This document shows positions 1 to 64,000 of a stretch of 64,000 bases of DNA, piece after piece; the stretch's first letter is position 1; the number at the start of each line of letters is the position of its first letter. The stretch is from Oceanobacillus oncorhynchi (GTDB taxonomy: Bacteria; Bacillota; Bacilli; Bacillales; Amphibacillaceae). Under the pieces are notes generated by a model. That model was not told where the DNA came from. It did not search any database and worked only from the letters and a program-made list of their open reading frames with translations. Position numbers and translations under genes: made by a program. Location: NCBI RefSeq assembly GCF_000821065.1, contig NZ_CDGG01000001.1, positions 2,728,001 to 2,792,000 on the forward strand. The letters run 5' to 3'.

Positions 1-3
1 ATA

Positions 4-36
4 TGACAATAGATGTCAAGAATTAGTTTGTATAAT
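4..36 (+). promoter_or_regulatory. Putative promoter/operator before the SDR gene
   Basis: A TATAAT box lies at 31-36, about 30 bases before the start codon at 69. A short inverted repeat TGACA-N5-TGTCA lies at 4-18, where a repressor could bind, but no consensus -35 box is visible. The arms match those of the TetR operator near 43.5 kb, though the spacer differs (5 versus 3 bases), so they need not be bound by the same protein. Confidence 0.35.
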
Positions 37-68
37 GAAAATATCTGAGGAAGAAAGGATGGAAAAGA

Positions 69-902
69 ATGAAACCATTGAATGGAAAAGTAGCTCTTGT
101 CACAGGCGGGAGCAGAGGAGCTGGACGCGGCATTGCGGCAGAGCTGGGGAAAGCCGGTGCAATTGTATATGTCACAGGCCGCAGTGTTCGGGGAGCATCT
201 ACGAATCATTGGCCGGGAACTGTGGACGACACGGTTTCAGAAATAGAAGCTGCCGGTGGAAAAGCCATTGCAATACAGTGCGACCATACCAAGGACGCAG
301 AAACAGAGGCTGTTATTTCTCAAATTCGCAAAGAGCAGGGAAAGCTGGATATTTTGATAAATAATGTGTGGGGCGCACATGACTTAGGTGTGGAAGGAAA
401 ACCTTTTTGGGAGCTGACCTTGCAAAATTGGGATACAATGTTTACAGCAGGTGTAAGAGCACAGCTGGCTGTCAATCACTTTGCTGTTCCCCTGCTTCGA
501 GAAAATAAACAGGCTTTGATAATTCATACAACATTCTGGGATTATGGCAAGTACACTGGCCAATTTTATTATGATTTAGCAAAAAATGCGTTGGTGCGAA
601 TGGCATATGGGCTATCTATCGAATTAAAAGCGGATAATATTGCTGTTCTTGCTGTTTCGCCAGGATTTATGCGGACTGAGCTTGTATTGAAATATCACGG
701 CGCCGATGAAGAAAACTGGAGGGAAGCGGATGATTTACAGCAAACAGAAACACCCTATTATGTCGGACGGGGAATAGGGGCATTAGCAGCTGATCCAAAT
801 GTGATGGAGAAAAGCGGGCAGGTGTTCCGAGCTGGAGGGTTAGCGAAGGAGTATGGATTTACAGATATAGACGGGCGTTATATCCCGCCATTTACCATAT
901 AG
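69..902 (+). CDS. SDR family NAD(P)-dependent oxidoreductase
   Basis: This is a 277-residue short-chain dehydrogenase/reductase of classical length, presumably a cytosolic NAD(P)H-dependent carbonyl or alcohol oxidoreductase. The cofactor-binding TGxxxGxG motif is at residues 12-19 and an NNVWG segment stands where the NNAG motif normally is. The catalytic Tyr and Lys are Y168 and K172 (YDLAK). The usual catalytic Ser region reads HTTFW, so Thr may replace Ser. The ATG at 69 follows a GAGGAAGAAAGG ribosome-binding region. It stands alone, convergent with the antiporter gene. The substrate cannot be told from sequence. Confidence 0.85.
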   Translation: MKPLNGKVALVTGGSRGAGRGIAAELGKAGAIVYVTGRSVRGASTNHWPGTVDDTVSEIEAAGGKAIAIQCDHTKDAETEAVISQIRKEQGKLDILINNVWGAHDLGVEGKPFWELTLQNWDTMFTAGVRAQLAVNHFAVPLLRENKQALIIHTTFWDYGKYTGQFYYDLAKNALVRMAYGLSIELKADNIAVLAVSPGFMRTELVLKYHGADEENWREADDLQQTETPYYVGRGIGALAADPNVMEKSGQVFRAGGLAKEYGFTDIDGRYIPPFTI

Positions 903-965
903 ATTCCGATTTACATTATTGTTAAAAGAATGGATTGCTTGGAAAACAGGTATTCTCTATATAAA

Positions 966-1002
966 ATAGCCAGTGTTCTTATATAATAAGGCCACTGGCT
1001 AT
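966..1002. terminator. Bidirectional terminator
   Basis: A 10-bp perfect inverted repeat (ATAGCCAGTG at 966-975 and CACTGGCTAT at 993-1002) lies between two convergent genes. The T-rich run is clearer on the minus strand, after the antiporter gene. Confidence 0.6.
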
Positions 1003-1028
1003 AAAATGCGTATATTCTATTATAAATC

Positions 1029-2087
1029 TTAGATGAAGTAAAATCCGATGCCCATAATCACATATGCAGCTAATAAAGTAAGCCCTTCAAACCAATTGGA
1101 ATCCCCATCATTCGAAATGGTAATCATTAAAAATACAGCTGTCACCATGCTAATCAGCTCCGGCCATGTAAAGACAAGCGGCATGGATGTGGAAAAGAAG
1201 AGGGATAACAAAACAAGAATCGGCAGAACAAACATCGTAATCTGCAGGGTGGAACCAACGGCAATTTCAACAGCGACGTCCATTTTATTTTTATAAGCCA
1301 TGACAATCGCTGATGCGTGCTCTGCTGCATTTCCGACAATTGCTACAATAATGATTCCGATAAATAATTCAGACCATCCAAAGGCAGCGCCGACAGTATC
1401 AAATGTCGATACCAAATGCTCCGAAACATAAGCAACAGCAGCTGTTGCAAGTGCCAGGATAACAATTGCTTTGCCTTTCCCCCATTCAGGTTCCTCCTCC
1501 TGTTTCGATTCATTTTGTTCGTTATCTGAATGATACACGCCACGGTGGGTAACGAATTTAAATAGTAATGCTGCCAAATATAACACAATTAAAATAACAG
1601 CTATTCCAACACTGACAATCATCGTATCACGTTCGTTCAGCGACTGGGTGAATACTTCTGGAATTACAAAGGCAACAATCACAGCAAAAATCAGCATACC
1701 GGCATTATGGCGCGCATCGTGTACGCTAAAGGATTGTCTTTTATATTTTAGTCCCCCGACAAAAAAGGATAAGCCGCCGACAAGCAGTAAGTTCCCTAAT
1801 ACAGAGCCCGTTAATGAAGCCAGTACGATTCCGATGAGTCCGGCTTTTAATGCAAAGATAGAAATAATAAGTTCAACCGCATTTCCGAAGGTTGCATTTA
1901 GCAATCCTCCAGCTCTCGGCCCTAAAACGATTGCTAAACTTTCCGTAGCTCTGCCGATAAAGCCCGCTAAAGCAATAATCGTCAAGCAATAGATGATAAA
2001 CATGATGATAGCAGACCAATGAAAGATGGAGCCGATGATGGAAAGCGGCAGTCCAATCAACACGAGTATCATAAATAACTTATTCAT
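1029..2087 (-). CDS. Calcium/proton antiporter, CaCA (Cax/ChaA) family
   Basis: This is a 352-residue integral membrane protein with about eleven hydrophobic segments. It carries both signature alpha repeats of the CaCA superfamily. The first contains GNAVELIISIFAL with the ion-binding Glu; the second contains GNAAEHASAIVMA. A short acidic loop (SKQEEEPEWGKGK) separates the halves, as in Bacillus YfkE/ChaA. It should export Ca2+ (perhaps Na+ or K+) in exchange for protons. The ATG at 2087 is preferred over a TTG one codon upstream because a GGAGGG site lies 6 bases before it. It is monocistronic. Confidence 0.9.
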   Translation of the reverse strand: MNKLFMILVLIGLPLSIIGSIFHWSAIIMFIIYCLTIIALAGFIGRATESLAIVLGPRAGGLLNATFGNAVELIISIFALKAGLIGIVLASLTGSVLGNLLLVGGLSFFVGGLKYKRQSFSVHDARHNAGMLIFAVIVAFVIPEVFTQSLNERDTMIVSVGIAVILIVLYLAALLFKFVTHRGVYHSDNEQNESKQEEEPEWGKGKAIVILALATAAVAYVSEHLVSTFDTVGAAFGWSELFIGIIIVAIVGNAAEHASAIVMAYKNKMDVAVEIAVGSTLQITMFVLPILVLLSLFFSTSMPLVFTWPELISMVTAVFLMITISNDGDSNWFEGLTLLAAYVIMGIGFYFI

Positions 2088-2572
2088 CAAAGTCCCTCCG
2101 TTTTTCTATATCTGGATAGCTATAGATTACCCCGATTGATTCGATATTATTTGGAGGAAGATAATTCCGCTTAACGTAAACGGTATTAAAATAAAGAGAG
2201 ATCACATTATTTACACTTGCGCAGTAAAAAAGGTGCTATTCACTTTGTTATTACAGATTTATCTGGAGTTAAATAAGGGTATAATAGAATGAGATATTTT
2301 GTATTTGTAGAGAATGGAGAATTTATTCTAGAAGCTGCCTCAAAAAAAGTATAAAATAGTCAGAAAGAATAGGTATGAGCTGGGAGGAATAGAATTTCAC
2401 GGATGAATATAACGCTCAAGCCATATTTAAAAAAGGTGAATTGGATCATTTATTATAAGGCCATGTAAACGAGCCTTCTGCATAATATAATGTTTACCAG
2501 GAGGCAGATTTGTAATAACAGCTATTCAAACACCATGGAAAAAATGTCAAACGAAAAGAGGAGTGATTTATT
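2088..2572. other. Intergenic region without recognised gene
   Basis: This 485-base AT-rich stretch separates two divergent genes. No open frame with a convincing ribosome-binding site, no RNA motif and no strong promoter were recognised. It must contain the promoters of the antiporter gene and of the phosphoesterase gene. Confidence 0.4.
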
Positions 2573-3304
2573 ATGTCAAACAAAAGAATCCTTGCCATCA
2601 GCGACATTCATGGCTGTTATCATGAGCTTGAGCAGCTATTGCAATTAAATCATTATAACCCAAAAGAAGACCAGCTTATCCTTCTGGGAGACTATATCGA
2701 CAGAGGACCTGAGCCAAAGCGGACGGTTGCTTATATTATGAAACTGGTAGAAGAGGGAGCTATTGCTTTGCGGGGAAATCATGATCAGATGTTTTTGGAG
2801 TGTATATTCAGCAACAATCCAGATAAGGAACGGCGTTATTTAATCAATGGCGGGATGGATACGATAGAATCATATGTGGGAGAAGACTTTTTTCCAGGTA
2901 ATGCTGCAGGGGAGCATTTGCAGGCTGCCAAGGAAAAAATCAAAGAAGATGATAGCGAGCATTTAGAATTTTTATCTAACCTGCCGTATTATTATGAAAC
3001 GGAAAACCATCTCTTTATTCATGCAGGTATTGATCCTGCATTGGATGATTGGAAGGAGACGCCCGATTTTGATAAAATCTGGATTCGTCAAGAATTTTTA
3101 GGCTTTGATCATCCCCACGATTTTACCGTTGTGCATGGTCATACACCGACACAGTATCTTCGCGGAAAAAATGATAATAGCATATTTTTTGGGAATAAAA
3201 AAATTGATATCGACGGAGCATGTGCTTATGGTGGAAGGTTAAATTGTTTAATAATAACGGGAGATTCATACGAAACAACGTATATCAATCATATCGAAGC
3301 GTAA
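2573..3304 (+). CDS. Metallophosphoesterase, serine/threonine phosphatase-like
   Basis: This 243-residue protein has the full set of calcineurin-type metal motifs: DIHG at residues 11-14, GDYIDRGP near 40, GNHD near 69, a His in FIHAG and VHGHTP near the C terminus. It belongs to the bacterial PPP-type phosphatase or symmetrical Ap4A hydrolase-like group and would use two metal ions to hydrolyse phosphate esters. Whether the substrate is a phosphoprotein or a dinucleotide cannot be decided from sequence. The ATG at 2573 follows GAGGAGTGA. A LacI regulator starts 26 bases downstream and may be cotranscribed. Confidence 0.85.
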   Translation: MSNKRILAISDIHGCYHELEQLLQLNHYNPKEDQLILLGDYIDRGPEPKRTVAYIMKLVEEGAIALRGNHDQMFLECIFSNNPDKERRYLINGGMDTIESYVGEDFFPGNAAGEHLQAAKEKIKEDDSEHLEFLSNLPYYYETENHLFIHAGIDPALDDWKETPDFDKIWIRQEFLGFDHPHDFTVVHGHTPTQYLRGKNDNSIFFGNKKIDIDGACAYGGRLNCLIITGDSYETTYINHIEA

Positions 3305-3330
3305 ATCTGTAGCAGGCAGGGGGCAGGGAG

Positions 3331-4290
3331 ATGGCAAATATTCATGATGTTTCGAAAGCTGCAGGTGTATCTGTCAGTACGGTTTCGCGCGTGCTGAATA
3401 ATCACCCTTATGTCAAAAAGGAAAAAGTGGAGGCTGTGAAAAAAGCAATTATAGAAACAGGTTATATTCCGAATATTAATGCGGTTAATTTAAAGAAAGG
3501 AAAGACGCATCTTATAGGCATCGTTTTGCCATTTTTAGACGTGCCGTATTTTTCACAGCTGGTTCAAGGGATATCACAGGCAGCTTCTGTTCATCAATAT
3601 AAGCTGGTGCTGTATCAGACTGGGTATGACGAGCATCAGGAGAAAGAAGCTTTAGAAATGTTAAAGCTAAAGCAAATAGACAGTTTGATCATTTGTTCCA
3701 GAAAAATATCTTTAGAAACAGTGGAACATTATCAGCAATATGGCAGCATTGTTCTATTTGAAAATGGGGAAGATACGCCGTTGAGCTATACGTTTATCGA
3801 TCATTATGCATGTTTTATGAGGGCCCTGGAGTACCTGTATGAGCATGGACACCGGAAAATTGGTTTTTCTGTCAATCGGCTGGAGGGGGCAAACAGCAGT
3901 CAGCGTGAACGTGCCTACCGTGATTTTTTAAAGCTAAAAGGACTCCCTTTTCACAAAGATTATATCTTTAAAAAATGTCTCAATATAGAAGATGGGGAAC
4001 GTATTTTACGAGAAATCGCTGCATTTCAGGAACGTCCTACAGCTATTCTAGCGACAAGTGATCAAGTAGCAGCGGGTATAATTACTTCCAGTTCAAACTA
4101 TGAACTCAAGGTTCCGCGTGATTTAGCGGTTATTGGCTTTGATGATCAGCCGATAGCACGTGCTATGCAAATTACTTCCGTTAATATCCCGCTATATTCT
4201 ATCGGGCAGATTTTGTTTGAACAGGCCATAGCTGTAGAGATTTCCCATAAAGAAGTTTCAACGGAGTTAATGGAAAGGTCAACAGTTTGA
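3331..4290 (+). CDS. LacI/GalR family transcriptional regulator
   Basis: The N-terminal 60 residues form the LacI helix-turn-helix and hinge (VSKAAGVSVSTVSRVLNN). They are followed by a periplasmic-binding-protein-like effector domain with the family's VIGFDDQP segment. At 319 residues it is slightly shorter than typical members (about 330). No sugar operon lies beside it, so its target is unknown; the gene upstream encodes a phosphoesterase. The ATG at 3331 follows a GGGGGCAGGGAG site. Confidence 0.88.
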   Translation: MANIHDVSKAAGVSVSTVSRVLNNHPYVKKEKVEAVKKAIIETGYIPNINAVNLKKGKTHLIGIVLPFLDVPYFSQLVQGISQAASVHQYKLVLYQTGYDEHQEKEALEMLKLKQIDSLIICSRKISLETVEHYQQYGSIVLFENGEDTPLSYTFIDHYACFMRALEYLYEHGHRKIGFSVNRLEGANSSQRERAYRDFLKLKGLPFHKDYIFKKCLNIEDGERILREIAAFQERPTAILATSDQVAAGIITSSSNYELKVPRDLAVIGFDDQPIARAMQITSVNIPLYSIGQILFEQAIAVEISHKEVSTELMERSTV

Positions 4291-4300
4291 CGAAAATATA

Positions 4301-4340
4301 TGAAAAGCAGCAAGGTCTTGAGGATATTTGCTGCTTTTCA
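4301..4340 (+). terminator. Rho-independent terminator after the LacI gene
   Basis: A 13-bp perfect inverted repeat (TGAAAAGCAGCAA at 4301-4313 and its complement at 4328-4340) lies just past the stop codon. The T-run is formed by the distal arm. Confidence 0.65.
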
Positions 4341-4510
4341 TGAATATAAAAAAACAATCCGGGCCCGGCAAAAATCGTGGTATATGATACGATCATGCCT
4401 TTTCAGTTACACTCATATCAATATCCAAAATCTATGCCGCATGCCGCCGGATTGTTCTCTAACTTGAGTTTACTTTCTGATATCGTTTTCAGGTCAAGTG
4501 TTTTTTTATT

Positions 4511-4936
4511 TTATATATCCGCCTTTTTAAATTTATCAACATAATCCTTTGCTTTTTCGAAATTTAACCCGCTGCAATCCTGCACGTACTTTACAGCCTG
4601 ATGGTCATCCTTATTATTTTCAAGCATATCTTTTAAATGGCTTACAACCTCCGGGTCTTCTAATTTCAGATAGGGGGAGGCCGAATTATTTACATATCTT
4701 TTTAATTCGAAGAAGCCCATACCGGTTTCTTGCCGTACATATTTCATAATTCGTATAAATTTTAAAGGCGATGCGTTATTTTTATTATCTTCAATCATCT
4801 CTGTAGCTTCTAGAATAACCTCGAAAGGATCTCTTTGTGATTGGGATGGATTGAATTTATTTCTTTTACGTAAAAATAATAAATAGATTATTCCAGCAAC
4901 GATCACAATAATCAAAAAGATTTGTATAAAAAGCAT
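4511..4936 (-). CDS. Membrane-anchored protein with two L7/L12-like repeats
   Basis: This 141-residue protein has one N-terminal membrane helix (residues 2-22), a basic patch and then two soluble repeats. Each repeat resembles the helical core of the ribosomal L7/L12 C-terminal domain: KYVRQETGMGFFELKRYV near 65-82 and KYVQDCSGLNFEKAKDYV near 115-132. Such proteins are often misannotated as ribosomal L7/L12, but the membrane anchor argues against a ribosomal role. A paralogue lies at 9625-10038. An AGGAGGATGAC site precedes the ATG. Function unknown. Confidence 0.7.
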   Translation of the reverse strand: MLFIQIFLIIVIVAGIIYLLFLRKRNKFNPSQSQRDPFEVILEATEMIEDNKNNASPLKFIRIMKYVRQETGMGFFELKRYVNNSASPYLKLEDPEVVSHLKDMLENNKDDHQAVKYVQDCSGLNFEKAKDYVDKFKKADI

Positions 4937-5271
4937 ATGTCATCCTCCTTCAGCAAATACTTTGTTTTATTATAGCATAAAGGCAATTAGCTTCTAATCG
5001 GAGATAAAGTGAGAACTGCAGGAGGCGCTTACGCATTTTGTTAAAACCGCTGGCAGTTAGGTTAATCGGGCTGTTTGCGGCTGTAACGAATATTTCTTCC
5101 TTGTTTTTAAAAGCTTTGCAAATCAAAGAACGTTTGTTATAATAGAACAAACGTTCCTTTGGTGGTTTTGATCACTTCAAATAACGAAGACGAAAGCTTT
5201 AAAGTTTAGACGTTTGAAATAAATATAATTACTCCGTAACAATCAATTTGCTGAAATGAGAGGTGAGTCCA

Positions 5272-6594
5272 ATGAAACAGGAATCGCTTTTTGGTGAGGA
5301 TAATAAAAGAAATTCCCCGCTTGCCAGCCGTGTCCGTCCCAGAACACTGGATGAATTTGTCGGTCAGCAGCACTTATTGGCGCGGGGGAAGGTGTTGCGT
5401 GAATTTATCGAAAATGACCAGGTGACTTCGATTATTTTTTGGGGACCGCCTGGCGTTGGCAAAACAACGCTGGCTGAAATTATTGCTCATAAGACAGAAT
5501 CAAAATTTATTAACCTGTCTGCAGTAAACAGCAGCATCAAGGATATCAAAAATATAATGAAGGAAGCGGAAACAAGACACGATTTCGGTGAAAAAACCAT
5601 TATTTTTATTGATGAAATACACCGGTTCAACAAGGCGCAGCAGGATGCTTTTCTGCCTTATGTCGAAAATGGCAGTATTATTTTAATCGGGGCAACAACG
5701 GAGAACCCTTCCTTTGAAGTAAATGCGGCATTGCTGTCGAGAAGTAAGGTGTTTGTTTTAAACCAATTGGAAATAGCTGATGTTGTAAATCTTTTAAGGA
5801 ATGCAATAATCCATCCGTATGGATTTGGAGATAAGGATATTCATATAACCGAACAAAGCTTAGAGGCGATTGCAAAGTTTGCAAATGGAGATGCAAGGAG
5901 TGCCTTAAATACGTTAGAGATGGCGGTGTTAAATAGCGGCACAAATGCTGGAGACTTCTATATCAATGAGTCGAATCTGGAACAGCTGATTAACCGGACT
6001 TCCTTTCTGTATGATAAAAGTGGCGAAGAGCATTATAATATCATTTCTGCCCTTCATAAATCGATGCGGAACAGTGATGTGGATGCCGCGATTTATTGGA
6101 TGTCCAGAATGCTTGAATCAGGAGAGGATCCAATCTATATTGCCAGAAGGCTGATTCGCTTTGCGAGTGAAGATATCGGCTTAGCTGATACACGTGCACT
6201 GACAATTACCACGGATGTATTTCAAGCCTGCCGTTATATCGGAATGCCGGAATGTGATGTCCATCTTACAGAGGCGGTTATCTATTTGTCACTGGCGCCC
6301 AAATCAAATGCCGTGTACCTAGCGCGGCAAAAAGCGAAAAAGGATGTAAAGGAATCGATTAATGAACCCGTACCTCTGCAAATCAGAAATGCACCGACAA
6401 AATTAATGAAAGAACTGGATTATGGAAAGGGTTATCAGTATGCGCATGATGAAAAAGATAAATTAACTGCGATGCGAACGATGCCGCCTTCGTTGGAGGG
6501 ACAGCAGTACTATTACCCGACAGAGCAAGGAAATGAGAAAAAATTTAAAGAAAGATTGAATTATGTGAAGGAATGGCAGAAAAGGAATAATTAA
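5272..6594 (+). CDS. rarA: Replication-associated recombination protein RarA (MgsA/YrvN)
   Basis: This is a 440-residue AAA+ ATPase. It has Walker A GPPGVGKT, Walker B IFIDEIH, an ATTENPSFEVN sensor region and LLSRSKVF with an arginine-finger region. The C-terminal MgsA helical domain contains the conserved stretches SALHKSMRNSD and RRLIRFASEDIG. It acts at stalled or collapsed replication forks. I chose ATG 5272, because the GTG at 5263 lies inside the GAGAGGTGAG ribosome-binding region. Length is normal for the family. A candidate small RNA follows. Confidence 0.95.
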   Translation: MKQESLFGEDNKRNSPLASRVRPRTLDEFVGQQHLLARGKVLREFIENDQVTSIIFWGPPGVGKTTLAEIIAHKTESKFINLSAVNSSIKDIKNIMKEAETRHDFGEKTIIFIDEIHRFNKAQQDAFLPYVENGSIILIGATTENPSFEVNAALLSRSKVFVLNQLEIADVVNLLRNAIIHPYGFGDKDIHITEQSLEAIAKFANGDARSALNTLEMAVLNSGTNAGDFYINESNLEQLINRTSFLYDKSGEEHYNIISALHKSMRNSDVDAAIYWMSRMLESGEDPIYIARRLIRFASEDIGLADTRALTITTDVFQACRYIGMPECDVHLTEAVIYLSLAPKSNAVYLARQKAKKDVKESINEPVPLQIRNAPTKLMKELDYGKGYQYAHDEKDKLTAMRTMPPSLEGQQYYYPTEQGNEKKFKERLNYVKEWQKRNN

Positions 6595-6686
6595 CAGCTC
6601 AGCTGATGAAGGGATGAAAGCTTTTCTAGCCGGAAGGAAAAAAAATAAGCGTGGTATTTTAACTAAAACCATGCTATACTTTATTT

Positions 6687-6806
6687 TGCGATGAGCTGAT
6701 TTGCGTAAGCCGAGAGACAACGTACGATATGCAGATGTGAACTGCATGTTCTTTCGCCGCAAATTTCGAAAAGAAAGGCATCCGTATCTCATACGGATGC
6801 CTTTCT
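6687..6806 (+). ncRNA. Candidate small RNA between rarA and the PAP2 gene
   Basis: An extended -10 promoter (TGC-TATACT, 6672-6680) with only a weak -35 region faces right in a gap that has no open frame on this strand. A transcript from about 6687 would be some 120 bases long. It would contain a hairpin (ATGCAG/CTGCAT, around 6728-6746), possible closing pairs (TTTGCG with CGCAAA), and end at the strong terminator at 6774-6804. I do not recognise the family; 6S RNA is one idea, but the length is short for it. Confidence 0.4.
6774..6804. terminator. Strong bidirectional terminator
   Basis: A 14-bp perfect inverted repeat (AAAGGCATCCGTAT at 6774-6787, complement at 6791-6804) has a 3-base loop. 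It can end the candidate small RNA on the plus strand and the PAP2 gene on the minus strand. Confidence 0.8.
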
Positions 6807-6811
6807 TCGTA

Positions 6812-7516
6812 CTATCTCGCTCTTTTAAAAGCCTGACTTTGATCAGCTAAATGAAGTTTTTGGAGAAGCTGACGAAGCGGCTCCCGAATAAGTAAATAGA
6901 CGCCTATGGAAATAAATACAGCAGCTAAACCATATAAAAATCCGGCAAGCACATCTGTAGGGAAATGTACTCCTAAATAAATTCTCGTAAATAATATAAA
7001 ACCAATCCAAACAAGTGTGATAAAGCTGATAATTACTTTTTTCCATATTTGATAAACTGAAAGAATAAGTACCATCCCGATAAAACCATAAAAAATCGTT
7101 GTAGCTGTGGCATGTCCGCTCGGGAAGCTTTCGTTTGTTTTTTCAATAAGTTGTAAGAAGTTAGGGCGATCACGTTCAACGATTTTCTTTAATACTTTTC
7201 CGCCGATTGCTGCGCAGAAAAGAATCGTACCGCCGAACCATAATCCTTCTGCAAATTTATGCTTGAAAAAGAGGACAATACAAATAATAATTGTCATGGC
7301 GATAACAGCTTTCATGCTTCCCAGCTCTGTCATAAACATAATAAAAGCTGTTTTTCCTTCAGAAATTGTTCCCTGAATCCGCTCAATCCATGATAAATCA
7401 AAGGAACGGATCCAATTGCTTTCAAAATATACACCCCAGGCGATGACGCCGAATAATAATAGAAATATAATCCCTGCCAATAAAAAAGAAGCAGGAGTTA
7501 ATCTTTGAGACTTCAA
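6812..7516 (-). CDS. PAP2-family membrane phosphatase
   Basis: This 234-residue protein has about six membrane helices. The three-part lipid phosphatase signature is complete: KKIVERDRP, then FPSGHATAT, then TRIYLGVHFPTDV, with the catalytic His in PSGH and the nucleophilic His in GVHFPTD. Likely substrates are phosphatidylglycerol phosphate, phosphatidic acid or undecaprenyl pyrophosphate. It starts at a TTG (7516) with GAAGGG upstream; no ATG is available before the first membrane helix. Confidence 0.88.
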   Translation of the reverse strand: MKSQRLTPASFLLAGIIFLLLFGVIAWGVYFESNWIRSFDLSWIERIQGTISEGKTAFIMFMTELGSMKAVIAMTIIICIVLFFKHKFAEGLWFGGTILFCAAIGGKVLKKIVERDRPNFLQLIEKTNESFPSGHATATTIFYGFIGMVLILSVYQIWKKVIISFITLVWIGFILFTRIYLGVHFPTDVLAGFLYGLAAVFISIGVYLLIREPLRQLLQKLHLADQSQAFKRAR

Positions 7517-7711
7517 AACGCTACCCTTCTTTCTCTCTCTATTTACAATTCCCTATTTAAATTAATTGTCAAATTTTCATTGTACATAATAACAAGCTTT
7601 TTTGCATGGAAATAAACAAAAAGTTATGTTTAATCTTTTAGAGAGAAAGGAAAAGATACATAAAGGTTAATTTTTATTTTGTTAACAGTAAAGATGAAGG
7701 AGGAAATAAGG

Positions 7712-8725
7712 ATGACACAAGAACAATTAATACTACAAGAGCGTCCAAATGGGCTGCCGGATGAAAATACATTTCAATTTAAAAAGGCAGAAATCGGTAA
7801 ACCTTCAGAAGAAGAGCTGCTGCTTAAAACGTTGTATGTATCGGTAGACCCCTATATGCGCGGGAGAATGTCTGATGGTCCATCCTACGCAGCTCCTTTT
7901 GAAGTAGGGGAACCATTAAAGGGCGCAGCAGTAAGCCAGGTGGTCGAATCCAACAGCAGTAATTTTGAAAAGGGCGACCTGGTAACTGGTACGCTCGATT
8001 TTCAGGAATACAATGTGGTCAAAAATGATAAGGTGAGAAAGGTAACTACAAAAGGAATGAGTCCATCAAGCGCTCTAAGCGTGTTGGGAATGCCTGCACT
8101 CACCGCCTATTTCGGCATGATGCATATTGGCGAGCCAAAAAAGGGAGAGACCGTTGTTGTATCGGGGGCAGCAGGAGCTGTCGGACAAATCGCGGGACAG
8201 CTGGCTAAGAAAGAAGGAGCACGAGTGGTAGGCATTGTCGGATCAGAGAAAAAAGCTGCTTATATTACAGAAACACTCGGGCTTGATGCAGCTGTTGAAT
8301 ATAAAAAAGGAAATGTCAGTGAGCAGCTGAAAGAAACATGTCCAGATGGAATTGACGTCTATTATGAAAATGTCGGCGGTGAAATTTCAGATGCTGTCTG
8401 GCCGTTATTAAATGTGTTTGCCCGTGTACCTGTATGCGGCGCGATTTCAGCCTATAATTTAGAAGAAGGAGAAAAAGATATTGGTCTGCGTGTGCAGCAA
8501 TTCTTGATTAAATCACGTGTGAAAATGCAGGGCTTGCTGGTAGGCGACTTTGCCGACCACTATGATGAAGCCTATCAGGCACTGGAAGAAGCAGTTTCTA
8601 ATGGTGAATTGAAGTTTGAAGAGACCATTCAAGAAGGGTTCCATTCGATTCCAGATGCGTTTTTAGGACTATTTTCCGGAGATAATATAGGGAAGCAGCT
8701 GGTAAAAGTTGCTGATGCAGAATAA
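7712..8725 (+). CDS. NADP-dependent oxidoreductase, MDR (YfmJ/CurA-like) family
   Basis: This 337-residue member of the zinc-independent medium-chain reductases begins with the family's N-terminal segment (LILQERPNGLP). It has the YVSVDPYMRGRM motif and the nucleotide-binding VSGAAGAVGQIAGQLAK motif. The group includes curcumin/dihydrocurcumin reductase and leukotriene-type alkenal reductases, which reduce carbon-carbon double bonds of alpha,beta-unsaturated carbonyls. ATG 7712 is chosen over the upstream ATG 7694 because AAGGAGG lies at 7697-7703. The gene is monocistronic and followed by a terminator. Confidence 0.9.
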   Translation: MTQEQLILQERPNGLPDENTFQFKKAEIGKPSEEELLLKTLYVSVDPYMRGRMSDGPSYAAPFEVGEPLKGAAVSQVVESNSSNFEKGDLVTGTLDFQEYNVVKNDKVRKVTTKGMSPSSALSVLGMPALTAYFGMMHIGEPKKGETVVVSGAAGAVGQIAGQLAKKEGARVVGIVGSEKKAAYITETLGLDAAVEYKKGNVSEQLKETCPDGIDVYYENVGGEISDAVWPLLNVFARVPVCGAISAYNLEEGEKDIGLRVQQFLIKSRVKMQGLLVGDFADHYDEAYQALEEAVSNGELKFEETIQEGFHSIPDAFLGLFSGDNIGKQLVKVADAE

Positions 8726-8736
8726 GTTTACAGAGA

Positions 8737-8772
8737 AAGCCGCTTGATTCATATGTTCTGAATAAGCGGCTT
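8737..8772 (+). terminator. Terminator after the MDR reductase gene
   Basis: AAGCCGCTT is matched by AAGCGGCTT 18 bases later and followed by CTTTT. Confidence 0.7.
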
Positions 8773-8867
8773 CTTTTAAAAAACTAGATTTGTTAAGAAA
8801 GAGGTAATGATGGAAAGGCTATCATATTTTCCGGGATGGATTTCTGATTTAATGGAGGTGGACTGCT

Positions 8868-9065
8868 ATGAATACTTTTAAAAATAAACGTTATTGGATA
8901 CTTATGCCGCCGTCTTTACTCATTTCTATTTCTTTAATCATCTTTATACCAGAAAATAAAGGAATGCTCTATGCGTTTGTAGTCATCGCTTTATTTTGGA
9001 TTGTGTATTATACATGGACGTATTATGCAAAGAAAAACAGCAGGAACAAGTCAGATAGTCTATAA
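8868..9065 (+). CDS. Small hypothetical membrane protein
   Basis: A 65-residue protein with two predicted membrane helices (about residues 10-28 and 33-52) and a basic, serine-rich tail. The ATG at 8868 has a good GGAGGTGG site. No family recognised. It lies between a terminator and a convergent Nudix gene. Confidence 0.55.
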   Translation: MNTFKNKRYWILMPPSLLISISLIIFIPENKGMLYAFVVIALFWIVYYTWTYYAKKNSRNKSDSL

Positions 9066-9131
9066 GGTCATTATTATAAATCACAGTCCCTAAGAAATCA
9101 TATCAACATGTATCTTTAAAAAAGTCTTCTG

Positions 9132-9554
9132 CTAAAAGATATAATCTAAGTAATCCCCATGCCCTCGGACGAGCTCTGTTTCGTTTGGAGAAGAAATCCA
9201 AAAGTAGCGGAAGGTCAGTCCTTTTTCTTCCCCGCCACCTGTTGGCTGATACTCCCATTCATCAAGAGACTCTGTTACATATATATCATAAAAAAATCTC
9301 TGATGAACAGCCCCATCATCATTTTTCCAAAAATCTTCTGCAATCAATGTTTCGACTTTGAAATTTTTTAATCCTGTCTCTTCTTTGATTTCCCGAATGA
9401 CCGCTTCTTCTGTTTCTTCTCCGTCTTTCACGGTTCCTTTAGGAATTTGTACGCCGGCTGCTGGATTAGAATGCCGGAAAACAAGGACTTGTATTTTGTC
9501 TTCTTTCCGTCTTGTTATATAACCGTATACTTTTTGGATTGGAATCACAATCAC
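9132..9554 (-). CDS. NUDIX hydrolase
   Basis: This 140-residue protein has a full Nudix box near residues 39-61: G-TVKDG-E, seven residues, then REIKEETGL, matching GX5EX7REUXEEXGU. Enzymes of this fold hydrolyse nucleoside diphosphates linked to another moiety with Mg2+. The substrate is unknown. The proposed start is GTG 9554, about 10 bases after GGAGG; a second GTG two codons later is possible. Confidence 0.85.
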   Translation of the reverse strand: MIVIPIQKVYGYITRRKEDKIQVLVFRHSNPAAGVQIPKGTVKDGEETEEAVIREIKEETGLKNFKVETLIAEDFWKNDDGAVHQRFFYDIYVTESLDEWEYQPTGGGEEKGLTFRYFWISSPNETELVRGHGDYLDYIF

Positions 9555-9624
9555 AGCTCCCTTACCTCCGTATAACTGGCTGCGTTTCTATTTTGACAGC
9601 AGAAAACAGAGTCTCTCTGCGGAT

Positions 9625-10038
9625 TTACATCTCTTCATTCTTTTTGACATTGTCTACAAAATCCTTTGCTTCTTTTAAGCCCAATCCAGTCTGTTCACGA
9701 ACGTATTTTATTGTTTTGATTTCCCCGGTGCCAGATTGAAGCATTTCTTGGACTTTTTCCTTAAGGTCGGAATCTGCAATGGGGCTCTTCATTTTATAGT
9801 TCCCCTCAACTAAATTTTTCGCATCCTCCAGTCCAAGCCCGGTTTCGATACGTACATGCTTAATCAATTTAATTTTATTTTCTCCTGATTCCAACCTCTG
9901 CTGAACTTCTGGGAGAATCTCTTCTGGAGACTTCAGCTCTCTTCCTTGTCTGTCAGCGGGTTTATTTCTGTTTCGCAACGTTGACAGGTAAATAAGTGCA
10001 AGACCAATAACAACAATTAGAATAAATTCCGTGGACAT
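9625..10038 (-). CDS. Membrane-anchored protein with two L7/L12-like repeats (paralogue)
   Basis: This 137-residue protein has one N-terminal membrane helix (residues 3-20) and two close copies of an L7/L12 C-terminal-like helical motif: KHVRIETGLGLEDAKNLVEG near 64-83 and KYVREQTGLGLKEAKDFVDN near 113-132. The second repeat is nearer to the ribosomal motif than in the protein encoded at 4511-4936. Architecture, size and orientation match that gene, so the two are paralogues. The 70-base gap to the Nudix gene suggests possible cotranscription. AGGAGGTAAAGACAC precedes the ATG. Function unknown. Confidence 0.7.
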   Translation of the reverse strand: MSTEFILIVVIGLALIYLSTLRNRNKPADRQGRELKSPEEILPEVQQRLESGENKIKLIKHVRIETGLGLEDAKNLVEGNYKMKSPIADSDLKEKVQEMLQSGTGEIKTIKYVREQTGLGLKEAKDFVDNVKKNEEM

Positions 10039-10163
10039 GTGTCTTTACCTCCTATGGCTTTGTTTTATTCATTTATCATAACATGAATCATTATAATCCA
10101 TAATTCATAGTAAGCATTTAGTTAACGTTCTATAGAAATCATTATAAAATAGGCAATAATTAT

Positions 10164-10365
10164 ATGGGGAAAGAGCAAAGAACATTTAAAGACGAATTAG
10201 AAATAAATCCGGGAAAATACGTTAGATTCCCTAATCAGTTTGAAGTGAGTGATTACGATATCATGGAAAGCTTTATTCTATGGGGATAATGAATACAGGC
10301 AAATATCCATTAATTGGTGTGAAGAAAATGAGCTGGAATATGTTGTGAAAAAGGTGGTCTCCTGA
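10164..10365 (+). pseudogene. Decayed UPF0158-family gene
   Basis: The first frame (10164-10289) reads KYVRFPNQFEVSDYDIMESF and then stops. A second frame from about 10279 to 10365 reads YGDNEYRQISINWCEENELEY. Both match, from memory, the two ends of UPF0158 proteins, which have a similar IMEEF segment and end in AIEWCEENxIEY. About 70 middle residues are missing and the frame shifts at the junction, so this is an internal deletion remnant. Confidence 0.6.
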
Positions 10366-10370
10366 TTGCA

Positions 10371-10411
10371 ATAAAAACGGCTCATATAATCTATGATAGA
10401 GTCGTTTTTAT
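10371..10411 (-). terminator. Terminator after the YeiH-type exporter gene
   Basis: AAAAACGGCTC and GAGTCGTTTTT face each other (about 10373-10409) around a 16-base loop. The minus-strand end is T-rich. Confidence 0.6.
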
Positions 10412-10420
10412 TACACGTAT

Positions 10421-11449
10421 TCAAATAATAAAATAAGCAATAATAGAAAGAAAAACAGATGTAACAGTCACTGCCAGCAACGGTTTTAAAGCCTTTGACC
10501 GCAAGTCTTTCAGGTTGACATTCAATCCAAGCCCGACCATAGCTGCTGTCAATATCCATGTGGTTGCTGCGGAGATTCCTTCCATCATATTTTCAGATAT
10601 AGGGATGGTGTGTCCAAGCACATAGCTGCCAATAAGGCTCATCAGGATAAAACCAAGCAGAAACCATGGAAAATCAACCTTATTTTGTGTTTGAGAACCG
10701 CTTGTTTTGATTTTCATTATATAAATAAGAATAAAACAAAGAGGAATAAGTAAAAATACACGTCCTAATTTAGCAAGTAATGCAATGGCTAATGCATCTT
10801 CTCCAGCCGGTTCTGCTGCAATAGCAACATGAGCAAGCTCATGCAGGCTGATTCCCGACCAAATTCCATAATCCAAAGCGGTTAATGGTAAGACAGGACG
10901 CAATAATGAATATCCAAGTGCGAAGACAGTGCCCATCATTGCAATAATCCCGACGCTGATGGCAGTATCTTCATCCTTTGTCTTCATAATTGGTGCTGCA
11001 GCTGCAATGGCGGCAGCACCGCAAACTCCTGTCCCGATTCCGAGCAGAAGCGAAATATTTTTATCTGCTTTGCATACCTTGCCAAGCCAGATCATCACAC
11101 TGATTGCAAACAGAATAATAAACGCATCACGTACAAGGAGTCCGAGCCCATCATGCAATATGGTATCGATGTTTAGTTTTAATCCATACAAAATGATAGC
11201 GAAGCGGAGCAGATTTTTAGATGAAAACGTAATTCCAGAACGCAGCGCTTCCGGATAACCAAAAAATTGTCTGTAAATGATGGCGATAATGATAGCACAA
11301 GCGAGCTGCCCAGCATGGTTAAAGCCAGGAACTTTTGCTAAGAAGAACCCGAGCAAGGCAATAAAAAAGGTAAATACAATACCGCCAATCCAGTTTTTTG
11401 CAGAATTTAAGCGCTGTCGTTTTATTCGATGTGATGCTTGTGAAGTCAT
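10421..11449 (-). CDS. YeiH/UPF0324 family putative sulfate exporter
   Basis: This 342-residue polytopic membrane protein has about ten helices, including the conserved segments GIGTGVCGAAAIAAAAP and GISLHELAHVAIAA. UPF0324/YeiH proteins are annotated as putative sulfate exporters, with little biochemical proof. The gene is divergent from a LysR regulator, an arrangement also seen for yeiH-yeiE in enterobacteria. This suggests control by that regulator in response to a sulfur compound. The start has GGAGGTGCTTTT upstream. Confidence 0.85.
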   Translation of the reverse strand: MTSQASHRIKRQRLNSAKNWIGGIVFTFFIALLGFFLAKVPGFNHAGQLACAIIIAIIYRQFFGYPEALRSGITFSSKNLLRFAIILYGLKLNIDTILHDGLGLLVRDAFIILFAISVMIWLGKVCKADKNISLLLGIGTGVCGAAAIAAAAPIMKTKDEDTAISVGIIAMMGTVFALGYSLLRPVLPLTALDYGIWSGISLHELAHVAIAAEPAGEDALAIALLAKLGRVFLLIPLCFILIYIMKIKTSGSQTQNKVDFPWFLLGFILMSLIGSYVLGHTIPISENMMEGISAATTWILTAAMVGLGLNVNLKDLRSKALKPLLAVTVTSVFLSIIAYFII

Positions 11450-11500
11450 AAAAGCACCTCCTTCTTATAGCATAGCCAACATAAATGAATAAGGAAAATA

Positions 11501-11538
11501 ATTTATTATAATAAATAGGATAAGTAAATTGTTATAAT
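11501..11538. promoter_or_regulatory. Divergent promoter with candidate LysR box
   Basis: A perfect 16-bp palindrome ATTTATTATAATAAAT (11501-11516) lies between the divergent exporter and LysR genes. A TATAAT at 11533-11538 points to the LysR gene. The palindrome has the T-N11-A form expected of LysR sites, but AT-rich palindromes arise by chance. Confidence 0.4.
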
Positions 11539-11565
11539 AGAAATGAGAGGAAAGAGGGTGAAGGG

Positions 11566-12459
11566 ATGGATAAGCATTTGCAAATATTTATAACCGTTGC
11601 AGAAAAGCAGAGTTTTTCCAAAGCGGCGGAGGAGCATTACATGACCCAGCCGGCGGTCAGTCAATATATTCGTACATTGGAGGAGAGTGCAGGCATACGG
11701 TTATTGGAACGCAGCAACAAATATGTTCGTTTAAATAAAGCTGGAGAAATTGTTTATCATTACGGGAAGGAAATACTGGGCTTATATACAACCATGCAGC
11801 ATTTAGTGGATGATTTGATGAATAGAGCGAATGGACCCTTGGCCATTGGAGCAAGCTACACTTTTGGGGAATATGTTTTACCAAGGATTATTGCTGACCT
11901 GCTGGAAATACATCCGGATATCGAACCAGCTGTGACGATTGGGAATACAGCTGAAATAGCGGATTTGGTTGCAATGCATCAGCTGGATGTAGGAATAATA
12001 GAAGGAGAATTTAACAGGAAGGACATGATGATTGAGGAATTAGCAGAAGATGAAATGGTTATCGTTGCTTCGACAGAAAATAAGCTGTTCCATCAAAAAG
12101 CGAAAATAGAGCTAAGTGACTTAGCAAATGAAACATGGGTTGTGCGCGAACATGGTTCAGGTACGAGAGCGGCGACGGAAAACTTTTTTCAAAAGGCGGA
12201 TATTCAGCCTGTCCGATTGATGCAATTTAGCAGTACCCAATCAATCAAAGAATCCGTTGCGTCTGGATTAGGTATTACACTGCTTTCGAAATGGGCGATT
12301 CAAAAAGAAATAAAATATGGTGATTTGAAGATAGTGCCTATGGAAGGTTTTCCTTTTACACGTGCGTTTTCCATTATTACGAAATCGCCATTCCAAACAA
12401 AAACCTTGGAGATTTTTATAGAGCGGTTGCGAAGCAGTAAACTGCTGCGGATATTTTAG
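11566..12459 (+). CDS. LysR family transcriptional regulator (CysL-like)
   Basis: This 297-residue protein has an N-terminal winged helix (FSKAAEEHYMTQPAVSQYIRT) and a LysR substrate-binding domain with the AIGASYTFGEYVLP segment typical of the CysL/YeiE/CbbR group. It sits divergent to a YeiH-type exporter and probably controls it and itself. CysL in Bacillus subtilis activates sulfite reductase; a similar sulfur-related role here is an inference. ATG 11566 follows AAAGAGGGTGAAGGG. Confidence 0.85.
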   Translation: MDKHLQIFITVAEKQSFSKAAEEHYMTQPAVSQYIRTLEESAGIRLLERSNKYVRLNKAGEIVYHYGKEILGLYTTMQHLVDDLMNRANGPLAIGASYTFGEYVLPRIIADLLEIHPDIEPAVTIGNTAEIADLVAMHQLDVGIIEGEFNRKDMMIEELAEDEMVIVASTENKLFHQKAKIELSDLANETWVVREHGSGTRAATENFFQKADIQPVRLMQFSSTQSIKESVASGLGITLLSKWAIQKEIKYGDLKIVPMEGFPFTRAFSIITKSPFQTKTLEIFIERLRSSKLLRIF

Positions 12460-12599
12460 TTTCTTGCGGATATATTTAAATCGATTCATTCAACTAAATA
12501 TTCAATGAGAGATACAAAACCTCCCGTTGATTAACGCTGCATATTAAGGAGTCATACTGACAAAAGTATGGCTCTTTTTAAATAAATTATTCACTTATG

Positions 12600-12893
12600 A
12601 ATACTCCCGCGACTTCATTTCTAAAGAAATTTGAAGTGTGGGTTTCTGGGGTGTCGACTTTCAAGATGACGATTAACCGCCAGTGGAGTTGACACATCGG
12701 TGTGCTAAAAACACCCAACCCCGCTAGCCTATTGGTCCTGCCTCCTGAGATTACGTTTCAGCCTATATGAGGTTCACACGTTTGTGTGTCCTGGCTGCCA
12801 TGTTTGGCTTGAACATTTTACGTGGCAAAGCAACGATTCTCGCCACAACCTGCTATGTTCCGTTTTCAAAGAGCGTCTTTCAAGAACATTATA
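12600..12893 (-). mobile_element. Orphan IS200/IS605-type right end with candidate omega-RNA
   Basis: Read on the minus strand, the region ends at about 12603 in a terminal hairpin (CCCACACTTC pairing with GAAGTCGCGGG, then AG). This is the form of right ends of tnpB elements. Upstream are further stems, such as GTGGC/GCCAC around 12822-12846 and CACA/TGTG near 12780. A promoter faces the same way: TTTACG at 12916-12911, a 17-base spacer and TATAAT at 12893-12888. No TnpA or TnpB frame is present, so it is a non-autonomous or decayed element. A transcript of about 280 bases would end at the right end. Confidence 0.5.
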
Positions 12894-12974
12894 CCATGCA
12901 AACTTATGTTCGTAAATACAAAAAAGCAATTCACCTCCCATCTACTCATTGGGGTTCACCCTGCATATTCCAAC

Positions 12975-13021
12975 GTACAAATGTTTTCGATGGGACGAGT
13001 AATCGCAGTCCCAGGATGTAC
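12975..13021 (+). repeat. Hairpin repeat with GAGTAATCGC loop, copy 1
   Basis: Outer stem GTACA (12975-12979) pairs with TGTAC (13017-13021). Inner stem GGGAC (12992-12996) pairs with GTCCC (13008-13012). The loop is GAGTAATCGCA and AGG follows the inner stem. The other copies are at 13031-13087 (same strand) and 26852-26892 and 34722-34770 (opposite strand). Confidence 0.75.
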
Positions 13022-13030
13022 TAGTGCAGG

Positions 13031-13087
13031 CGTTGCAACAACTCTTTTCGATGGGGTGAGTAATCGCAACCCCAGGACGTTGCGACG
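13031..13087 (+). repeat. Hairpin repeat with GAGTAATCGC loop, copy 2
   Basis: Outer stem CGTTGCAAC (13031-13039) pairs with GTTGCGACG (13079-13087) with one G-T wobble. Inner stem GGGGT (13053-13057) pairs with ACCCC (13069-13073). The loop GAGTAATCGCA is identical to copy 1, while the last two base pairs of the inner stem have changed together. Confidence 0.75.
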
Positions 13088-13142
13088 TTAGCCTGCCTTG
13101 AGGTTGGGGATCCTCTCGTCTAATTATGATAGAACTGAGTAG

Positions 13143-13172
13143 TTGACAAAAAACCAATTGGTCAATTATAAT
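13143..13172 (+). promoter_or_regulatory. Strong promoter with operator-like palindrome
   Basis: TTGACA (13143-13148), an 18-base spacer and TATAAT (13167-13172) form a near-consensus sigma-A promoter. The spacer holds a palindrome, ACCAATTGGT, inside the larger TTGACCAATTGG-type symmetry. It points to the TetR gene at 13319, which probably represses itself here. The leader would be about 140 bases. Confidence 0.6.
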
Positions 13173-13318
13173 ATGTCAGTGACTTAATAGTACTAATTTG
13201 ACTTAGTGGTCATATGGATGAAAGAAAGCTAACGGTAATATAATCTAGTTGATTTTAGGAAACAGGGATATCAGAAAGCAAAAAGTGGAAGAGATGTATT
13301 TTAAAAAGGGGATAAATA

Positions 13319-14206
13319 ATGGATAAAAAAGAAGAAATTATGCAATCCGCAATTCATCTTTTTTCTAAAAAAGGATATGCTGCTACATCGGTTCAGGAAA
13401 TTGCTAATGACTGCAGAATTTCCAAAGGGACATTATATAATTTTTTTGATTCAAAAGAAGATTTATTGATACAGGTAATCCGTCACAATCACCGGAAAAT
13501 GCTGGAGCAGGCTGAAAATCTCAATCTGGATGCCTCCCTGCCTCCAAAAGAAAAGCTGATTCAAAAGGTGGTTGTACAGTTTGACGGGATTCGTGAAAAT
13601 AAAGATTACTTGAGTATGTTACTGACTGCATTGCCTCCACATGACAATCCGAAAATTTCTTTGCTTATGAAACGAATCCGAATCACGATGATGAATTGGT
13701 ATAAGGATTGCTTTATGGAGGCTTATGGAAGCCAAGTAGAGCCGTACATCTGGGACCTGGCACTGATGTTTCAGGGGACATTAAAAGAGTATACTACCTT
13801 GATTTTTCGAGATCACAAGGAGCTTGATTTTGAAGATGTTGCCCGTTTTGTTGTGGAGCGGTTTGATACGATTGTGCAGCATACAACAGAGGCAGAACCT
13901 GTGTTGACACCTTTGGAAATGAAAGAATACGAGGCTTTTCAAGCAGACCTGGAACCGAAATCTCCAGAACAGCAAATCAATCAGCTTTTGGAAGAACTGG
14001 AGAAGAAAATAAAGAAATCGGCGCTGTATGATGAGGAAAAAGAAGAGTATGCTGCAGCCGTACAATCTTTACAAGCAGAAATCCATGAAAATAAACCCAG
14101 AACGTTTTTGGTTAAATCATTACTTTTGTTTTTAGCTGAGATAGAAGAATGTCAGCCGCTTGTGCACCGGATAGAAGTATTTTTAAAAACATTGCAGACC
14201 GTGTAG
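13319..14206 (+). CDS. TetR/AcrR family regulator with long C-terminal extension
   Basis: The N-terminal 60 residues are a TetR helix-turn-helix (FSKKGYAATSVQEIANDCRISKGTLYNFF). The whole protein is 295 residues, about 100 longer than a standard TetR. The extra C-terminal part (about 205-295) is charged and helical, with many Glu and Lys, and could be a coiled coil. The gene lies 164 bases upstream of an MFS drug exporter in the same direction, so it probably controls that pump. Confidence 0.85.
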   Translation: MDKKEEIMQSAIHLFSKKGYAATSVQEIANDCRISKGTLYNFFDSKEDLLIQVIRHNHRKMLEQAENLNLDASLPPKEKLIQKVVVQFDGIRENKDYLSMLLTALPPHDNPKISLLMKRIRITMMNWYKDCFMEAYGSQVEPYIWDLALMFQGTLKEYTTLIFRDHKELDFEDVARFVVERFDTIVQHTTEAEPVLTPLEMKEYEAFQADLEPKSPEQQINQLLEELEKKIKKSALYDEEKEEYAAAVQSLQAEIHENKPRTFLVKSLLLFLAEIEECQPLVHRIEVFLKTLQTV

Positions 14207-14370
14207 CCGTTTTTAAAAACGAAGTAGATAAGAAGAAAGGATTGGAATGTGATTTTTTTAACATTCTTTTTCTTTTGTGATGCGGAATAAGTGAAGCTGT
14301 ATCTTCCAGATCAATGACTGGAATTAGTTGAAAAAAGAATTGTAAAAGAAATAGGAGATGAGAAAGTATT

Positions 14371-15867
14371 ATGGCTGAATCAACAATGAACAATATAAAA
14401 AAGGGGCCCATTCTTGCTGTTATCATTTTGGGCGCATTTGTATCGCTCTTGAATCAGACATTGATGAATGTAGCATTGCCTTCAATAATGGAGGATTTAG
14501 ATATTGTAGAAAGTACAGCACAATGGATTACGACAGGGTTTATGCTGGTTAATGGGGTGCTTATTCCGATTACGGCATTTTTAATGGAGAAATTTTCAAC
14601 AAGACAGCTGTTTTTAACAGCAATTAGCTTATTTGCGCTGGGAACATTAATTTGCGGGATTGCACCAGATTTCCCTATATTGATGGCGGGACGTATTATT
14701 CAGGCAGTCGGCGCAGGGATTATAATGCCGCTATTAACAACCGTGGTTCTGGCACTGTTTCCGGTTGAAAAACGCGGAGGAGCGATGGGGATTATTGGTA
14801 TTGCGATTATCTTCGCGCCAGCGGTCGGTCCGACGTTATCCGGCTTTGTAGTAGAACATTACTCATGGAGATTACTATTCTATATCATTTTCCCAATTGC
14901 TGTTTTAACAATTATTCTTGGAGCTATTTTCTTGAAAAATGTTACAAAACAGACCTTCCCGGATATTGATGTGATAGCAGTTATTCTATCTACCCTTGGG
15001 TTTGGCGGTATTTTATACGGCTTCAGTACAGCGGGTACAAACGGATGGACAGATGCAACAGTAATCACAGGATTAGTTGTCGGCTTTGTTGGATTAATTT
15101 TATTTGTGTTACGTGAATTAAAGGCAGATGTCCCTATGTTGGATTTCCGAGTGTTCAAGGACCGTATTTTTTCTCTGACCACGGTGATTAATATAGCAAT
15201 TACGGTAGCTATGTTTGCTCCAATGCTGCTGATTCCGCTATATTTACAAAATGTCTTAGGTGTCAGCCCGATGAACTCCGGTTTGATGTTGATGCCGGGA
15301 GCGGTAGTAATGGGGATTATGTCGCCGATCACTGGTAAGGTGTTTGATCGAATTGGTGCACGTCCGCTTGCTGTTTTCGGTTTAGCGATAACTGTCGTAA
15401 CAACCTATTTATTTACACAGCTTACCGATACAACAAGCTATTCGTACCTGATTGTCATTTACACCATTCGTATGTTCGGCATGTCTATGATTATGATGCC
15501 TATTATGACGGCTGGATTAAATCAGCTGCCACAAAGGCTTCATCCGCATGGCACGGCTATGGTTAACACAGTCCGTTCTGTAGCAGGAGCCATAGGTACG
15601 GCATTTTTAGTAACAGTTATGACGAACCAGGCTAAAAACAGTATAGAAGGTATTATTGCAGATAACCATTTTAATCCTGCAAACCAGCAGGATATGCTGC
15701 ATGCAGCTAACCTTGCGCAAGTTCAGGGAATCAATGATGCCTTTATGGTATCTACGGTATTTGCAGTTATCGGGTTGATTTTATCATTCTTTATTAAACG
15801 CGGCAGAACAACGCAGGAGGAAAATCCAGAGTTGCAACAGGATAATCTTGTACAGGAAAAAGCATAA
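14371..15867 (+). CDS. DHA2-family (14-TM) MFS multidrug exporter
   Basis: This 498-residue protein has about fourteen membrane helices and the EmrB/QacA layout. It opens with GAFVSLLNQTLMNVALPSI, has motif A-like FDRIGARPL between helices, and motif C-like GPTLSGFV in helix 5. It should export drugs or other hydrophobic compounds using the proton gradient; LmrB-like pumps are the nearest group. The TetR gene just upstream is the likely regulator. AGGAGATGAG precedes the ATG and a strong terminator follows. Confidence 0.9.
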   Translation: MAESTMNNIKKGPILAVIILGAFVSLLNQTLMNVALPSIMEDLDIVESTAQWITTGFMLVNGVLIPITAFLMEKFSTRQLFLTAISLFALGTLICGIAPDFPILMAGRIIQAVGAGIIMPLLTTVVLALFPVEKRGGAMGIIGIAIIFAPAVGPTLSGFVVEHYSWRLLFYIIFPIAVLTIILGAIFLKNVTKQTFPDIDVIAVILSTLGFGGILYGFSTAGTNGWTDATVITGLVVGFVGLILFVLRELKADVPMLDFRVFKDRIFSLTTVINIAITVAMFAPMLLIPLYLQNVLGVSPMNSGLMLMPGAVVMGIMSPITGKVFDRIGARPLAVFGLAITVVTTYLFTQLTDTTSYSYLIVIYTIRMFGMSMIMMPIMTAGLNQLPQRLHPHGTAMVNTVRSVAGAIGTAFLVTVMTNQAKNSIEGIIADNHFNPANQQDMLHAANLAQVQGINDAFMVSTVFAVIGLILSFFIKRGRTTQEENPELQQDNLVQEKA

Positions 15868-15872
15868 TCTAA

Positions 15873-15919
15873 ATAAAACCAGGGTGCTGTTCGAAAAATG
15901 AACAGCACCCTGGTTTTAT
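15873..15919 (+). terminator. Strong terminator after the MFS gene
   Basis: AAAACCAGGGTGCTGTTC and its complement form a near-perfect 18-bp stem separated by a short AT loop and followed by TTTTATT. It is also symmetric enough to serve the minus-strand gene at 15994. Confidence 0.85.
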
Positions 15920-15993
15920 TTAGGAAAAAATGTTTCTTAATATAAAAGAATTTTCGTCATAAAAAAATGGATAAGATAATTATCCAATCCATT

Positions 15994-16374
15994 TTAGAAG
16001 CTATATGTATTTTTTGTTTTTCCTGCATAAAGGGTTACAAAAATACTTGTAATACTTAAAATCGTTCCGATGATTGCTGTAATCGTAACGGCCGCACCCG
16101 TCGATGCAAAAAAGCTTCCCAAAATAAGCCCGGTAAAAGAAATGGCAATCAAGGCTTGATAAATTGCTGAAATAGTTCTTACCACCACATGATGGAAGAA
16201 TGATAAAAGAAGGGGCGGTAAAAATAACACGACGACCATCCCTATGGAAATAAATAAACCGCCAAGATCATCATAGGAAATGGTATTGGGACCTGTCGGC
16301 TGCCGCGCAGCTAATAAAATACAGACGATTGCACTCAATAATGTCAGAGCAATCATCAAAATCTTTTTAGACAT
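15994..16374 (-). CDS. Hypothetical four-helix membrane protein
   Basis: This 126-residue protein consists almost entirely of four hydrophobic helices separated by short loops. No catalytic motif or known family was recognised. The ATG at 16374 has AGAAAGGAG upstream. It is convergent with the MFS gene and divergent from the metallo-hydrolase. Confidence 0.6.
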   Translation of the reverse strand: MSKKILMIALTLLSAIVCILLAARQPTGPNTISYDDLGGLFISIGMVVVLFLPPLLLSFFHHVVVRTISAIYQALIAISFTGLILGSFFASTGAAVTITAIIGTILSITSIFVTLYAGKTKNTYSF

Positions 16375-16631
16375 GGTAAAACTCCTTTCTCTGTTTTAAT
16401 ATAACATATTTTTTAAAAATTCGATGGTTCAGCCTCGGTTGATTTTTAGTTAAATAATGGAAAATCTTAGCAGAGAAAATAATTATTAAAACGCATTGCC
16501 CAGCAGGACTGCTATAAACCTTTATCCAGAAAAAATGTAAAAATCTTTCACCAAAAGGGATAAAAATGTAATGCAAAGGAAAGGTATCTATATATTCATT
16601 CAAATGATGACATATTAGGAGGAGATAAAAA

Positions 16632-17486
16632 ATGGATCAGAACCTTTCTTACGGAGCGGATTATAAATATATTCCGGCCACGTCTGTGAACAGCGGTGCA
16701 GGTACAGAAGTTTTGTCAGACATCTATTGTCATACTATCCAAATTGTTAATATTTGTTTCGTGCAAGATCCAGAAACAAAAAGCTTTGTGTTGATTGACG
16801 CGGGTATGCCGAAATCAGCGGATAAAATTATGGCTGTGACAGAGGAACGCTTCGGCAAGAACAGCAGGCCAAAAGCAATTATTTTAACACATGGTCATTT
16901 TGATCATGTAGGGGGACTGGTTAATTTAGTGAAGCATTGGAATGTCCCTGTCTACGCCCATAAGCTGGAGCTTCCATTCCTGACTGGAAAAAAGAGTTAT
17001 CCCGAGCCGGATCCGAGTGTGGAGGGTGGGCTGGTTGCTAAAGCTTCTTCCATGTTTCCTAATGAGCCCATTGACATTGGAAGCAGTATAGCGGAGCTTC
17101 CGGCTGATGAAAGTGTGCCGGAGATGCCTGGCTGGAAATGGATACACACCCCAGGACACTCTCCGGGACATATTTCCTTATATAGAGAATCCGATCGAAT
17201 ACTGATTGCTGGAGATGCTTTTATTACTGTGAAACAGGATTCCTTATATAAAGTAATGGTACAGGACAGAGAAATACACGGACCGCCGAGATATTTTACA
17301 ACAGATTGGGAAGCAGCAAAGAAATCGGTTCAAACGCTGGAAGCCTTAAAACCAGCAATAGCAATAACGGGGCACGGAGAACCGATGTACGAGGAGGAAC
17401 TGTCTGAAGGACTGAAGAAATTAGTAAAAACATTTGATCAGACAGCTGTTCCTGATTTCGGGAGATATGTGGACGATGAACAGTAA
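16632..17486 (+). CDS. MBL-fold metallo-hydrolase
   Basis: This 284-residue protein has the metallo-beta-lactamase fold motifs: THGHFDHVGG near residue 83 (HxHxDH), HTPGHSPGHIS near 173, AGDAF near 196 and a final ITGHGEP. It would bind two metal ions and hydrolyse an unidentified ester, thioester or phosphodiester. It is not a glyoxalase II by length and tail. GGAGGAGATAAAAA precedes the ATG. Confidence 0.85.
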   Translation: MDQNLSYGADYKYIPATSVNSGAGTEVLSDIYCHTIQIVNICFVQDPETKSFVLIDAGMPKSADKIMAVTEERFGKNSRPKAIILTHGHFDHVGGLVNLVKHWNVPVYAHKLELPFLTGKKSYPEPDPSVEGGLVAKASSMFPNEPIDIGSSIAELPADESVPEMPGWKWIHTPGHSPGHISLYRESDRILIAGDAFITVKQDSLYKVMVQDREIHGPPRYFTTDWEAAKKSVQTLEALKPAIAITGHGEPMYEEELSEGLKKLVKTFDQTAVPDFGRYVDDEQ

Positions 17487-17615
17487 TAGCGCAGAGGGCT
17501 AATTAGAGAATGAAATACGGTTATTAAAAAAAGGTTGCTGGATTATATAATTCAGCAATCTTTTTATATGATCACGCCATCTTTCTGGCTGAACAAAAAG
17601 CAGTATAGCTCGAAT

Positions 17616-17669
17616 TTGAAAATATACAACAGTGTCGTTATAATAAAATAAACGACACTGTTGTATATT
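17616..17669 (+). promoter_or_regulatory. Near-consensus promoter inside a perfect 19-bp inverted repeat
   Basis: TTGAAA (17616-17621), a 17-base spacer and TATAAT (17639-17644) form the promoter. A perfect inverted repeat with 19-base arms (17621-17639 and 17651-17669; core ACAGTGTCGTT) and an 11-base centre covers the spacer, the -10 box and the start site. This is a clear operator for the TetR gene that begins at 17696. Confidence 0.8.
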
Positions 17670-17695
17670 TTAATGATTGTAACCGAGGTGATTCG

Positions 17696-18301
17696 ATGCC
17701 TAAAGTAAGTGAGGCTTATAAGGAAGAAAAGATAAGGAACTTGGTTCAAGCTGCGAAAAAGGTCTTTATCAAGAAAGGTTATGTGCAAACATCGATGCAG
17801 GATATCATGGATGAAGCAGGTATATCAAGGGGAGCAATGTACCGTTATTTTAATAATCTGGAGCATGTTTTTTTGGAAGTGTTGAGAGAAGACGACCAAA
17901 AAGATGTGGCGTTTTTTGAAGTCTCAAATGACGAACAGATTTGGCCGCAGATTCAGCGATGGCTGGAAATGCAGCAGCAGGTTATTGAAAATATCAATCA
18001 GTCTTTGCTTCAGGCAAAAGCCGAATTCTTTTTAACCTCGCAACAGCATAAAGATGATTTTTCTTATGTATCCCAGCGTTACGATGAAATAACAGAAGCG
18101 ATAGAAGAAGTACTGATGCTTGGCGAACAAAAGAAAGAATTTCAGCTGCAGCAGTCACCAGAGCGAATTTCCAGATATATGATTTCTTTTTTGAATGGAC
18201 TGATGCTCGATACTTTTCAGCTGGGGATGAAACAAACAAAAGTACAGGAACAATTATCCATTCTGTGCTTTACTTTGGAAAAATTACTATATAAGGAGTG
18301 A
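17696..18301 (+). CDS. TetR/AcrR family regulator
   Basis: This is a 201-residue protein of standard TetR length. The helix-turn-helix lies at residues 25-50 (VQTSMQDIMDEAGISRGAMYRYF). The C-terminal ligand domain is rich in Gln and Glu. A perfect 19-bp inverted repeat over its own promoter marks self-repression. A GNAT acetyltransferase gene starts 4 bases after its stop codon, so the two form an operon, and the enzyme's substrate could be linked to the effector. Confidence 0.88.
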   Translation: MPKVSEAYKEEKIRNLVQAAKKVFIKKGYVQTSMQDIMDEAGISRGAMYRYFNNLEHVFLEVLREDDQKDVAFFEVSNDEQIWPQIQRWLEMQQQVIENINQSLLQAKAEFFLTSQQHKDDFSYVSQRYDEITEAIEEVLMLGEQKKEFQLQQSPERISRYMISFLNGLMLDTFQLGMKQTKVQEQLSILCFTLEKLLYKE

Positions 18302-18305
18302 TTGC

Positions 18306-18854
18306 ATGTTATTTGAATCTGCAAGGCTTAGATTGAGAAAGATGACCAAAGAGGATACAGAGCTTTATCATAAATGGAGAAATGATGTAGAGGTCATGCA
18401 TTCAACCAGTCCTGCTTTAGATGTATATCCAATAAAAGCTACTGAGGATTTTGTAGAGTATGCTATTTTAAAATCGGACACGTCAAAAGGGTATATGATG
18501 GTTGATAAGCAAAAGGATACGGCTATTGGGATTGTCTCTCTCATTCACATGGATCATAAAAACCGGAACGCAGAATGTATTATTGATATTGGTGAGAAAG
18601 CATATTGGGGAAAGGGCTACGGGGCAGAAGGGATGGAATTGCTGCTTGATTATGCTTTTCTTGAACTGAATCTGCACCGGATATCCTTACGGGTGTTTTC
18701 CTTTAATCAGCGGGCAATTCATCTATATAAGAAGCTTGGTTTTGAATTGGAAGGGAAAAGCAGAGAGGCTCTATTTCGGGACGGGAAGTGGTACGATATG
18801 ATTCATATGGGAATTTTGCAAAGAGAGTATTTTGAGAGAAAAAAGATAGTGTAG
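18306..18854 (+). CDS. GNAT family N-acetyltransferase (RimJ/SpeG-like)
   Basis: This 182-residue acetyltransferase_3-type protein begins FESARLRLRKMTKEDTELYHKW and has the acetyl-CoA binding segment GEKAYWGKGYGAEGMELLLDYAF, then NLHRISLRVFSFNQRAIHLYKKLGF. It transfers an acetyl group to an amine: ribosomal protein N terminus, polyamine or antibiotic are possible. It is cotranscribed with the upstream TetR regulator, which hints at an inducible detoxification role. Confidence 0.87.
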   Translation: MLFESARLRLRKMTKEDTELYHKWRNDVEVMHSTSPALDVYPIKATEDFVEYAILKSDTSKGYMMVDKQKDTAIGIVSLIHMDHKNRNAECIIDIGEKAYWGKGYGAEGMELLLDYAFLELNLHRISLRVFSFNQRAIHLYKKLGFELEGKSREALFRDGKWYDMIHMGILQREYFERKKIV

Positions 18855-18870
18855 CCGTTCGTTAAAAAAT

Positions 18871-18900
18871 CAGGAGCGAGAAACTGGAAGTCTGCTCCTG
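18871..18900. terminator. Terminator between convergent GNAT and cotF-like genes
   Basis: CAGGAGC (18871-18877) pairs with GCTCCTG (18894-18900), followed by GTTTTTAATT. Confidence 0.55.
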
Positions 18901-18914
18901 GTTTTTAATTGTTT

Positions 18915-19481
18915 TTATAATTGAGGCGGCTGCTCAACTGGCTGGTAGATAGAAGCTATCGTCTGAATAGCATAATCCGGTGCGGCCATTAATGGGTAAT
19001 AGCCTTTTTTTGTCATATACTGCCAAACCTCGTAAGCATGGTGATTGCTGTTCAAAAAGGCATGTTCCAAAAACGTTCTTAAATCCGGGTTAGCGCATTC
19101 TACAGAAGCATTACCATAATTTTTTGCACAACTCTTCTGATTAAGCAGATAAGCTGTAGCAATTTCACGGTCGGTATGCTGCTGTACTTCTGTTCGCGGC
19201 GTTGCAGCAGGAAATTCTGAAATGGGAGCCTGCGTGTAGGATGCTAACATCGGATTTATTTGAGCAGGCTGAAATTTTGTAATATCCGGTGTTGTTTCGC
19301 TTTGAACAAATTCTACTTTTAGATTATAGTCTTGTACATGTAACGGGAAGTGCCTTTGTAATAATTCCTTCAATTCAGGGTCTTGGGCTTGATTAATAAA
19401 GCCTGCCATGCAAGATATTGTATTATAACACCCTGCAATCAGCTCGCTTAGCTCATGTAATTCATGAGAGGCTAACTTCAT
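18915..19481 (-). CDS. CotF-family spore coat protein
   Basis: This 188-residue protein of ferritin-like CotF type has an N-terminal helical pair (LHELSELIAGCYNTISCMAGF, split around residues 9-30). The C-terminal half contains the conserved LLNQKSCAKNYGNASVECANPDLRTFL region and ends in a Pro/Gln-rich tail. CotF proteins are spore coat components, so this supports a sporulating host. I chose the ATG at 19481, 8 bases after AAGGAG; the GTG at 19490 overlaps that site. Confidence 0.8.
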   Translation of the reverse strand: MKLASHELHELSELIAGCYNTISCMAGFINQAQDPELKELLQRHFPLHVQDYNLKVEFVQSETTPDITKFQPAQINPMLASYTQAPISEFPAATPRTEVQQHTDREIATAYLLNQKSCAKNYGNASVECANPDLRTFLEHAFLNSNHHAYEVWQYMTKKGYYPLMAAPDYAIQTIASIYQPVEQPPQL

Positions 19482-19596
19482 GGGAATCACTCCTTATTAT
19501 TTTCCTATTTCTCTTATGCTTTGCCGTTAGACTTAATTTATACTTTCAGGCGTTGACGGGAAAAACTTGCAAAAATGATAAGGCCGAAATAGTTTT

Positions 19597-20031
19597 TTAT
19601 TTGTTTTTGTCTTTTTTAGCATAAAATTCTTCACTTACTTCTGTTTGCAAGCTATCCGAATTAATGTGGTTCTCCTCTCCATCTACATGATCAAACACAA
19701 AATTACGCAAATATCGATGATAAAAAAGTTCACTTATTGTAATTAGAAAAGCAGCTATTAATGCCGCTCCATCCACAGAAAGTGCATTGTCATACAGTAA
19801 AGCGCCAATTCCCCAGATGCCGATATAAGCAAGTGCAAAATCACCTACTGCAGCTGCTATGCTCCCTATTCTGGGAAGAATCAGCATATCACCTGCAAAT
19901 GCAACGGCAGTTAAAATCAAACTGGTTATCATCAAGCTGCTGAAAGAAATTTGAAAAAGCAAACCTAAAGTGACCCATAATATTCCTGTTGTCAGAACTA
20001 ATTTAATGAAGAATGCTAAAACGTATTTCAT
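19597..20031 (-). CDS. YndM family protein (DUF2512)
   Basis: This 144-residue membrane protein has four hydrophobic helices and a hydrophilic tail, with the family stretch DMLILPRIGSIAAAVGDFALAY. Function is unknown; the family is common in sporulating Bacillaceae. GGAAGGTGATTAG precedes the ATG. Confidence 0.8.
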   Translation of the reverse strand: MKYVLAFFIKLVLTTGILWVTLGLLFQISFSSLMITSLILTAVAFAGDMLILPRIGSIAAAVGDFALAYIGIWGIGALLYDNALSVDGAALIAAFLITISELFYHRYLRNFVFDHVDGEENHINSDSLQTEVSEEFYAKKDKNK

Positions 20032-20853
20032 CTAATCACCTTCCTTTCCATTTTTATTATCAGAGTCTCATTCATCAGAAAAAATCTCCTGCTCAATGAA
20101 GTTCGCCTTTATTAATAACTGTATTTTGCTCTCTAATCCTAGTGTTTATGCAGTAACTCGGTATATTTCATAACAAGTACAGCTTATTTGTCTCAGTCAA
20201 AGTGTTTCTTTTATTGTGATTCAGTTGGTTTAGAATTCGCTCGAACGTGGTATATTAAACCAATTCATTTTGTACGCTGTCATTTTTGGCGGAATTTTCT
20301 TAACTTTGATGCGTCATTTTTTGATTTTTTAGTACCCCTTCTTTTACAATTATCGACTTGCTGATTATCGGAATATTAATTTTGTTGGAATTGAAAACTA
20401 TAGACCGGCAGACTCCTGCTATATAACGGTTTTGATTATGTGAATGATTCGATATCGGTTTTCGTGCGTGTGCTTTCATCAAGGTCATCTTATGGTCAGT
20501 GCATCAACTGGATAAATTCTCCTGTATTACTTTTTTCTGCGAATAAAGTGTAAGAAGGGATTTGAAAAACGACAATGCTATAAAAATTGATATAATAGAT
20601 TAGAAAGTCTTGAAAAATAGCAGGAGTAATCGACATAAATTTTATAAAATTACAATACATTACATTTGAAAGTCAGTTTAGTCACGCAGATTACAAATAG
20701 AATAAAAAAAAGGATTTTTCCTAGTAACACTTATTTTTTTTGTTAAAATGTCTAACGTGTTGTCAAAGTGTGTCTAAACATGACAGCTGATGATTGCGAA
20801 ATGAAATTCTGCGATTTTCATGATTTGATGAATGATAAAGGAAGGGTATAGTT
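20032..20853. other. Long upstream region of the poly-gamma-glutamate operon
   Basis: This 822-base AT-rich region has no supported gene; a 62-residue minus-strand frame lacks a ribosome-binding site. Near the operon, TGTCTAAC (20749-20756) and TGTCTAAAC (20771-20779) form a direct repeat 22 bases apart, about two helical turns, as a response regulator could use. GAAGGG lies just before pgsB. Capsule operons are usually under two-component control, so this length fits complex regulation. Confidence 0.35.
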
Positions 20854-22029
20854 ATGTTATTGATTCCAATTGTGCTCGTTATTGTACTGGTTATCGGTAT
20901 CATGGAGTGGAATTCGCATAAAAAGCATGTGAATGCTTTGCCGATTCGGGTGAATGTGAATGGAATCCGTGGGAAATCAACAGTAACGCGGCTGATTACA
21001 GGTATTATTAAAGAAGCGGGGTATAAGACCATCGGGAAAACGACTGGTACTTCAGCAAGGATGATTTACTGGAATACGCCGGAGGAAGAGCCTATTGTCC
21101 GACGTCCTGAGGGTCCGAATATCCGTGAACAGAAAATCGTTGTGAAAAAAGCAGCCGATTTGGGCGCCGAGGCGTTGGTAAGTGAGTGTATGGCGGTTAA
21201 CCCGGATTATCAAATTGTTTTTCAGGAGAAGCTGCTCCAAGCGAATATTGGTGTAATTGTTAATGTGCTGGAAGACCATATGGACGTGATGGGACCGACA
21301 TTAGATGAGATTGCCGAAGCCTTTACAGCGACGATTCCGCATAATGGGCATTTAATTATCTCTGAAGGTCCTTATGTAGAGTATTTTAAACAAGAAGCAG
21401 CGAAAAGAAACACGAAAGTGATTGTGGCCGATAACAGCAAAATTCCGGATGCATATTTACGCAAATTCGATTATATGATTTTCCCGGAAAATGCTTCGCT
21501 CGCTTTAGCAGTTGCGGAAGCATTGGATATTGATGAAGAAACAGCATTTCGCGGAATGCTTAAGGCGCAGCCGGATCCGGGCGCGATGTGGATTAAGCAG
21601 GTGAGCCATGAAGGTTCCGAAACTTATTTCGTTAACGGTTTTGCGGCCAATGACTCTGTTTCTACCATTAACATTTGGAAGAATGTAGCGTCATTAGGGT
21701 ATCCGGCGAAGAACCCGATTATCGTAATGAACTGCCGGGCAGACCGTGTGGACCGGACCATTCAATTTGTGGATGATGTATTGCCGCACCTGCCGATGAA
21801 TGTGCTTGTATTGATTGGGGAGAAGGCCGACCCGATTAAGAATGCTGTGAAATCTGGCAAACTGGAAGTTAATCAAGTAATGGATCTTCAAGGGAAATCA
21901 ACGGATGAAATCTATGAAACATTAATCGAGATATCTTCAGATAATATGATTTATGGAATAGGGAATATCCACGGTGCTGCCGAACCATTAGTTGAAAAAT
22001 TCCATGCCGGCACAGAAACAGAGAAATAG
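20854..22029 (+). CDS. pgsB: Poly-gamma-glutamate synthase PgsB/CapB
   Basis: This 391-residue Mur-ligase-like amide ligase has an N-terminal membrane helix (2-18), the ATP-binding motif NGIRGKSTVTRLI near 40-52, and the conserved VNVLEDHMDVMGPT and NCRADRVDR segments. With PgsC it polymerises glutamate through gamma-amide bonds using ATP at the cytoplasmic face of the membrane. It is the first gene of the pgsB-C-A-D operon. Length matches B. subtilis PgsB (393 residues). Confidence 0.95.
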   Translation: MLLIPIVLVIVLVIGIMEWNSHKKHVNALPIRVNVNGIRGKSTVTRLITGIIKEAGYKTIGKTTGTSARMIYWNTPEEEPIVRRPEGPNIREQKIVVKKAADLGAEALVSECMAVNPDYQIVFQEKLLQANIGVIVNVLEDHMDVMGPTLDEIAEAFTATIPHNGHLIISEGPYVEYFKQEAAKRNTKVIVADNSKIPDAYLRKFDYMIFPENASLALAVAEALDIDEETAFRGMLKAQPDPGAMWIKQVSHEGSETYFVNGFAANDSVSTINIWKNVASLGYPAKNPIIVMNCRADRVDRTIQFVDDVLPHLPMNVLVLIGEKADPIKNAVKSGKLEVNQVMDLQGKSTDEIYETLIEISSDNMIYGIGNIHGAAEPLVEKFHAGTETEK

Positions 22030-22041
22030 GAGGATCATAGA

Positions 22042-22491
22042 ATGTTTGGCTCAGATTTATATATTGCACTCGTGCTTGGAGTTATTCTAAGCTTACTTTT
22101 TTCAGAGAAAACCGGCATTGTCCCGGCTGGACTGGTTGTGCCTGGATATTTAGCACTGGTTTTTGACCAGCCTATCTTTATTGCCGTTATTTTTGGTATC
22201 AGTCTTTTAACATATGTTATTGTGACATACGGACTTTCACGCATTGTCCTGCTCTATGGACGCAGAAAATTTGCTGCTATGTTATCCGTAGGGATTGTGT
22301 TGAAGCTGCTCCTCGATTATACCTATCCGGTGCTCCCGTTTGAAATATTGGAGTTTAGAGGGATTGGGGTTATTGTACCCGGTCTTATCGCCAATACCAT
22401 TCAAAAACAAGGAGCCATTATTACTATCGGAAGTTCGCTTCTATTAGGTGGACTTACTTTTGTTATTTTAAGCGTTTATTACATCATATAG
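22042..22491 (+). CDS. pgsC: Poly-gamma-glutamate biosynthesis protein PgsC/CapC
   Basis: This 149-residue integral membrane protein has four to five helices and the conserved GLVVPGYLAL and RGIGVIVPGLIANTIQKQG stretches. It forms the membrane part of the polyglutamate synthase with PgsB. It starts 12 bases after pgsB with AGGAGG upstream. Length equals that of B. subtilis PgsC. Confidence 0.95.
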   Translation: MFGSDLYIALVLGVILSLLFSEKTGIVPAGLVVPGYLALVFDQPIFIAVIFGISLLTYVIVTYGLSRIVLLYGRRKFAAMLSVGIVLKLLLDYTYPVLPFEILEFRGIGVIVPGLIANTIQKQGAIITIGSSLLLGGLTFVILSVYYII

Positions 22492-22502
22492 GAAGGGTTA
22501 AT

Positions 22503-23666
22503 ATGTCTAAAAAATTAACATATCAAGAAAAAATATTACGGATGGGGAAACGTCATAAAAAATCTGCCGGTAAACATGTAGCCATCGGTTTAGCTATTGT
22601 TGTTGTCTTCATTATCGGACATAAAATCTTCTTTTCACCAGATGTAGCACAGGTTGACAGCAGAGATGATTCAGAGCTGACAGCTACTTTTGTCGGTGAC
22701 ATCATGTTTGGCCGTCACGTGGAAGATGTGACAGAGAGATACGGAGTAACCTATCCATTTGAAAAAGTGAAGCCTTTCTTTGACAATGCGGATTATGTGT
22801 CTGGTAATTTTGAGAATCCGATTTTATTGCAAGATGAAGATAATTATGAGCAAATAGATAAACGAATTCATCTACATACGGGTGAAGAGGCAGCTCAAGC
22901 TTTAGCAGAAATGAATTTTACCATGCTCAATCTGGCTAATAACCATATGATGGATTATGGCGCAGAAGGACTGACTGATACGATTTCGGCACTTGATAGT
23001 GCAGGTTTAGCCCATGTTGGTGCCGGGGAAAATGTAGAAGAAGCAACTGCTGTTGATTATCAGGACGTGAATGGAATAAGAATTGCAACACTTGGTTATA
23101 CAGATGCGCTTGTAGAGGGCTTCTCAGCGCTCGGTTACCGGGCAGGCGTAGCCCGTTCGTTGCCGGATAATATTTTCCCAATGATTGAAGAAGCGAAGCA
23201 GGAAGCAGACCTTGTTTTTGTGAACATGCATTGGGGGGTTGAATATGATAATCAGCCGCACCCGAGACAGACCGAGTTAGCAAGGGCAATGATTGATGCC
23301 GGCGCAGATGCTATTATTGGACATCACTCGCACGTGTTATCAGAAGTGGAAAAATATAAAGATGGTGTTATTTTTTACGGGCTGGGCAACTTTGTTTTTG
23401 ACCAGGGCTGGTCCAGGACAAAGGATAGTGCGATTGTACAGTATGATCTATTAAGCGACGGGACAGGCAGGTTTGAGATTACGCCGCTGCGTATAGATGG
23501 AGCACAGCCTTATGTAACAGAAAACAAATACAATCAAATGAAAATTCATATGCAATTAATGAATAATCAGCCGGAAGAGAATTTTGAAAAAGAAGATGGG
23601 AAGCTAATTCTGGAAGTGGATCATTCTGATGTTTTAGAAGGAAGGAGTTCTGATAATGGGCAATAA
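22503..23666 (+). CDS. pgsA: Poly-gamma-glutamate export/synthesis protein PgsA/CapA
   Basis: This 387-residue protein has one N-terminal membrane anchor (about 25-42) and an extracellular metallophosphatase-like CapA domain, with FVGDIMFGRHVED, LANNHMMDYG, NMHWGVEY and IIGHHSHV motifs. CapA proteins support synthesis and movement of the polymer across the membrane. The C terminus overlaps pgsD by 11 bases, which indicates translational coupling. Confidence 0.95.
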   Translation: MSKKLTYQEKILRMGKRHKKSAGKHVAIGLAIVVVFIIGHKIFFSPDVAQVDSRDDSELTATFVGDIMFGRHVEDVTERYGVTYPFEKVKPFFDNADYVSGNFENPILLQDEDNYEQIDKRIHLHTGEEAAQALAEMNFTMLNLANNHMMDYGAEGLTDTISALDSAGLAHVGAGENVEEATAVDYQDVNGIRIATLGYTDALVEGFSALGYRAGVARSLPDNIFPMIEEAKQEADLVFVNMHWGVEYDNQPHPRQTELARAMIDAGADAIIGHHSHVLSEVEKYKDGVIFYGLGNFVFDQGWSRTKDSAIVQYDLLSDGTGRFEITPLRIDGAQPYVTENKYNQMKIHMQLMNNQPEENFEKEDGKLILEVDHSDVLEGRSSDNGQ

Positions 23667-25299
23667 AAAACTTATGATTATACTGGGAGTTATTGTCGTA
23701 GCAGGGCTGGTATTTGTTTATGCTCAGCAAGGAATGTTTGAATCGGATACGACAACGACTGATTATGGTGTCGAACAATCGGAGACAATCAATTCGTCAG
23801 AAGGATATGGTGTGAGCGCTTCGCATCCATTAGCAGTAGAAGCAGGGAATAAAGTATTGGAAGAAGGCGGGAACGCAGCAGATGCGGCAGTAGTCGTTTC
23901 CTACGTGCTTGGCGTTGTAGAGCCCTATGGTTCAGGCATCGGCGGCGGCGGAGAGATGCTGGTCTACCCGCATGATGCAGAGGAGCCTACCGTTTATGAG
24001 TACCGTGAAACGGCACCAGAATCAGGTGCAGAACCGGAAACCTTTGCTATTCCAGGTTTAGTAAGGGGAATGGAGGATCTCAATAAGGATTTAGGTACGA
24101 TGGACATGCAGGACTTGATCCAGCCGGCAATTGACTATGCGGAGGAAGGATTTCAAGTTGACGGCCATTTGGTAGACAGGCTTAGTAAAGGCTCTTACCG
24201 GATGAATGTTCCAGAGCTGGAACAATTTTTCCCGGATAATGACATATTAGAAGCAGGCGATACATTGGTACAGCCTGAATTAGCGGAAACATTACAGCAA
24301 ATTCAGGAAGGCGGAGCAGATGCTTTTTATAATGGACCAATTGCAGATCAAATCTTAGAACATGAGGAAACATTAACAGCAGAAGATTTAAGCAGTTATA
24401 CTGCAGAAACAACCGAAGCTGCGCATGGCACCTTTGCCGGATATGATGTATATTCTGCGCCGCCTCCGTTAGCAGGGGTTACATTGATTCAGTCTCTGCA
24501 AATGGCAGAGCAGTTAAATATCGGGTCGACGGAGAATAATCAAAGAGATTATATGCATCTGATTGGAGAAATTTCCAAACGGTCCTATGATGACCGTGTT
24601 GAAAATGTGGGGGACAGATTCTTTACGGACGCCATGTCTGCTGATGAACTGACATCACCTGAGCATACACAGCAGATGGCCGACACGATTTCACTCGATG
24701 AATTATCCGAGGACTATGAAGTGAATGATTCGGTATCCGATGAAGAAGACCACGATAATACGACACATTTTGTCATTGTCGATCGAGATGGTACAATGGT
24801 ATCAGCAACGCATACCTTAGGGAATTTCTTTGGCTCCGGTGACGATGTAGGCGGGTTTTTCATGAATAATCAAATGGAAAACTTCAGTCAAAGGGATGAA
24901 TCATTAAATAGTATTGAGCCAGGAAAAACACCAAGAAGCTTCACGAGTCCAACCATTTTGACAAATGGTGACCGGATGATTGGTATTGGCTCGCCAGGCG
25001 GTAAAAGGATACCGATGGTAATGACACAAGTGCTCGTAAAATATTTGATGTTTGATGAAACACTTGAAGATGCCGTCGAGGATGATAGATTCTATATTGA
25101 AGATAATGATATTTTCACAGAAGGCGAGTTAGATACCGATATTCAATCAGGTCTGAGGGCCCGAGGCTATGAAATCTACAATCAAACGGAACACGATTTT
25201 TATGGAGGAATTCAGGCACTTGTTATCGATGATGAATCTAATTCTATTTATGGTGTGGCAGATAACCGGAGAAACGGTATAGTGCAAGTCAATGATTAA
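23656..25299 (+). CDS. capD: Gamma-glutamyltransferase PgsD/CapD-type
   Basis: This 547-residue protein of the gamma-glutamyltransferase family has an N-terminal signal or anchor (5-23). Conserved motifs are the NAADAAV segment, GSGIGGGGEM, and the autocatalytic Thr in DNTTHFVIVDRDG, where the chain should be cut into large and small subunits. In B. anthracis CapD links polyglutamate to peptidoglycan; in other species the homologue releases or trims it. Which applies here is not visible. The middle of the protein is strongly acidic. It is the fourth gene of the operon. Confidence 0.9.
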   Translation: MGNKKLMIILGVIVVAGLVFVYAQQGMFESDTTTTDYGVEQSETINSSEGYGVSASHPLAVEAGNKVLEEGGNAADAAVVVSYVLGVVEPYGSGIGGGGEMLVYPHDAEEPTVYEYRETAPESGAEPETFAIPGLVRGMEDLNKDLGTMDMQDLIQPAIDYAEEGFQVDGHLVDRLSKGSYRMNVPELEQFFPDNDILEAGDTLVQPELAETLQQIQEGGADAFYNGPIADQILEHEETLTAEDLSSYTAETTEAAHGTFAGYDVYSAPPPLAGVTLIQSLQMAEQLNIGSTENNQRDYMHLIGEISKRSYDDRVENVGDRFFTDAMSADELTSPEHTQQMADTISLDELSEDYEVNDSVSDEEDHDNTTHFVIVDRDGTMVSATHTLGNFFGSGDDVGGFFMNNQMENFSQRDESLNSIEPGKTPRSFTSPTILTNGDRMIGIGSPGGKRIPMVMTQVLVKYLMFDETLEDAVEDDRFYIEDNDIFTEGELDTDIQSGLRARGYEIYNQTEHDFYGGIQALVIDDESNSIYGVADNRRNGIVQVND

Positions 25300-25319
25300 T
25301 CTAACAGGAGGAAGGAAAA

Positions 25320-25619
25320 GTGAAGAAAATAATAACTGGCATTACGCCAATTTTGCTGCTTGTTCTTGCTTTAACATTCATGACCAATTACAAACAATGG
25401 GACGACCTGTCTGACACAGAACGATATCAAATTCGAAATTATGTTGCGGATGCTGAAGCGGCAGATTCCGAGTCTGCTGATGCTCCGGAAGAAGAACAGG
25501 CTGAAAATAACGTTGCCAACGCAAATAATGACGAAAATGATGAAGAGCAAAATGAAGAAGAACAAGATGATGAGCAAAATGAAGATAACAATACGGACAC
25601 TTCTGAAGCTGAGGAATAA
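25320..25619 (+). CDS. Small acidic membrane-anchored protein, possible PgsE/CapE-like subunit
   Basis: This 99-residue protein starts at GTG 25320 after AGGAGGAAGG. It has one membrane helix (residues 5-22), a short linker (MTNYKQWDDLSDTERYQIRN) and a long tail of mostly Asp, Glu and Asn. PgsE and CapE of known capsule operons are small single-helix proteins (about 50 residues) at the same operon position. The linker could correspond to them, with the tail an addition. Similarity is by position and layout, not by clear sequence match. A terminator follows directly. Confidence 0.6.
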   Translation: MKKIITGITPILLLVLALTFMTNYKQWDDLSDTERYQIRNYVADAEAADSESADAPEEEQAENNVANANNDENDEEQNEEEQDDEQNEDNNTDTSEAEE

Positions 25620-25627
25620 AATGATAG

Positions 25628-25658
25628 AAAAAGAGGTTCATATATTGAACCTCTTTTT
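25628..25658 (+). terminator. Terminator of the pgs operon
   Basis: AAAAAGAGGTTCA and its complement form a 13-bp stem with a short loop and a T-run, 9 bases after the last stop codon. Confidence 0.85.
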
Positions 25659-25848
25659 TATATGCGCAATGAGTAATTCATCATATTCGTTTTATGTATT
25701 TTAAAAGTGAGGTTTATTCGGGCAATCAGAAGGTGGGTGTTAATAAATTATATCTTTTTTTCTTTAAAAGGATATTCAGAGAGTGTTAACTTATATTTAC
25801 CATCAGAAAGCAGTTTTTCGCCTTTTCGGAAAGAATAAATATAAAAGG

Positions 25849-25868
25849 AAATGTATAGATATACATTT
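25849..25868. promoter_or_regulatory. Operator-like palindrome before the LysE pseudogene
   Basis: AAATGTATA and TATACATTT form 9-bp perfect arms around GA. It lies 55 bases before the LysE start, in the position of a promoter. The TGTATA..TATACA form resembles GntR-type sites, but no such regulator is near. Confidence 0.4.
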
Positions 25869-25922
25869 ATTGTGTTTTATAGTATGATAGAAAATATTTT
25901 CTTTTTGGGAGGAACGAATGAT

Positions 25923-26551
25923 ATGGCATTATTTTTTACATATGTGATAGCAGGACTTGCTATTGCAATGCCAGTGGGAGCGATTACCGTTGAAATGATA
26001 AAGCAGGGGCTTAAAAATGGGTTTATGCATGGCTGGGCTGTGGGGTTAGGCGGAATGACAATCGATTTTGTTTTGATTGCTGCGCTTTATTTAGGTTTAG
26101 CATCTATTCTGCAATTACCTTTTATACAAATCCCTATGTGGCTGATTGGCGCAGTCTTTTTATTTCTGATTGGTTATGAATCGATTAAAAATGCTGATAA
26201 TGATATTACATTGGCAGGGGAAAAACCGGCTAAATCCATACGCTCCTCCGAAATGGATTCCTTGTGGCTATTTCGCCAGGAAACGTTGTATTTTGGCTGA
26301 GTGTTTTTGGAGCTGTTTTAAGTAACACATATAATCCAGAGCAGCCATCCAATTTCTTACTTATTGCTGCTGGGATTTTAACAGGAATTTTACTGCATGA
26401 TATCGGTTTGCTGGCGATTGTAGCTACAACGCGGAAAGTAATGAACCGGGCAATGATCAAAGGATTTTCTATTATTGCCGGTATCGTACTAATTGGTTTT
26501 TCCGGGTATTTTGTTTATGAATTTTTTAAGGTTATAACCGATAGGATTTAA
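25923..26551 (+). pseudogene. LysE-family transporter, frameshifted
   Basis: The first part (25923 to about 26248) encodes the LysE N terminus with AMPVGAITVEMIKQGL and three helices. The reading then moves to another frame, which continues RNGFLVAISPGNVVFWLSVF to the stop at 26551. A natural LysE reads SxRNGFLVAIS..., so a single-base deletion near 26249 explains the break. ATG 25923 has GGGAGG upstream. It could be a real null allele or a sequencing error; everything else in the gene looks intact. Confidence 0.75.
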
Positions 26552-26735
26552 GTCAGCGGCTGACCTAATTAAACTATATAGATAGCGGAATTATTGTACT
26601 TAAAGCTGAATTGCATCGTAAAGAAAGTCATTTTTGATTCACAGGCTTTCTTTTTTTAAGAATAGGAAAGTATATAAAAATGCTGAATATAGCCGCTCCA
26701 ACGGGGTTCATGGGGGTGAGTAAAAATATATTCCA

Positions 26736-26892
26736 CTTTCCATGGACCCCGAGATCATCTCCTTTAAAGAAGACTTGCCGACAGGCGCAGACAGAAGCAT
26801 AGTCGCACTTATGCCCCGAGGGTATAAAAAGAAGTACGCTTTTTTCTGCGGGGTCTTCCCCCTGGGATAGCGATTACTCGCCCATCAAAACC
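26736..26892 (-). repeat. Large intergenic repeat, copy A (with hairpin copy 3)
   Basis: The segment from CTTTCCATGG (26736) to the hairpin matches 34519-34770 closely: CCCCGAG, CATCTCCTTTAAAGAAG, CGACAGGCGCAGACAGAAG, TAGTCGCACTTATGCCC and GAAGTACGC blocks occur in the same order. Its end contains the GAGTAATCGC hairpin on the minus strand: outer stem GGTTTT/AAGACC with one wobble, inner GGG/CCC. No protein-coding signal was found. Confidence 0.75.
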
Positions 26893-26951
26893 GTCTCTAG
26901 AATTAGCTTCAATTTTTTGTAAGAAATCAAATGATACATATTTCTTCTTAG

Positions 26952-27070
26952 ATGGAAGCGGAGGGAAGTCGACTCCTGCGGGAAAAGCAACAGGTGAAGA
27001 TCCCGCAGAAAGGGCTTTTCTTTCGAGGAGGCTAAGCCGTTGCCCACGGAAAGCCACTTCCCGGAGCGGA
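26952..27070. repeat. GC-rich inverted-repeat intergenic element
   Basis: A GC-rich block begins GGAAGCGGAGGGAAGT and ends ACTTCCCGGAGCGG, giving an imperfect long inverted repeat. Inside is a hairpin CTGCGGGA...TCCCGCAG. Elements of this type (CTCCTGCGGGAA..., GATCCCGCAG...) are dispersed between genes in many Bacillaceae genomes, by my memory. The base composition is unlike its surroundings. Confidence 0.55.
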
Positions 27071-27213
27071 CATCTCTTCGGCGAGAACACAGATGTTTTA
27101 AAGACCAAGCAGTATTCTCGGTTTTTCTTAGGATTTCAAAATTACAGGTCTGCCAATTGTATAAAAACGCTTATAACAATAGTTATCTTATGACATTGCA
27201 TGTGGCTTGCAGA

Positions 27214-27699
27214 TTAATCCTTTGAATCAAGTATTATCCAGACAGTCAGATACGAGAGAAACCCTATAATAAGACTGCCTCCCAGCATGCCGATAACCAT
27301 GGTTTGAAAGGTTTTGATATCTGTAACGAACAAACCGACTCCGAAGCACAGAAAAAGAAGAACAATCCATAAGGAGATCAGCATTTTAAAGGTAATCAGA
27401 CTGGCTTTTTTGGAGATTAACTCCTCCCGTTCATCTTGCGTGCTGAATTCTCCTTTTCGAGTGCTATAGCCTTCATTATGCTTTTTCTTCCCGTACCAAA
27501 ATCGGGCAATGCCAAAAATAACTAGCCAGCCTAAAAATAAAAACCAAAAAATGCCGAATTCAAAGGAAAAAGAAAAAGGGCCTTTATTTACAGTAGCAGT
27601 TAGAACCGTTTGTATCATTCCCAAGGTCAGGAGCAATATCATAATGATATTCCCCGTTTGTTCAAATATAATTTTCTTCATAGCAGGATCACTCCTCAT
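27214..27699 (-). CDS. Hypothetical four-helix membrane protein paired with an XRE regulator
   Basis: This 161-residue membrane protein has four hydrophobic helices, with a charged middle loop (YGKKKHNEGYSTRKGEFSTQDEREE, split around residues 68-94). It resembles the membrane partners often found next to small XRE regulators, but I do not recognise a named family. It starts inside the end of the XRE gene (11-base overlap), so the two are translationally coupled and share the promoter and operator upstream. Confidence 0.65.
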   Translation of the reverse strand: MRSDPAMKKIIFEQTGNIIMILLLTLGMIQTVLTATVNKGPFSFSFEFGIFWFLFLGWLVIFGIARFWYGKKKHNEGYSTRKGEFSTQDEREELISKKASLITFKMLISLWIVLLFLCFGVGLFVTDIKTFQTMVIGMLGGSLIIGFLSYLTVWIILDSKD

Positions 27700-27892
27700 C
27701 TAAATAAAAAATAACGTTAATATCTGTTTCCAGTACTTTTGCTATCTGTAATGCCAACAATAAAGAAGGCGTATAATTGCCCTTTTCCAAAGAAACAATC
27801 GTTTTTCTGGATACATTGACCTTATTTGCCAACGCTTCCTGTGTCATCTTTTTTTGCTTTCTAAATGTCTGCACCTTATTGATAACGATCAT
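27689..27892 (-). CDS. Small XRE-family transcriptional regulator
   Basis: This 67-residue protein is almost only a helix-turn-helix (KMTQEALANKVNVSRKTIVSLEKGNYTPSL, split around 16-45), ending NVIFYLDEE. I choose the ATG at 27892 after AGAGAGATGG. The longer frame to 27934 would begin within the operator arm and lacks a ribosome-binding site. With 67 residues it matches the usual size of the YozG-like group. It is the first gene of a two-gene unit with a membrane protein and probably represses its own promoter. Confidence 0.82.
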   Translation of the reverse strand: MIVINKVQTFRKQKKMTQEALANKVNVSRKTIVSLEKGNYTPSLLLALQIAKVLETDINVIFYLDEE

Positions 27893-27915
27893 GCCATCTC
27901 TCTTCTCTTTAGTGA

Positions 27916-27973
27916 TGTGAAGTTGACTTCTCATTTTATGTTATCAAAAGAAAAATGAGAAGTCAACTTCACA
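27916..27973 (-). promoter_or_regulatory. Perfect 22-bp inverted repeat over the XRE promoter
   Basis: Two identical 22-base arms (27916-27937 and 27952-27973; core GAAGTTGACTTCTC) face each other across 14 bases. On the minus strand the outer arm supplies a -35 box TTGACT, and 17 bases further is TAACAT, a weaker -10. A repressor bound here would block the XRE/membrane-protein unit. Confidence 0.7.
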
Positions 27974-28334
27974 TTTTTAATGTGTCTTTATTGCAATAAA
28001 ACAGCTTATTTGTTCGTGCTGATATAGTTTTACTTTATGTATCGATTTTCTATCTTTTAAGAGGGAGTTCAAAATTCTAGCAAATGACAGGATGCTTGAT
28101 CTTCTTGCCTCGTATAGAGTACTTTTTTTATAAACATTTTAATTGCAAGGTTAGACAAAACGAAGATGATTTGATATTGTCATAAAAGTGACAATCAAAT
28201 AGGTGTACGACTGCAAAAAATAATGTATATTGGTACTGTATTTAAATTTTTGTTACAAAGTTACTTTTTGTAATTTCAGGCTGAGCAAAATGACATTTTT
28301 ATGTTATATTTACCTAGATAGGAGAGATGTTTAT
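27974..28334. other. Intergenic region upstream of bdbD
   Basis: This 360-base AT-rich gap lies between divergent genes. No gene or RNA motif was recognised; it should hold the bdbDC promoter. Confidence 0.35.
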
Positions 28335-29027
28335 ATGAAAAAATCGCCATTAAAAGTAATCGTAACGATAACATTAATTGTTGTTGCGCTGTTGGTGTTA
28401 CTGGTTGTGCTCGTAAACCGGGACTCAGAATCTTTTGGAAGGGAATTTGATGAAGCACCTTCCACAGAAGGACAGCCAATCTATGGAGACTCAGACGCTC
28501 CAGTAACTGTCGTCGAATTTGGAGATTATAAATGCCCTGGGTGTAAAGCATGGGACGAAACTATTTTTCCACAATTGGAAGCGGACTATATAGATAATGG
28601 AGACGTGCAATTTTCATATGTCAATATATTGTTCCATGGAGAAGAGTCACGATTAGCTTCATTAGCTGCAGAAGCTGTCTATGTGCAGAACCCTGATGCG
28701 TATTGGGATTTCCATCATGCTCTGTTTGATGACCAGCCAGAAAATCAGCAAGCCACATGGGTAACCAACGATAAAATAGAGGAAATTGCTGATGGGGTTG
28801 AGGGAATTGATACGGAAGCATTAATGGAAGATATTGAAGAGGCGTTGGCGGAGGATGTAGAAAATAATCCACTTATGGATGAACTTGTAATAGATGATAA
28901 TTTAAGAAATCAGTATGAAGTGGAATCAACGCCGACGATTATGGTTAATAATGTTAAGATAGAGGATGACGATACGTTTGATTACGAGGTTATCCAAGCA
29001 GCTATTGACGAAGCGTTAGGTGAATAA
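28335..29027 (+). CDS. bdbD: Thiol-disulfide oxidoreductase BdbD (DsbA-like)
   Basis: This 230-residue protein has one N-terminal membrane anchor (residues 6-24) and an extracellular thioredoxin fold with helical insert. The active site is CPGC in FGDYKCPGCKAW, and the cis-Pro region is STPTIMVN. It introduces disulfides into exported proteins and is re-oxidised by BdbC, whose gene follows. The ATG at 28335 is preferred to the longer frame because GGAGAGATG precedes it. The domain is unusually acidic, as expected for a salt-tolerant host. Confidence 0.9.
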   Translation: MKKSPLKVIVTITLIVVALLVLLVVLVNRDSESFGREFDEAPSTEGQPIYGDSDAPVTVVEFGDYKCPGCKAWDETIFPQLEADYIDNGDVQFSYVNILFHGEESRLASLAAEAVYVQNPDAYWDFHHALFDDQPENQQATWVTNDKIEEIADGVEGIDTEALMEDIEEALAEDVENNPLMDELVIDDNLRNQYEVESTPTIMVNNVKIEDDDTFDYEVIQAAIDEALGE

Positions 29028-29028
29028 G

Positions 29029-29451
29029 ATGAATAAACTGGATATGAGACAGCTTTATATGTATTTTTCCTGGGTCGTTTCTTTAGTAGCCACCTTAGGA
29101 AGTCTTTATTTTAGTGAAATAAAAGGGTTTATACCGTGTGAATTATGCTGGTATCAGCGGATTGCAATGTATCCTTTGGCATTTATCCTTGGAGTAGCTA
29201 CGTTCAAGCAGGAATTTACAATCAAAAAGTATGTACTGCCCATTGCCATTATCGGCTGGTGTATTTCGCTGTATCATTATCTTCAGCAAAAAGTACCGGG
29301 GTTTGCCCCGTTAAAGCCATGTGTTGGCGGTGTGCCTTGTAATGCAGAATATATTAATTGGTTCGGTTTTATGACGATACCATTTTTAGCTTTCACTGCT
29401 TTCACTCTAATTATTATTTTTATGCTGCTTATGAAATCGAATAAAAAGTAA
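29029..29451 (+). CDS. bdbC: Disulfide oxidoreductase BdbC (DsbB-like)
   Basis: This 140-residue membrane protein has four helices and the two DsbB cysteine pairs: PCELCWYQR after helix 1, and CVGGVPC in the second external loop. It passes electrons from BdbD to quinone. It begins one base after the bdbD stop codon; a GTG at 29020 is possible but overlaps bdbD. Length matches B. subtilis BdbC (138). Confidence 0.92.
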   Translation: MNKLDMRQLYMYFSWVVSLVATLGSLYFSEIKGFIPCELCWYQRIAMYPLAFILGVATFKQEFTIKKYVLPIAIIGWCISLYHYLQQKVPGFAPLKPCVGGVPCNAEYINWFGFMTIPFLAFTAFTLIIIFMLLMKSNKK

Positions 29452-29452
29452 G

Positions 29453-29486
29453 AAACAGCCGCCGGAAAATTTTTCGGCGGCTGTTT
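29453..29486 (+). terminator. Terminator of the bdbDC operon
   Basis: AAACAGCCGCC and GGCGGCTGTTT form a perfect GC-rich stem around GGAAAATTTTTC, right after bdbC. Confidence 0.85.
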
Positions 29487-29572
29487 TATGTGAAAAAGCG
29501 CAATATCATACAAGAAAATACAGAGATGATTTGTTAGTTTAGAAGAAGGTAAAGAGGTGCAAGGAGGGAGCA

Positions 29573-30406
29573 GTGAGCATGGCAGATGAAACGCGAACGA
29601 TTTATTTAGATCCGGATTTAGAAGCGGAAGCATATCGTTTTAAAGGAATCACACAAAAGTTTCCGGCGCATTTTCATGATTACTATGTAATTGGCTTTAT
29701 CGAGGAGGGAGAGCGGGAGTTAATCTGCCAGGGAGAAGAATATGTTATTCAGCCGGGCGATGTACTTATTTTCAACCCGTACGATACCCACAGCTGTGAG
29801 CAGGTAGATGGAGGAACATTGGATTACCGCTGTATTAATGTAAAAGCGGAAGTGATGAAGAAAGCTGTGTTTGAAATGAAGGGAGAGGAGGTTCTTCCAC
29901 GTTTTAAAGAAAATGTTTTGTATAAGAATGAAGTAGCATCTGCTTTAAAAGACCTTCATCTAAAAATGACGGAGGGAGAGGATGCATTCCAAAAAGAAGA
30001 GCTGTTTCTCTATTTAGTGGAAGAGCTTATTGAGATAAATTCAGATCTGGCAATCCCGCAAAAAGAAGTGGAATCCTCCCAAAAGGTGCAGGAAATCAGC
30101 AATTATTTAGAAAAGCATTATGCTGAAAAAATTTCATTACAAGCGTTAAGCGGTTTAACAGGATGGAGTAAATATTATTTATTGCGGTCCTTTACCAGAC
30201 AAAAGGGAATTTCTCCTTACAGCTATTTGGAAACAATTCGGGTGAATCATGCAAAAAGGCTGTTAGAACAAGGAGTGAAGCCGATTGAAGTAGCTTTCCT
30301 GACGGGGTTCAGTGATCAAAGCCATTTGACCAGGTTTTTTAAGAGCATGATTGGATTAACACCGAAGCAATATATGAAGATTTTTGAACGGAACGGAGAG
30401 ATATAA
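29573..30406 (+). CDS. AraC family transcriptional regulator with cupin domain
   Basis: This 277-residue protein has an N-terminal cupin domain (residues 10-95) with HFHDYYVIGFIEEGE and QPGDVLIFNPYDTHS. Two C-terminal helix-turn-helix motifs follow, the second ending in the family signature VAFLTGFSDQSHLTRFFKSMIG (split around 240-261). The start is either GTG 29573 (5 bases after AAGGAGG) or ATG 29579 (11 bases). It is the first of three genes with DUF2000 and LysE-type products. AraC/LysE pairs usually mean regulated export of an amino acid or analogue. Confidence 0.88.
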   Translation: MSMADETRTIYLDPDLEAEAYRFKGITQKFPAHFHDYYVIGFIEEGERELICQGEEYVIQPGDVLIFNPYDTHSCEQVDGGTLDYRCINVKAEVMKKAVFEMKGEEVLPRFKENVLYKNEVASALKDLHLKMTEGEDAFQKEELFLYLVEELIEINSDLAIPQKEVESSQKVQEISNYLEKHYAEKISLQALSGLTGWSKYYLLRSFTRQKGISPYSYLETIRVNHAKRLLEQGVKPIEVAFLTGFSDQSHLTRFFKSMIGLTPKQYMKIFERNGEI

Positions 30407-30828
30407 TGCATTCGATGGAAACGAAATGTGTACTTGTTATCGATGAAAATCTGCCTTTAGGATTAATTGCCAATACGGCAGCTATTCTCGGGGTCACACT
30501 TGGAAAGGAAGCCCCTGAAATGGCAGGGGAGAATGTAACGGATTTATCTGGTGTGGAGCATGCAGGAATTGTAAAAACACCTATTCCTATTTTAAAGGGA
30601 AATGCCGGACTGCTTCATGAATTAAGAGATAAAACAATGACAGAGACGTTTGCTGACCTGACTGTTGTTGATTTTTCCAATGCAGCGCAAAGCTGTAAAA
30701 CGTATGTGGAATACATAGCAAAGCTTCAGGAGAAATCGAAATCAGATTATCTGTATTATGGACTGGGGATCTATGGAGAAAAGAAAAAAGTGAATCAATT
30801 AACAGGCAGTCTTGCGTTACTAAGATAG
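30406..30828 (+). CDS. DUF2000 family protein
   Basis: This 140-residue protein begins TKCVLVIDENLPLGLIANTAAILGV, the DUF2000 signature (residues 6-30, broken here only by its length). Structures of this family show a peptidyl-tRNA-hydrolase-like fold, but function is unproven. Its ATG overlaps the AraC stop by one base and a LysE gene follows 18 bases after its stop, so the three are one operon. The gene order suggests a role in handling the exported compound. Confidence 0.8.
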   Translation: MHSMETKCVLVIDENLPLGLIANTAAILGVTLGKEAPEMAGENVTDLSGVEHAGIVKTPIPILKGNAGLLHELRDKTMTETFADLTVVDFSNAAQSCKTYVEYIAKLQEKSKSDYLYYGLGIYGEKKKVNQLTGSLALLR

Positions 30829-30846
30829 CTGAAAGGAGCATGCGGG

Positions 30847-31473
30847 ATGGATAATTTACTGGCATATATCCTGATGGCGTTGATAATGTCCATGCTGCCG
30901 GGGACTGATACGGTATTGGTGATGAAAAATACCTTCCGTTATGGTGCAAAGGCTGGCTGTGCTACCATACTCGGGATAGCATTTGGACTCACCTTCTGGA
31001 CCATGATTGCTGTCTTTGGACTGTCTGTTGTGATTGCCCAGTCAGTTTTTCTTTTCAATATCATTAAATATCTTGGAGCTGCTTATCTCATTTACTTGGG
31101 TATCCGTGCTTTCTTTTCAAGAGATACTTTCTCTATGGAAGCTGTATCAGAGAAAAATGATAATAGGAAAACAGCAAAACCTTATTATAAAGATTCTTTT
31201 TTTCAGGGGGCCATCAGTAATATATTGAATCCGAAAACGGTTGTAGTATACATCACTTTTATGCCGCAATTTATAGATATAAGCGGGAACGTCAATCAGC
31301 AGCTGATTTTTCTTGGATGTATCTTAACGCTGATAGCGTCAGGCTGGTTTTTTATGCTGGTTTATTTTTTAGATACGATGAAGCGTTGGCTGAAAAAGCC
31401 TGGATTTCAAAAGGTTTTTCAAAAATGTGCCGGACTGCTATTAATGGGTTTTGGCGTAAAGCTGGTTATTTAG
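30847..31473 (+). CDS. LysE/RhtB family translocator
   Basis: This 208-residue exporter has six membrane helices and the family's N-terminal SMLPGTDTVLVMKNTFRYG motif, followed by GAAYLIYLGIRAF in helix 3. It should export an amino acid or derivative. It is the third gene of an AraC-DUF2000-LysE operon and has AAAGGAGCATGCGGG as ribosome-binding region. Intact, unlike the LysE pseudogene at 25.9 kb. Confidence 0.88.
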   Translation: MDNLLAYILMALIMSMLPGTDTVLVMKNTFRYGAKAGCATILGIAFGLTFWTMIAVFGLSVVIAQSVFLFNIIKYLGAAYLIYLGIRAFFSRDTFSMEAVSEKNDNRKTAKPYYKDSFFQGAISNILNPKTVVVYITFMPQFIDISGNVNQQLIFLGCILTLIASGWFFMLVYFLDTMKRWLKKPGFQKVFQKCAGLLLMGFGVKLVI

Positions 31474-31696
31474 AACTTTTTCTGCAGAAAGAGAGATTTT
31501 CCTTTGATAGACTTCCAGATTTTAATGTGTTTGCGATTTCATCTCCAAAAAATAGAAATGCTTGATATATACAAAACAAAAGATTTAAAATATTTGGGGA
31601 CAGAAATGAATTTATCCTGTCGAATATGTTATGATGGAATATAATCCAGACACGAGATTGGATATTGGACAGAAATGGTAAAGGAGTCAAAGGAGA

Positions 31697-32191
31697 ATGA
31701 CAGAAAAAGAATTAGAAATTTTGAGAATTATAGAAGAAGATGCGCGAATTGATTACAATACATTAGCGAAAATGACAAATATAAGTGAAGAAGAAATTCA
31801 AACGATTTTAAAAAAATTAGAGAAAATGAAGGTTATCTTAAACTATTCTGCAGTGGTGGATTGGAGCAAGGTGCCACAGGCTGAACAGGTAACAGCGATG
31901 ATCGATGTGAAGGTAACTCCAAAACGCGGCGTGGGATTTGATGAGGTTGCAGAGCGTATTTATCGCTTTTCTGAGGTGCAGGCCTTATACCTTATGTCCG
32001 GTGCATACGATCTTCAGGTAGTGATTGAAGGAAAGACGATGCAGGAGATTGCCCGCTTTGTTTCAGAAAAACTCTCATCCATCGATTCTGTGATTTCAAC
32101 GACAACCCATTTTCAGTTGAAGAAGTATAAGCACGACGGAATTATTTTTGAAGAAGGCGAAGAAGATCGCAGAATTGTGGTGACACCATGA
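31697..32191 (+). CDS. Lrp/AsnC family transcriptional regulator
   Basis: This 164-residue protein has an N-terminal winged helix (EDARIDYNTLAKMTNISEEEI) and a C-terminal RAM/AsnC ligand domain (VQALYLMSGAYDLQVVIEG). It overlaps the aminotransferase start by 4 bases. The same pair exists in B. subtilis as yugG-patA (yugH), so it probably controls this operon in response to an amino acid. Confidence 0.88.
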   Translation: MTEKELEILRIIEEDARIDYNTLAKMTNISEEEIQTILKKLEKMKVILNYSAVVDWSKVPQAEQVTAMIDVKVTPKRGVGFDEVAERIYRFSEVQALYLMSGAYDLQVVIEGKTMQEIARFVSEKLSSIDSVISTTTHFQLKKYKHDGIIFEEGEEDRRIVVTP

Positions 32192-33369
32192 GTCAAGTAA
32201 GTGTAAAAACGAAAAATCGTTTATCATCACGTATCCAGGATATTAAGCCATCCGGCATCCGAAGATTTTTTGACTTAGCTTCTTCGATGGATAATATTAT
32301 TTCTTTAGGTGTCGGAGAGCCTGATTTTACAACACCATGGAATATTCGTGAGGCAAGTATTTCATCGATGGAAAGGGGATTTACTGCTTATTCAGCGAAT
32401 GCCGGTGTACTTGAATTAAGACAGGAAATAACAAAATATATGGACCAGCGCTTTGAAGTGGATTATAATCCGGAAACAGAGGTGCTTGTAACTGTCGGGG
32501 CAAGTGAAGCAATCGATATTGGCTGCCGTGCTATTCTAGATCCGGGGGATGAAGTCATTATTGTCGAGCCTGGATTTGTATCCTATGCGCCGCTTGTATC
32601 CATGGCAGGAGGTGTGCCGGTTTCGGTAGGAACAAAAATAGAAGATGATTTTAAAGTCTCCGCGGAACAGATTCGGGCGGTGCTCACAGAAAAAACAAAG
32701 GCGTTAATGATCAGTTTCCCGAATAACCCTACTGGTGCAGTGATGTTAAAAGAAGATTTACAGGAAATAGCAACGTTAGCAGAAGAGCATGATTTGATTG
32801 TCTTTTCTGATGAGATTTATGCAGAATTAAGCTATGATCACAAGCATGTCAGCTTTGCGGCGCTGGATGGGATGAAGGAGAGAACGATTTTAATTTCCGG
32901 ATTTTCTAAAGCTTTTGCAATGACAGGCTGGCGCTTAGGCTTTGTGATGGCACCACCTGATTTATTGGCGGCAATGCTGAAGCTGCATCAATACAGCTTA
33001 ATGTGCGCACCGACAATGGCGCAGTATGGAGCGTTAGAGGCTTTGAAGAGCGGGATGGACGATGTGGAAAGAATGACGCAGTCCTATAAACAGAGACGCG
33101 GATTTTTTGTAGAGTCTTTCGCAGAGATGGGCTTAGCCTGCCATATGCCTGGAGGCGCGTTTTATGCATTTCCGTCTATTAAAGCGACGGGATTATCCTC
33201 TGAAGAATTTGCGGAGAAATTATTATATGAAGAGCATGTTGCTGTGGTGCCGGGGGATATCTTTGGTGCTGGCGGAGAGGGGCACATCCGTTGCTCCTAT
33301 GCGACTTCGATGGAAAACCTGCAGGAAGCTACGAAGCGGATGAATCGTTTTGTTAGTAAATATTTGTAA
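32188..33369 (+). CDS. patA: Class I/II aminotransferase (PatA-like)
   Basis: This 393-residue pyridoxal-phosphate enzyme of fold type I contains SLGVGEPDFTTP, the aromatic SYAPLV segment, FPNNPTGAV, SDEIYAELSYD and the Schiff-base lysine in SGFSKAFAMTGWRLGF. In B. subtilis PatA is linked to lysine/diaminopimelate or aromatic amino acid metabolism; the substrate here is inferred from that. It is coupled to the Lrp-type gene by an ATGA overlap. Confidence 0.9.
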   Translation: MSQVSVKTKNRLSSRIQDIKPSGIRRFFDLASSMDNIISLGVGEPDFTTPWNIREASISSMERGFTAYSANAGVLELRQEITKYMDQRFEVDYNPETEVLVTVGASEAIDIGCRAILDPGDEVIIVEPGFVSYAPLVSMAGGVPVSVGTKIEDDFKVSAEQIRAVLTEKTKALMISFPNNPTGAVMLKEDLQEIATLAEEHDLIVFSDEIYAELSYDHKHVSFAALDGMKERTILISGFSKAFAMTGWRLGFVMAPPDLLAAMLKLHQYSLMCAPTMAQYGALEALKSGMDDVERMTQSYKQRRGFFVESFAEMGLACHMPGGAFYAFPSIKATGLSSEEFAEKLLYEEHVAVVPGDIFGAGGEGHIRCSYATSMENLQEATKRMNRFVSKYL

Positions 33370-33371
33370 TC

Positions 33372-33418
33372 AAAAACCCGCGTATTGTTATAAATGGTAA
33401 ACAATACGCGGTTTTTTT
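33372..33418 (+). terminator. Terminator after the aminotransferase gene
   Basis: AAAACCCGCGTATTGTT and AACAATACGCGGTTTTT form a long stem with one bulged base, followed by T-rich sequence. It lies between convergent genes. Confidence 0.8.
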
Positions 33419-33430
33419 CCTTTTAAACGA

Positions 33431-34363
33431 TTAAGCAAAGATATTGCTGATTTTTTGAATATCATCTTCAGATAATGAAATCTCAGCTGCTCTTTTGTTG
33501 CTTAATACCTGTTCTGGGCGTTTTGCGCCAGGAATAATCACATCAACGGAGTCTTGAGAGAAATACCAGGCCAGAACAATATGAGCAACCTCTTCTCCGT
33601 ATTTATCCGCAATTTTTCTTACCTGATCTACTTTTTCCAGGTTATCTAAGAACTGCTGCCCTTGGAAATTTGGTTTTTCTGCCCGTAAATCAGAAAAAGT
33701 GGTGTTCTTATCATATTTCCCAGCTAATAAACCAGATTCTAATGGGAAGTAAGGAATAAATGTGATGTTATTTTCCGCAGTATAAGGGAAAAAGTCTTTT
33801 TCAGCATCACGATTTAACAGGTTATATTCTGCCTGCAACACGTCTACATAACCGTCCTGGTTTGCGTCCTTCAATTGCTCTGGCGTAAAATTGGAAACAC
33901 CGATGGAGCGGATTTTTCCTTGATCTTTTAACTCTTTTAAAGCACCGACAGCTTCTGCTTTCGGCGTGTCTTCATCAGGGAAATGGATATAAAACAAATC
34001 AATATAATCTGTCTGTGTACGCTTCAACGCGTCGTCAACAGATTGCTTTAAAAATGCCGGTGAATTGTCCATTACCGTATCGTTGCCGACAAATTTATGC
34101 GCTGCCTTCGTTGCCAGCACGATATTCTCACGCTTATATTCTTGAATAACCTCTCCAACTAATTCTTCCGAGCGCTTCGGTCCATAAATAAATGCTGTAT
34201 CCAGCATATTAATCCCATTATCCAGTGCTGTGCGGACAACGTCTTTTCCTTGTTCTTCATCCAGCATATCCGGATAAATGTTATGGCCTCCTACTGCATT
34301 GGTTCCTAAGCCGATAGGATGTACAGAAACATCTGATTTACCTAAATTTACATGTTTAACCAT
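33431..34363 (-). CDS. Aldo/keto reductase
   Basis: This 310-residue (alpha/beta)8 NADPH-dependent reductase carries the catalytic tetrad: Asp in [10 protein letters not shown], Tyr in the same segment, Lys in LATKAAHK and His in DLFYIHFPD. The cofactor motif [11 protein letters not shown] is near the C terminus. It is closest by eye to the IolS/YhdN group of Bacillus. Substrate unknown, probably an aldehyde such as methylglyoxal. Confidence 0.88.
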
Positions 34364-34518
34364 TATAAAACTCCTTTTCCGATTGATTTACTCTATTATG
34401 AATATACCACAAAATAGGATAGTTAAACATAGATTAACAAATGGCTCTTCACCAAAATCTATGGGTGACATAGTAGATATAAAGTTGCTGTAAGCGACCA
34501 CTACGGAAATACACTACG

Positions 34519-34770
34519 CTTTCCATGGGCCCCGAGCTCATCTCCTTTAAAGAAGACTTGCTGATTGGCAAGCCGACAGGCGCAGACAGAAGCATAGTCG
34601 CACTTATGCCCTGCGGGTGAAAAGAAGACTTGCTGATTGGCAAGCCGACAGGCGCAGACAGAAGCAAAGTCGCACTTATGCCCCGCGGGTAGAAAAAAAG
34701 AAGTACGCTTTTTTTCTGCGGGGTCTTCACCCTGGGACTGGGACTGCGATTACTCGCCCCGCCGAAGACC
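34519..34770 (-). repeat. Large intergenic repeat, copy B (with hairpin copy 4)
   Basis: The same ordered blocks as at 26736-26892 are present. A 72-base unit is tandemly duplicated (34552-34623 and 34624-34695, two to three differences). The distal end holds the hairpin on the minus strand: outer stem GGTCTTC (34770-34764) with GAAGACC (34728-34722), inner stem GGGGC with GTCCC including one wobble. GGAAATACAC at 34505-34514 and its complement at 34857-34866 may be the ends of the whole element. Confidence 0.75.
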
Positions 34771-34954
34771 ATGGCGCTTTCCCACGACGGACAGGACGTC
34801 CTAGTGTCGGTCGTTGGTCACAGGACGTGACCGTTCTTAGCCGACCAGGAGTCTCCGTGTATTTCCTCCGCTAGCTAGTTGCTTTTATCATATTTAATTA
34901 TATTTTCCAACCATAGATTTCGGTGTTGATCCTAACAAATGTATCTTTTTTCTT

Positions 34955-35590
34955 TTACTCTTTAACAACTAATCCAATCAGAGAAGCAAATTGAATCGCT
35001 TGATAAGAGGAAACTTTACAGCCTTTTAAACTTTCTAATGAAACGGTCAATGTTTCAAAGCTGGAAGAGCTGATATCGATTCCTTTCAGCGTAGTCTGTT
35101 CAAAATTCGCTTCATTTAAATCGCAGCGGTTAAATTCAATTTTTTTGAATTTACAATTGTAGAAATCGACATTGGTTAATACGGATTCGTTAAATATAAC
35201 CTTTTCGAGCTTGGCATTTCCAAAAGCAGCCAGATTTAAGGTGGAATCATCAAAGCGGACATTGCCGATGGATGACTCCGGGAATTCACAGCCGACTAAT
35301 TTGCAATGAATAAACTCCACGCGGTGGATAGAAGATTTCGTCAAATTTACATTGGATAGATCACAATTTTCAAATCGGACATCTGTCAGCTCTATATTTT
35401 CAAAGTCTGTCTGATTGAATTGGCAATTTTTGATGACCGCATCATAAATCCGTACACGCTCCACCACTTCATTGGTAAACTCTGCTCCAGTGATTTCGCA
35501 CATTTCCAGTAACGGATCCTCTTCGAAAAAAATATCGGTAAATCTTTTTTCAGTTAATACAGGAGAAATTTTTGGAATGTCTATTTTCAT
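34955..35590 (-). CDS. Pentapeptide-repeat protein
   Basis: This 211-residue protein carries many A(D/N)LXX-type repeats from about residue 45 to 175, for example DVRFENCDLSNVNLTKSSIH and NEANFEQTTLKGIDI. They form a right-handed quadrilateral beta-helix. Such proteins include Qnr-type DNA-gyrase protection factors and many of unknown role. No signal peptide; probably cytosolic. It is a single gene next to the large repeat. Confidence 0.85.
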   Translation of the reverse strand: MKIDIPKISPVLTEKRFTDIFFEEDPLLEMCEITGAEFTNEVVERVRIYDAVIKNCQFNQTDFENIELTDVRFENCDLSNVNLTKSSIHRVEFIHCKLVGCEFPESSIGNVRFDDSTLNLAAFGNAKLEKVIFNESVLTNVDFYNCKFKKIEFNRCDLNEANFEQTTLKGIDISSSSFETLTVSLESLKGCKVSSYQAIQFASLIGLVVKE

Positions 35591-35731
35591 TTTATACCTT
35601 CTTTCCTTAGCCTCTTTTACATTATCGTTCTATTGTTGCATTTTTTCCATCATAACATATTTTTCTTTCACGATATTTGTAGAATGGTATACTAGACAGT
35701 AAGGAAATATAGACGAAAAAGGGGAGTCAGC

Positions 35732-36187
35732 ATGGGGCGATCGGAAGCAGCAATTTTCACCAATATGTGCATGATTGAAAATGGAAAGGGACAGATTCTG
35801 GTTCAAGACAGACAAAATAAAAACTGGCCGGGAATCACTTTCCCCGGAGGGCATATTGAAAAAAAGGAGTCATTCCATGATGCAGTAGTCCGGGAGGTAG
35901 AGGAAGAGACAGGCCTACATATAAAACAACCAGTGCTGTGCGGAACGAAGCAATTCCAGACGAACCAGGATGAAAGGTATGTCGTTTTACTTTATAAAAC
36001 AAATTCTTTTTCCGGTGAATTAAAGAGTTCGGATGAAGGAGAGGTTTTTTGGATTGATAAAGCTGCATTGCCGGATTATCCATTAGCGCCTGATTTTATG
36101 GAGATGTATAAGGTATTTGTAGATGAGAGGATTTCAGAGTTCTATTATAACCAGCGCAATGAAAAGAAAGAAGTTGTCTTATTTTAA
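35732..36187 (+). CDS. NUDIX hydrolase (8-oxo-dGTP diphosphatase-like)
   Basis: This 151-residue protein has a full Nudix box (GGHIEKKESFHDAVVREVEEETGL, split around residues 35-58) and the PDFMEMYKVF tail typical of the MutT/YtkD-like group. It may clean oxidised nucleotides, but this is inferred. GGGGAGTCAGC precedes the ATG. The DnaA-like gene starts 23 bases after its stop and may be cotranscribed. Confidence 0.85.
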   Translation: MGRSEAAIFTNMCMIENGKGQILVQDRQNKNWPGITFPGGHIEKKESFHDAVVREVEEETGLHIKQPVLCGTKQFQTNQDERYVVLLYKTNSFSGELKSSDEGEVFWIDKAALPDYPLAPDFMEMYKVFVDERISEFYYNQRNEKKEVVLF

Positions 36188-36210
36188 TTATATAGAGGGA
36201 GGAAGACAAT

Positions 36211-36636
36211 ATGGATATATGGGGAAAAGTTTTAGAAAAATTAAGCAGTGACTTATCTAAACCAAGTTTTGATACATGGCTGAAAAACACAACAGTGGAA
36301 TGGGACGAAGATGAATTAACAGTATTTGCAGCGAATGAATTTACGATTGATTGGCTGGAGACTCAATATAGTGAACGGATTGGGGAGGCTGTAAAAGAAG
36401 TAACGGGATAAGATTATATTATCTGCTTTGCAGTAGAGGAGAAGGATGCTGACTCTATTTTTTCTACTACCCGTTTAGAATCATTTTCATATGAAACGGA
36501 CAGCATCAGCAGGTTAGAGGCAAAGATAGACCGTCTGGAGGAGAAAGTGCAGCGGCTGATCGATGTGAAACGCTTGGATGAAAGAGCTGCAATGCTGGAA
36601 GAAAAAATAAGTAAGCTGGAGCAGCAGATGAAGTGA
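36211..36636 (+). pseudogene. Stand-alone DnaA domain-I-like gene interrupted by a stop codon
   Basis: The first 66 codons encode a protein close to DnaA domain I: LSKPSFDTWLKNTTVEW, then FAANEFTIDWLETQYSERI, ending KEVTG. DnaA itself reads LSKPSFETW, APNEFARDWLESRY and LTGEE here. A TAA follows at 36409-36411. The frame then stays open for another 74 codons (DYIICFAVEEKDAD..., then a coiled coil ending ISKLEQQMK) to TGA at 36636. The TAA sits where DnaA has Glu, so one GAA-to-TAA change explains it. The 66-residue part may still be made; GGGAGGAAGAC precedes the ATG. Confidence 0.7.
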
Positions 36637-36691
36637 TGTTTAAAAAAATGCTCCTATAGCAAAAGTAATAACTTTGGTCTTATAAATTAAG

Positions 36692-36725
36692 AAAAATCTC
36701 AGTAATTTCTATTGCTGAGATTTTT
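36692..36725 (+). terminator. Terminator after the DnaA-like gene
   Basis: AAAAATCTCAG and CTGAGATTTTT are perfect 11-base arms around a 12-base loop. Confidence 0.8.
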
Positions 36726-36820
36726 CATGTGTATGCAGCAGATTATTTCATCTTTTCATATTGACCTTCACGTTACGTCATACTGTAAGTTAAAAATAAA
36801 CTTTGAAAAGGTGTGATAAA

Positions 36821-37750
36821 ATGAATATCAACATATTACGTTCGGATAAGATTTATAAGAAGGTCATAGCTAGTCCACCAGAAGAAAAAACAGAGTTGTA
36901 TCGACGGGAGATGCTTGGTCCTTACAAGAAAAAGTGGGAAATACAGCAGATTCCATTCCATGCGGAGGAGGAAAATGGATTTGATGTGATGACAATAAAT
37001 AATATGGCACATCTGTCACCGGAGATGATAACAACTGAAGTTGAATCAGACATGAAACAGATTTCCTCTGATGCGTTATGGGGTGAATTAAAGCAAACAT
37101 TGGAACACTGCTTAAACCAATTTACACAGCATGAGATCCATTTACCTGTGTCTGAATATTTATTTACGATTTTGTTAGGCAGTCCGGACAGCAAAATCTT
37201 GCAGCTAAGTGAAGGATATAGTGGGGAAGGAGGGATTCCCGGCTATATTATTCTAAGCTTGCTTCCAAATGAGTATACGTTAAAAAGATTAAAACCTGCT
37301 TTAGCACATGAATGTAATCATAATGTCCGTTATCAATTTATTAAATGGGATGATAAAATTAATCTTGGGGAATTGATTGTCAGTGAAGGACTGGCAGAAA
37401 ACTTTGCGACTTCTTTATATGGGGAAGATTTAATCGGACCTTGGGTCAGCAAAACAGATGCTGATACATTGAATCATATTATCAAACCGGTATTGAGAGA
37501 GCATTTAGAAATCACAGGATTACAGCAAATCATGGCGTATCTTTATGGAGATGAAGTTGCTAAATTACAGGGGTTACCGGTTGCTGGAGGAGTGCCACAT
37601 AGTGCCGGGTATGCATGCGGTTATTATTTAGTGAAGTATTATCTGCAAAAAACAGGGAAATCCATTGTGGAAGCAACGACACTCCCGGCTCAGGAGATAT
37701 TAAGCGAGGTGGAAGCATATTGGGATGAAGAAACCATACTACACCGTTAA
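36821..37750 (+). CDS. DUF2268 (YjaZ-type) putative zinc protease
   Basis: This 309-residue protein has a HECNH zinc-binding motif (HExxH) in LAHECNHNVRYQF and a downstream Glu in SEGLAENFA, as in gluzincin-type metalloproteases of the DUF2268 family. No signal peptide is visible. ATG 36821 is chosen because AAAAGGTG lies 6 bases before it. The end overlaps the MerR gene by 26 bases, so the two are expressed together. The peptidase activity is an inference from the motif. Confidence 0.8.
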   Translation: MNINILRSDKIYKKVIASPPEEKTELYRREMLGPYKKKWEIQQIPFHAEEENGFDVMTINNMAHLSPEMITTEVESDMKQISSDALWGELKQTLEHCLNQFTQHEIHLPVSEYLFTILLGSPDSKILQLSEGYSGEGGIPGYIILSLLPNEYTLKRLKPALAHECNHNVRYQFIKWDDKINLGELIVSEGLAENFATSLYGEDLIGPWVSKTDADTLNHIIKPVLREHLEITGLQQIMAYLYGDEVAKLQGLPVAGGVPHSAGYACGYYLVKYYLQKTGKSIVEATTLPAQEILSEVEAYWDEETILHR

Positions 37751-38522
37751 AGATATGATTACCATTACAGGTGTAACGAAAAGAACACTGCATTATTATG
37801 ATGAAATCCATTTATTAAAGCCTTATAGCTATTCAGATAAAGGCTACCGGCTGTATAACCAGGAGGATCTCAAAAAATTGCGGACCATTTTGCTGTTAAA
37901 GGAACTAGATTTGCCCTTGAAAGAAATAGCGGCGATTATACAGTTGCCAAAACAAGAGCAAAGGACGATTTTAGCCGGACATTATGAAGCGATGCAAATA
38001 AAAAAGCAAAACCTCGAGCGGACATTAGCCAATTTAAATGATTTTATTTCTGGAAAAGATATCTCTAACTTGGATATTTTTCAGGAAGGCAGCGTGCTGC
38101 CATTAAAAGAACAGTATCAAATGGAAGCTAAATATGTATATGGGGATACAGATAAGTATCAAGAATATGAAAAAAATATCAAACAAATTCCCGAAGAAGA
38201 AAGAGCTGCTGTATTTGAAGCTTTTGATCAGAATATGCAGGATGTATTCATGCAGTTTGCCAAGCTCTCAGAGGAATCACCTGCTTCTGAAAAAGTACAG
38301 CAAATCGTTCTAGAATGGAAAAGTTATCTCGAACAGTTTATGATAGGTGATACAGAAATCCTGCAATGTATTGCTTATACGTATAAGGAAGATAAAAGCT
38401 TTAAAGCATATATCAATCAATTCGGAAACGATACATTGAATGAATTTATTCATCAAGCTATTTTATACCATTGTGAAGATGAAAAGCTGTCACATAAAAA
38501 TAGCAAATCAATACAGGATTGA
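37725..38522 (+). CDS. MerR family regulator with TipAS-like domain
   Basis: This 265-residue protein begins with a MerR winged helix (YYTVKDMITITGVTKRTLHYYDEI, split around 5-28), then a dimerisation helix near 85-115. The C-terminal domain of about 140 residues resembles the TipAS antibiotic-binding domain. Such regulators (Mta, TipAL) sense hydrophobic drugs and activate efflux genes. The overlapping upstream gene is a putative protease and the downstream one an MDR reductase 57 bases away; either may be a target. Confidence 0.85.
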   Translation: MKKPYYTVKDMITITGVTKRTLHYYDEIHLLKPYSYSDKGYRLYNQEDLKKLRTILLLKELDLPLKEIAAIIQLPKQEQRTILAGHYEAMQIKKQNLERTLANLNDFISGKDISNLDIFQEGSVLPLKEQYQMEAKYVYGDTDKYQEYEKNIKQIPEEERAAVFEAFDQNMQDVFMQFAKLSEESPASEKVQQIVLEWKSYLEQFMIGDTEILQCIAYTYKEDKSFKAYINQFGNDTLNEFIHQAILYHCEDEKLSHKNSKSIQD

Positions 38523-38579
38523 AGCACCTAAATTCAGGGAAAAATCAATTAGAATATATAGTTAGATGGAGGTTATATC

Positions 38580-39578
38580 ATGGCAAACACATTTAAAGCA
38601 CTCGTCGTAGAAAAAGAAAATGAAAAGTTAAATTTGAATGTAAAAGAAATCGAACCTTCTGATTTGCCTGAGGGCGATGTTCTAGTCGATGTAAAGTACA
38701 GCGGGATCAACTATAAAGACGGGCTTGCTGCTCATCCAAATGGAAATATTGTAAAGGAATATCCGTTTATTCCGGGAATTGATTTAGCCGGTGAAGTAAT
38801 TGATTCCAAGGATGAACGCTATAAAGCAGGCGATAAAGTTATTGTTACCAGCTACGAATTAGGTGTCTCCCATTTTGGCGGCTATAGTGAATATGCACGT
38901 GTTCCCGCAGAATGGGTTGTGCCTCTTCCAAAAGGGTTGAGCTTAAAAGAAAGCATGATATTAGGAACAGCCGGTTTTACAGCTGCTTTATCTGTCCAGC
39001 GATTAGAAGAGAATGGACTGAAGCCGGAAAATGGCCCTGTTCTTGTCACTGGAGCAACAGGCGGCGTCGGAAGTATTGCTATTTCCCTCTTGAAAAAGAA
39101 AGGGTATCAGGTAGCAGCCAGTACAGGAAAAACCGAGGAGGCTGCTTATCTGAAACAATTAGGTGCAGATGAAGTTATTAACAGAAAAGAAGTTTATAAT
39201 GGAGAACTGAAAAAGATGGATAAGCAGAAATGGGCAGGAGCAATCGATGCAGCAGGCGGGAAGCCGTTAGCAGCATTATTGGCGCAAATTCAGTACCGGG
39301 GCAGTGTTGCCGTCAGCGGAATGGCAGCTGGTGTCAATGTACCGTCATCTGTTTTTCCATTTATTTTACGGGGTGTTTCCCTTCTTGGGATTGATTCGGT
39401 ATATTGCCCGATGGCAGAACGGAAGCATATCTGGGAGCGTTTAGCCTCTGATTTAAAATTAGATAACCTTGAAGATATGGTATATAAGGAAGCTGGATTA
39501 GAGGAATTAACAGAGCTGCTGCCGTCTGTATTAGAAAGTAATCATTTGGGAAGAGTGCTCGTGAATTTAGGCGATTAA
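38580..39578 (+). CDS. acuI: YhdH/AcuI-type NADPH oxidoreductase (acrylyl-CoA reductase-like)
   Basis: This 332-residue zinc-free medium-chain reductase has the segments VKYSGINYKDGLAAHP, PFIPGIDLAGEV and the NADPH-binding VTGATGGVGSIAI. The YhdH/AcuI subfamily reduces acrylyl-CoA to propionyl-CoA in organisms that degrade DMSP or 3-hydroxypropionate, and generally handles reactive enones. ATG 38580 follows GGAGGTTATATC. The symbol reflects subfamily only. Confidence 0.87.
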   Translation: MANTFKALVVEKENEKLNLNVKEIEPSDLPEGDVLVDVKYSGINYKDGLAAHPNGNIVKEYPFIPGIDLAGEVIDSKDERYKAGDKVIVTSYELGVSHFGGYSEYARVPAEWVVPLPKGLSLKESMILGTAGFTAALSVQRLEENGLKPENGPVLVTGATGGVGSIAISLLKKKGYQVAASTGKTEEAAYLKQLGADEVINRKEVYNGELKKMDKQKWAGAIDAAGGKPLAALLAQIQYRGSVAVSGMAAGVNVPSSVFPFILRGVSLLGIDSVYCPMAERKHIWERLASDLKLDNLEDMVYKEAGLEELTELLPSVLESNHLGRVLVNLGD

Positions 39579-39593
39579 TATATGTACCATGCA

Positions 39594-39630
39594 GAAGGAG
39601 GGCGTAGAAATGGCGTTCTCCTTCCTTTTT
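39594..39630 (+). terminator. Terminator after the acuI-like gene
   Basis: GAAGGAG (39594-39600) pairs with CTCCTTC (39618-39624), followed by a T-run. Confidence 0.75.
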
Positions 39631-39729
39631 TGTTTAGTACTATTTTTTAAGACATGCTGAAGTAATGAAATAATTCCATTTAGCTGTTGAAAAGAAGTGT
39701 TTAGTACGTTAAAGTAACCAGTATAAGAA

Positions 39730-39868
39730 GATTATCTCAGTTAAAGTGCAGAATTACGTGCCGTCTGTTTTAATTGATGAGTGGGTTCTGCCCATTTTTT
39801 TAAATCTTTTCCTAATGCATTTAGGGAAAGGTTTTTTTCGGGTGGTTATTTTGTTTAACTGAGATAAT
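39730..39868. repeat. 139-bp element with perfect 15-bp terminal inverted repeats
   Basis: ATTATCTCAGTTAAA (39731-39745) is matched exactly by its complement at 39854-39868. Inside is a hairpin CTTTCC...GGAAAG followed by a T-run (about 39808-39838). The form suggests a miniature inverted-repeat element or a structured leader RNA before the YitT gene. No target-site duplication is obvious. No gene is present in the 409-base gap 39579-39987. Confidence 0.45.
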
Positions 39869-39987
39869 TCATTTATCGATACGATAGAGGTATATCTTTT
39901 TGAGGTATGATACTGTTTTTAAAGGATAAAAATAGGATAACCGTTCAAAATGAACTTCACACAACTAAATAAGAGGAGGAATATACG

Positions 39988-40923
39988 ATGAAGAACTATG
40001 TATTTTTAATTGCCGGTACATTTTTCTTTGCTGCTTCCGTAGCAGTCTTTGCGATGCCGAATTCTTTAGCAGAGGGAGGCGTGCCGGGGCTGGCTCTGCT
40101 GATCTACCATGAAACAGATATATCGCCTGCCATGACGACATTTATTCTGAATGCAGTTATTCTTCTGATCGGCTTTCGTTACTTGCCAAAGGACATGATT
40201 ATCAAATCGCTTGTGACCATCCCGCTATTTTCATTATTTATTTATATCCTCGAAGACCTGGCTACAGGTATACCAGACCCCCTTCTGGCAGCAATCTTTG
40301 CAGGCGTATTTACCGGTGTCGGCTTTGGACTTATTTTCCGTTCAGGGAGCACGACCGGAGGGACATCGACCATCGCCCGCATGTTAAACTATAAATTCGG
40401 CTGGGAATTGACAGGAACCAATTTTGTTTTGGATGCGTCTGTTGTCGTTGCCGGGATTTTTGTGATTGGACCCGTGTACACCATGTATACGGTGCTTGCA
40501 CTATTTATTGGAAAAAGGGTAACGGACTATGTATTAGAAGGTTTTGAAGCAAAAAGAGTGGTGCATATTTTTTCCAATAAAACAAAAGAAGTGGAAAATG
40601 CATTGCAAACAAGTCTGGGTACGCATACGACCGTATTAAAAGCAGAGAAAAATGCAGATGGCGTCGAGGAAAATCTGATTTACGTCGCCATCCCGAAGCA
40701 GCGGTTATTCTACCTGAAAAAGCTGGTCAGCAGCATTGACGAAAATGCATTCACGGTTGTGCATACGGTGAAGGACGTGACCGGCGGCAGCTTTGCAGAA
40801 GCTCATCACCCTGGGCAGAAGACCTTCCGAAGCAAGAAACTGGAACGCCGCTATTATAAGAAGCAGGCGGATGAAGAGAGTTTTACATCGCCAGATAACA
40901 ATACTGCTAATGAGAAAGCATAG
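39988..40923 (+). CDS. YitT family membrane protein
   Basis: This 311-residue protein has five to six membrane helices, then a cytosolic DUF2179 domain (about 190-275; VVHIFSNKTKEVENAL, TVVHTVKDVTGGSFAEAHH). The SGSTTGGTSTIARML segment in the membrane part is typical of the family. Function is unknown; related proteins have been linked to regulation and export. AAGAGGAGGAATATACG precedes the ATG. The tail beyond 280 is very charged. Confidence 0.87.
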   Translation: MKNYVFLIAGTFFFAASVAVFAMPNSLAEGGVPGLALLIYHETDISPAMTTFILNAVILLIGFRYLPKDMIIKSLVTIPLFSLFIYILEDLATGIPDPLLAAIFAGVFTGVGFGLIFRSGSTTGGTSTIARMLNYKFGWELTGTNFVLDASVVVAGIFVIGPVYTMYTVLALFIGKRVTDYVLEGFEAKRVVHIFSNKTKEVENALQTSLGTHTTVLKAEKNADGVEENLIYVAIPKQRLFYLKKLVSSIDENAFTVVHTVKDVTGGSFAEAHHPGQKTFRSKKLERRYYKKQADEESFTSPDNNTANEKA

Positions 40924-40924
40924 C

Positions 40925-40975
40925 TATACGAAAAAAGTCTTTTCCGATTTTTTAGGGAAAGACTTTTTTCGTATA
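40925..40975. terminator. Bidirectional terminator between YitT and the ABC operon
   Basis: TATACGAAAAAAGTCTTT and AAAGACTTTTTTCGTATA form a long stem. It serves both convergent transcripts. Confidence 0.85.
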
Positions 40976-40981
40976 GAGATA

Positions 40982-41185
40982 TTAATCTCTCTTTTCTCTA
41001 AAAAATTGCCAGTAAACAGAGTAAGGAATAATCACCCCGATCAAAAGAAAAAATTTATGAACTACAATATCTGCTTCTCCCCGCCAATTAAAATGAATTG
41101 GAATGGAATCAGGCAAAAATAGAATAATGCCAAACAAAATAACGAACATGATTAAAAATACAGTGATATCCTTTTTCATCATCAT
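40982..41185 (-). CDS. Small membrane protein, DUF1648-like
   Basis: This 67-residue protein has two membrane helices and the segment DSIPIHFNWRGEAD, which resembles the DUF1648 motif (LPxxIPxHxNxxGxxD) of SdpI-like proteins. It starts 5 bases after the permease stop, so it is the last gene of the TetR/ABC operon. AGGAGAATGATG precedes the start. Confidence 0.65.
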   Translation of the reverse strand: MMMKKDITVFLIMFVILFGIILFLPDSIPIHFNWRGEADIVVHKFFLLIGVIIPYSVYWQFFREKRD

Positions 41186-41190
41186 TCTCC

Positions 41191-42753
41191 TTAGATAAAT
41201 TTTATCCTGCAGGTCCGCTGATAAAAAAGCATAGCAAGACCAATCAATAAAACTGCAAGAGCCAGATAAATCACAAATAAAGGAAGTATCTGAAATAAAA
41301 TAAGCACTAGCGGCACGATCATCAATGCCATCCCGGTAAATGCTGCTATCAAAACAGGCGGGCTTTGTTTAACAATATACATATCGTTTTTCCAGCTGAA
41401 ATGTGGATAGAAATAATTCAGCATCAATCCAAATGTCGTGATAAAAGCGGAATAGCTTACTGGAATAAGGATGGCCCAGATCAGCTGCTCTATCGTTGGA
41501 GATAAACGGATAATATAAGCTAGGATGCTAATAGCAAAACCAATAAAATGCAGGGAAAAGGTACAGGCTAATTTAGCATGAACCACCCTTTTTTGCTCAA
41601 TGGGCAGTGTTTTTAAAATCCAAACTTTATTCCCTTCCATGGAGAGTGCAGCAGCTGCCGGATTACTGATTAACAGCATTGCTGCAACAACCATGGGAAA
41701 TAGATTGGTAACGGTTTCTATAGAAACAGGAAGCGGAATAAACGTTGTTAATTTTTCAAATCCAAACAGAAGTAATGCCATACTAATAAAAACTAACAGC
41801 ACGGTGCCTAATATCGAGTTCAGCAAGTAGTTGTAAGAGCTGAATAAAGCAGTTATTTCTTTTTTCCATAAAGCAACGAAGATACGTCGCTGTTTGATGG
41901 TTCGCGGTTTCATATGATTTGTGCTTTTTAAAGCAAGAAGGCGCAGGTTCAATCTGCGATAGTATCTGCTGCCGAAAAAGGTAAGCACTAAAAATAATAA
42001 ACCGCTGATAAAGAGAAAAATTAGAATAAAAAAGCTGTCTGCCAAACTGTTAAATTGAAATAAGACGGAAGGCAGATACATAGTTGTCATCTGACTATAT
42101 ACAGCAGTTCCGATATCTTGCATGCTATCTGTTTGGTTAGATTGCGTCATGATAAAATAGCCGAAAGCACCGAGTAGAAAAAGAGATAAACAGACAGCAA
42201 TCAGATTCATTTGCCGAAAATAAGCCGCCATCCGATAAACGAGACTTCCAAAAATGACACCGATACAAATTGGAATCACAGGGGAGGCCAGCGCTGTGAT
42301 GCAAAACAGCATAATTAAAACCGGTGAGACAAGAGTATTTGCTGCCCAGACGAGTAAAGCTGGCAGGTTGAATAACAGACCAATCAGTAAATTGAAAAAA
42401 TAGAGGTGAAGCAGCTTGCTGATAAAAATTTCTTTTTCACTGACGGGATAAGCAGCCAGCTGTTTAAAGTCGCTGCTGCCAAAGATTGTTCCATTCGCTC
42501 GTAACAATGATAAGAAAACCATCATCATGCTGGAAACGGAAAGCATGTATCCCGGAATCATAGCTGTCTGGCCAATACTGACCAATGTTTTGGCTGTCAG
42601 TATATTATACGTAAGCAGCAGTATTCCCATAAGCAGCAGAATAACAGCTGTTATTTTTCCTCCATTTCCTTGCTTGCCGGAACGAAATAAATCATGGAAA
42701 TGAATGCTGTTGGCAAGGTTATTTTTAAATAATATCCATATTTTTTGATTCAT
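41191..42753 (-). CDS. ABC exporter permease subunit
   Basis: This 520-residue polytopic protein has about twelve membrane helices and long basic loops (for example HMKPRTIKQRRIFVALWKKE near 285). It overlaps the ATPase gene by 29 bases and has GGAGG before its start, so it is the membrane partner of that ATPase. It resembles putative ABC exporters and EcsB-like permeases. Substrate unknown. Confidence 0.82.
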   Translation of the reverse strand: MNQKIWILFKNNLANSIHFHDLFRSGKQGNGGKITAVILLLMGILLLTYNILTAKTLVSIGQTAMIPGYMLSVSSMMMVFLSLLRANGTIFGSSDFKQLAAYPVSEKEIFISKLLHLYFFNLLIGLLFNLPALLVWAANTLVSPVLIMLFCITALASPVIPICIGVIFGSLVYRMAAYFRQMNLIAVCLSLFLLGAFGYFIMTQSNQTDSMQDIGTAVYSQMTTMYLPSVLFQFNSLADSFFILIFLFISGLLFLVLTFFGSRYYRRLNLRLLALKSTNHMKPRTIKQRRIFVALWKKEITALFSSYNYLLNSILGTVLLVFISMALLLFGFEKLTTFIPLPVSIETVTNLFPMVVAAMLLISNPAAAALSMEGNKVWILKTLPIEQKRVVHAKLACTFSLHFIGFAISILAYIIRLSPTIEQLIWAILIPVSYSAFITTFGLMLNYFYPHFSWKNDMYIVKQSPPVLIAAFTGMALMIVPLVLILFQILPLFVIYLALAVLLIGLAMLFYQRTCRIKFI

Positions 42754-43456
42754 TGCGAACCTCCATGAAAATGTCTTCTAAGGTTTTTGAGCCGGCTACC
42801 TCTTCCATTAAGCCGTTTTTGACAAGCTTTCCATTGTGAATAATGGCTACCTTATTACAAAGCTTCTGGGCAACTTCTAAGACGTGCGTAGAAAAGAACA
42901 CGGCACCGCCATTATCTGCATGCTTCTGCATCAGACTTTTTAACTGAAAGGAAGCAGTTGGATCCAGGCCGACAAATGGTTCATCCAAGATAAACAGGGA
43001 TGGCTGATGTACCAGAGCAGCAATGATTGCAATCCGCTGCTTCATTCCATGAGAGTAGGAAGCGATGCTGTGATGGAGCTTGCCAGTCATTTCGAACAGA
43101 CTGCTGTATTTTTCGATAGATGATTCTCTTTCCGTAAGATTAACCTCAAAAATGTCGGCTATAAAGTTGATATACTGCATGCCGGTTAAATGCTCATAAA
43201 GGTCTGGAGTATCTGGGATATAAGCCATTCTTTTCTTACAAAGAACAGGGTCATTTTTCATAGAATAGCCATCAATCGAGATTTCTCCCTCGTTAAATGG
43301 GTGAATGCCAACAATTGATTTGATCAACGTGGATTTGCCGGCTCCATTCGCTCCAATAAATCCGTAAATATCGCCGCTTTGAACGTGAAGGTTGATATCC
43401 GTAATCGCCTTCGTGCCATCTTCGTATATTTTTGAGACGTGATTCGCTTTTAACAT
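42725..43456 (-). CDS. ABC transporter ATP-binding subunit
   Basis: This 243-residue ATPase has Walker A GANGAGKST, a Q-loop region, signature SYSHGMKQR (in place of LSGGQ), Walker B LFILDEPFVGLDP and the switch His in FFSTHVLE. It energises the permease encoded next. An operator (43471-43483) identical to that of the upstream tetR gene lies 14 bases before its start, so the TetR protein probably represses it directly. Confidence 0.92.
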   Translation of the reverse strand: MLKANHVSKIYEDGTKAITDINLHVQSGDIYGFIGANGAGKSTLIKSIVGIHPFNEGEISIDGYSMKNDPVLCKKRMAYIPDTPDLYEHLTGMQYINFIADIFEVNLTERESSIEKYSSLFEMTGKLHHSIASYSHGMKQRIAIIAALVHQPSLFILDEPFVGLDPTASFQLKSLMQKHADNGGAVFFSTHVLEVAQKLCNKVAIIHNGKLVKNGLMEEVAGSKTLEDIFMEVRNESKNMDII

Positions 43457-43470
43457 AAATTCCCTCCTAT

Positions 43471-43483
43471 TGACAAAGTGTCA
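43471..43483 (-). promoter_or_regulatory. TetR operator copy in front of the ABC operon
   Basis: TGACAAAGTGTCA, a TGACA-N3-TGTCA palindrome, is identical to the copy at 44184-44196. It lies between the tetR stop codon and the ribosome-binding site of the ABC ATPase gene. Confidence 0.65.
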
Positions 43484-43524
43484 GTCGTAGTGATAAAAGA
43501 AACCAATGAAGTAAGGTACATTGG

Positions 43525-44145
43525 TTACCAATTTAAAATCGATTCTTCAATCCCCAGCGTTTTTGCTAAAACCCCTTTAAAAGCTTCTAAATAAATTTCC
43601 ATTTCTTCTATTCCCAGTTTTTTTAGCTTGATATCATTCGAAACAAAAACATATCCTGTTACTAAAAAATGGGCAGTCTCATAAGGGTAAGCTACTTGAA
43701 AAACATTCTGTTCTTTTCCTTCCTCTATCACTTTTGTAAATAAAGGGAGCAGCTTTTCAATAAATTTATGATAAAAACGGTCCATCATATATCTGTTTTC
43801 CTCCAGCTGAACGGTTTCCTGCAGGGTGACTTTTTCCTCTGTAACCGAATCTTCTTGAATAATCGTTGTTTGTAAAAATTGTTTTAATTTCTCTGCCGGG
43901 CTCAATGAAGTCTCGTTAACGATTTTTTCCATCTGCAGGATAAGCGGCTTAACAGATTTTTCAACCAGGATATAAAGAATTTCTTCTTTATTTTTAAAGT
44001 GATAGTAAAGCAGTCCGCGTGAAATTCCTACTTGGTTGATAATATCCTGTGTAGTTGTCTGCAGGTAGCCTTTTTCTGTAAACAGCTTCATCGAAGCATC
44101 CAGGATTTCTGCTTTTCGAACTTCAGGCAATTTCACATCTCTCAT
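43525..44145 (-). CDS. TetR/AcrR family regulator of the ABC operon
   Basis: This 206-residue TetR protein has its helix-turn-helix at about 25-50 (LQTTTQDIINQVGISRGLLYYHFKNKEEI, split across that range). It lies directly upstream of the ABC ATPase, permease and small membrane protein genes on the same strand. Identical 13-bp palindromes occur in its own promoter and before the ATPase gene. The simplest reading is self-repression and repression of the exporter until a ligand binds. Confidence 0.88.
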   Translation of the reverse strand: MRDVKLPEVRKAEILDASMKLFTEKGYLQTTTQDIINQVGISRGLLYYHFKNKEEILYILVEKSVKPLILQMEKIVNETSLSPAEKLKQFLQTTIIQEDSVTEEKVTLQETVQLEENRYMMDRFYHKFIEKLLPLFTKVIEEGKEQNVFQVAYPYETAHFLVTGYVFVSNDIKLKKLGIEEMEIYLEAFKGVLAKTLGIEESILNW

Positions 44146-44167
44146 GTTATATACCTCCTTTGAAGAT

Positions 44168-44197
44168 AGTATATACAGATGACTGACAAAGTGTCAA
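44168..44197 (-). promoter_or_regulatory. tetR promoter with operator
   Basis: On the minus strand, TTGACA (44197-44192), an 18-base spacer and TATACT (44173-44168) form a near-consensus promoter. The palindrome TGACAAAGTGTCA (44184-44196) overlaps the -35 box, so a bound repressor would exclude RNA polymerase. Confidence 0.7.
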
Positions 44198-44406
44198 TGG
44201 ATAGGTAGACATAATTTTATATTGGAAAGGAAACCTGTCTATTAAAAATAGTCAAGATATGAATGATGCCTGACAGTTGACGAGATATCCTGTGTATAGA
44301 CGATGAGCATTTAATACATAGAAAACGAATTATTCGCTGAAGGTGCGAACAATTCGTTTTCTTAAATTTATAATAGATTGTTTGGAATGAAACCAATAAT
44401 AAGAAG

Positions 44407-44604
44407 CTACACCTTCTTGTTTGTAAAGAAATTAGAAAAGAGGACTATAATTATTCCTGTTATAAGTAATGGCAAGAAAAAAGTAGAGAAGACCTCTGGA
44501 CCGTCCGTTATCGTACCTATCCTTTCATTAAACATCATTCCTGTCATAAAGAATAGAAAACCTAACCAAAAAATTGACTTCCCAAGCTTCGTATGTTTTT
44601 TCAT
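44407..44604 (-). CDS. Small hypothetical membrane protein
   Basis: A 65-residue protein with two membrane helices (about 10-25 and 40-58) and a basic end on both sides. The ribosome-binding site (GGTGATG) is weak. No family recognised. It stands alone between the tetR gene and the iron uptake operon. Confidence 0.5.
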   Translation of the reverse strand: MKKHTKLGKSIFWLGFLFFMTGMMFNERIGTITDGPEVFSTFFLPLLITGIIIVLFSNFFTNKKV

Positions 44605-44820
44605 ATTGCATCACCATCTCATCCATTCCTAATTGTTTTTACCCGTTAATTTAAATACAATTTTCATATAATCTATAACGATTTTACCATATTTATTCAG
44701 GACCTTCTATAAAATCTAGGTGTAAATTATTGATAATAATAGCTTTAGATGGTTTAGAGATAATTCAAGGCTGTTAGAGTATTAAAAATTTATCTTGACA
44801 AGTTCATCTTTTTAATCAAT

Positions 44821-44858
44821 AATGATAATCGTTATCAATGATAATGATTATCATTATC
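44821..44858 (+). promoter_or_regulatory. Tandem Fur boxes
   Basis: GATAATGATTATCATTATC (44840-44858) is the 19-bp Fur consensus, and AATGATAATCGTTATCAAT (44821-44839) directly before it is a second, close match. They lie 35 bases before the first gene of the siderophore uptake operon, so that operon should be repressed by Fur when iron is plentiful. Confidence 0.93.
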
Positions 44859-44893
44859 AGAAAATAAAATGTCATAAAAAAGGAGGCGAATCA

Positions 44894-45730
44894 ATGAAAG
44901 CAATTGAAATAAATGAAATTGATGTCGGTTATGCGAATGAGTTAATTATCAAAGACCTCAGCATTTCGATCCCGGCCAATAAAATCACAACGATTATCGG
45001 CCCGAATGGGTGTGGGAAGTCAACGCTCATCAAAACAATTGCCCGCATTTTAAGTGTGAAAAGCGGTGCGGTATTTTTAGAGGGCGAGGCGATTCATAAG
45101 GTCGATACAAGAGAGATTGCAAAACGCATGGCTATCCTGCCTCAAACTGCTGAAGCGCCTGGCGGATTGACTGTATATGAATTAATTTCTTATGGGCGCT
45201 TTCCTTATAAAAAAGGGATGGGTTCTCTAAGAAAGGAAGATTACGAATATATTGACTGGGCAATTGAGGTGACAGGGTTAGCGGAAGTTCAGGAGCGGGC
45301 AATCAGTGCTTTATCCGGCGGTCAGAGACAGCGGGTGTGGATTGCAATGGCTTTGGCGCAGGGAACTGATATCCTTGTGCTGGATGAACCGACTACTTAT
45401 TTAGATTTGGCACATCAATTAGATATTTTACTATTATTGGAGCGCCTTAATAAAGAAGAAGGACGTACCATTATTATGGTTCTGCACGATTTAAACCATG
45501 CTTCCCGCTTCTCGCATTATATGATTGCGATGCGTGATGGAGAGGTTGTGACAGACGGTACGCCAGAGAATGTGATGACCTGTGGTAATCTGCAGCAGGT
45601 TTTTCAAATTGATGCACATATAGCAAGGTGTCCGCATAGTGCGAATCCGATTTGCTTATCGTATCAGTTATGTCAGGCGGAATCGGCATGCGCTTCATCT
45701 AAACCATGCCATCAAAAGGTGTCAGGTTAA
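44894..45730 (+). CDS. Iron-siderophore ABC transporter ATP-binding protein
   Basis: This 278-residue ATPase of the FecE/FhuC/YusV type has Walker A GPNGCGKST, signature LSGGQRQRV, Walker B ILVLDEPTTYLD and switch His in VLHDLNH. The ATG at 44894 follows AAAGGAGGCG; the frame extends back into the Fur boxes, so a longer protein is unlikely. The C-terminal 35 residues carry five Cys and two His (RCPH, ICLSYQLC, SACASSKPC), an unusual addition that could bind metal or an iron-sulfur cluster. First gene of a five-gene operon. Confidence 0.92.
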   Translation: MKAIEINEIDVGYANELIIKDLSISIPANKITTIIGPNGCGKSTLIKTIARILSVKSGAVFLEGEAIHKVDTREIAKRMAILPQTAEAPGGLTVYELISYGRFPYKKGMGSLRKEDYEYIDWAIEVTGLAEVQERAISALSGGQRQRVWIAMALAQGTDILVLDEPTTYLDLAHQLDILLLLERLNKEEGRTIIMVLHDLNHASRFSHYMIAMRDGEVVTDGTPENVMTCGNLQQVFQIDAHIARCPHSANPICLSYQLCQAESACASSKPCHQKVSG

Positions 45731-45776
45731 GCATTTATGATAAATAGTAAAAGTAAACAATGAAAGGTACTAAACA

Positions 45777-46811
45777 ATGAATGAACTAGAAGATTTAAAA
45801 AAAGTCAAAGAAACCGTGCGGCCTGTCCGGAATGTGCTTGTTTTAGCGGCGGGGAGCTTCCTTTTACTATTATCTTTGCTGCTGGCTGTATCCCTTGGCG
45901 CTGCGGATATGCCATTGAAAACAGTCTGGCAGGCCATATTTCAATTTGATCCGGACTTGCAGCAGCATCAAATTATCAGGGAAATACGCTTTCCGCGTAT
46001 TCTTGGAGCAGCTATTGTCGGCAGCTGTTTTGCCGTTTCTGGAGCATTAATGCAAGGGATGACTCGTAACCCGCTTGCTGATTCCGGATTGCTCGGACTA
46101 AATGCCGGAGCCGTATTTATGCTCGCATGCTGTTTTGCATTTTTTCCGCATCTTTCGTATGTATATATAATTTTATTTTCATTCCTCGGTGCTGCACTTG
46201 GTGCTGGAATTGTATATGGCATCGGTTCTTTATCAAAAAATGGTCTGACACCAATCCGTTTAGTGTTGGCTGGTGCAGCAGTCAGTGCCCTTTTGGGAGC
46301 ATTAAGTGAAGGAATCGCGCTTTATTATGAAATTGGGCAGGATTTAGCATTCTGGTATGCAGGCGGTATTTCCGGTACAAGCTGGGGCCATTTGCAAATC
46401 ATTACACCTTGGCTGCTGCTGGCAGTTATCGCTGCAGTGATAATATCCCGCTCAATTACATTATTGAGCCTGGGAGAAGAAGTTGCGGTTGGGCTGGGTA
46501 CGAAAACTGGACGCATTAAATTAACTGCTGCCTTGATTATTGTTGTATTAGCTGGTCTGGCTGTTTCTGTCGTCGGCGCGGTGAGTTTTGTGGGATTGAT
46601 TGTACCGCATATGGTCCGCTGGCTGTTTGGGTACGATTACCGCTGGATTATTCCCGGAACGGTCATTTATGGTGCGTTACTGGTTGTGTTAGCGGATTTA
46701 GCAGCACGTATCATCAGCCCTCCTCATGAAATGCCGGTTGGTGCCTTAATTGCCTTATTGGGCGTACCTTTCTTTTTATACTTAGCAAGAAAGGGCGGGG
46801 GATTGGTATGA
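45777..46811 (+). CDS. Iron-siderophore ABC transporter permease (FecCD family) 1
   Basis: This 344-residue FecCD-type permease has about ten membrane helices. The conserved segments are QIIREIRFPRILGA, MQGMTRNPLADSGLLGLNAGA and SFVGLIVPHMVRWL, which contacts the ATPase. It pairs with the following gene as a heterodimeric channel. Its stop overlaps the next start by 4 bases. Confidence 0.93.
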   Translation: MNELEDLKKVKETVRPVRNVLVLAAGSFLLLLSLLLAVSLGAADMPLKTVWQAIFQFDPDLQQHQIIREIRFPRILGAAIVGSCFAVSGALMQGMTRNPLADSGLLGLNAGAVFMLACCFAFFPHLSYVYIILFSFLGAALGAGIVYGIGSLSKNGLTPIRLVLAGAAVSALLGALSEGIALYYEIGQDLAFWYAGGISGTSWGHLQIITPWLLLAVIAAVIISRSITLLSLGEEVAVGLGTKTGRIKLTAALIIVVLAGLAVSVVGAVSFVGLIVPHMVRWLFGYDYRWIIPGTVIYGALLVVLADLAARIISPPHEMPVGALIALLGVPFFLYLARKGGGLV

Positions 46812-47842
46812 CATCACAGAAAAACAAACAGCATAGCCAAGTCAGAAAAGCGAGAAGAGCAGGGCTGGTCAGTGTTATCTTAGTCTTTCTGATTATTATC
46901 ATATTTTTTATCAGCTTAAATACAGGGAGCATTTACTTAACACCGAAAGAGGTTATTTTTACTTTATTTGGACAAGGTACAGAGCAGCAGGCGCTTATTT
47001 TATTTGATTTTCGCTTGCCGCGTATGATTATTGCTTTGCTGGTAGGAATGGGACTTGCAATCTCAGGAACCGTGCTGCAGGGGATTGTTCGGAACCCATT
47101 GGCAGATCCCGGAATTATTGGGATTAATGCTGGAGCAGGTTTATCCATTATGCTTTTTTTATCCTTCTTTGCAGTAACAACAACAATATCTGTCTTTCTG
47201 ATGCCGTTTTTAGCTTTCTTTGGAGCAGCAGGTGCTGCCCTTATCATCTACTTGCTTTCTTACAAGCGGTCTGAGGGAATTTCGCCGATGCGGCTGGTAT
47301 TGACAGGAATTGCAGTTGCAGCCGGTATCAATGCGTTAATGATTGTATTAACACTGCGATTGAACCCAGAAACCTATCAATTTCTAGCAACCTGGCTTGC
47401 GGGAAGCATATGGGGCTCTAATTGGCAGTTTGTTCTAGCATTACTTCCGTGGCTTGTTATCCTGATACCGTTTGTTTATTCCAAAGCAACGGTTCTGAAT
47501 ATTCTCCACTTAGGGGAAGAAACGTCCATTGGGTTAGGAGCAAATTTAGAAAAAGAGCGGCGTGTGTTACTGGCTTCCGCTGTCGGTCTTGCAGCAGCGA
47601 GCGTTTCTGTCAGCGGTGGCATCGGATTTATTGGACTAATTGCTCCGCATCTCAGCAGACAGCTGGTTGGAGACAAGCATGAGTATGTAATTCCGGTGTC
47701 AGGATTCATGGGGGCATTGCTACTGCTCTTAGCAGATATGATCGGCGGATTCATTAAACAGCCGGAAGTACCGGCTGGGATTATCGTCGCTGTAATTGGA
47801 GCACCATACTTTTTATATTTATTAGCGAGACTGAAAGATTAA
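46808..47842 (+). CDS. Iron-siderophore ABC transporter permease (FecCD family) 2
   Basis: This 344-residue FecCD permease is a paralogue of the preceding one. It has FDFRLPRMIIALLVGM, LQGIVRNPLADPGIIGINAGA and GFIGLIAPHLSRQL. It forms the second half of the channel and is translationally coupled to the first through an ATGA overlap. The N-terminal region is rich in Lys and Arg before helix 1. Confidence 0.93.
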   Translation: MTSQKNKQHSQVRKARRAGLVSVILVFLIIIIFFISLNTGSIYLTPKEVIFTLFGQGTEQQALILFDFRLPRMIIALLVGMGLAISGTVLQGIVRNPLADPGIIGINAGAGLSIMLFLSFFAVTTTISVFLMPFLAFFGAAGAALIIYLLSYKRSEGISPMRLVLTGIAVAAGINALMIVLTLRLNPETYQFLATWLAGSIWGSNWQFVLALLPWLVILIPFVYSKATVLNILHLGEETSIGLGANLEKERRVLLASAVGLAAASVSVSGGIGFIGLIAPHLSRQLVGDKHEYVIPVSGFMGALLLLLADMIGGFIKQPEVPAGIIVAVIGAPYFLYLLARLKD

Positions 47843-47879
47843 TAATTTAAAATAATAAAAATAGAATGAGGGAAAACAA

Positions 47880-48791
47880 ATGAAAAAGTTACTATTTCTT
47901 TTTGGATGTTTACTTTGTCTAGTTATTACAGGCTGCAGCAATCAGTCAGACGGTAAACAAAATGACGGGAAAGAAGAAGCATCAAATGAAACCGTTACGT
48001 ATGAATCAGAAACAGGTCCGGTGGAAATACCTGCTGAACCGCAGCGAATTGTTGCACTTTCAAATGGACCGAATATCTTCGCTTTAGACGGAAATTTAGT
48101 AGGGGTCGATGAATGGACAAAAGCGAGTCCGCTTTTTGAAGAAGAGATGGCAAATATAGAAATAGTTTCGGAAAATGATCCAGAAGGTATTTTGGCGCTG
48201 GAACCGGATTTAATTATCGCTGGATCACATATGGAGAATCTGGATGAGTTAGAAAAGATTGCTCCGACTGTTATTTATACATGGGGAAAGCTGGATTATC
48301 TGGAGCAGCAAATAGAGATTGGTAAGCTTCTAAATAAAGAGGAAGAAGCACAGGAATGGGTGGATGACTTCACTAAACGTGCGAAAGCAGTCGGTGACAA
48401 GATAAAGGAAAAGCACGGGGAAGATGTTTCCGTATCTGTATTTGAAACAGATTCTAAAAATTTCGCTGTCTTTGGAGATAATTGGGCCCGCGGGACAGAA
48501 ATATTATACCAGACAATGGAGCTGGAGATGCCTGAAAAAGTGCAGGAGGATGCGCTTGCTGATGGCTATTACAACTTATCGCAGGAGACACTGCCAGAAT
48601 ATGCTGGAGATTTTATCGTTTTAAGCAGTATGGGCGGAGAGAATGAATTTACAAAAAGTGAAACATGGCAGTCAATTCCGGCAGTGGAAAATAATCAGGT
48701 AATCGAAATTGATACACAAGAGGCAAGCTACAGCGACCCGGCAACACTGGAGTATTTATTGGACATTTTTGAAGAAGGATTTCTTCAATAA
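47880..48791 (+). CDS. Iron-siderophore substrate-binding lipoprotein
   Basis: This 303-residue FecB-type lipoprotein has a lipobox (VITGC, Cys19) after a short signal peptide, then an acidic linker. The binding fold contains QRIVALSNGPNIFALDGNLVGVDEW, split around residues 56-80, and the EPDLIIAG segment. It delivers the ferric siderophore to the FecCD permease pair. Position, the Fur boxes and the downstream esterase point to a catecholate-type siderophore, but this is an inference. Confidence 0.92.
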   Translation: MKKLLFLFGCLLCLVITGCSNQSDGKQNDGKEEASNETVTYESETGPVEIPAEPQRIVALSNGPNIFALDGNLVGVDEWTKASPLFEEEMANIEIVSENDPEGILALEPDLIIAGSHMENLDELEKIAPTVIYTWGKLDYLEQQIEIGKLLNKEEEAQEWVDDFTKRAKAVGDKIKEKHGEDVSVSVFETDSKNFAVFGDNWARGTEILYQTMELEMPEKVQEDALADGYYNLSQETLPEYAGDFIVLSSMGGENEFTKSETWQSIPAVENNQVIEIDTQEASYSDPATLEYLLDIFEEGFLQ

Positions 48792-48829
48792 GAAAGCTTT
48801 ACTAACTCATCACAGGAGGTAGTCATTCC

Positions 48830-49606
48830 ATGTATCGCAACGAAAGATTTCAGTTTTCTGGAAAGCATTACCCTTATATTATAAATGTTTTCATCCCGGA
48901 GCAGCCGGTTCCAAACAACGGATTTTCTGTGTTGTATATTTTGGATGGAAATGCTTATGGCACGCTTTTCAGTGAAATGATAAAGCTGCAAAGCAGGCGC
49001 TCAGAGAAGACAGGGATCGAGCCGATGCTGTTAGTTAGTATAGAATATGAGGGCGGGGAGCCGTTTCATTCTAATCGGGTATATGATTTTACTCCACCTG
49101 CTGCAGAGTTAGAGCTGCCGGCAAGGCCAGACGGGTCTTCTTGGCCGGAGCATGGCGGAGCAGAGAAATTCATGGATTTTCTAGAAGCGGAATTAATCCC
49201 ATTTATCGATAAAAAATATAAAACCAATCAGCAGAAGCAAACAATCTTTGGACATTCACTTGGCGGTTTATTTGTTTTATATACATTATTTCAGCGTTCC
49301 CGCCTTTTCAGCCATTATTTCGCTTGCAGTCCTTCCATATGGTGGAATAAGCAGGCGATTCTACCCTATGAAACAAATATCAATGATAAATATGTCAAGG
49401 GATTGTTTATTGCTGCAGAGCCTGTTGAAAACAAGCAAATGTATGCAAACGGTCTTGCCATGTATGAAAATCTTTCTGAGTACAATAAAGATTTAAAAAC
49501 AGCTTTTTTTGCACCGGAAGGGGAGAACCATATGTCTATTGTGCCTGCTGCGTTTAGCAGGGGGATGCGGTTTTTGATGGATAAAATACAAAAGGAATCT
49601 CTGTGA
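48830..49606 (+). CDS. Siderophore esterase-like alpha/beta hydrolase (BesA/YbbA group)
   Basis: This 258-residue alpha/beta-hydrolase has the nucleophile in FGHSLGGLF (GxSxG) and a terminal GENHMSIVPAAF with the catalytic His. It belongs to the enterobactin/bacillibactin esterase-like family, which cuts the trilactone of imported ferric siderophore to release iron. It is the fifth gene of the Fur-controlled operon, with an AGGAGG site. No signal peptide, so it acts in the cytosol. Confidence 0.85.
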   Translation: MYRNERFQFSGKHYPYIINVFIPEQPVPNNGFSVLYILDGNAYGTLFSEMIKLQSRRSEKTGIEPMLLVSIEYEGGEPFHSNRVYDFTPPAAELELPARPDGSSWPEHGGAEKFMDFLEAELIPFIDKKYKTNQQKQTIFGHSLGGLFVLYTLFQRSRLFSHYFACSPSIWWNKQAILPYETNINDKYVKGLFIAAEPVENKQMYANGLAMYENLSEYNKDLKTAFFAPEGENHMSIVPAAFSRGMRFLMDKIQKESL

Positions 49607-49622
49607 GGGGGTTCCTTTTTTA
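49590..49622 (+). terminator. Terminator of the iron operon
   Basis: AAAGGAA and TTCCTTTTTT flank a GC-rich loop; the left arm lies inside the end of the esterase gene. Confidence 0.6.
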
Positions 49623-49624
49623 GT

Positions 49625-49916
49625 GAATAGCCGGGTCTTCTTGAACAATTTATACATAATACGATTGTATAGTTCCGAAAGAGCCGATTTAAATCATTTA
49701 GCCAAAGATTATTTAGGTAGTGTGCTAGAAGTTAATTCTAGTAAAAAGAATGTCCAAGGAATTAACTGGAAAATAAATTTTCATAATTCATAAAAAATAC
49801 TCGATTCAGATTGACATAATGAATGGATTTTTATAAAGTTAAATTTAACTATCTTTGAAATGTTCTAATTGTGAAAAAATTTATTTTGCTAAATTAGAAG
49901 AATAGGAGGGAAAAGA
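49625..49916. other. Intergenic region without recognised gene
   Basis: This 292-base AT-rich gap holds no supported gene. It should contain the promoter of the symporter pair; no clear box was found. Confidence 0.35.
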
Positions 49917-50165
49917 ATGACGCAAAAAAAGGAACCGATTAAAAATTGGAAAATTTGGGTTATTTTAATTGTTTTGCTTATTTTTAGTGTGCCATGGTAT
50001 TTGCCAACAGGGTCTTATGAACCGTTTATTTTAGGGTTGCCTTATTGGGCTTGGATTATATTGGGAGTTTCTCTTATCATATCCATTGTTTTAACGCTTA
50101 TTTTAAAGCACTGCTGGTACATGACCGATGAGGAAGAAATGCAGGAGGAGGAAGAGAAACAATGA
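49917..50165 (+). CDS. Small partner subunit of a sodium:solute symporter (YhjC/DUF3311-like)
   Basis: This 82-residue protein has two membrane helices (about 12-28 and 42-62) and an acidic tail (DEEEMQEEEEKQ). It lies just before an SSS-family symporter and overlaps it by 4 bases. The order matches B. subtilis yhjC-yhjB, and small DUF3311/DUF4212 proteins at this place are assigned as accessory subunits. AGGAGGG precedes the ATG. Confidence 0.8.
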   Translation: MTQKKEPIKNWKIWVILIVLLIFSVPWYLPTGSYEPFILGLPYWAWIILGVSLIISIVLTLILKHCWYMTDEEEMQEEEEKQ

Positions 50166-51649
50166 GCGATCTCGCATTTTCAGGAACTTCTGGTATTATT
50201 ATTATGCTTTTCTATGGTTTTCTCATGCTTTTTATCGGTTTTATTACATATTGGAGAAACAGAGGGCTTCATCAATCGAATAAAGAGTTTTATTTAGGCG
50301 GCGGGAACCTTAGCGTCTTTGTATTGTTTTTTACATTTTTTGCAACGCAGTATAGCGGAAATACAGTGGTTGGCTATGCGCCGACTGCCTATCGGATGGG
50401 TTTTATGTGGATGCAGTCCATTACTTTTTTTATTTTAATCGTAGTGGGGTATTTAATGTTTGCTCCGAGGCTCTATGCACTGAGTAAAAAACATCAATTT
50501 ATTACTCCGTCAGATTATATTGATAAGCGATTTAAATCAAAAGCAGTTACACTGCTCGCCTCCTTATTAATGCTATATGGATTATGCAATTATTTATTAG
50601 AGCAGATTATTGCTATTGGACATGGCGTCAGCGGATTGACCGGAGGAACCATTCCCTATCAGGCTGCTGTGGTATTTTTCGTTACTGTAATGATTATCTA
50701 TGGCTGGCTTGGGGGAATGCGCTCTGTAGCTTATACGGATACGATGCAGGGAATTGCCTTGCTATTTGGGGTGGCCGTGCTGCTGATTGGCTCCATGATT
50801 TACTTTGGCGGTTTGCCTTCTGCAACAGAATATGCTGCAACGATTTCACCGGAGAAACTTGGTGTGCCGGATAGCAATGGGCTTGTAAGCTGGTTCAGTA
50901 TGCTGATTCTCGTTATGATCGGAGCGGCCATTTATCCCCATGCAATCCAGAGAATTTTTGCTGCCAAAAGTGAAAAATCATTAAAGAAATCATTATCCTG
51001 GATGGCGTGGATGCCTTTTGTTACTTCCGGTTTTGTTTTTATCATTGGAATTATCGGTATTCAAGCTTTTCCGGGCTTGAGTGAGGGAGATTCGGAACAA
51101 TTAGTGGGAATGATGGCTAACCATATCGCGATGCAAAATCCTTTCTTTTATTGGGCGATGGTTCTGTTATTTGGCGGAATTGTAGCTGCGATTATTTCTA
51201 CTGCGGATTCGGTATTACTTACCTTGTCATCGGTTATTTCTAAAGATATTTATGCACGCTATATCAATAAAAGTGCCAGTGATAAGAAACAAATTTTAGT
51301 CGGTAAATTAACGGGCGTTGTCCTTGTTATTATTTTACTTTTGATTGCCTGGTATCCGCCGGCAACCTTGTATCGTATCTTTATTCTGAAATTTGAATTG
51401 TTGATTCAAATTGCTCCTGCCTTCCTTTTAGGGCTTTACTGGAAACAGCTTCATCGTCATGCATTGTTTATAGGTATGCTTGCAGGGACGATTATCGCAT
51501 CGGTTATGGCATTTACTGGTCAGCAGCCTTTAGGTATTGCTAGCGGCTTATGGGGATTAGCTGTTAACTTTATGTTATGTGTCGGTTTAAGCATCTTCTT
51601 AAAAGTTCCTAAAAGTGAAGTAGAATTGCTGCAAAAAGAAATATCTTAA
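50162..51649 (+). CDS. Sodium:solute symporter family (SSS, YhjB-like)
   Basis: This 495-residue protein has thirteen membrane helices and SSS features: DYIDKRFKSKAVTLLASLL near the middle and the Na+-site region STADSVLLTLSSVISKDIYAR (residues about 345-366). It imports an organic solute, for example a carboxylate or amino acid, with Na+. The ATGA overlap couples it to the small upstream subunit. Substrate unknown. Confidence 0.9.
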   Translation: MSDLAFSGTSGIIIMLFYGFLMLFIGFITYWRNRGLHQSNKEFYLGGGNLSVFVLFFTFFATQYSGNTVVGYAPTAYRMGFMWMQSITFFILIVVGYLMFAPRLYALSKKHQFITPSDYIDKRFKSKAVTLLASLLMLYGLCNYLLEQIIAIGHGVSGLTGGTIPYQAAVVFFVTVMIIYGWLGGMRSVAYTDTMQGIALLFGVAVLLIGSMIYFGGLPSATEYAATISPEKLGVPDSNGLVSWFSMLILVMIGAAIYPHAIQRIFAAKSEKSLKKSLSWMAWMPFVTSGFVFIIGIIGIQAFPGLSEGDSEQLVGMMANHIAMQNPFFYWAMVLLFGGIVAAIISTADSVLLTLSSVISKDIYARYINKSASDKKQILVGKLTGVVLVIILLLIAWYPPATLYRIFILKFELLIQIAPAFLLGLYWKQLHRHALFIGMLAGTIIASVMAFTGQQPLGIASGLWGLAVNFMLCVGLSIFLKVPKSEVELLQKEIS

Positions 51650-51658
51650 TTATTATAT

Positions 51659-51987
51659 AAAGGGAGATTGATGATTGATATCAGTCTCTCTTTTATTTTT
51701 GTGAATTTATTGGATGAATTTGAAATTTACCAGAACGGCACTTATTACATATTTCATAAAGGGATTGCTAATCCTATTTGATTTAGCTTTATTAGTATTT
51801 TATTTTGTACTGCCTTCTTACAGAGAATGGAGTCACCCAACCGCCTTTCATAAAAAAACGAGTACCATTCATCTTAATCCAGCTTCCGCTCCGTCCTGTT
51901 TTCCCTCTCTTCATCCGGAATTTAATGCTGCAACACTACTTCTCCCATATGCTTGAAACAACAAACAAATGAGGAGTGAATTATTTT
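51659..51987 (+). other. Terminator and gap after the symporter gene
   Basis: A terminator-like stem (AAAGGGAGATTGA with TCAGTCTCTCTTT, 51659-51693) ends the symporter gene. The rest of the gap has an 80-codon frame (51714-51956) with a hydrophobic start but no ribosome-binding site and no recognised similarity; I do not call it a gene. Confidence 0.55.
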
Positions 51988-52485
51988 ATGGAGTTTTTTC
52001 AAGACTTACTAGTTAAGCTGATGGAAGCAGAAACATGGGTGCAGTATGTAAGTGTGTTTCTTATCTCTATTGTGCCTTTTTTTGAATCCTATGTAGCCAT
52101 TCCAATTGGGATTGTATTTGGTTTTCCAAGTATGCAGGTTGTCCTGATTGGTGCATTTGGCAATTGGTTGTCTGTCATGGTGTTTATTTGGCTTATTTCT
52201 GGTTTGCGGAAGAAAATAGCTGGAAAGAAAAATAAAGGAAGTAAACGGAAAAACCGTGCACAAAATATATTCAATAAATATGGAGTTGCAGGTTTATCCT
52301 TTGCTGGTCCGATTATTTGTTATCACGTATGTGCAGCAATATCTATTGCGTCAGGAGCAAAAAAATCATATGTGAGTATTTGGCAGACAATCGGTATAGG
52401 AGCATGGTCTGTTGCATTGGGGGCAGCTTTTCATTATGGTGTCAATCTTTTGGAATATCTTCCTAACTTGAATCCATTTTCTTAA
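51988..52485 (+). CDS. Small multi-drug export family membrane protein
   Basis: This 165-residue protein has four membrane helices. It contains the family segments FLISIVPFFESYVAIPIG and FAGPIICYHVCAAISIASG, with a basic loop (RKKIAGKKNKGSKRKNR) between. The name is from the family; evidence for drug export is limited and the fold resembles SNARE-associated/DedA proteins. ATG 51988 is chosen; the GTG at 51976 overlaps the GAGGAG site. Confidence 0.75.
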   Translation: MEFFQDLLVKLMEAETWVQYVSVFLISIVPFFESYVAIPIGIVFGFPSMQVVLIGAFGNWLSVMVFIWLISGLRKKIAGKKNKGSKRKNRAQNIFNKYGVAGLSFAGPIICYHVCAAISIASGAKKSYVSIWQTIGIGAWSVALGAAFHYGVNLLEYLPNLNPFS

Positions 52486-52576
52486 AGTTAAAGTGGAAAG
52501 ACCGTTGAATTTGGTTAGAAACAGAAATATTTAGATATTCCTTCATCTATTTCAAATTTTAAAAAGGAGAAGATAC

Positions 52577-52804
52577 ATGATGAAAAAAATAAAACAGACA
52601 GGTGTAGCTGTACTGATGATTTTGTTTGCGGTTATTCCATTTCTGGTTATCTATGAGCCTTTGTCCCAGGCTATTCCCGCCTTGCCAAAGTATGAAGCTC
52701 CCGGGTGGTTTATTCCTGCCGGCTTTATCAGCATTGCTCTGATTGTTGCTCTTTCGTTTTTGTTAGCCTCTTTAAGCTCAAACGGAGATTCGGGCAAGTA
52801 TTAA
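52577..52804 (+). CDS. Small two-helix membrane protein before the ABC-LytTR gene
   Basis: This 75-residue protein has two membrane helices (about 8-26 and 46-66) joined by a Pro-rich loop (SQAIPALPKYEAPGW). AAAAAGGAG precedes the start. It lies 73 bases before the ABC-LytTR fusion gene and may be cotranscribed with it. No family recognised. Confidence 0.6.
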   Translation: MMKKIKQTGVAVLMILFAVIPFLVIYEPLSQAIPALPKYEAPGWFIPAGFISIALIVALSFLLASLSSNGDSGKY

Positions 52805-52877
52805 AATAATGGTTAAATGAGGATGTTTCCTATAATATTGAAACTAAGATAACGGATCGAACAAAGGAGTCGTTTGG

Positions 52878-53885
52878 ATGGTAATGTCTTTTAACAAGCT
52901 AAGAAAAATTGAACAAAATACAGTCCTGCTGCCGGAGTTGAGCTTGACTGTTCAACAAGGGGATATCATTGCTGTTCAGTGTGAAAACGAATATATTGGA
53001 CGCTTGTTTTCTGTATTAAATCATCCGGATCATATCAAAAAAGAAGCGGTTACCTTACCGGAAGGCGGATTTCAAAATGTGTATTTGTTTCAGCAGACGG
53101 ACGGTTTATATAAACGGTTAAGCGTGAAGCAGATGCTTCTATTTTGGTGCAAATTATATCAGCATCAGGCAGATTTAGAATTCGTTTTAAATGTATGTGA
53201 ATTGCAGCATTGTGCAGCGAAGAAAACAAAACAGCTGACATTGTCTGAACAGCAGCGTTTGTTATTTGCTTCCGCATTGATTCAGCGGGCGGAAGTATAT
53301 ATTTTTGAAGATCCTTCTCTTGGATTGGACCTTCAATCCAAGCATGTGCTTCATAATCTGCTGTTTCATTTAGCGGATAAAGGTGCAGCAGTAGTATTGT
53401 TTACGCCGACCTTGGAAGAAGCCATTCGACTTGGCAGCTCGGTTTATCGATATTCCGAACGGGGCGTTCAGCAGCTGGAGCAGGATATAGAAGATGCTGA
53501 AAATACGGCGGAAGAAGAACCTGAGGAAGAAACAACAAGAATGCAGGTGCAATTGGATAAAATCAGTGCAAAAATAGAGGATAAAATTATTCTCTTTAAT
53601 CCGCTTGAAATTGATTATATAGAGGCACGTGATGGGCAGACATATCTTTTTGTGAATAATGAGGAATTTGCTTCGTCCAATACAATAAAAAGTTTAGAAG
53701 ATCGGCTGCAGCCTTTGGGATTTTTTCGCTGTCACCGATCCTATCTGGTTAACCTGCAGCGGGTACGGGAAATTATTATTTGGAGCAAAAACAGCTATAG
53801 TCTCAGTCTGGATAATCCATCGAAAAGCACCATTCCATTATCAAAAGGAAACTATAGTAAGCTGAAAGAGTTGATCCATTTATGA
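52878..53885 (+). CDS. Degenerate ABC-ATPase domain fused to a LytTR DNA-binding domain
   Basis: The N-terminal 200 residues align with an ABC ATPase but the motifs are damaged. The P-loop reads CENEYIGRLFS with no GKS/T, the signature is LSEQQ, and Walker B is VYIFEDPSLGLD with E-D instead of D-E. After an acidic linker (about 205-222) comes a complete LytTR domain (about 225-335; EIDYIEARDGQTYLFV, FFRCHRSYLVNLQRV). The protein probably cannot hydrolyse ATP and acts as a regulator. It overlaps the permease gene by 4 bases. Start ATG 52878 has AAAGGAG upstream. Confidence 0.82.
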   Translation: MVMSFNKLRKIEQNTVLLPELSLTVQQGDIIAVQCENEYIGRLFSVLNHPDHIKKEAVTLPEGGFQNVYLFQQTDGLYKRLSVKQMLLFWCKLYQHQADLEFVLNVCELQHCAAKKTKQLTLSEQQRLLFASALIQRAEVYIFEDPSLGLDLQSKHVLHNLLFHLADKGAAVVLFTPTLEEAIRLGSSVYRYSERGVQQLEQDIEDAENTAEEEPEEETTRMQVQLDKISAKIEDKIILFNPLEIDYIEARDGQTYLFVNNEEFASSNTIKSLEDRLQPLGFFRCHRSYLVNLQRVREIIIWSKNSYSLSLDNPSKSTIPLSKGNYSKLKELIHL

Positions 53886-54589
53886 TGAAAAATGAAAAAA
53901 TGGGGTATTTGTATCGCTTCAGAGCATTGCTTTATAAGGACATTTGTGATTTGCGCTGGAATGGGCAGGTGCTCTTTAACCTGATTACAGGTGCTATTTT
54001 GATTTCGTTGTTTGCCTTGCTCCCACACGGGGAAATTCCGATTTCGTTTGTGTTTGCATTTGTTTTTGGGATGCTGACATTGCTGATGCAGGGGAATTTA
54101 GTAGTAGAAGAAAAGGAGCAAGGAACCATCCGGCGTTTGAAGCAGGCTGGATTCTCGCTAAAAGAAATTCTGTTTTCTAAAATGATGATAACATTTATGA
54201 CAACGGTCCTCATATTGATTCTTTTCTTTGTACTTTATGGAAATCATATGCTGTTTCATTTGCAACTATTTATACTTGTTTTGCCTATTATAATGATAAT
54301 GTTAGTCGCAGGTACTTTTTTAGGAATAAAAACAAAGAACACAATTGAAGTCAGTCTTTATGGATCGCCAATCATGATATTCTATTTTTTCTTGGAAGGT
54401 CTTTTGATGAATAGCAGCCGGGAGGGGATGCCCTGGTTAGCTATTTTTCCAAATTATCATATTCATTATGGAATTGACCAGATCTATAACAAGGAGCCGT
54501 TTCTTTGTTATTTAACGGTACCAGTGATTTGGATGGCAGTGGGAATAGTAGTGTTTATAACCTGGTATAAAAAGCAGCATTTTAACTAG
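53882..54589 (+). CDS. ABC-2 type permease
   Basis: This 235-residue protein has six membrane helices, an N-terminal cytosolic start (YRFRALLYKDICDLRWNGQ) and the ABC-2 segment VVEEKEQGTIRRLKQAGFSLKEIL (split around 72-95). It is coupled by an ATGA overlap to the ABC-LytTR gene. No intact ATPase lies in the operon, so it must use one from elsewhere or work without ATP hydrolysis. Confidence 0.82.
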   Translation: MMKNEKMGYLYRFRALLYKDICDLRWNGQVLFNLITGAILISLFALLPHGEIPISFVFAFVFGMLTLLMQGNLVVEEKEQGTIRRLKQAGFSLKEILFSKMMITFMTTVLILILFFVLYGNHMLFHLQLFILVLPIIMIMLVAGTFLGIKTKNTIEVSLYGSPIMIFYFFLEGLLMNSSREGMPWLAIFPNYHIHYGIDQIYNKEPFLCYLTVPVIWMAVGIVVFITWYKKQHFN

Positions 54590-54604
54590 GAAAGTAAATC
54601 CATT

Positions 54605-54633
54605 AAAACAGCAGATGAGTTATCTGCTGTTTT
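54605..54633 (+). terminator. Terminator after the ABC-2 permease gene
   Basis: AAAACAGCAGAT and ATCTGCTGTTTTT are perfect arms around a short loop. Confidence 0.8.
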
Positions 54634-55005
54634 TAGTTAGCTAGGATAGTTATTAGATTTTCCTAGTTTCCTAATAAATACAACAAAGGCTTTCGTCCAG
54701 AGGAATAATGTAAGCTAAGGTTTCTAAGAGATTTTAAGAAATAAGCGCTGCACTCTTGAAATGATTAAAAGGCTGAATTTTTTGTGAGTTAAATAAAAAG
54801 ATTCAAATATAAGATATAAGTACTAAACGTATGCTTTTGTATGATGAGGTATAAAAGATTCAACTATTTGCTGATTTATCCGATTATTTGCCGGCTTACG
54901 CCATTTGAAGGAGTTGTGATAGAAAGGTAGAATGTAATTTGTCATGAAAAAATTCCTTTTAAAAGAGGATATAGGCTTATTTTACATACTTTAGAAAGGG
55001 GAGCA
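54634..55005. other. Intergenic region without recognised gene
   Basis: This AT-rich gap of about 370 bases holds no supported gene or RNA motif. It contains the promoter region of the betaine-type binding protein. Confidence 0.35.
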
Positions 55006-55926
55006 ATGGTTATGATGAAGAAAGTAAAGGGACTTGGATTTATTCTTTCTATTTTAGCTGTATTCTTACTTGCGGCTTGTGGAGGTTCTGATGATGAATC
55101 TACTGGAGAGGACGGCGAAACAAATTACAGTGAAGCGGTAGATTATACGATTATTGGTATTGAACCCGGAGCCGGGATTTCTGTAGCTACGGAAAATGCT
55201 CTAGAAGAATATGAGAATTTAGATGGCTGGGACGTGGAGATGTCATCTACCGGAGCAATGATGTCTGAGTTAGGAACAGCTATTGAGAATGAAGAACCAA
55301 TCGTTATTACTGGATGGAATCCGCATTGGATGTTTGCGCTTTATCCAGATATGAAGTACCTGGAAGATCCTCAAGAGATTTATGGGGGAGAAGAAACGCT
55401 TAATTCTTTAGCAAGACTGGGATTGGAAGACGATAATCCAGATGCTTATCAATTTATTGACCAGTTTGAATGGGAAGTAGAGGATATGGAAGAAATTATG
55501 TATGAAGCAGAAGAAACTGGTGAAGATATTGAAGATGTAGCGGTACAATGGGTAGAGGATAATCAAGACAGAGTAGATGCATGGGCAGAAGGAGTCAATG
55601 AAGGAAACGGTGCTGAAATAGAGCTTGCGTCTACACCATGGGATTCAGAGCGTGCTTCTTCCAACGTCGTAAAAGCGGCAATGGAACAGCATGGTTTTGA
55701 AGTGACCGTAACGGAGGTAGATGTAGCGGTTGTTTTTGAATCGGTTGCTTCTGGCGATGTCGATGCTACTTTAGCTGCCTGGTTACCATTAACACATAGT
55801 GAATTCTATGAAGCGAATCAGGACAACTTTGAAGATTTAGGACCTAATTTAGAAGGCGCTAAAATTGGTCTTGTCGTTCCTGAATACATGGATATTGATT
55901 CGATTGAGGATTTAGAGGCAAACTAA
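55006..55926 (+). CDS. Glycine betaine-type binding lipoprotein (OpuAC family), orphan
   Basis: This 306-residue lipoprotein has a lipobox LLAACG after a signal peptide, then a short acidic linker and a type-II binding fold of the OpuAC/ProX family (TGWNPHWMFALYPDMKYLEDP, split around residues 103-123, and the LAAWLPLTHSEFYE region). Trp residues fit a cage for a quaternary ammonium ligand. No ATPase or permease gene is beside it, and a terminator follows. The protein is very acidic. Confidence 0.87.
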   Translation: MVMMKKVKGLGFILSILAVFLLAACGGSDDESTGEDGETNYSEAVDYTIIGIEPGAGISVATENALEEYENLDGWDVEMSSTGAMMSELGTAIENEEPIVITGWNPHWMFALYPDMKYLEDPQEIYGGEETLNSLARLGLEDDNPDAYQFIDQFEWEVEDMEEIMYEAEETGEDIEDVAVQWVEDNQDRVDAWAEGVNEGNGAEIELASTPWDSERASSNVVKAAMEQHGFEVTVTEVDVAVVFESVASGDVDATLAAWLPLTHSEFYEANQDNFEDLGPNLEGAKIGLVVPEYMDIDSIEDLEAN

Positions 55927-55946
55927 AAATAATTCAATAAAAGAGG

Positions 55947-56002
55947 AAAGCCTTATACGAAAAGAATCGGCTAATTCGCAGATTCATTCGTATAAGGTTT
56001 TT
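55947..56002 (+). terminator. Terminator after the betaine-binding gene
   Basis: AAAGCCTTATACGA and TCGTATAAGGTTTTT pair across a 27-base loop that contains a further small hairpin. Confidence 0.75.
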
Positions 56003-56152
56003 CATTTTCACACCCGAATAATCTAAAGGAAGAAAAAACACATAACCCTCGCTACATTCTTTTCAAACCTCCAGTATATGATTTAATATAGAGGAAGGAG
56101 CTGAAATGAAACTTACATAATTTATAATATGTACAAACAGGGGGTGCAAATT

Positions 56153-56608
56153 TTGAGAACTGGAGAAGTAAAATATAATGTCAGTATTGTGTTTATTATC
56201 ATTGCTATTCTATCATATGCTCTTTTGGCAATGAATTCCTACAGTATGCTTGGCAACATAGAATCTGACGGAGAATTCCGGGAATATATTGAGGAAAATC
56301 TGCAAGCGGCTGGAGATGATCTTGGAGGAATAACACTGGAAGAACAGATAGAAATTTTTAGCAGCATCATAACATTTGTGATTATTATTTCGATTATCTA
56401 TGCCTTGTTAGGCATTGTCGCTGCCGTTTTTTTAACGAAAAAAATAAGAGTCAAGCTTACAGGGATTCTGCTGATTGTGCTAGGAGGATTAAGTGTTCTT
56501 TTGACGTTAGTTCTAGGAATTATTGGAATCTTAGGCAGTATTGGTTATCTTATTGCTGGTATAGTCACGGTGGTAAAGCATCGAAAAGCAGGGAATGTTA
56601 TAGGGTGA
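56153..56608 (+). CDS. DUF4064-like four-helix membrane protein
   Basis: This protein of about 151 residues has four membrane helices and an acidic external loop (ESDGEFREYIEENLQ). The pattern fits DUF4064, of unknown function. I choose TTG 56153, 7 bases after AGGGGGTG; the ATG at 56129 lies upstream of that site and the extra residues are not helical. Isolated gene. Confidence 0.65.
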   Translation: MRTGEVKYNVSIVFIIIAILSYALLAMNSYSMLGNIESDGEFREYIEENLQAAGDDLGGITLEEQIEIFSSIITFVIIISIIYALLGIVAAVFLTKKIRVKLTGILLIVLGGLSVLLTLVLGIIGILGSIGYLIAGIVTVVKHRKAGNVIG

Positions 56609-56909
56609 AGAGTAAAGAAGGGCAAATATCAGATAGTGGTATTTGCTCTTCTTAATGTATTTCCGGAAATAATAAAACCCACTATGGCAGGATTTCATTA
56701 ACAAAAATGAGAACATTATAAAAACGCGTTCGTCTAATGTTCACAAATTTGTTTAATAAAACCTGCTATACAAACAAATTCACTGGAATTAAAATGGTGT
56801 ATGGTATATATTTTTCATAGTGCTTAAAATTTATTACTTCTTGCTTTATCCTTATTTAAAGCAAAGGTATTCATTTCAGATAGATAGTTAAAAGGGGATT
56901 AGATTCGAA
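56609..56909. other. Intergenic region upstream of ctaB
   Basis: This 301-base AT-rich gap contains no supported gene. It should hold the ctaB promoter, but none is obvious. Confidence 0.35.
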
Positions 56910-57827
56910 ATGGCAGAAACAATCAATGGACAAAATCAAAAAACGCCATTATTAAAGATACTTTCGCAAACAGTGAAGACAGGTATTATACGCTCCAACC
57001 TGGTTCCGATGTTTGCAGGATTAACATTGTCTTTATACACGTACCAGATTAGTATTACAGACAAGCTCTTGGAAATCTTATTTGCGTTTTTAGGTTCTAT
57101 TTTCGTGATAGGAGCAGCTGGAGCTTTCAATAATTTATACGATCGGGAAATCGATGCAATTATGAAAAGAACACAAGGCCGGCCGACAGTTACAGGGGAA
57201 ATCAAGCCTGGAACAGTGCTATGGCTCGGTATCATCATGGCTGTAGCTGGAATTATCCTGCTTTGTTTGACAACACCGCTGGCAGGGCTATTAGGCTTTC
57301 TGGGACTGTTTTTTTATGTTTTCCCATATACGATGTGGAGTAAGCGGAGAACCGTATATAATACAGAAATCGGCAGTATCTCTGGAGCGATGCCTCCTTT
57401 AATCGGGTGGGCTGCGATGTATCCGGATATTACGCATCCGGCGATTTTAGGTCTTTTTGTTATTGCAGTTATTTGGCAAATGCCGCATTTTTATTCGATC
57501 GCAATTCGAAGACATGAGGAGTATCAAGCAGCTGGAATTCCGATGCTTCCTGTTGTAAAAGGAGTCAGACGGACTTATATCCAGACGAATATTTATTTAA
57601 TCGTGATGTTTGGTATCAGCTTTTTATTGAGCTCATTAAGTGTCGGGCTGATGCTTGTATCTCTTATAATGAGTCTCGGCTGGCTTATGTTGAGTGTTTT
57701 TGGCTATCAGCGAATGGACTCAGAAAAATGGGCAAAATCAATGTTTATTTATTCCTTGATTCATATGACGGTTGTTTTTTCAACCGTGATTATTTATTCG
57801 TTGATGGGGATTATTTTTAAATTGTAG
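56910..57827 (+). CDS. ctaB: Protoheme IX farnesyltransferase (heme O synthase, CtaB)
   Basis: This 305-residue UbiA-type prenyltransferase has about nine membrane helices. Its first Asp-rich motif is FNNLYDREIDAIMKRTQGRP, with a second conserved loop around PHFYSIAIRRHEEYQAAGIPML. It makes heme O from protoheme and farnesyl diphosphate for cytochrome oxidases. The ctaA/ctaC-G genes are not here, so it is unlinked. A perfect terminator follows. Confidence 0.93.
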   Translation: MAETINGQNQKTPLLKILSQTVKTGIIRSNLVPMFAGLTLSLYTYQISITDKLLEILFAFLGSIFVIGAAGAFNNLYDREIDAIMKRTQGRPTVTGEIKPGTVLWLGIIMAVAGIILLCLTTPLAGLLGFLGLFFYVFPYTMWSKRRTVYNTEIGSISGAMPPLIGWAAMYPDITHPAILGLFVIAVIWQMPHFYSIAIRRHEEYQAAGIPMLPVVKGVRRTYIQTNIYLIVMFGISFLLSSLSVGLMLVSLIMSLGWLMLSVFGYQRMDSEKWAKSMFIYSLIHMTVVFSTVIIYSLMGIIFKL

Positions 57828-57892
57828 TGTAAATGAAAATATGAAATTGATTCATCAAAAAAGCTGCTCTTTTGAAAAGAAATTGTTGAATC

Positions 57893-57940
57893 TAATAAGA
57901 AATCCAAACACTTTTTTGAAGGTGTTTGGATTTCTTATTA
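57893..57940. terminator. Bidirectional terminator after ctaB
   Basis: Perfect 19-base arms (57893-57911 and 57922-57940) flank a 10-base loop; it also ends the minus-strand arsB remnant. Confidence 0.88.
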
Positions 57941-58795
57941 GCGGATTTTTTAAAAAATAACCAGAGTCAGATACAGTCCGAGCAGCGTAATAAAGAGAAT
58001 AGGGAAAGTTAAAATAATACCAATGTATATGGATTGGGAAACGCTGGCCTCACCTCCGCCCTTGCCGTCCTGATTCAGGCTGCTGCTGATCAAGGATTAT
58101 TCGCTGCCACGTTTGCCATGGGCTTTCTCGCAGCAGTCCTGTCATCTGTAATGAATAATTTGCCTACGGTGATGATTGATGCGCTTGCTATAGCGGAAAC
58201 AAATACAACGGGGATTCTAAGAGAGGCACTTATTTATGCAAATGTCATCGGATCTGATTTAGGGCCGAAAATTACGCCGATAGGCTCGCTCGCTACCTTG
58301 GTCTGGCTGCATGTGCTGTCACAAAAAGGGATAAAAATACTATGGGGAGAGTACTTTAAGATTGACATACATACCAATAGAAAAGATAACGATATTCCAT
58401 GGAGCGTTTGTAATTACATTCTTTGCATGGACAGCCGGACTGCGTCTTGCTAAAAGTATAAAAATCATTGCAATCAAGCCGGCAATGATGGAAACAGGAA
58501 TATGTATCCATTCACTTGTAAAGTATCCAATAATTAATAAGCCAAGAACATACCAGGATAAACGAAAGAGCTACCTATCCTTGATTGCTTCCGCTGGTTC
58601 CTTTAATTTGGATAAATCATATCTTTTTACTTTAGAGGTGGGATGATAGAGAGATGATCTTAAAATTTAAATAAAATGAATTCCTTTTTTATAGAAAATA
58701 GCTTTTAATAAGAACGTTTGTTTGATACAATGAACGGAACGACAGTTCGTATGAAGACGAAACCGAAATAACGAAACGAGAGGGGAGTGGGACCT

Positions 58796-60280
58796 ATGAC
58801 AAGAAAGCATACACCAAGTTATACGATTGAATTTCCTTTGCATATACCCCTTTGGCAACAGCATCGATTGGAAAAGAAATTCAACATCGCAAGAATGCTC
58901 TATAATGCTTGTCTGGGGGAAGCTCTGAAACGACATAAAACAGTGAAAAGTGATAAGCGTTATCGCGCATTGCTGAATGAACCTAAATCGAAAGAACGTC
59001 AAAAGAAATTAGCGGATATCCGTTTAGAATATGGCTTTTCTGCATATGGAATCCATCATTTTATAAAGAAAGCCCAACATAAATTCAAAGAACACATTGG
59101 CAGTTTGGAGGCTCAGAAACTAGCAACAAGGGCTTTTCAAACTGTTGAAAAGCTTCATTTTGGAAAAGCCAAAAAAGTACATTTCAAACATGCAAACGAT
59201 GATATTTCTATAGAAAACAAATCAAACCAAACTGGATTGAGATATAGAGAAGGAGAAATTCTTTGGGGCGATAAACCAACCAAGAGAATACCTAAACCAA
59301 AAAATTGGCTGTGCATGCCGGTTTCTCCTAAGGATGATGATGAATATGCCCATTTAGCTCTTAAGGACAGAACAAAATATGTGCGTATTCTAAAAAGAGA
59401 AATCCGTGGAAAAACACGCTATTTTGTTCAACTTATTCAAGAAGGTTATCCACCAGCCAAAAGAAATAGAAAAGTTGCTAATGACGAAACAAAACGTATT
59501 GGATTAGACATTGGTACATCTACGATTGCGATTAGCAGTGACAACCAAGTCGAACTTCGTGAACTTGCTCCAGCGTGTCACCATGATGAAAAAGAACTAA
59601 GAAGAATCCAACGCAAAATGGATAGGTCTAAACGAAGCACCAATCCGAACAACTTTCATGAAAATGGAACCATCAAAAAAGGCAGATTAACTTGGAATTA
59701 CTCCAAAAGATATGAAAGGCTGCGTGAAAAACAGAAAGAACACTATCGCAAAGCTGCTGGCAGGCGAAAAATGTCTCATGAGAAACTAGCAAACGATATA
59801 CTTTCTCTTGGTTCCGATATTCGAGTAGAAACCATGCGATTTCAATCATTACAAAAACGCGCGAAAAATACGACACGAAATAACACGAACGGAAAGATTA
59901 ATCAAAAAAAACGGTTTGGAAAATCCATTGCTAAGCGCGCCCCCGCAATGCTGCTCACTATTATAGAACGAAAATTGAATTATCGGAAAATTGAGATGAA
60001 GAAGGTAGATACTTATGCGATCAAAGCTAGTCAGTTTAATCATGTAACAGGAAAATACGAGAAGAAACAACTTTCAGAACGTTGGAATGATTTTGGAGAA
60101 TTTCGTATACAACGTGATTTATATAGCGCCTTTTTAATAGCTAATACAAATGAAACCCTTGATGCTGTTGATATCGATTTATGCCATGCTAAATGGAATC
60201 GTTTTATAGAACTGCATCATTCTGAAATAGAACGGTTAAAACAGAAGGGAAGTAAAACAATACTTTCGTTTATCGCTTAA
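58796..60280 (+). CDS. tnpB: RNA-guided endonuclease TnpB-family protein
   Basis: This 494-residue RuvC-type nuclease has catalytic residues in place: Asp in GLDIGTSTIAI (near residue 240), Glu in VETMRF and Asp in IQRDLYSAF near the C terminus. The usual CxxC...CxxC zinc finger is absent; this region reads KASQFNHVTGKYEKKQLSERW instead, so it belongs to the zinc-finger-free subgroup. TnpB proteins cut DNA guided by an omega-RNA and help the element persist. ATG 58796 follows GAGAGGGGAG. Confidence 0.88.
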   Translation: MTRKHTPSYTIEFPLHIPLWQQHRLEKKFNIARMLYNACLGEALKRHKTVKSDKRYRALLNEPKSKERQKKLADIRLEYGFSAYGIHHFIKKAQHKFKEHIGSLEAQKLATRAFQTVEKLHFGKAKKVHFKHANDDISIENKSNQTGLRYREGEILWGDKPTKRIPKPKNWLCMPVSPKDDDEYAHLALKDRTKYVRILKREIRGKTRYFVQLIQEGYPPAKRNRKVANDETKRIGLDIGTSTIAISSDNQVELRELAPACHHDEKELRRIQRKMDRSKRSTNPNNFHENGTIKKGRLTWNYSKRYERLREKQKEHYRKAAGRRKMSHEKLANDILSLGSDIRVETMRFQSLQKRAKNTTRNNTNGKINQKKRFGKSIAKRAPAMLLTIIERKLNYRKIEMKKVDTYAIKASQFNHVTGKYEKKQLSERWNDFGEFRIQRDLYSAFLIANTNETLDAVDIDLCHAKWNRFIELHHSEIERLKQKGSKTILSFIA

Positions 60281-60515
60281 AAAACAAACCTGATTGGTCA
60301 TGACAACGTCCAAGAGAAGCGGAACGACAAGCACACAAGAGGTCTTTTCAGGCTGACTTGGTGAAGTGCCTTGCAACCTCGCAATACGTCCGTAAATGTT
60401 TTAAGAGAATATACATCAGTATTTCAGTGGAAACTCTTTTTTATAGAAAGATCAGGGCACTGTTAAGAAGTGTATGAGTACCTTAGAACCCCACTGCTTT
60501 AGCTGTGGGAGTTGT
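60250..60515 (+). ncRNA. Candidate omega-RNA of the TnpB element
   Basis: Between the tnpB stop and the right end there are 230 non-coding bases ending in the terminal hairpin (60489-60511). TnpB omega-RNAs normally start in the 3' part of the gene and end at the right end, with the guide taken from the DNA beyond. The predicted guide would therefore begin near 60516-60526 (GCAGATTGCTAATG...), which is arsB sequence. The start is not defined. Confidence 0.5.
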
Positions 60516-61082
60516 CAGCAGATTGCTAATGATAAAAGGGAGGGAGGTTGTATCAGCAATAAATCCTCCGGCGATAATAAACGGAAAAATCATATGTGCT
60601 TTAAAATGCAGGTGCTGAACCATAGCCAGTACGATTGGTGTCAGGATAAGGGCTGCTCCGTCGTTGGCAAATAACGCGGCTACGATTGCGCCTAATGTAC
60701 CGACGTAAATAAACATTTTCAGGCCGTTTCCTTTGGCTGCTTTCGCCATATGCAGTGCAGCCCATTCAAATAAGCCAATCTCATCTAAAACTAAGGAGAT
60801 TAAAATAATGGCCACAAAGGCTAAGGTAGCATTCCAGGTAATGCCAACTACTTCCAGAACATCCTTCCATTCGACAACTCCAAATACAATGGCAAGAATT
60901 GCTCCGCCTGTTGCAGACCAGCCAATATTTAAATCTTTAGGCTGCCAAATGACGAAAATAAGTGTGATGAAAAAAATAATAAGTGCAAGTATAAGCGTAG
61001 GTGTCATGGTGATCTCCTTTATTTTAATTAACTGAAATGTAACTTATACAAACTATTAAAAATACAGACTTTCATTTTATCA

Positions 61083-61133
61083 AAAAAAGGATAGATTTAC
61101 ACTTAAACGAGGAGAAAAGTGAAACCTATCCTT
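61083..61133 (-). terminator. Terminator of the lipoprotein gene
   Basis: On the minus strand AAGGATAG and CTATCCTT pair, extended by partial pairing of GTTTCACTT and AAGTGTAAA, followed by a run of seven T. Confidence 0.75.
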
Positions 61134-61140
61134 ATATGTT

Positions 61141-62367
61141 TTATAAAATTTCTTCCAGCAGCCAGGACAAATTAAGGTCTTGATCCATCGGCCCCATCGA
61201 ATCATTGCTGGTGTTATTAACCTCATCAAATACATAGTTGTTAAAGTTGATGGTTACGTGCTCAACATCATTATAGTCAGCAAAGACTACCTCAAACGCT
61301 CTCTCCTCACCGGAAGGTAGAAAAATATCATACTCCAAATTGGGGAAATCAAATCCATTCGCTGTATCAGTTAAGGGAGAGGTCTCTTGGATCTGACCAT
61401 CATCCATTGTCCAGCTCAAACCAAACAAAAATGTTGAAAAACCAGCCATATCATAATCACGGTCATTTTTAATGACAAAGTTTGCTTTTATAAAAGAATT
61501 GCAGCTACGATCTTCATCTTCTGCAGCACAAAATTCATCAATAGATACACCGTCATATTCATCTAATCTTTCTGCTTCTTCCAGCGTAACACTTAAATCA
61601 TTAACTTCATATGTCTGCCCGAGAACATCGTGCCGGTCAAGCCGGTCTGTAAAAGGGTAGAGCAGACTATTATCGACAATCGGTGTATTTTCCATATCAC
61701 GTATCTCATCCATCGTTATATGATCAAAATCAACGGATTCCCATTCATTTTCATATTGCTCTCTTGTTATTCTCTCGGCTATGATGGTGCTGCTGATACT
61801 TCCATATTGCTCCATAGCGGCATGACCTTTTATCGGATAGGACCATATCACTGTATGAATATCATATTCCTGATCACTATAGGCAAATAAAAAATCAAGT
61901 ATTTTTTTCGTATCCTTTAAACGTTCTATATAAGTTGTTTCCGAATCTGCTTCGATATCTCCCAGCATGTTTACAGACAGCCCGTTTGTCTCTCCTCCGT
62001 CATCATCATATTGGGCAATCTCAGACACTAAATGACGCGGTTCCTCATAAAATCGCATTAACTTACCATCAGCTTCTCGTTTATCCAGTATATAAAAATC
62101 ATCTGAAACGAGTGTGGAATCCACGTTGGCAGTTTCTCCGAATTCCTCCAGTAAGAATTCCGCTGCGTCCCTCGGCAGCCCATCATCTAATTCATCCAGT
62201 TCTTTCTTCAGTTGTTCTGTTAATTCACTATTGTCTTCTGTGGTTTCTTTTATTTCGTCATCAGAAGCTTTGTCAGCAGTTTTATCCGACTGCTCCTCTG
62301 AATCGCTGCACCCGGCAAGGATAACAAATAAAATAATTATCAGACCGTAAAAAAATCTTTTTTTCAT
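61141..62367 (-). CDS. Secreted acidic lipoprotein (DUF5068-like)
   Basis: This 408-residue lipoprotein has a signal peptide and lipobox ILAGC (Cys20), followed by a long acidic low-complexity linker (residues 22-60) and a domain without a recognised catalytic motif. Layout fits DUF5068 lipoproteins of Bacillaceae; I am not certain of the family. Two Cys lie in CAAEDEDRSC and could form a disulfide. GGATGGAATTGG before the ATG is a weak site. Confidence 0.65.
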   Translation of the reverse strand: MKKRFFYGLIIILFVILAGCSDSEEQSDKTADKASDDEIKETTEDNSELTEQLKKELDELDDGLPRDAAEFLLEEFGETANVDSTLVSDDFYILDKREADGKLMRFYEEPRHLVSEIAQYDDDGGETNGLSVNMLGDIEADSETTYIERLKDTKKILDFLFAYSDQEYDIHTVIWSYPIKGHAAMEQYGSISSTIIAERITREQYENEWESVDFDHITMDEIRDMENTPIVDNSLLYPFTDRLDRHDVLGQTYEVNDLSVTLEEAERLDEYDGVSIDEFCAAEDEDRSCNSFIKANFVIKNDRDYDMAGFSTFLFGLSWTMDDGQIQETSPLTDTANGFDFPNLEYDIFLPSGEERAFEVVFADYNDVEHVTINFNNYVFDEVNNTSNDSMGPMDQDLNLSWLLEEIL

Positions 62368-62500
62368 CCAATTCCATCCTTTGTTTGAAAATTAATTCTT
62401 TTGCTAATTAAATATCGAAAAATAACTATATCCTACAATTCATTATTTGTTAACCCTTGGTCATAGTGGCATAGTTGAAAACATCAGCTGCTGTATTAGA

Positions 62501-62920
62501 TTACTTTACTATCAGCGCCGGGCAGTTCACCCGCTTCATCACTTTATGGCTGACACTTCCTAAAACCATCTCCTGAAGCGTATTTAAACCGCGGCTGCCG
62601 ATGATAACCATATCTACTTTTTGCTGATTGGCGTACTGAACAATTTCGGGACCGGGCTTTCCACGCAGAATCGTTGTTTGATAGGCTGCATTTGCCTGGT
62701 TTAGAACCTGGATGACTTTCGAATTCTTTTTACGGCGTTCTAAGTCAACGGCTTCACTGGAATTTGCATGGAGAACATCTGACTTTGATTTTTCAATATC
62801 AATGACATACACCACGTCAATAACGGATTCTTTATCAAATGAAGCCACTTTAACCGCTTCTTGAGCAGCACGCACCGCGTTTTCTGAACCATCTGAAGCA
62901 AGTAAGATATGTTTATACAT
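62501..62920 (-). CDS. Universal stress protein (UspA family)
   Basis: This 139-residue protein begins KHILLASDGSENAVRAAQ and ends with the ATP-binding motif GSRGLNTLQEMVLGSVSHKVMKR (G-2x-G-9x-G-S), so it belongs to the ATP-binding Usp group. It follows the SulP transporter gene by 15 bases, probably in one operon, a common partnership for SulP transporters. Confidence 0.9.
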   Translation of the reverse strand: MYKHILLASDGSENAVRAAQEAVKVASFDKESVIDVVYVIDIEKSKSDVLHANSSEAVDLERRKKNSKVIQVLNQANAAYQTTILRGKPGPEIVQYANQQKVDMVIIGSRGLNTLQEMVLGSVSHKVMKRVNCPALIVK

Positions 62921-62935
62921 GAAATATCTCTCCTT

Positions 62936-64000
62936 TTAATGTGAGGATAGAACCCCATTTAATTTATCCATTATTTTTTTACTTGAACTATCCAGTTCGA
63001 CAAGCTCCACCTGAATTCCTTTGGATTTTAACAGTTCCGATACTTTTAAAATGGCGCCGACACCAGAATCATCCCAAACGCGGCTGTCAGAGAAATCAAT
63101 CTGGATTTTTTTACTCTGGATATTCGCTTTTTTAAAGTAATCAACAAATCCATCGATGGAAGCGAAAAAGAGCTGCCCATGAATGCTGTAACGATTACCG
63201 TCTTTGGAAATTTTAACAGTTGAAATTTTTATTACAAAGAAAATAGCACTTAACAGCACTCCGGCAAGAACTCCTTTGGATAAATCATGGGTGTAGACGA
63301 CGATGATAACAGTAGTTAACATCACGATGGCATCTGTACGTGGAGCCTTTATTAAATAGTTAAAGGAGCTCCAATCAAATGTTCCGATACTTACCATAAT
63401 CATAATGCCGACTAAAACAGGCATGGGGATTTGAACAACCAGATCACCCAGTACAATAATGAGAAACATTAAAAAAATACCGGCAATGAACGTAGATAAA
63501 CGTCCGCGCCCGCCAGATTTTACATTAATCACCGACTGGCCGATCATCGCACAGCCGGCCATTCCGCCAAAGAATCCGGTAATAAAATTGGCTATTCCTT
63601 GCCCGCGCGCTTCCCCGTTTTTATTGCTTTCCGTTCCAGTCATATCATCGACAATCTGTGAGGTAAGCAGGGTTTCCAGCAACCCGACAATCGCCATGGA
63701 TAACGCATATGGAAATATAATTTGCAGCGTTTCAAATGTCCACGGTACATTCGGAATAAAAAAAGACGGAAGTGTCTGAGTGATTGTTCCAAGATCCCCT
63801 ACTGTATTAAGGTTGACGCCGCTGAATATGGCAATGGATGTTAATGCGACAATAGCAATCAATGGAGCTGGAATTACTTTGATAAACCGTGGTAAAGTAT
63901 ATACTAGGATTAACGTAATCCCCACAAATAGATAAGTCATGGTCGATATACCGATAAAATGCTCCAGCTGGGCCATAAAAATCAAAATAGCTAATGCATT
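62936..64000 (-). CDS. SulP-family anion transporter with STAS domain (5' part outside window)
   Basis: The frame is open to the right edge, so the N terminus is missing. The visible part of about 354 residues has the SulP transmembrane segments (ANFITGFFGGMAGCAMIGQS, split around GNAxxG-type loops) and ends in a STAS domain (IQIDFSDSRVWDDSGVGAI). SulP proteins carry sulfate, bicarbonate or dicarboxylates; the substrate is not visible. The Usp gene follows it. Confidence 0.9.
   Translation of the reverse strand, partial: NALAILIFMAQLEHFIGISTMTYLFVGITLILVYTLPRFIKVIPAPLIAIVALTSIAIFSGVNLNTVGDLGTITQTLPSFFIPNVPWTFETLQIIFPYALSMAIVGLLETLLTSQIVDDMTGTESNKNGEARGQGIANFITGFFGGMAGCAMIGQSVINVKSGGRGRLSTFIAGIFLMFLIIVLGDLVVQIPMPVLVGIMIMVSIGTFDWSSFNYLIKAPRTDAIVMLTTVIIVVYTHDLSKGVLAGVLLSAIFFVIKISTVKISKDGNRYSIHGQLFFASIDGFVDYFKKANIQSKKIQIDFSDSRVWDDSGVGAILKVSELLKSKGIQVELVELDSSSKKIMDKLNGVLSSH

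Follow-up and report, generated by a model that had tools for sequence, protein, structure and literature searches.

The window, a 64,000-nt stretch of the Oceanobacillus oncorhynchi contig NZ_CDGG01000001.1 (assembly GCF_000821065.1, positions 2,728,001-2,792,000), contains the loop GAGTAATCGC as an exact match at four places: 12997-13006 and 13058-13067 on the plus strand and 26870-26879 and 34746-34755 on the minus strand. A sequence-only reading had described four hairpins around these loops, and all four are present where it placed them. Copy 1 (12980-13013, plus strand; 60.4 bits with our covariance model) is a 34-nt unit of the GGGAC/GTCCC stem type that follows CGTACA, and copy 2 (13041-13074, plus strand; 56 bits) is a 34-nt unit of the GGGGT/ACCCC type that follows TTGCAACA. 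Copy 3 (26863-26894, minus strand; 35.8 bits) is shorter and diverged, at 32 nt, and lies in a TAGCG-type intergenic repeat. Copy 4 (34739-34772, minus strand; GGGGC/GTCCC type; 54.0 bits) lies in a recurrent intergenic repeat and is accompanied by an extra GTCCCA closer (34733-34738, minus strand), which may be the remnant of a nested insertion that was later shortened between direct repeats. Fifteen bases from copy 4 there is a Bacillaceae-1 RNA without an insertion (RF01690; 34788-34856, minus strand; 38.6 bits). The recurrent intergenic repeat (GAAGACCCCGCAGAAAAAAGCG...) that is found at 34600-34740 and 26780-26865 of the window is a frequent host of the 34-nt element. The window also holds a match to the BsrF small RNA (6688-6801, 62.4 bits).

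The two copies at 13 kb had been likened to a tandem aptamer. On the opposite strand, a Bacillaceae-1 RNA (13008-13107, minus strand) was found by cmscan at 29.6 bits (E 0.0008), under the gathering score of 35. This match spans the whole RF01690 model, and in the first loop, after CGUCC, it has 35 bases where the model has one; these bases are copy 2, which thus interrupts the first Bacillaceae-1 hairpin loop. The insert falls outside the model positions and is not itself a match to the model. The alignment stops at the 3′ end of copy 1, which the second hairpin abuts, and the model's second loop, AUCCUG, adjoins copy 1, so that copy 1 probably sits in the loop of the second hairpin. At another locus (L042), the first Bacillaceae-1 loop is interrupted likewise, in a host that scored 61.2 bits. 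The clearest empty site that we found is that of copy 2: L002 has GTTGCAACA^GGACGTTGC without the insert that the window carries there, and the two differ by a single 34-nt gap. Other copies have host contexts nearly identical to that of copy 1 (queries L028, +, 1993 and L002, +, 2014), and these contexts occur empty in L037. The supposed tandem pair is therefore best read as one Bacillaceae-1 element with insertions in both of its loops, and the spacing of the pair is simply the spacing of those loops. In three relatives (L206-L208), the interval from the lysR end to the tetR upstream region is 145-175 bases, compared to about 665 in the window, and lacks the loop motif, although this is not a clean orthologous test.

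Comparison of occupied and empty sites showed that the 34-nt element is precisely inserted, mostly after CA and less often after CG. Empty partners were sought in sequence near the copies and at a few other loci; in this material, 43 of 278 distinct contexts, in 18 target classes, had a partner that differed by one 32-36-nt gap holding the loop, and 235 were without a clean counterpart. A looser automatic empty-site list (98 of 300 queries) contains misaligned rows, and the stricter set was used throughout. The gap measured 34 nt in 22 cases, 35 nt in 14, 33 nt in five, and 36 nt in two. A placement in which the insert ends in CCCA was available for 36 of the 43 cases (13 target classes) and for none of the other seven. 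At CA targets, the placement of the insert carries a short shift ambiguity. Both ends are unambiguous at sites such as CCGCTGCG^GAAAAACAC, where the insert begins with A and ends with CCCA. When 33-, 34-, and 35-nt forms were allowed, CA was found at the left edge of 138 out of 167 distinct contexts (chance 0.185 for any of the three offsets), and at the 34-nt offset alone it was found in 70 (background 0.0625). Of the 29 contexts in which CA did not precede the element, 13 had GCG or ACG there and 16 had other bases. We did not observe a consistent target duplication across the insertion sites compared. A two-base duplication of CA was considered and is not general, since sites of the CTGCG^GAAAA type keep CCCCA at the right edge.

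The targets included Bacillaceae-1 hairpin loops, other intergenic repeats, the element's own loop (CGCA^GTCCC), which yields nests, and its own 3′ end (CCCA^), which yields head-to-tail arrays. When 16 typed target motifs were folded, the insertion point of the Bacillaceae-1 type fell within a hairpin loop, and the other types had no picture in common. Two targets hold more than one form of the element's 5′ arm: TTGCAACA^GGACGTTGCG holds both ACTC and AATG forms, and GTACA^GGACGTAC holds an AATG form in L002 and an ACGG form in L101, suggesting that the same target has been entered repeatedly. In L244 (G000:C1:2393763-2394225), the loop runs into a longer intergenic repeat and the closer is absent, so other repeats may enter the loop too.

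The copies carry no gene. Their consensus, 33-35 nt long and of the form 5′-ANNN...TGGGRYGAGTAATCGCARYCCCA-3′, makes one hairpin, whose loop is fixed and whose stem (TGGGRY/RYCCCA) is 5-6 bp long; the 5′ arm has the form ANNN-TTTYGR. The stem types include GGGAC/GTCCC, GGGGC/GCCCC, GGGGT/ACCCC, and AGACC/GGTCT. Compensating changes in the inner stem, which the earlier reading had reported from the window, were borne out in a table of 162 distinct 35-mers, from which 22 of an initial 184 had been dropped beforehand for want of a closer-like CCC or CTC. Against shuffles that do not keep relatedness, the table contained 71 doubly changed stem cells (shuffle mean 3.8, maximum 9), and 94.9% of the stem cells were paired (shuffle mean 90.8%, maximum 92.0%; slid controls 32-59%). 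The number of extra pair types in the same 162 sequences, eight, lay within the shuffles (mean 7.8, maximum 11). The loop is invariant in the four window copies, as claimed; because it was required for picking the rows of the wider table, its invariance there is not a result.

Selection on an RNA strand had been argued from the orientation of the G-U wobbles. The bias exists numerically, with 49 G-T vs. five A-C pairs in columns 16-30, and it disappears when the 23 distinct stem combinations are counted over the three variable pairs (10 G-U vs. 11 A-C). It is carried by one common stem type, which leaves the strand argument weak, and we regard selection on the GAGTAATCGC strand as weakly supported. 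A folded single strand of DNA would fit as well as an RNA. Folding energies were −8.1 to −9.3 kcal/mol as RNA and −4.3 to −5.2 kcal/mol as DNA, about equal for the two strands, and stability relative to shuffled sequences was modest (z −1.25 to −2.0).

The proposal that the outer stems differ completely yet always pair did not generalize, and at 13 kb the outer stem belongs to the host hairpin. Over 39 right-flank classes, pairing was no better than in permuted controls, whether between arm and flank (fraction 0.62) or between the two flanks (fraction 0.27), and we therefore rejected the idea that the element includes compensating outer stems. Guidance by base pairing between the 5′ arm and the target, while striking in one kind of target (GGTTTTCG/CGAAGACC), likewise did not rise above the permuted controls in the 39 classes and was set aside. 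The proposed comparison with Rfam gave no match of the element itself over the gathering score in the window or in the own-genome loci L001-L058; the matches that were obtained belong to host or neighbouring families.

We next turn to abundance. The pattern GAGTAATCGCNNNCCCAGN, in which the exact loop is followed by CCCAG, has 78 occurrences in the 4.61-Mb genome from which the window derives, 39 on each strand, vs. none of the reversed pattern. The covariance-model search that had been suggested was carried out with a model built from 20 copies and found at least 117 copies at E ≤ 0.001 in this genome, a figure that may be a lower bound since 150 of 1966 candidates were scored. Within the genus, the exact core TGGGNNGAGTAATCGCANNCCCA was present in 17 of 28 genomes, at 0 to 174 copies each. 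At E ≤ 1e-6, the model matched 66 of 159 genomes of the family and 29 of its 46 genera; scored candidates were limited in number for each genome, and the larger per-genome counts are lower bounds. In a class-wide sample, the exact core GGGNNGAGTAATCGCANNCCC was found in three of 398 genomes, all three among the seven members of the bacterial family to which the window's genome belongs, and in none of the 391 outside it. A scan of named genomes returned at least 104 stretches with the element, and the genera among the matches listed were Oceanobacillus, Amphibacillus, Sediminibacillus, Aquibacillus, Paraliobacillus, Gracilibacillus, Pseudogracilibacillus, Natronobacillus, Paucisalibacillus, and Virgibacillus.

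The copies avoid genes. None of 98 loops lay inside ORF proxies of at least 200 aa, compared to 6922 of 11800 random positions (59%) in the same loci; with a 150-aa limit, four of the 98 lay inside, compared to 66% of random positions. Carriage by phages or plasmids was rejected: viral contigs contained no exact match, and a BLAST search of phage and plasmid records with the 171 bases at 12940-13110 of the window gave no match.

Copies also occur within and next to one another. Two loops lie within 32 nt of each other in 15 of 89 own-genome chains, which have two CCCA closers in 11 cases, three in two, one in one, and none that we recognized in one. The inner unit of such a nest is a full 34-35-nt element located at the loop of the outer unit (CGCA^GTCCC). 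The other 74 chains have a single loop, and 14 of these have two closers and two have three; they may be nests that were shortened between direct repeats. The longest array, in Oceanobacillus sp. CFH 90083 (NZ_VIYG01000004.1; L105:2579-3273), consists of 21 nearly identical 33-nt units placed head to tail. One reading frame is open on each strand of this array. A three-unit array in O. sojae mixes subtypes. At one orthologous place compared between species, three clear units are present in G022 and two in each of G014 and G021, all three genomes having one decayed unit in addition; our own genome has one interrupted unit there, G026 diverged units, G010 decayed traces only, and G024 none. At a second orthologous place, upstream of a tetR-like gene, O. 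sojae has one unit and O. neutriphilus has two (L120, L139). These units belong to a subfamily with the stem AGACC/GGTCT.

We conclude, with a probability of roughly 0.85, that the GAGTAATCGC hairpins are copies of a non-autonomous mobile element of 33-35 nt. How such a unit would move can be proposed only tentatively, from its anatomy. One DNA strand would fold into the element hairpin, and a putative enzyme supplied in trans would recognize the loop, cut both the element (at its right end) and the target after CA, and join the two. The likeliest substrate would be single-stranded DNA, and each insertion would create two new CA targets. We consider this single-strand transfer route a possibility that falls short of even odds. 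A more specific version, in which a host-supplied activity that is neither a Y1/HUH enzyme nor a reverse transcriptase joins CA-ended single strands into hairpin loops by way of the GAGTAATCGC loop, so that nests and arrays grow by themselves, is somewhat more doubtful. Under it, RNA genes, Bacillaceae-1 among them, would be hit because their loops carry the target.

No linked mobilizing gene was apparent. ORFs found beside copies in more than three of the 58 own-genome loci were translated intergenic repeats and an ABC-transporter family, and no recurring transposase ORF was present near the copies in these loci. An unlikely candidate is a Y1 (HUH) transposase of the IS200/IS605 or RAYT kind, moving a REP-like element in trans on single-stranded DNA. 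The hairpin, the short target, the lack of a consistent target duplication, and the location of some targets in hairpin loops are all consistent with such an enzyme, and Y1_Tnp matches were found in 21 of 28 genus genomes and in 11 of 14 chosen copy-bearing family genomes, with the other three lacking one. However, copy-bearing genomes without a Y1_Tnp match number five (G026, G004, G109, which is a single contig, G125, and G105). G026 has 15 exact copies and no Y1 match, and G012 shows the reverse, with seven Y1 matches and no exact copy. In our own genome the best Y1 match has an internal stop and the other two are partial. None of the 14 Y1 loci that we examined, among the 60 genus matches listed, contained a copy of the element; the loop occurs in these loci once exactly (L088) and once with a mismatch (L060), both times in a context other than the element.

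We consider it improbable that the hairpin is instead copied through RNA, with a transcript inserted as cDNA by the reverse transcriptase of a group II intron or retron. RVT_1 matches occur in 20 of 28 genus genomes, and our own genome has 10. Six of these have equal scores in a 449-aa frame (G000:C1:51135, 621362, 3270884, 3370433, 4081630, and 4183154), suggesting the recent spread of one reverse transcriptase-bearing element, which we take to be group II intron-like. On the other hand, RVT_1 is absent from the copy-rich genomes G014 (75 exact copies) and G021 (51), both assemblies of about 50 contigs, from which it may have been lost in the past. Neither the Y1 transposase nor the reverse transcriptase tracks copy number, and we rejected both as required partners. 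As copies could persist long after their enzyme was lost, and as some of the assemblies (several) are drafts, these absences weaken rather than exclude the two enzymes.

It is very improbable that the hairpin is a mere passenger of larger repeats, with recombination and slippage producing its many copies. Many copies do lie in recurrent intergenic repeats, one translated repeat being common to 24 of the 58 own-genome loci; near-identical array units and TCCCAG repeats suggest slippage; and L103, L138, and L174 look like two-site recombinants. Against this, gains of the 33-35-nt unit alone were seen in 13 to 18 target classes, and different subtypes occur together in arrays. A structured regulatory RNA, aptamer, or protein-binding hairpin kept at many genes, although it would suit the covarying stem and the intergenic position, is the least credible reading and was rejected, being contradicted by the empty sites, by nested and tandem copies, by a range of 0 to 174 exact copies within one genus, and by insertion inside another RNA (Bacillaceae-1).

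What stands of the structured RNA proposed in the sequence-only reading is thus a hairpin with a covarying stem and no Rfam match; its 33-35-nt insertions, nests, and arrays speak for mobile DNA. A transposon end or a known Rfam family had been named as what would explain the hairpin otherwise, and a transposon-like origin is in substance what we found, although no known transposon matched. More generally, a covarying hairpin whose loop does not vary can prove to be mobile DNA, and an interruption in an Rfam match may mark an insertion. To our knowledge, few mobile units as small as about 34 nt have been described. In this family the ends are defined, the target has two bases, the loop is fixed, and single bacteria can carry more than 100 copies while some relatives carry none, which makes a genetic or biochemical search for the enzyme feasible.

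No description of the 34-nt element was found in searches of the non-subscription literature, and the family is apparently undescribed, although of a kind that is known but poorly understood. REP elements are linked to RAYT transposases. REP and REPIN elements (PMC3733652, PMC3116915) resemble ours as short, non-autonomous intergenic hairpins with many copies. They differ in the GTAG or CGTC tag named in the title of PMC3733652, which stands at neither end of the consensus of 162 units; CGTC occurs internally, as the opposite strand of GACG. The pairing of REP with RAYT differs further in that copies of our element are present in genomes without Y1_Tnp, where past loss is possible. IS200/IS605 derivatives have a transposase linked to them that shares their hairpin ends; none was found for the element in the 14 Y1 loci or the own-genome loci. 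Unlike MITEs of DDE transposons, which have terminal inverted repeats and a target-site duplication, it has an unpaired 5′ arm and no consistent duplication, and its ends are unambiguous at CTGCG^GAAAA sites. Bacillaceae-1 RNA (RF01690; a table entry in PMC2864571) shares multicopy hairpins and the same genome (31 matches in G000, 29 of them over the cut-off), a multiplicity that fits a repeat better than a single gene. It is a target rather than a relative, as the 34-nt element interrupts its loop.

Small mobile repeats of the SDR and GC-cluster kind are units of less than about 50 nt with fixed ends, as is the 34-nt element, which likewise has filled and empty sites at unrelated places (18 classes, 13 of them with the canonical right end). 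SDR5, of about 24 nt, was reportedly described with other very small mobile repeated elements of cyanobacteria by Elhai et al. in 2008, and we know of no enzyme for it. According to PMC4390886, its repeat module is inserted precisely between bases 3 and 4 of HIP1. The likeness lies in precise insertion within a short target; SDR5 belongs to another phylum, and our element targets CA, often in hairpin loops. GC42, a yeast mitochondrial GC cluster, is presented in PMC4478555 as a 42-nt palindrome with an AG target, cluster merging, and a mechanism discussed as open, so that in yeast mitochondria, too, the movement of such small units is an open question; tandem arrays are named in a title within the reference list of that paper. 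GC42 shares with our element a small palindromic unit and a two-base target and differs in being mitochondrial and having a putative target-site duplication, whereas ours is bacterial and without a consistent one. Cyanobacterial SDR5 and the yeast mitochondrial GC clusters are the closest known counterparts of the 34-nt element.
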